From NCBI GenBank assembly GCA_030599175.1, contig JAUVON010000064.1, positions 1-10,871 of the forward strand: DNA of 10,871 nt. The letters are read 5' to 3'. Shown here one piece after another: positions 1 through 10,871 of this stretch; positions within the stretch are counted from its first letter, which is position 1, and each line of letters begins with the position of its first letter. The notes below the pieces were generated by a model that saw only the letters and a list, made by a program, of their open reading frames with translations, made no database searches and had not been told where the DNA came from. The translations under genes and the position numbers were made by a program. Origin of the DNA: Desulfobulbaceae bacterium (lineage in GTDB: Bacteria > Desulfobacterota > Desulfobulbia > Desulfobulbales > Desulfocapsaceae).

Positions 1-184
1 CTCGGTCTTTATCTGTGAAATCGAGACTGTCTTTTTTTATAATAGATTCGATCTCATAATCCAGAACAACATTAGCCCGCTCTAAAACCCCCTTCGCTTG
101 TGGGTCTCCAACCTGATATTCTGATTTCTGGTCGAAGTAAACCTTGTCGATAGTGCCGCCTGTTGTGTAAATTTTGATTTTCAT
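1..184 (-). CDS. Asparaginase-domain protein, 5' part only
   Basis: The first 61 codons of a minus-strand gene are visible; the rest lies beyond the left edge. Reading from the ATG at 184, the protein starts MKIKIYTTGGTIDKVYF, then continues through SEYQVGDPQAK and ends in the window at DFTDKDR. The TTGGTIDK segment matches the N-terminal nucleophile-threonine signature of the L-asparaginase/glutaminase family (TGGTI), in which the Thr attacks the amide. From memory, short proteins with this exact opening correspond to the N-terminal asparaginase domain alone and are often annotated as asparaginase or hypothetical; total length cannot be judged here. No strong Shine-Dalgarno is visible before the ATG (only GAG about 3 nt upstream). 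The gene follows the tRNA-Val/tRNA-Asp terminator, so it probably has its own promoter in 185-380, which I could not pinpoint. Confidence 0.75.
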   Translation of the reverse strand, partial: MKIKIYTTGGTIDKVYFDQKSEYQVGDPQAKGVLERANVVLDYEIESIIKKDSLDFTDKDR

Positions 185-380
185 ATCTCAATTATTTAAC
201 TCATATAACGTTACGCATCACTGCCACAAAGCATATTCCATCATCTTCTATTTTGCATAAGCCATTCCTGATTATCCTTTAGTACATAGTCAATTATTCC
301 GTAGAATGAAACAAGGGAACCTAACTCAGTTCAGGTGTATATCTGGATCGAGTTTTTTTGTTGTAAATATAGGTGGGGGA

Positions 381-418
381 AAGAAAAAAGCACTTAACGA
401 TGATTTCGCTAAGTGCTT
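381..418 (-). terminator. Intrinsic terminator after tRNA-Asp
   Basis: On the minus strand a 9-bp perfect stem (AAGCACTTA at 410-418 pairing with TAAGTGCTT at 388-396) carries a short inner CGA/TCG extension and is followed by TTTTTTCTTT. It lies 9 bp downstream of the tRNA-Asp CCA end, the expected place for the terminator of the tRNA-Val/tRNA-Asp transcript. On the plus strand there is no U tract after the hairpin, so it is directional. Confidence 0.85.
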
Positions 419-426
419 GAGTTTGC

Positions 427-503
427 TGGCGGAGCGGACGGGACTCGAACCCGCGACCTCCGGCGTGACAGGCCGGCATTCTAACCAACTGAACTACCGC
501 TCC
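427..503 (-). tRNA. tRNA-Asp (anticodon GUC)
   Basis: The reverse complement folds as a 77-nt tRNA with the CCA end encoded (TGG at 427-429 on the plus strand). The acceptor stem GGAGCGG pairs with the matching arm before the G discriminator. The anticodon stem is CCGGC/GCCGG around loop CTGTCAC, giving anticodon GTC. The T-arm contains GGTTCGAGTCC. It is the second gene of a tandem pair, 17 bp after tRNA-Val, and is probably cotranscribed with it. Confidence 0.97.
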
Positions 504-520
504 AACAATCTTTACGTCTG

Positions 521-596
521 TGGTGGGCGGCACAGGGCTTGAACCTGTGACCCTCGGCTTGTAAGGCCGATGCTCTCCCAACTGAGCTAGCCGCCC
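521..596 (-). tRNA. tRNA-Val (anticodon UAC)
   Basis: The reverse complement is a 76-nt tRNA with encoded CCA. The acceptor stem GGGCGGC/GCCGCCC is perfect and is followed by an A discriminator. The D-arm is AGCTCAGTTGGGAGAGC. The anticodon stem CGGCC/GGCCG-type arm encloses loop CTTACAA, giving anticodon TAC. The T-arm contains GGTTCAAGCCC. It lies 58 bp downstream of the lon stop and is transcribed in the same direction, so it can be reached both from its own promoter and by read-through from lon. Confidence 0.97.
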
Positions 597-619
597 AACG
601 TATTCGAGACGTGAGGGAT

Positions 620-648
620 TGTTTACCAACTTCCCCCTTCTACGTCAA
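620..648 (-). promoter_or_regulatory. Candidate promoter of the tRNA-Val/tRNA-Asp pair
   Basis: On the minus strand TTGACG (643-648) is followed after exactly 17 bp by TAAACA (620-625), placing transcription start near 613 and leaving a leader of about 17 nt before tRNA-Val. The -35 box matches the sigma-70 consensus at 5 of 6 positions, but the -10 box is weak. It fits into the gap between lon and the tRNA. No hairpin-plus-U-tract terminator for lon was seen in this gap. Confidence 0.5.
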
Positions 649-654
649 GCAAAA

Positions 655-2991
655 TCAGTTTTTAAATAGCGATTTTCCCTCCGTTGACACCAGGGCATGT
701 TCAAGGACTTCGTCCATATGGTTTACCACATCAATCACCAGTGATTTCTTAATTTTAACGGGAACATCGTTAAGATTCCGTTCATTATCTTTGGGGATCA
801 GCACATGGGTAATATTCCCTCGTTTGGCGGCAAGCAGTTTCTCTGTAAGTCCACCTATGGGAAGCACCCTCCCCCTCAACGTTATTTCTCCAGTCATTGC
901 AAGATTGTGCTTTACCGGTGTCTTAATAAGTGCTGAAACCAGTGTTGTAGCGATAGTAATACCTGCAGATGGGCCATCTTTGGGGATCGCTCCTTCAGGG
1001 ACATGAATATGAATATCAAGCTTCTGATAAAAATCCTCCTCAAGTCCTAATAAAGCTGCCCTTGACCGCACATAGCTGAGTGCAGCCTGGGCTGATTCCT
1101 GCATCACGTCACCCAGTTTTCCGGTAATAATCAATTTTCCGGAACCAGTCATAAGAGTGGCTTCAATCTGCAATAACTCACCCCCTACCTGGGTCCATGC
1201 AAGTCCGGTGGTTAGACCGATCTCATCATTCTCTTCCGCTAATCCATATCTGAATTTCGGTGTGCCCAGATATTTTTGTATCGACTGGACACTGATCCTA
1301 TATTTTTTACTTTTCAGCTTCTTTTTCAATTTGTCGCGGGCGATTTTCCTGCAAAGGGACGCAATTATCCGTTCAAGACTTCGGACACCGGCTTCTTTGG
1401 TATAGCGACGTATAATTTCCAGGATTGCGCCACTGGTGAGCTGAATATCATCCTCTTTAAAACCATTTTCCTCAAGCTGCTTGGGAATAAGAAATTGTTC
1501 AGCAATCTTCAGCTTATCCTCTTCAGTGTAGCCACTGAGCTCAATAATCTCCATCCTGTCCTGAAGAGGTATCGGGATACCGTGAAGATTATTTGCCGTA
1601 GTGATAAAAAATACCTCCGACAGGTCATAATCTATATCCAGATAGTGATCATTAAAAGCAACATTCTGTTCAGGATCAAGCACTTCAAGAAGAGCTGAAG
1701 AAGGATCTCCACGAAAATCCATTGACATCTTATCTACTTCGTCAAGACAAAACACAGGGTTGGCAACATTGACCTTCTGCATTGACTGGATTATTTTTCC
1801 GGGCATTGCACCAATGTAGGTACGTCTATGTCCCCTTATCTCGGCTTCATCCCTTACTCCACCTAAGGAGAGTCTGGCAAATTTTCTTCCCATTGCACGG
1901 GCAATGGATTTACAGACAGAGGTCTTGCCAACCCCGGGAGGTCCGACAAGGCAAAGGATAGGTCCTTTTATTCTCTTTACCTGTGCCTGAACTGCCAGGT
2001 ATTCGAGAATACGTTCTTTAGGTTTGGCCAGCCCGTAATGATCCTCATCAAGGATCTTCTCAGCTTTGTTTATATCAATTTTTGATTTTGATTTTTTGTG
2101 CCAGGGCAGGCTGACGATACAATCTATATAATTTCGAACAACCGTCGTTTCAGCAGACATGGGTGGCATGCTTTTGAGCTTCTTCAGCTCTTTTAATGCC
2201 TTTTCCTTAGCAAGAACCGGCATTTTCTTGGAATTAATTGATTCCTCCAGCTCACCCATTTCATCAAGACCATCCTCATTCTGCCCTATCTGGCCTTGGA
2301 TTTCCCGCACCTTCTCACTAAGATAATAGTCTCGCTGGGTTTTCCCCATACGCATTTTTACCTTAGCGTTGATCTTTTTCTCAAGCTCTGCAAGTTCAAT
2401 TTCTCGATGGAGAATGTTAAGAACTTTTTCCATACGTAAATTGAGAGGTTCGATCTCCAGGATCGACTGTTTCTCATCACTTTTCAACGGCAGATGTGAA
2501 CAGATGATGTTGAGCAATTTAAATGGATTTTCAATAGCTTTTACCGAGTTGATCACCTCTTTCGCAATTTTCCGGTCGGTTGCTGCAAATTTTTCGAAAA
2601 ATTTCCTCAACTCGCGTTCGTACACAGTCAGCTCTTCAATTCCTTCAAAACCATCAATATCTTCTTCCACCTCTGCCTGCAAAAACTTATCGTTCGGCAC
2701 ATAAGAGATAATTTTTGCCCTCGCCTTTCCCTCAACCAGAGCTTTGATCGTTCCATCAGGAAGGCGCAGCAATTGCATGACTGTAGCCAGAGTACCAACA
2801 CCATGAAGATCATCAGGGTTGGGTTCATCTACCGTAGACTTTTTCTGAGTTACCAGCAGGATGTCCGTCTTTTTTTCCATTGCATCCTCAAGAGCCTGGA
2901 TAGACAGTTTTCTCCCGACCACAAGTGGTGCAACCATATGAGGAAAAATGACAATGTCCCTCAACGGCATCAATGGGTAAAGTTTCGTCAC
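655..2991 (-). CDS. lon: ATP-dependent protease La (Lon)
   Basis: This 778-aa protein is full length for a bacterial Lon, a cytosolic hexameric AAA+ serine protease that degrades misfolded and regulatory proteins. The N-terminal substrate-binding LON domain spans about residues 1-200 ([15 protein letters not shown] opening) and leads into a helical coiled-coil segment at about 200-300. The AAA+ module has Walker A GPPGVGKT at 350-357 and Walker B CLDEVD at 415-420. The C-terminal protease domain carries the Ser-Lys dyad: Ser675 in KDGPSAG and Lys718 in [10 protein letters not shown], with the same 43-residue spacing as E. coli S679/K722. The start codon is GTG at 2991, chosen because AAGGAG lies 5 nt upstream and the N terminus aligns with the family. 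The gene ends with TGA. It is the last protein gene of the tig-clpP-clpX-lon cluster. A 307-bp gap with a dispersed repeat separates it from clpX, so it is likely to have its own promoter. Confidence 0.98.
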
Positions 2992-3009
2992 GAAATCTCC
3001 TTAAATATA

Positions 3010-3030
3010 TCATCCGAATAAATCGGAATT
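3010..3030. repeat. Short hairpin module of the dispersed repeat (copy A side)
   Basis: TCCGAATAAATCGGA (3013-3027) forms a 5-bp stem with the loop ATAAA, abutting box 1 of the repeat. The same module in opposite orientation (TCCGATTTATTCGG, 6871-6884) occurs inside the copy upstream of tig. It lies between the repeat and the lon Shine-Dalgarno, so it would be in the lon leader if transcription starts upstream of it. Confidence 0.5.
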
Positions 3031-3183
3031 TTTAGTACCTTACTCCAAAACCTCTGTCATAAAAAACAAGAAACCAAGGAGTAGATTTTGAAATTATGCT
3101 GTTCCATTTATTTTCAAGGTACTTATCCAGCGAGTCTGAAAGTATTCAGACTAGTCGGGTTAAAATCATTGGGAAAGTACCTT
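3031..3183 (-). repeat. Dispersed intergenic repeat, copy A (upstream of lon)
   Basis: The core at 3031-3129 aligns without gaps to 6759-6857, with about 75 of 99 bases identical, including a 20-bp identical block (3053-3072). Box 1 AGTACCTT (3034-3041) is the exact reverse complement of box 2 AAGGTACT (3116-3123), so the core can fold or behave as terminal inverted repeats. A third box AGTACCTT follows at 3176-3183. Between boxes 2 and 3 lies a perfect 8-bp hairpin (AGTCTGAA 3133-3140 with TTCAGACT 3145-3152, 4-nt loop). Orientation relative to the downstream gene matches copy B. No coding potential was seen. It may be a MITE- or REP-like element or a structured leader; the sequence alone does not decide. 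Confidence 0.7.
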
Positions 3184-3184
3184 C

Positions 3185-3210
3185 AAAAAATTGTTCTAAC
3201 AGGCTGTTAG
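3185..3210 (-). terminator. Possible clpX terminator
   Basis: On the minus strand, CTAACA-GCC-TGTTAG (3196-3210) is a perfect 6-bp stem with a 3-nt loop. After five bases (AACAA) comes TTTTTT (3185-3190). The spacing between hairpin and U tract is longer than ideal, so this is a tentative call. It lies about 90 bp past the clpX stop. Confidence 0.35.
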
Positions 3211-3291
3211 TCTTTTAGGCTGAAGGCTTTTAGGCAAAACAAACTACACAACCCCTAACCCAAACACCTACAGCCTATCTACTTCAAGTAT
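3201..3291. repeat. Degenerate heptamer tract with inverted halves
   Basis: The sequence breaks into 7-bp units: aggctgt, tagtctt, ttaggct, gaaggct, tttaggc on the left, and after a spacer aacccct, aacccaa, acaccta, cagccta on the right. The right-hand units are approximately the reverse complement of the left-hand ones (for example TAGGCTG at 3216-3222 with CAGCCTA at 3271-3277). The whole can form a long imperfect hairpin just 3' of clpX. No coding potential was seen. It may contribute to 3' end formation of the clpPX mRNA. Confidence 0.45.
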
Positions 3292-3298
3292 TCTTTAT

Positions 3299-4567
3299 TC
3301 AGGCGGTTTTCAACTGAGTCCCGGCACCATTCTGATAAAGAACCACCGGGTATTCTCCATTGGTTATAACCTGTTTATTTATGACACATTCCTGCACATC
3401 TTTTTTAGAAGGCAGATCATACATCACATCAAGCATAGCCTCTTCCATAACAGATCGAAGACCACGGGCGCCGGATTTTCTCTTCATTGCCTGCTGTGCA
3501 ATGGCGACCAGCGAACCTTCAGTGAACCGAAGGCTTATTCCATCAAACTCAAAAAGTTTCTGGTACTGTTTTACAAGGGCATTTTTAGGTTCTTTCAGAA
3601 TACGAATAAGATCACTTTCGTCCAGCTCGTCCATCGTGGCAATAACCGGCAGCCGGCCGACCAGTTCAGGAATAAGGCCAAACTTCAGCAGATCTTCCGC
3701 CTGGACAGAAGCCAGGAGTTCTCCCAGTTTCTTTTTTCCATCGTCCATTACCTTTGCACCAAACCCAATCGACTTTTTCCCCTGCCTACGCTTTACCACT
3801 GCATCAAGCCCTACAAACGCACCACCGCATAAGAAAAGAATGTTCGTAGTATCTATCTGAACAAGTTCCTGCTGTGGATGCTTTCTGCCGCCCTTAGGCG
3901 GTACCGAAGCAACGGTTCCCTCAATAATTTTCAGCAGAGCCTGCTGCACACCTTCTCCGGAAACATCCCGAGTGAGTGAAGGACTATCTGACTTCCTGGC
4001 AATCTTATCAATTTCATCGATGTAAATAATGCCCCGCTGGGCCTTATCCACATCATAGTCAGCTGCCTGCAGAAGATGAACCAGGATATTCTCAACATCG
4101 TCACCTACATAACCCGCCTCAGTCAGAGTTGTAGCGTCAGCCATACAGAACGGGACATTCAAAACCTTAGCCAGTGTCTGGGCAATAAGAGTTTTCCCGC
4201 AGCCTGTTGGTCCAATCAAAACAATATTTGATTTTTGCAGCTCAACAGAATCATCCTCATCGGGAGCATCGATCCGTTTGTAGTGATTGTGAACTGCGAC
4301 CGAGAGAACTTTTTTTGCATATGGCTGACCTATAACATAATCTGCGAGATGCGCATTAATCTCCATTGGTTTCAGGCAGATAGTGCCATCATCTTCGGAT
4401 ACTTCATCGCCGGTTCCTTCCTGATCAATAACGATCTCGTTGCAAAGTTCGATGCACTCATCACATATAAAAACATCAGGACCGGCAATAAGCTTTTCAA
4501 CTTCTTCCTGATTTTTCCCACAGAAGGAACAGTTGCAATCCGCCCCTTTATTATCCATATCATCCAT
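3299..4567 (-). CDS. clpX: ClpX, ATPase and unfoldase subunit of ClpXP
   Basis: This 422-aa protein forms the hexameric AAA+ ring that recognises, unfolds and feeds substrates to ClpP. The N-terminal C4 zinc-binding domain uses Cys13, Cys16, Cys35 and Cys38. The AAA+ domain has Walker A GPTGCGKT (119-126), pore loop GYVG (152-155), Walker B IIYIDEID (180-187), arginine finger Arg305 in LVGRLP and sensor-2 Arg368 in GARGLR. The IGF loop that docks on ClpP is present (KKSIGFG, about 265-270), so the protein is expected to pair with the adjacent ClpP. The ATG at 4567 was chosen because GGAAGG lies 6 nt before it; a GTG at 4582 would overlap clpP further and add five residues with no family support. 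It starts 1 nt after the clpP stop, indicating translational coupling. It ends with TGA. Confidence 0.98.
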
Positions 4568-4568
4568 A

Positions 4569-5171
4569 TTAACCTTCCTCACCTAACTCTTCCCGGTTAG
4601 TCAGCACCTTATCTATAATACCATATTTCTTTCCTTCCAACGGGCTCATGAAATTATCACGCTCGGTATCAACACTGATCTTCTTTATAGTATGTTTGGT
4701 ATGGTAGGCTAGAATCCGGTTAAGATCTTCCCTCATACGCAGTATCTCTCTCGCATGAATATCAATATCTGTTGCTTGACCCTGGAATCCTCCCATGGGC
4801 TGGTGAATCATTATCCTTGAGTTAGGGAGGGAGTATCTTTTCCCATGGGTACCTGCAGCGAGTAGAAGTGCACCCATGGACGCAGCCTGTCCCATACAGA
4901 GTGTGGCAATATCACATTTGATATACTGCATGGTGTCGTAAATGGCTAAGCCTGCTGAGACAGACCCACCTGGGGAGTTAATATAAAAAGTAACATCCTT
5001 TTCAGGGTCTTCGGCTTCAAGAAAAAGAAGCTGTGCGACAATCACATTGGAGACATCATCATTTACTCCACTGCCAAGGAAAATAATCCTCTCCTTTAAA
5101 AGACGGGAATAAATATCATATGCACGCTCTCCTCGAGGACTTTGCTCAACAACCATTGGCACAAGATTCAT
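4569..5171 (-). CDS. clpP: ClpP, proteolytic subunit of ClpXP
   Basis: This 200-aa serine peptidase of family S14 assembles as a double heptameric barrel that degrades substrates delivered by ClpX. The catalytic triad is intact: Ser98 in GQAASMGA, His123 in MIHQPMGG and Asp172 in DTERDNFMS. The N terminus [21 protein letters not shown] is the usual axial-gate region, supporting the ATG at 5171; an in-frame GTG at 5180 lies almost on top of the AGGAG element and is less likely. The TAA stop is followed after 1 nt by clpX. Upstream, between it and tig, are a terminator-like hairpin and two short palindromes, so expression partly independent of tig is likely. Confidence 0.98.
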
Positions 5172-5189
5172 AAGTCTCACTCTCCTGGC

Positions 5190-5228
5190 CCCGTAAAACG
5201 GGACTCCATCAATACCCCTCGAGGGGTA
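5190..5228 (-). promoter_or_regulatory. Two palindromes in the clpP leader
   Basis: TACCCCTCGAGGGGTA (5213-5228) is a perfect 16-bp palindrome. Ten bases closer to clpP, CCCGT-AAA-ACGGG (5190-5202) forms a second hairpin that ends directly before the clpP AGGAG ribosome binding site. Neither is followed by a U tract on the minus strand. They could be an operator, a leader structure that affects translation or mRNA stability, or both. The identity of any binding factor is unknown, and I did not recognise a CIRCE or sigma-32 site. Confidence 0.4.
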
Positions 5229-5253
5229 GAAAAAACAAATATTTTACCTGCTA

Positions 5254-5302
5254 TTAAAACGACTCGACTGCAACAGGCAATGAGCCATATGCAGTCGTTT
5301 TT
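5254..5302. terminator. Bidirectional terminator-like hairpin downstream of tig
   Basis: CGACTGCA (5265-5272) pairs with TGCAGTCG (5290-5297). On the plus strand the stem is followed by TTTTTCTTT. On the minus strand an alternative register lets AAAACGACT pair with AGTCGTTTT, because GACT is duplicated in GACTCGACT (5261-5269). It lies about 90-130 bp after the tig stop and before clpP, so it probably ends or attenuates the tig transcript. The 17-nt loop and imperfect register make its efficiency uncertain. Confidence 0.55.
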
Positions 5303-5324
5303 CTTTACAATCTGCCCTGACGTG

Positions 5325-5346
5325 CCCGAAGAGGCTCCTCACCGGG
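5325..5346 (-). other. Small hairpin in the tig 3' region
   Basis: CCCG (5325-5328) and CGGG (5343-5346) bracket an inner GAG/CTC pairing, giving a GC-rich imperfect hairpin 43 bp beyond the tig stop. No U tract follows it on the minus strand. It may stabilise the tig mRNA 3' end, or be chance. Confidence 0.25.
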
Positions 5347-5388
5347 TACGCAAACTATAAGTCCTTTCAGGTCAGAAGCAAATGACGA

Positions 5389-6741
5389 TCACTCAGATTT
5401 GCTTTCTTCTGCAGCCTTGGCTTCTTCTACGGCTTTACCTTCTTCTTTCTCGCTGGCAGGTGGATCAATAAAGGAGCTCTCTTCTCTCAAAAAGTTAAGA
5501 ATCTTTTCATTGAGCAGTTCGTTCATAAACGGCAACAGATCGTCTCGGTTCTGAAAGTATTCCTTCACCTTGGCAACTTCCATATTATACTGATCACCGA
5601 TACGCTTAAATCCACGATCCATGTCTTCATCAGCCACCTTTATCTCTTCCGCTTCCGCAATTTTCTTTAGAATAAAATCACCGCGAACTCTTTTTACGGC
5701 CGTTTCTTCGTTCTGTTCAGCAAGCTTTTCTCTGCTGAGTCCAGCAGCCTCGAGGCTCATGCCACTCTGTTCAAACTGCTGTTCAGTCTGCTTGATCATC
5801 TGCTCAATTTCAAAGGCAACCAGACGCTTAGGTACGTCAAAGTCATGGTTATCAAGGAGCTTCTGCATAACTCTGTCGGTCATAGTGCCCTGGGCACTTT
5901 CTTCTTTTTCCTTACTCCGCCGCGCCAGAATTGAAGCTTTCAATTCATCAAGAGTATTGAATTCCTCGCCTGCATCTTTTGCAAATGCGTCATTAATGTC
6001 TGCAAGTATACGCTCTTTAATATCTTTTACAATTATACGAAATTCGATTTTCTTTCCTTTAAGAACAGGGTTCGGATGGGCTTCGGGGAACTCAACCTCA
6101 TGAGTCGCTTCCGCATCTTTTTTCATACCAATAAGTTTTTCTTCAAACTCTTTTCCCATATTGCCAGAACCGACATCAACAGAGTAATCTTCATTTTTTA
6201 CCTGCGCCATCGGTTTATCGTTATGATAGCCTTGAAAATCAACAATGACGACATCGCCTTCCTGAACTTCCCTGTCATCGACTGATCTAAGTGCAGCCAT
6301 ACTCTTCTGCATCTCTTCCAGTTCTGCCTTTACTTCTTCCCCGGCAACGACAACATCGACCTTTTCCACCTCCAGTCCCTTATATTGTCCAAGCTCAAAT
6401 TCGGGCCTGATGTCAACATCAGCTACGAAAGTAAAAGAACCATCATCATTGAAGTTAACACTCTGGACTTCAGGATGAACAACAGGGTCTATGCCCTCTT
6501 TCTCAATGGCCTGAAAATAATTATCCTGTACCAGCTTTTCGCTCGTCTCTGCTTCTACCTGTGGTTTAAACTGTTTAACTATAATTGAGCGAGGTACTTT
6601 ACCGCGACGGAATCCCTTCATTTTGGATTCTCTCTTCAGCTTATCAAACGCCTTATTCAACTTGGGCTGAACATCTTCCTCAGGCAACGTAACTGTGATT
6701 TTCCTGGTCAGTCCACTGGTTTCTTCAACATTTACTTCCAT
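5389..6741 (-). CDS. tig: Trigger factor, ribosome-associated chaperone
   Basis: This 450-aa protein matches the usual trigger-factor length. It binds the ribosomal exit tunnel and shelters nascent chains, and it also has peptidyl-prolyl isomerase activity. The N-terminal ribosome-binding domain carries the signature GFRRGKVP at residues 43-50. An FKBP-type domain follows at about 150-245 (VQEGDVVIVDFQGY opening), then the helical C-terminal arms. The C-terminal tail of about 25 residues is rich in Glu, Lys and Ala (SEKEEGKAVEEAKAAEESKSE region) and is probably disordered. The ATG at 6741 is preceded by AAGGA with 9 nt spacing. It ends with TGA. It is the first protein gene of the tig-clpP-clpX-lon cluster. 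A dispersed repeat starts about 18 bp upstream of the start codon. Confidence 0.97.
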   Translation of the reverse strand: MEVNVEETSGLTRKITVTLPEEDVQPKLNKAFDKLKRESKMKGFRRGKVPRSIIVKQFKPQVEAETSEKLVQDNYFQAIEKEGIDPVVHPEVQSVNFNDDGSFTFVADVDIRPEFELGQYKGLEVEKVDVVVAGEEVKAELEEMQKSMAALRSVDDREVQEGDVVIVDFQGYHNDKPMAQVKNEDYSVDVGSGNMGKEFEEKLIGMKKDAEATHEVEFPEAHPNPVLKGKKIEFRIIVKDIKERILADINDAFAKDAGEEFNTLDELKASILARRSKEKEESAQGTMTDRVMQKLLDNHDFDVPKRLVAFEIEQMIKQTEQQFEQSGMSLEAAGLSREKLAEQNEETAVKRVRGDFILKKIAEAEEIKVADEDMDRGFKRIGDQYNMEVAKVKEYFQNRDDLLPFMNELLNEKILNFLREESSFIDPPASEKEEGKAVEEAKAAEESKSE

Positions 6742-6758
6742 CGATTACCATCCTTTTG

Positions 6759-6895
6759 TTTAGTGCCTTACTCCAGAACTTCTGTCATAAAAAACAAGAA
6801 CTCCAGGAAGGTCGTTTAAAATTATATCGTTGAACATACTTCCATGGCACTTATCCAAGCATTCTAAATTTCCGATTTATTCGGCTTAGTACCTT
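6759..6895 (-). repeat. Dispersed intergenic repeat, copy B (upstream of tig)
   Basis: The core at 6759-6857 aligns gaplessly with 3031-3129 upstream of lon. Box 1 AGTGCC (6762-6767) pairs with box 2 GGCACT (6846-6851). Relative to copy A, the A-T pair has become G-C on both sides (6765 and 6848), so pairing is preserved despite divergence. Box 3 AGTACCTT is at 6888-6895. The hairpin between boxes 2 and 3 (CCGATTTATTCGG, 6872-6884) differs from the one in copy A and equals, inverted, the module flanking copy A. On the minus strand the core includes TATAAT (6822-6827), a possible -10 box without a good -35. The tig Shine-Dalgarno lies just outside the repeat. Confidence 0.7.
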
Positions 6896-6950
6896 AGAAA
6901 TCTCTCTCGAAGTCTTCGCTTATCTTTTATTTTAAGAAAGAAAATAACAG

Positions 6951-7035
<85 letters not shown>

Positions 7036-7365
7036 GACCATATTTCCATATTCTTTTTTAACATAAAGAGATACCTTATCAGTTCATTTCTTTATGTTTT
7101 CCCATCTCTGCACAAGCAAGCTGCATGGATCATTACCAAACCAAGTGGGTACTAAATAATTCACATAAACTGACCAGTCAAGACCGTACTTACTAATATA
7201 TGGGTTTAAAGTGAAAAAGTTGCTATAAATACCATCTTGCTCAGCTGCTTACCACTCTTTTTCTGTCACTGTCAGTCTCTGACTATTGACGTAGTGGGTG
7301 GATAACAGTAAGCAATCTTGCAAATAATTTTAAAATGGCTATTGTGCTGGTGTCAATCTGTGGCA
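7036..7365. other. Intergenic region without recognised gene
   Basis: This stretch separates the divergent tRNA-Leu/tig block from the MITE-like element and the selenoprotein gene. All frames are interrupted by stops and I recognise no protein fragment. Its one clear structure is a 10-bp perfect inverted repeat (AACATAAAGA 7060-7069 with TCTTTATGTT 7089-7098), whose loop contains a nested GATA-cct-TATC hairpin (7070-7080). It lies 25-63 bp upstream of tRNA-Leu and could be an operator or promoter-associated element. The remainder (7100-7365) is AT-rich and shows no pattern I could name. Confidence 0.5.
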
Positions 7366-7512
7366 CTAGGAGCTTGTCCGAGAATAAGGATTTTTTCTCA
7401 AATCGAGGTTTTTCGAAAAAATAAGCACAGTCATATAATTGATATTACGAGCATTATTTTTTCGAAAATATCGAAGAGTTGAGGGGAAATGCATTCTCGG
7501 ACAGGCTCCTAG
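7366..7512. mobile_element. MITE-like palindromic element with CTAG duplications
   Basis: A 139-bp element (7370-7508) is bounded by CTAG direct repeats (7366-7369 and 7509-7512). Including these, the ends form 20-bp inverted repeats (7366-7385 and 7493-7512) with one mismatch; the right end reads ATTCTCGGACAGGCTCCTAG. The interior is also near-palindromic: TTCGAAAAAATAA (7412-7424) is the reverse complement of TTATTTTTTCGAA (7453-7465). No transposase is encoded, so it would be non-autonomous, mobilised by an enzyme elsewhere that recognises the same ends. I cannot assign an IS family. It ends 30 bp before the selenoprotein start codon, so it may affect that gene's transcription. Confidence 0.8.
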
Positions 7513-7541
7513 AAATTCATTCTATTCAATTAGAGGTCTCT

Positions 7542-8414
7542 ATGAAATATTCTAAAATTTATGCAGCAGGGGTGGCTTGTCTCTTCCTTGCTGCAAGCGC
7601 CCATGCTCTCACAGCACCTTCGGAGGGCCAGGACAACAGGATCGAGTGGAAAGTATTACAAAGCTGGCCCACTGAAAGCAAGACAATGGACATGGTCCAC
7701 TCCTTAGACGGCAAATATGTTTATATCCTCAACGATAAAAACCAGGTTCAAATTTTCAACAGGCAGGGCCAGCTTCAGGGAAGTATTCCGGTTGAAGAAA
7801 GTGTCTCTGCCATCGATATAGCTCCCCAGGGGGAAACACTCTATCTCGTTGATAATGTGAAAAACACTTTTAGTGCTGTCTCGGTTTCATTTGTAGTGGA
7901 TGTGAACACCGCAGACTCTCCTTTCGAAGGTCCAGCCGATGCACCGGTCACAATTGCGGTCTTTACTGACTTTGAATGACCTTACTGTGGCAAAATTCTG
8001 CCACTTCTCGAGCAGGTGCTCGAAAAAAATCCGGAAACAGTAAAAATAGTATTTAAAAATATGCCATTGAAATTTCATAAATCAGCTGAACCTGCTGCCC
8101 GTGCTGCCCTCGCTGCAGGAGAGCAGGGAAAATTCTGGGAATTTCATGACAAACTTTTCGCTGCAAAAAAATTAAATACCGCTGTTATAAAAGAGATAGC
8201 AACAGACCTTGAGCTTGACATGGTGCGTTTTGAAAACGATATGAAGTCCGCCAAAATCAAATCAAAGCTGCAAAAAGATCTGATTGATGCCAAAAAAGCA
8301 GGGGTTACAGGTACACCTACAATATTTATTAATGGACGTATTCCCAAACAACGCAGTCTCCAGGGGTTTCAGGCAATTATTGATGATGAGTTGAAAAAAA
8401 TCAGTGGACAATAA
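7542..8414 (+). CDS. Secreted DsbA-like selenoprotein with in-frame UGA (Sec) in a UxxC active site
   Basis: Read through the TGA at 7977-7979, this is a 290-residue protein in one frame. A signal peptide covers residues 1-22 (KIYAAGVACLFLAASAHA, AxA cleavage), so it acts outside the cytoplasm. Residues about 30-115 resemble one or two beta-propeller blades (DGKYVYILNDKNQVQIF). Residues about 130-290 are a DsbA/thioredoxin fold: FTDFE-U146-PYC149-GK at the active site, a helical insert, and the cis-proline loop GVTGTPT with Pro259. The UGA occupies exactly the first Cys of CxxC, and homology continues without a break on both sides. Hairpins lie 7 and 28 nt beyond the UGA. ATG at 7542 has AGAGG 5 nt upstream; the frame is open further up into the mobile element, but that extension precedes the signal peptide and is rejected. 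It is likely a thiol-disulfide oxidoreductase or isomerase; its substrate is unknown. A nonsense-mutated pseudogene is the alternative. Confidence 0.85.
7977..8023 (+). promoter_or_regulatory. Selenocysteine codon and candidate bacterial SECIS element
   Basis: After the UGA (7977-7979) come two hairpins inside the coding sequence. The first is GTGGCA (7987-7992)/TGCCAC (7999-8004) with a 6-nt loop. The second is TCGAGC (8008-8013)/GCTCGA (8018-8023) with loop AGGT. The second apical loop begins 34 nt after the UGA and has G in its first two positions, within the accepted geometry for bacterial SECIS elements. Its GCAGGT segment recalls the E. coli fdhF apical loop (from memory). SelB would bind such a hairpin to deliver Sec-tRNA. 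Confidence 0.65.
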
Positions 8415-8447
8415 TTGGCTGATGATCTCGCAGAAAACTCCATCACC

Positions 8448-8477
8448 CCGTCATTCCCGCCCAGGCGTGAATGACGG
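8448..8477 (+). repeat. REP-like hairpin between the selenoprotein gene and phoH
   Basis: CCGTCATTC (8448-8456) pairs with GAATGACGG (8469-8477) over 9 bp, with an inner CGC/GCG extension and a CCAG loop. The GTCATTCCCGC motif resembles the common proteobacterial intergenic hairpins of the form GTCATTCCCGCG...CGGGAAT. It lies 34 bp after the selenoprotein stop and 45 bp before phoH. It may act as a transcript 3' end or stabiliser; the following AAGTTTAAC is not a convincing U tract. Confidence 0.6.
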
Positions 8478-8522
8478 AAGTTTAACAAGAAATCGTTTTT
8501 ATGACGCCATCAATATTCAAAG

Positions 8523-9479
8523 ATGAACCAACAATCAACCCATAGAGAAATTAATTTCCCGGATAATGAGCATGCAGGCACACTCTATGGTGATCTCAAT
8601 AAAAATCTTCATATTCTTGAAAAAAGCGCAGGGGTTACTATCAATGCACGAGGAACCGGATTACGCATTGCCGGTCTCCCCCATGAGATAGAACTGGTTG
8701 CCAACCTGCTGAACCAGCTTTATGAACTTGTCTCTAAAGGATATCCTCTCTACAGCTCCGACCTCGCCTTTGGCCTGAAGATTCTCGAAGCCTCTCCTAA
8801 AGCAAAGCTGAACCGAATCTTCCTCGACAAAGTTTTTGTCACTACTCAAAACCGGGTTATTTCACCAAAAACTGAAAATCAGAAATATTATATCGAGGCA
8901 ATTAGAAATCATGATATCGTCTTCGGAATCGGGCCAGCCGGAACCGGCAAGACATATCTTGCAGTCGCCATGGCTGTATCTGCTCTGGTAAATGAGCAGG
9001 TACGTTCGATAATACTTACCCGTCCAGCGGTTGAAGCCGGTGAGAAGCTTGGCTTTCTCCCCGGTGATGTTGCCCAGAAAGTAAATCCTTATCTCCGGCC
9101 TCTCCACGATGCGCTCAATGATATGCTGGGCTCTGAAAAATCCTCGGATCTAATCGAACGTGAGGTGATTGAAATTGCACCCTTAGCATTTATGCGAGGT
9201 CGAACTCTGAGCAATGCCTTTATTATTCTGGATGAAGCACAAAATACAACCAGAGAGCAGATGAAAATGTTTCTCACCAGAATAGGCTTTGACTCAATGG
9301 CGGTGATTACCGGTGACATCACCCAGGTTGATCTGCCGAACAAACATCACTCGGGGCTGCTCCAGGCAAAAAAACTGCTAAACAAAATTGACGGCATAAG
9401 ATTTTGTGATTTTTCCATAACAGACATTGTTCGTCATCCACTTGTGCAGAAAATAATTAACGCATACGATACACATTAA
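8523..9479 (+). CDS. phoH: PhoH-family ATPase (YbeZ type)
   Basis: This 318-aa protein has the normal length for the PhoH/YbeZ family of P-loop ATPases, which are linked to RNA metabolism and work next to YbeY. The N-terminal region (about 1-100) contains a KH-like segment. The ATPase domain has Walker A GPAGTGKT (137-144), a [16 protein letters not shown] motif (166-181), Walker [10 protein letters not shown] (234-242), the [11 protein letters not shown] motif (262-272) and a C-terminal arginine motif [11 protein letters not shown] (301-311). The start is the ATG at 8523; an in-frame TGA at 8502 excludes much longer versions, but no good Shine-Dalgarno is visible. ybeY follows after 20 bp, the common phoH-ybeY arrangement. 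In many relatives an HD-domain membrane protein gene sits between them; it is absent here. Confidence 0.95.
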
Positions 9480-9499
9480 CCTCAACACACCTGGATACC

Positions 9500-10696
9500 G
9501 TGCCAACTGACCTGACCAGCCAGTATACTTATGCTAAAGGAGCTGTTAACCGGAAGCGTATAAAAAACCTTTCCAACTGGCTGCTTAATCAATGTGGTGT
9601 GAAAGAGTACACTGTCTCTATTTTGCTGGTTGATGATAAAAAGATATGCCAACTCAACAATCAGTACAGGCAAAAGAATCAACCAACCAACGTGCTCTCT
9701 TTTCCTTTTGCAGAAGGCGCAGATCGCTCCCTTTTGTCTTTACCTGTAAGAGAACTAGGTGATATCGTCATCTCTGTGGACACAGCCTTTCGGGAATCCA
9801 TAGAGTACAGACAGAATTTTCACGATCGAATTGCGTGGCTGCTCATCCACGGTTTGCTGCACCTGCTCGGCTATGATCATGAAAAATCAACTGAACAGGC
9901 CCAAAAGATGTCCGATAAAGAAAACGAGTTACTCAACAAGCTGCATTTTCATAGGAGAACAATGATGACAAAACTTGCAATCAATGTGGATCATGTTGCA
10001 ACTATTCGACAAGCTAGAGGAATTAATGAACCTGATCCAGTTGCAGCGGCCGCTATCTGCGAACTAGCTGGAGCATCCGGAATTGTTGTTCACTTACGTG
10101 AAGACCGGCGACACATGCAGGACCGAGATATCTATCTACTTCGCCAGACCGTGAAAACTACACTCAACCTGGAGATGGGTGCAAATAAGGAGATTATCAA
10201 AATTGCCCTTGACCTCAAACCTGACATTGTCACCCTGGTCCCTGAAAATCGCCAGGAACTGACTACAGAAGGTGGTCTCGATGTCATTTCACAAAAGAAA
10301 AAAATAGCAAAAGTTATAGATAAGATGGAAAAAAGGGGTATTCCTGTTTCGATTTTCAGTGACCCCGACCCCAGGCAACTAAAAGCAGTAAGTGAGATAG
10401 GAGCAACTTTTGTTGAACTCCATACGGGGAGGTATTGTGAAGCTGCAAGTGAGGATGCCCTGGAGCACGAGTTTCAACTGATTGCTACTGCAGCAGAAGA
10501 GGCTCACCAGCTAGGTTTACGTGTTTTCGCCGGCCATGGACTTGATTATCAAAACACAGCGCCCATCGCTGCTCTCGATATGATAGAAGAACTTTCAATT
10601 GGCCATGCAATAATCTCAAGAGCTGTTTTTACCGGACTGGATCAAGCCGTTAAAGAAATGGCGGCGATCATCAACCAGGCTTCTCTTTCATTTTAA
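9500..10696 (+). CDS. ybeY: YbeY endoribonuclease fused in frame to PdxJ
   Basis: The open frame encodes 398 residues with two complete domains. Residues 1 to about 153 are YbeY, a zinc metalloprotein needed for 16S rRNA 3' maturation and ribosome quality control. It shows NVLSFPF (64-70), LGDIVIS (86-92) and the zinc motif with His117, His121 and His127 in [11 protein letters not shown]. Residues about 156-398 are PdxJ. The expected stop after the YbeY C terminus ([14 protein letters not shown]) is missing, and a good AGGAG precedes the internal ATG. Separate PdxJ production is therefore likely even if the fusion is made. A one-base slip just before the junction would give TTT TCA TAG, so an indel or sequencing error in the ybeY tail is a real alternative. 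The GTG start at 9500 has only a weak SD-like TGGA. The gene lies 20 bp after phoH. Confidence 0.85.
9965..10696 (+). CDS. pdxJ: Pyridoxine 5'-phosphate synthase (PdxJ), internal start
   Basis: From the ATG at 9965 this is a 243-aa TIM-barrel enzyme, the standard PdxJ length. It condenses 1-deoxy-xylulose 5-phosphate with 3-amino-1-hydroxyacetone phosphate to form pyridoxine 5'-phosphate in the DXP-dependent vitamin B6 pathway in the cytosol. The family blocks are all present: [17 protein letters not shown] at the N terminus, [42 protein letters not shown] and [18 protein letters not shown] near the C terminus. AGGAG at 9953-9957 lies 7 nt before this ATG (4 nt before the adjacent ATG at 9962), an ideal initiation context. 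The same frame continues upstream into YbeY without a stop, so the protein may exist as a separate enzyme, as the C-terminal half of a fusion, or both. The TAA stop is at 10694-10696. Confidence 0.93.
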
Positions 10697-10722
10697 CGGC
10701 AATTATTTATGGAATGATAAAT
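10697..10722 (+). terminator. Weak hairpin after pdxJ
   Basis: ATTTAT (10705-10710) pairs with ATAAAT (10717-10722) and is flanked by ACGG/CCGT that could extend the stem across a bulge. It is AT-rich and followed by CTATATTTC rather than a proper U run, so it is at best a weak terminator for the phoH-ybeY-pdxJ transcript. Confidence 0.25.
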
Positions 10723-10784
10723 CCGTCTATATTTCTTGTATATCTGATAATATCTGCTGAAACAAGAGCTTCTGCTATTGGAGA

Positions 10785-10814
10785 TTGACAAGAATAATTC
10801 TGATGTGGTAAAAA
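10785..10814 (+). promoter_or_regulatory. Promoter of tRNA-Leu(UAA)
   Basis: A perfect -35 box TTGACA (10785-10790) is followed after 18 bp by TAAAAA (10809-10814), which matches the -10 consensus at 4 of 6 positions. A TG lies a few bases upstream of the -10. Predicted transcription start is near 10821, 4-5 nt before the mature tRNA 5' end at 10825. Confidence 0.65.
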
Positions 10815-10824
10815 CAACCGAGTT

Positions 10825-10871
10825 GCCTGGATGGTGGAATTGGTAGACACCCGAGACTTAAAATCTCGTGA
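10825..10871 (+). tRNA. tRNA-Leu (anticodon UAA), 5' part
   Basis: The first 47 nt of a tRNA are present; the variable arm, T-arm and 3' end lie beyond the window. The acceptor 5' strand is GCCTGGA, the D-arm contains TGGTGGAATTGGTAGACAC, typical of Leu, and the anticodon arm CGAGA-CTTAAAA-TCTCG gives anticodon TAA. It is the second Leu isoacceptor in the window, on the opposite strand from tRNA-Leu(UAG). Confidence 0.92.

Follow-up and report, generated by a model that had tools for sequence, protein, structure and literature searches.

A DsbA-like gene of Desulfobulbaceae with an in-frame UGA, likely read as selenocysteine, and a predicted two-blade beta-propeller domain

Principal finding

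The plus-strand gene at positions 7542..8414 of the 10,871-nucleotide stretch of Desulfobulbaceae DNA analysed here (the window) appears from its sequence to encode a DsbA-like UxxC selenoprotein of 290 residues, running from an ATG start to a TAA stop with UGA codon 146 taken as selenocysteine (Sec). The Sec reading, which a first-pass annotation of the same letters had proposed, is supported by the alternation of TGA with Cys codons among relatives, by a candidate SECIS hairpin that tracks TGA, by purifying selection, and by the presence of tRNA-Sec, SelB and SelD in the genome. The proposal as a whole, to which we give somewhat better than even credence, is a periplasmic DsbA-like Sec reductase/isomerase whose N-terminal domain joins several subunits. 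The DsbA-like UxxC kind is itself known; what a specialist would not expect is the apparent two-blade N-terminal domain and the frequency of Sec/Cys switching.

Organization of the gene and its product

The frame has a sole internal TGA at 7977..7979 (+), which sequence and homolog columns place at the first active-site position of a UPYC motif, as the first-pass annotation had it. A likely ribosome-binding site, AGAGGT, lies at 7532..7537 (+), and a similar motif is found upstream in the relatives inspected. Ordinary ORF calling gives a 166-aa and a 132-aa ORF, i.e. annotation would split the gene as had been foreseen. The predicted signal peptide, about residues 1-22 ending in AHA by eye (7542..7607, +), is a low-confidence helix in the structural model, and the DsbA/thioredoxin-fold domain occupies residues 126-282 (7917..8387, +). 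The earlier layout of a signal peptide leading into a thioredoxin fold is thus correct as to both parts, but it overlooked a conserved all-beta domain between them, residues ~34-114 (7641..7883, +).

The catalytic domain scores 71 bits against PF01323 (DSBA, cut-off 25.6) and 88.2 bits against PF13462 (Thioredoxin_4, cut-off 23.2), and its PDB and structure matches include DsbA, BdbD and ScsC-like proteins alike. Beyond the TGA the second active-site residue Cys149 (7986..7988, +) and the TPT loop with Pro259 (8316..8318, +) are intact, as claimed before; both residues are invariant in a 63-sequence alignment (A1), and Pro259 is presumably the cis-proline known from the DsbA-like family. The full-length structure alignment took in 18 loci and, of 120 homologous proteins listed, 44. 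The closest named relative, from a Desulfobulbaceae metagenome bin (L022), is 94% identical.

Upstream, at window positions 7366-7512, lies a MITE-like element of 139 bp with CTAG on either side and inverted ends (GAGCYTGTCCGAGAA), its end 29 bases from the dsbA-like start codon. It occurs at 29 places in the genome at lengths of at least 113 bp, the window copy counted, and is absent from the same site in the congeners L103, L022 and L028; it may have supplanted the promoter of the dsbA-like gene or shifted its position.

Codon 146 in relatives

Codon 146 was read in 69 distinct 51-nt regions obtained from both strands of 84 loci whose tblastn match starts before residue 100, the window's own copy (L102) included; some of these loci may be without the N-terminal domain, e.g. 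L062, with a match starting at 99, and L073 and L074, at 94. The codon is TGA in 29 regions, TGC in 29 and TGT in 11. In a genome scan 80 loci were retained from 117 encoded relatives; the best match spans codon 146 in 79 of them, with TGA in 21 and TGC or TGT in 58. Matches are found in 37 of 38 genomes, own included, and are mostly aligned across codon 146; at E 1e-40 or better the gene is matched in 185 of 193 genomes sampled for the class, every one of which falls within the window's order. Since matches occur in 37 of 38 genomes and the codon is always TGA, TGC or TGT in the 69 regions, the TGA is not a matter of chance. The search for homologs with Cys or Sec at this site, proposed earlier as a check, therefore yields the expected alternation.

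Sequence divergence points to strong purifying selection downstream of the UGA. Against the congener L103, dS and dN are 0.314 and 0.026 before the UGA and 0.215 and 0.012 after it; against L104, L105, L106 and L030, where dS is saturated or nearly so, dN is lower after the UGA than before it in each comparison. L030 comes from Desulfopila sp. IMCC35008, a culturable relative that has the TGA form. Decay of the downstream half in close homologs, which had been named as evidence that would count against the Sec reading, is not seen. The one apparent frame break among congeners, in G002 (L028/L109), reflects 125 consecutive N in that assembly.

Ten genomes (G007, G009, G010, G011, G020, G023, G026, G029, G031 and G033) have a second DsbA-like protein, whose gene contains a single in-frame TGA and in which the N-terminal domain finds no match; its open frames are 198-230 aa long (466 in G033) and 37-41% identical over about residues 117-287. 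In each of two loci, L061 and L066, three adjacent DsbA-like stretches have an in-frame TGA.

A candidate SECIS element

Two hairpins follow the UGA within the coding sequence: hairpin I (7987..8004, +), of 6 bp with a 6-nt loop, and hairpin II (8007..8024, +), the likely SECIS, with a 6-bp stem (7 bp in others) and the loop AGGU at 8014-8017. Hairpin II, 27-28 nt past the UGA, would recruit SelB with Sec-tRNA, and owing to it the ribosome would decode UGA146 as Sec. The bSECIS model, as set out in the available part of PMC13188914, has a loop of 3-9 nt, a stem of 4-16 bp, a G within the first two nucleotides of the loop, a spacing of 16-37 nt and an energy of at most -7.5; hairpin II, with its 4-nt AGGU loop, 6-bp stem, 34 nt from UGA to loop and -9.1 kcal/mol, agrees with that model on every count.

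The hairpins follow the codon. With a minimum of 6 of 7 pairs required, hairpin II is formed in 29/29 TGA regions vs 3/40 Cys regions; hairpin I, with a minimum of 5 of 6, is formed in 24/29 vs 3/40. Covariation was scored in a subset of the available sequences, comprising 20 with TGA, of which 18 are distinct, and 17 with Cys, the latter being 26 listed ones minus nine distant ones. Among the 18 distinct TGA rows five pairs are changed on both sides, in 16 cells, a count reached by 1 of 500 shuffles, and the covariation score is 0.243 vs 0.123 for shuffles, none of 500 being as high; the same structure scored in the 17 Cys rows gives 0.100, with 434 of 500 shuffles as high. Rfam has no RNA family at the hairpin, its only hits in the window being three tRNAs. 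Among more distant TGA regions that match the thioredoxin part only (loci stored on the plus strand), hairpin II is found in 1 of 11, so that it appears restricted to the close group.

Three Cys relatives (L040, L120 and L165) retain hairpin II, which we interpret as a relic. The relic is clearest in L040, since its supported sister L036 (support 100/98) is a TGA gene and since L040 itself, at 3436-3486, combines the Cys motif CAFC with two unbroken hairpins; it likely represents a recent change from Sec to Cys that left the SECIS behind.

Selenium machinery

The organism's own genome contains, all over cut-off, a tRNA-Sec with UCA anticodon (77.2 bits), SelB (368 bits) and two SelD proteins (361 and 338 bits) with one in-frame TGA each; machinery matches under cut-off were discounted because such matches occur in 14 of 14 control genomes. 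The two selD copies lie at L017 and L018, and further selD fragments are on C369. The genomic check that had been proposed thus succeeds for tRNA-Sec, SelB and SelD but not for selA, which has no match in the own assembly (G000, 86.8% complete); of the genes whose absence was to speak against the proposal, selA is literally missing from this assembly, and tRNA-Sec and selB are present.

Overall SelA is matched in 29 of 38 genomes, over cut-off in 27 and only weakly, under cut-off, in G014. Within the genus it is found in 3 of 7 genomes: G002, G005 (partial, at a contig edge) and the single-contig G006, where SelA occurs along with the TGA form. Because these three congeners have selA, we read its absence from the own assembly as an assembly gap. 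Moreover, the SelA match starts at most 550 bases from the contig start in eleven relatives, in two of them as a partial match at the very edge, and assembly breaks beside selA therefore seem common. Five of the 38 genomes have the TGA form yet no SelA match (G000, G001, G003, G004 and G017), and the single-contig G011 also has none, yet carries the shorter DsbA-like gene with in-frame TGA. Assembly gaps would explain the missing selA genes, leaving G011 unaccounted for.

Two Desulfosediminicola genomes are given values of 43 and 40 in the deep-Sep table of PMC12013277, in a column that, from the part of the paper available, we take to be known selenoprotein genes; on these values Sec-rich relatives are to be expected. 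Dsb is nowhere named in the main text of PMC12013277, and PMC8318568, on Sec in marine deltaproteobacteria, contains none of Dsb, disulfide, thioredoxin, Desulfobulb or Desulfocaps.

These observations bear on two other readings of the TGA. A nonsense mutation or sequencing error that disrupts a CPYC gene would account for the two short ORFs of an ordinary annotation and would find some encouragement in the lack of selA from the assembly; it is, however, extremely improbable, and for practical purposes rejected, given that all 7 genomes of the window's genus, and many more besides, have the TGA form, that the SECIS tracks the TGA, and that dN/dS is low past it. General recoding of UGA in the organism, e.g. 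to Trp, would equally let a single in-frame TGA be read through, but lon, clpX and tig in the window terminate in TGA, as noted in the first pass, so that TGA otherwise serves there as a normal stop, and homologs have Cys rather than Trp at site 146; this reading is more improbable still and is likewise rejected. Decoding of UGA146 as Sec is the reading that we retain.

The N-terminal domain

The N-terminal domain is all beta both in the AlphaFold2 model of the full-length protein and in that of the domain alone, with seven strands in residues 48-114 and a further one at 34-37. It was folded separately because a PDB sequence search placed a WD40 repeat protein on top via many weak repeats, and because the VIA-align rows for the whole model covered residues 94-290 only. 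Its best Foldseek match is 6r5x, with an E value of 2.6e-4 and an rmsd of 1.8 across 65 columns, and many full WD40 propellers match it about equally in VIA-align; AztD propellers are among its many matches. On the basis of these propeller matches the domain is predicted to consist of two four-stranded beta-propeller blades; no Pfam propeller model scores over cut-off, the window's best being PF23389 (19.6 bits, cut-off 27).

The structure 6r5x is, in the portion of PMC6805158 available, an eight-bladed propeller built from four two-bladed WD40 fragments. It resembles the N-terminal domain as a two-blade unit, one that in 6r5x self-assembles as a tetramer; unlike the window protein, it is an engineered construct without a catalytic domain. 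Our models are of single chains. On a more speculative reading, which we consider less likely than not, each subunit would contribute just two blades, and a propeller of six or eight blades, ringed by several Sec-containing DsbA heads, would be completed by three or four subunits. Such a ring would, just as tentatively, represent a new disulfide isomerase architecture, a selenium counterpart of DsbC and ScsC with a propeller made from separate chains. The open-licence PMC papers searched included none joining a two-bladed beta-propeller with thioredoxin or a DsbA selenoprotein with a beta-propeller, and none on oligomerization (trimer) of a two-bladed propeller or lectin.

Sec/Cys switching and gene neighbourhood

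The best tree of 60 rows (29 Sec, 31 Cys) has 15 Sec/Cys changes, of which well-supported branches force nine; a smaller tree of 34 rows has nine, six of them forced by supported branches. Nine of the 69 regions were dropped from the larger tree (six under 38% identity, plus L055, L073 and L074), and the tree checks noted long branches for L062, L125, L129, L131 and L128, with L125 joined to L131. These counts are of changes in either direction, as the trees cannot distinguish gain from loss of Sec, and some switches may involve paralogs, since paralogs occur in some genomes (e.g. G020, G010 and G029).

The gene is often syntenic. Among 26 named loci, some of which end at contig ends, phoH follows the gene in 20 and tig precedes it in 14, with no tig within the bases examined at L025, L030, L038 and L042. 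In the window the neighbours are tig, clpP, clpX and lon together with phoH and ybeY-pdxJ, i.e. proteostasis and housekeeping genes. The last two form a single open frame at 9500-10696 with no stop between them, and the joined frame recurs in 19/19 related loci that have both genes; either this is a conserved fusion or the pdxJ start lies inside the frame. No paper on a YbeY-PdxJ fusion was found among the open-licence PMC papers searched.

Function and relation to known systems

The product may be, as first suggested, a secreted selenoenzyme of thiol-disulfide exchange. From the UPYC motif and the fold, Sec146 would attack disulfides after export and Cys149 would then resolve the mixed selenide-sulfide; the main role would be that of a reductase/isomerase of wrong disulfides. 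A membrane partner of the DsbD/CcdA type would keep the enzyme reduced, and the two-blade domain would join subunits in the manner of the N-terminal regions, unrelated to it, of DsbC, ScsC and alpha-DsbA2. The DsbD_TM family is over cut-off in 23/38 genomes, among them G001 and G005 (DsbD-sized) and G006 (CcdA-sized), so named by size, and it was found neither in the own genome nor in G003 and G004. DsbB was searched for in the own genome and not found, and VKOR is over cut-off in 5/38 genomes and in none of the genus, with weak under-cut-off matches in G003 and G004. The pattern of the three leans towards a reductive role.

That Sec is inserted but serves an oxidase or general thiol oxidoreductase is rather unlikely: the own genome's want of a DsbD_TM protein would suit this view, and the fold, equally near DsbA, BdbD and ScsC-like proteins, does not decide between oxidase and isomerase, but the own genome is also without DsbB, the genus has no VKOR over cut-off, and the protein has an extra N-terminal domain, as isomerases of this fold do. 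A role in handling copper or zinc, ScsC-like or AztD-like, rather than in protein folding, is suggested by the ScsC structures that rank with the best matches to the catalytic domain and by the AztD propellers among the many matches of the N-terminal domain; it is distinctly improbable given window neighbours of proteostasis and housekeeping rather than metal genes and the presence of the gene in 185/193 sampled genomes.

The periplasmic reductase/isomerase proposed here has relatives of several kinds. Trimeric isomerases such as Proteus mirabilis ScsC and Wolbachia alpha-DsbA2, which use Cys, have helical extensions, whereas that of the window protein is all beta. DsbC and DsbG share with it an N-terminal beta region before the thioredoxin fold (87 residues in DsbC), but the protein scores only 29.8 bits against DsbG and 16.6 against DsbC (NCBIfam cut-offs 124 and 215), and its own N-terminal domain resembles propeller blades. 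No NCBIfam model takes it over cut-off. NF041057, the Rcas_1661 family thioredoxin-like (seleno)lipoprotein, termed 'DsbG-like' in the available part of PMC13188914, matches residues 121-282 with 73.1 bits, far under the 190-bit cut-off; the N-terminal part is unmatched and no lipobox is seen by eye. DsbA-like UxxC selenoproteins (PF01323) are, as the first-pass annotation stated, already known, and have been since 2005, from the Sargasso Sea (PMC1088965), a bacterial survey of 2006 (PMC1794560) and a review of 2026 (PMC13188914). The window protein shares with them the DsbA fold, UxxC, a UGA with downstream SECIS and Cys homologs; the available portions of these three papers make no mention of an N-terminal propeller-like domain, and repeated Sec/Cys switches inside one order are distinctive of the window's group.

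The gene illustrates how ordinary annotation can break the coding sequence of an exported enzyme into two pieces. Assembly of the two-blade domain, if it occurs, would provide a new route to a multi-headed isomerase. With its wide distribution, frequent synteny and nine or more supported Sec/Cys switches, among them that of L040, a Cys gene with both hairpins intact, the gene allows the question of why Sec is gained or lost to be put directly.
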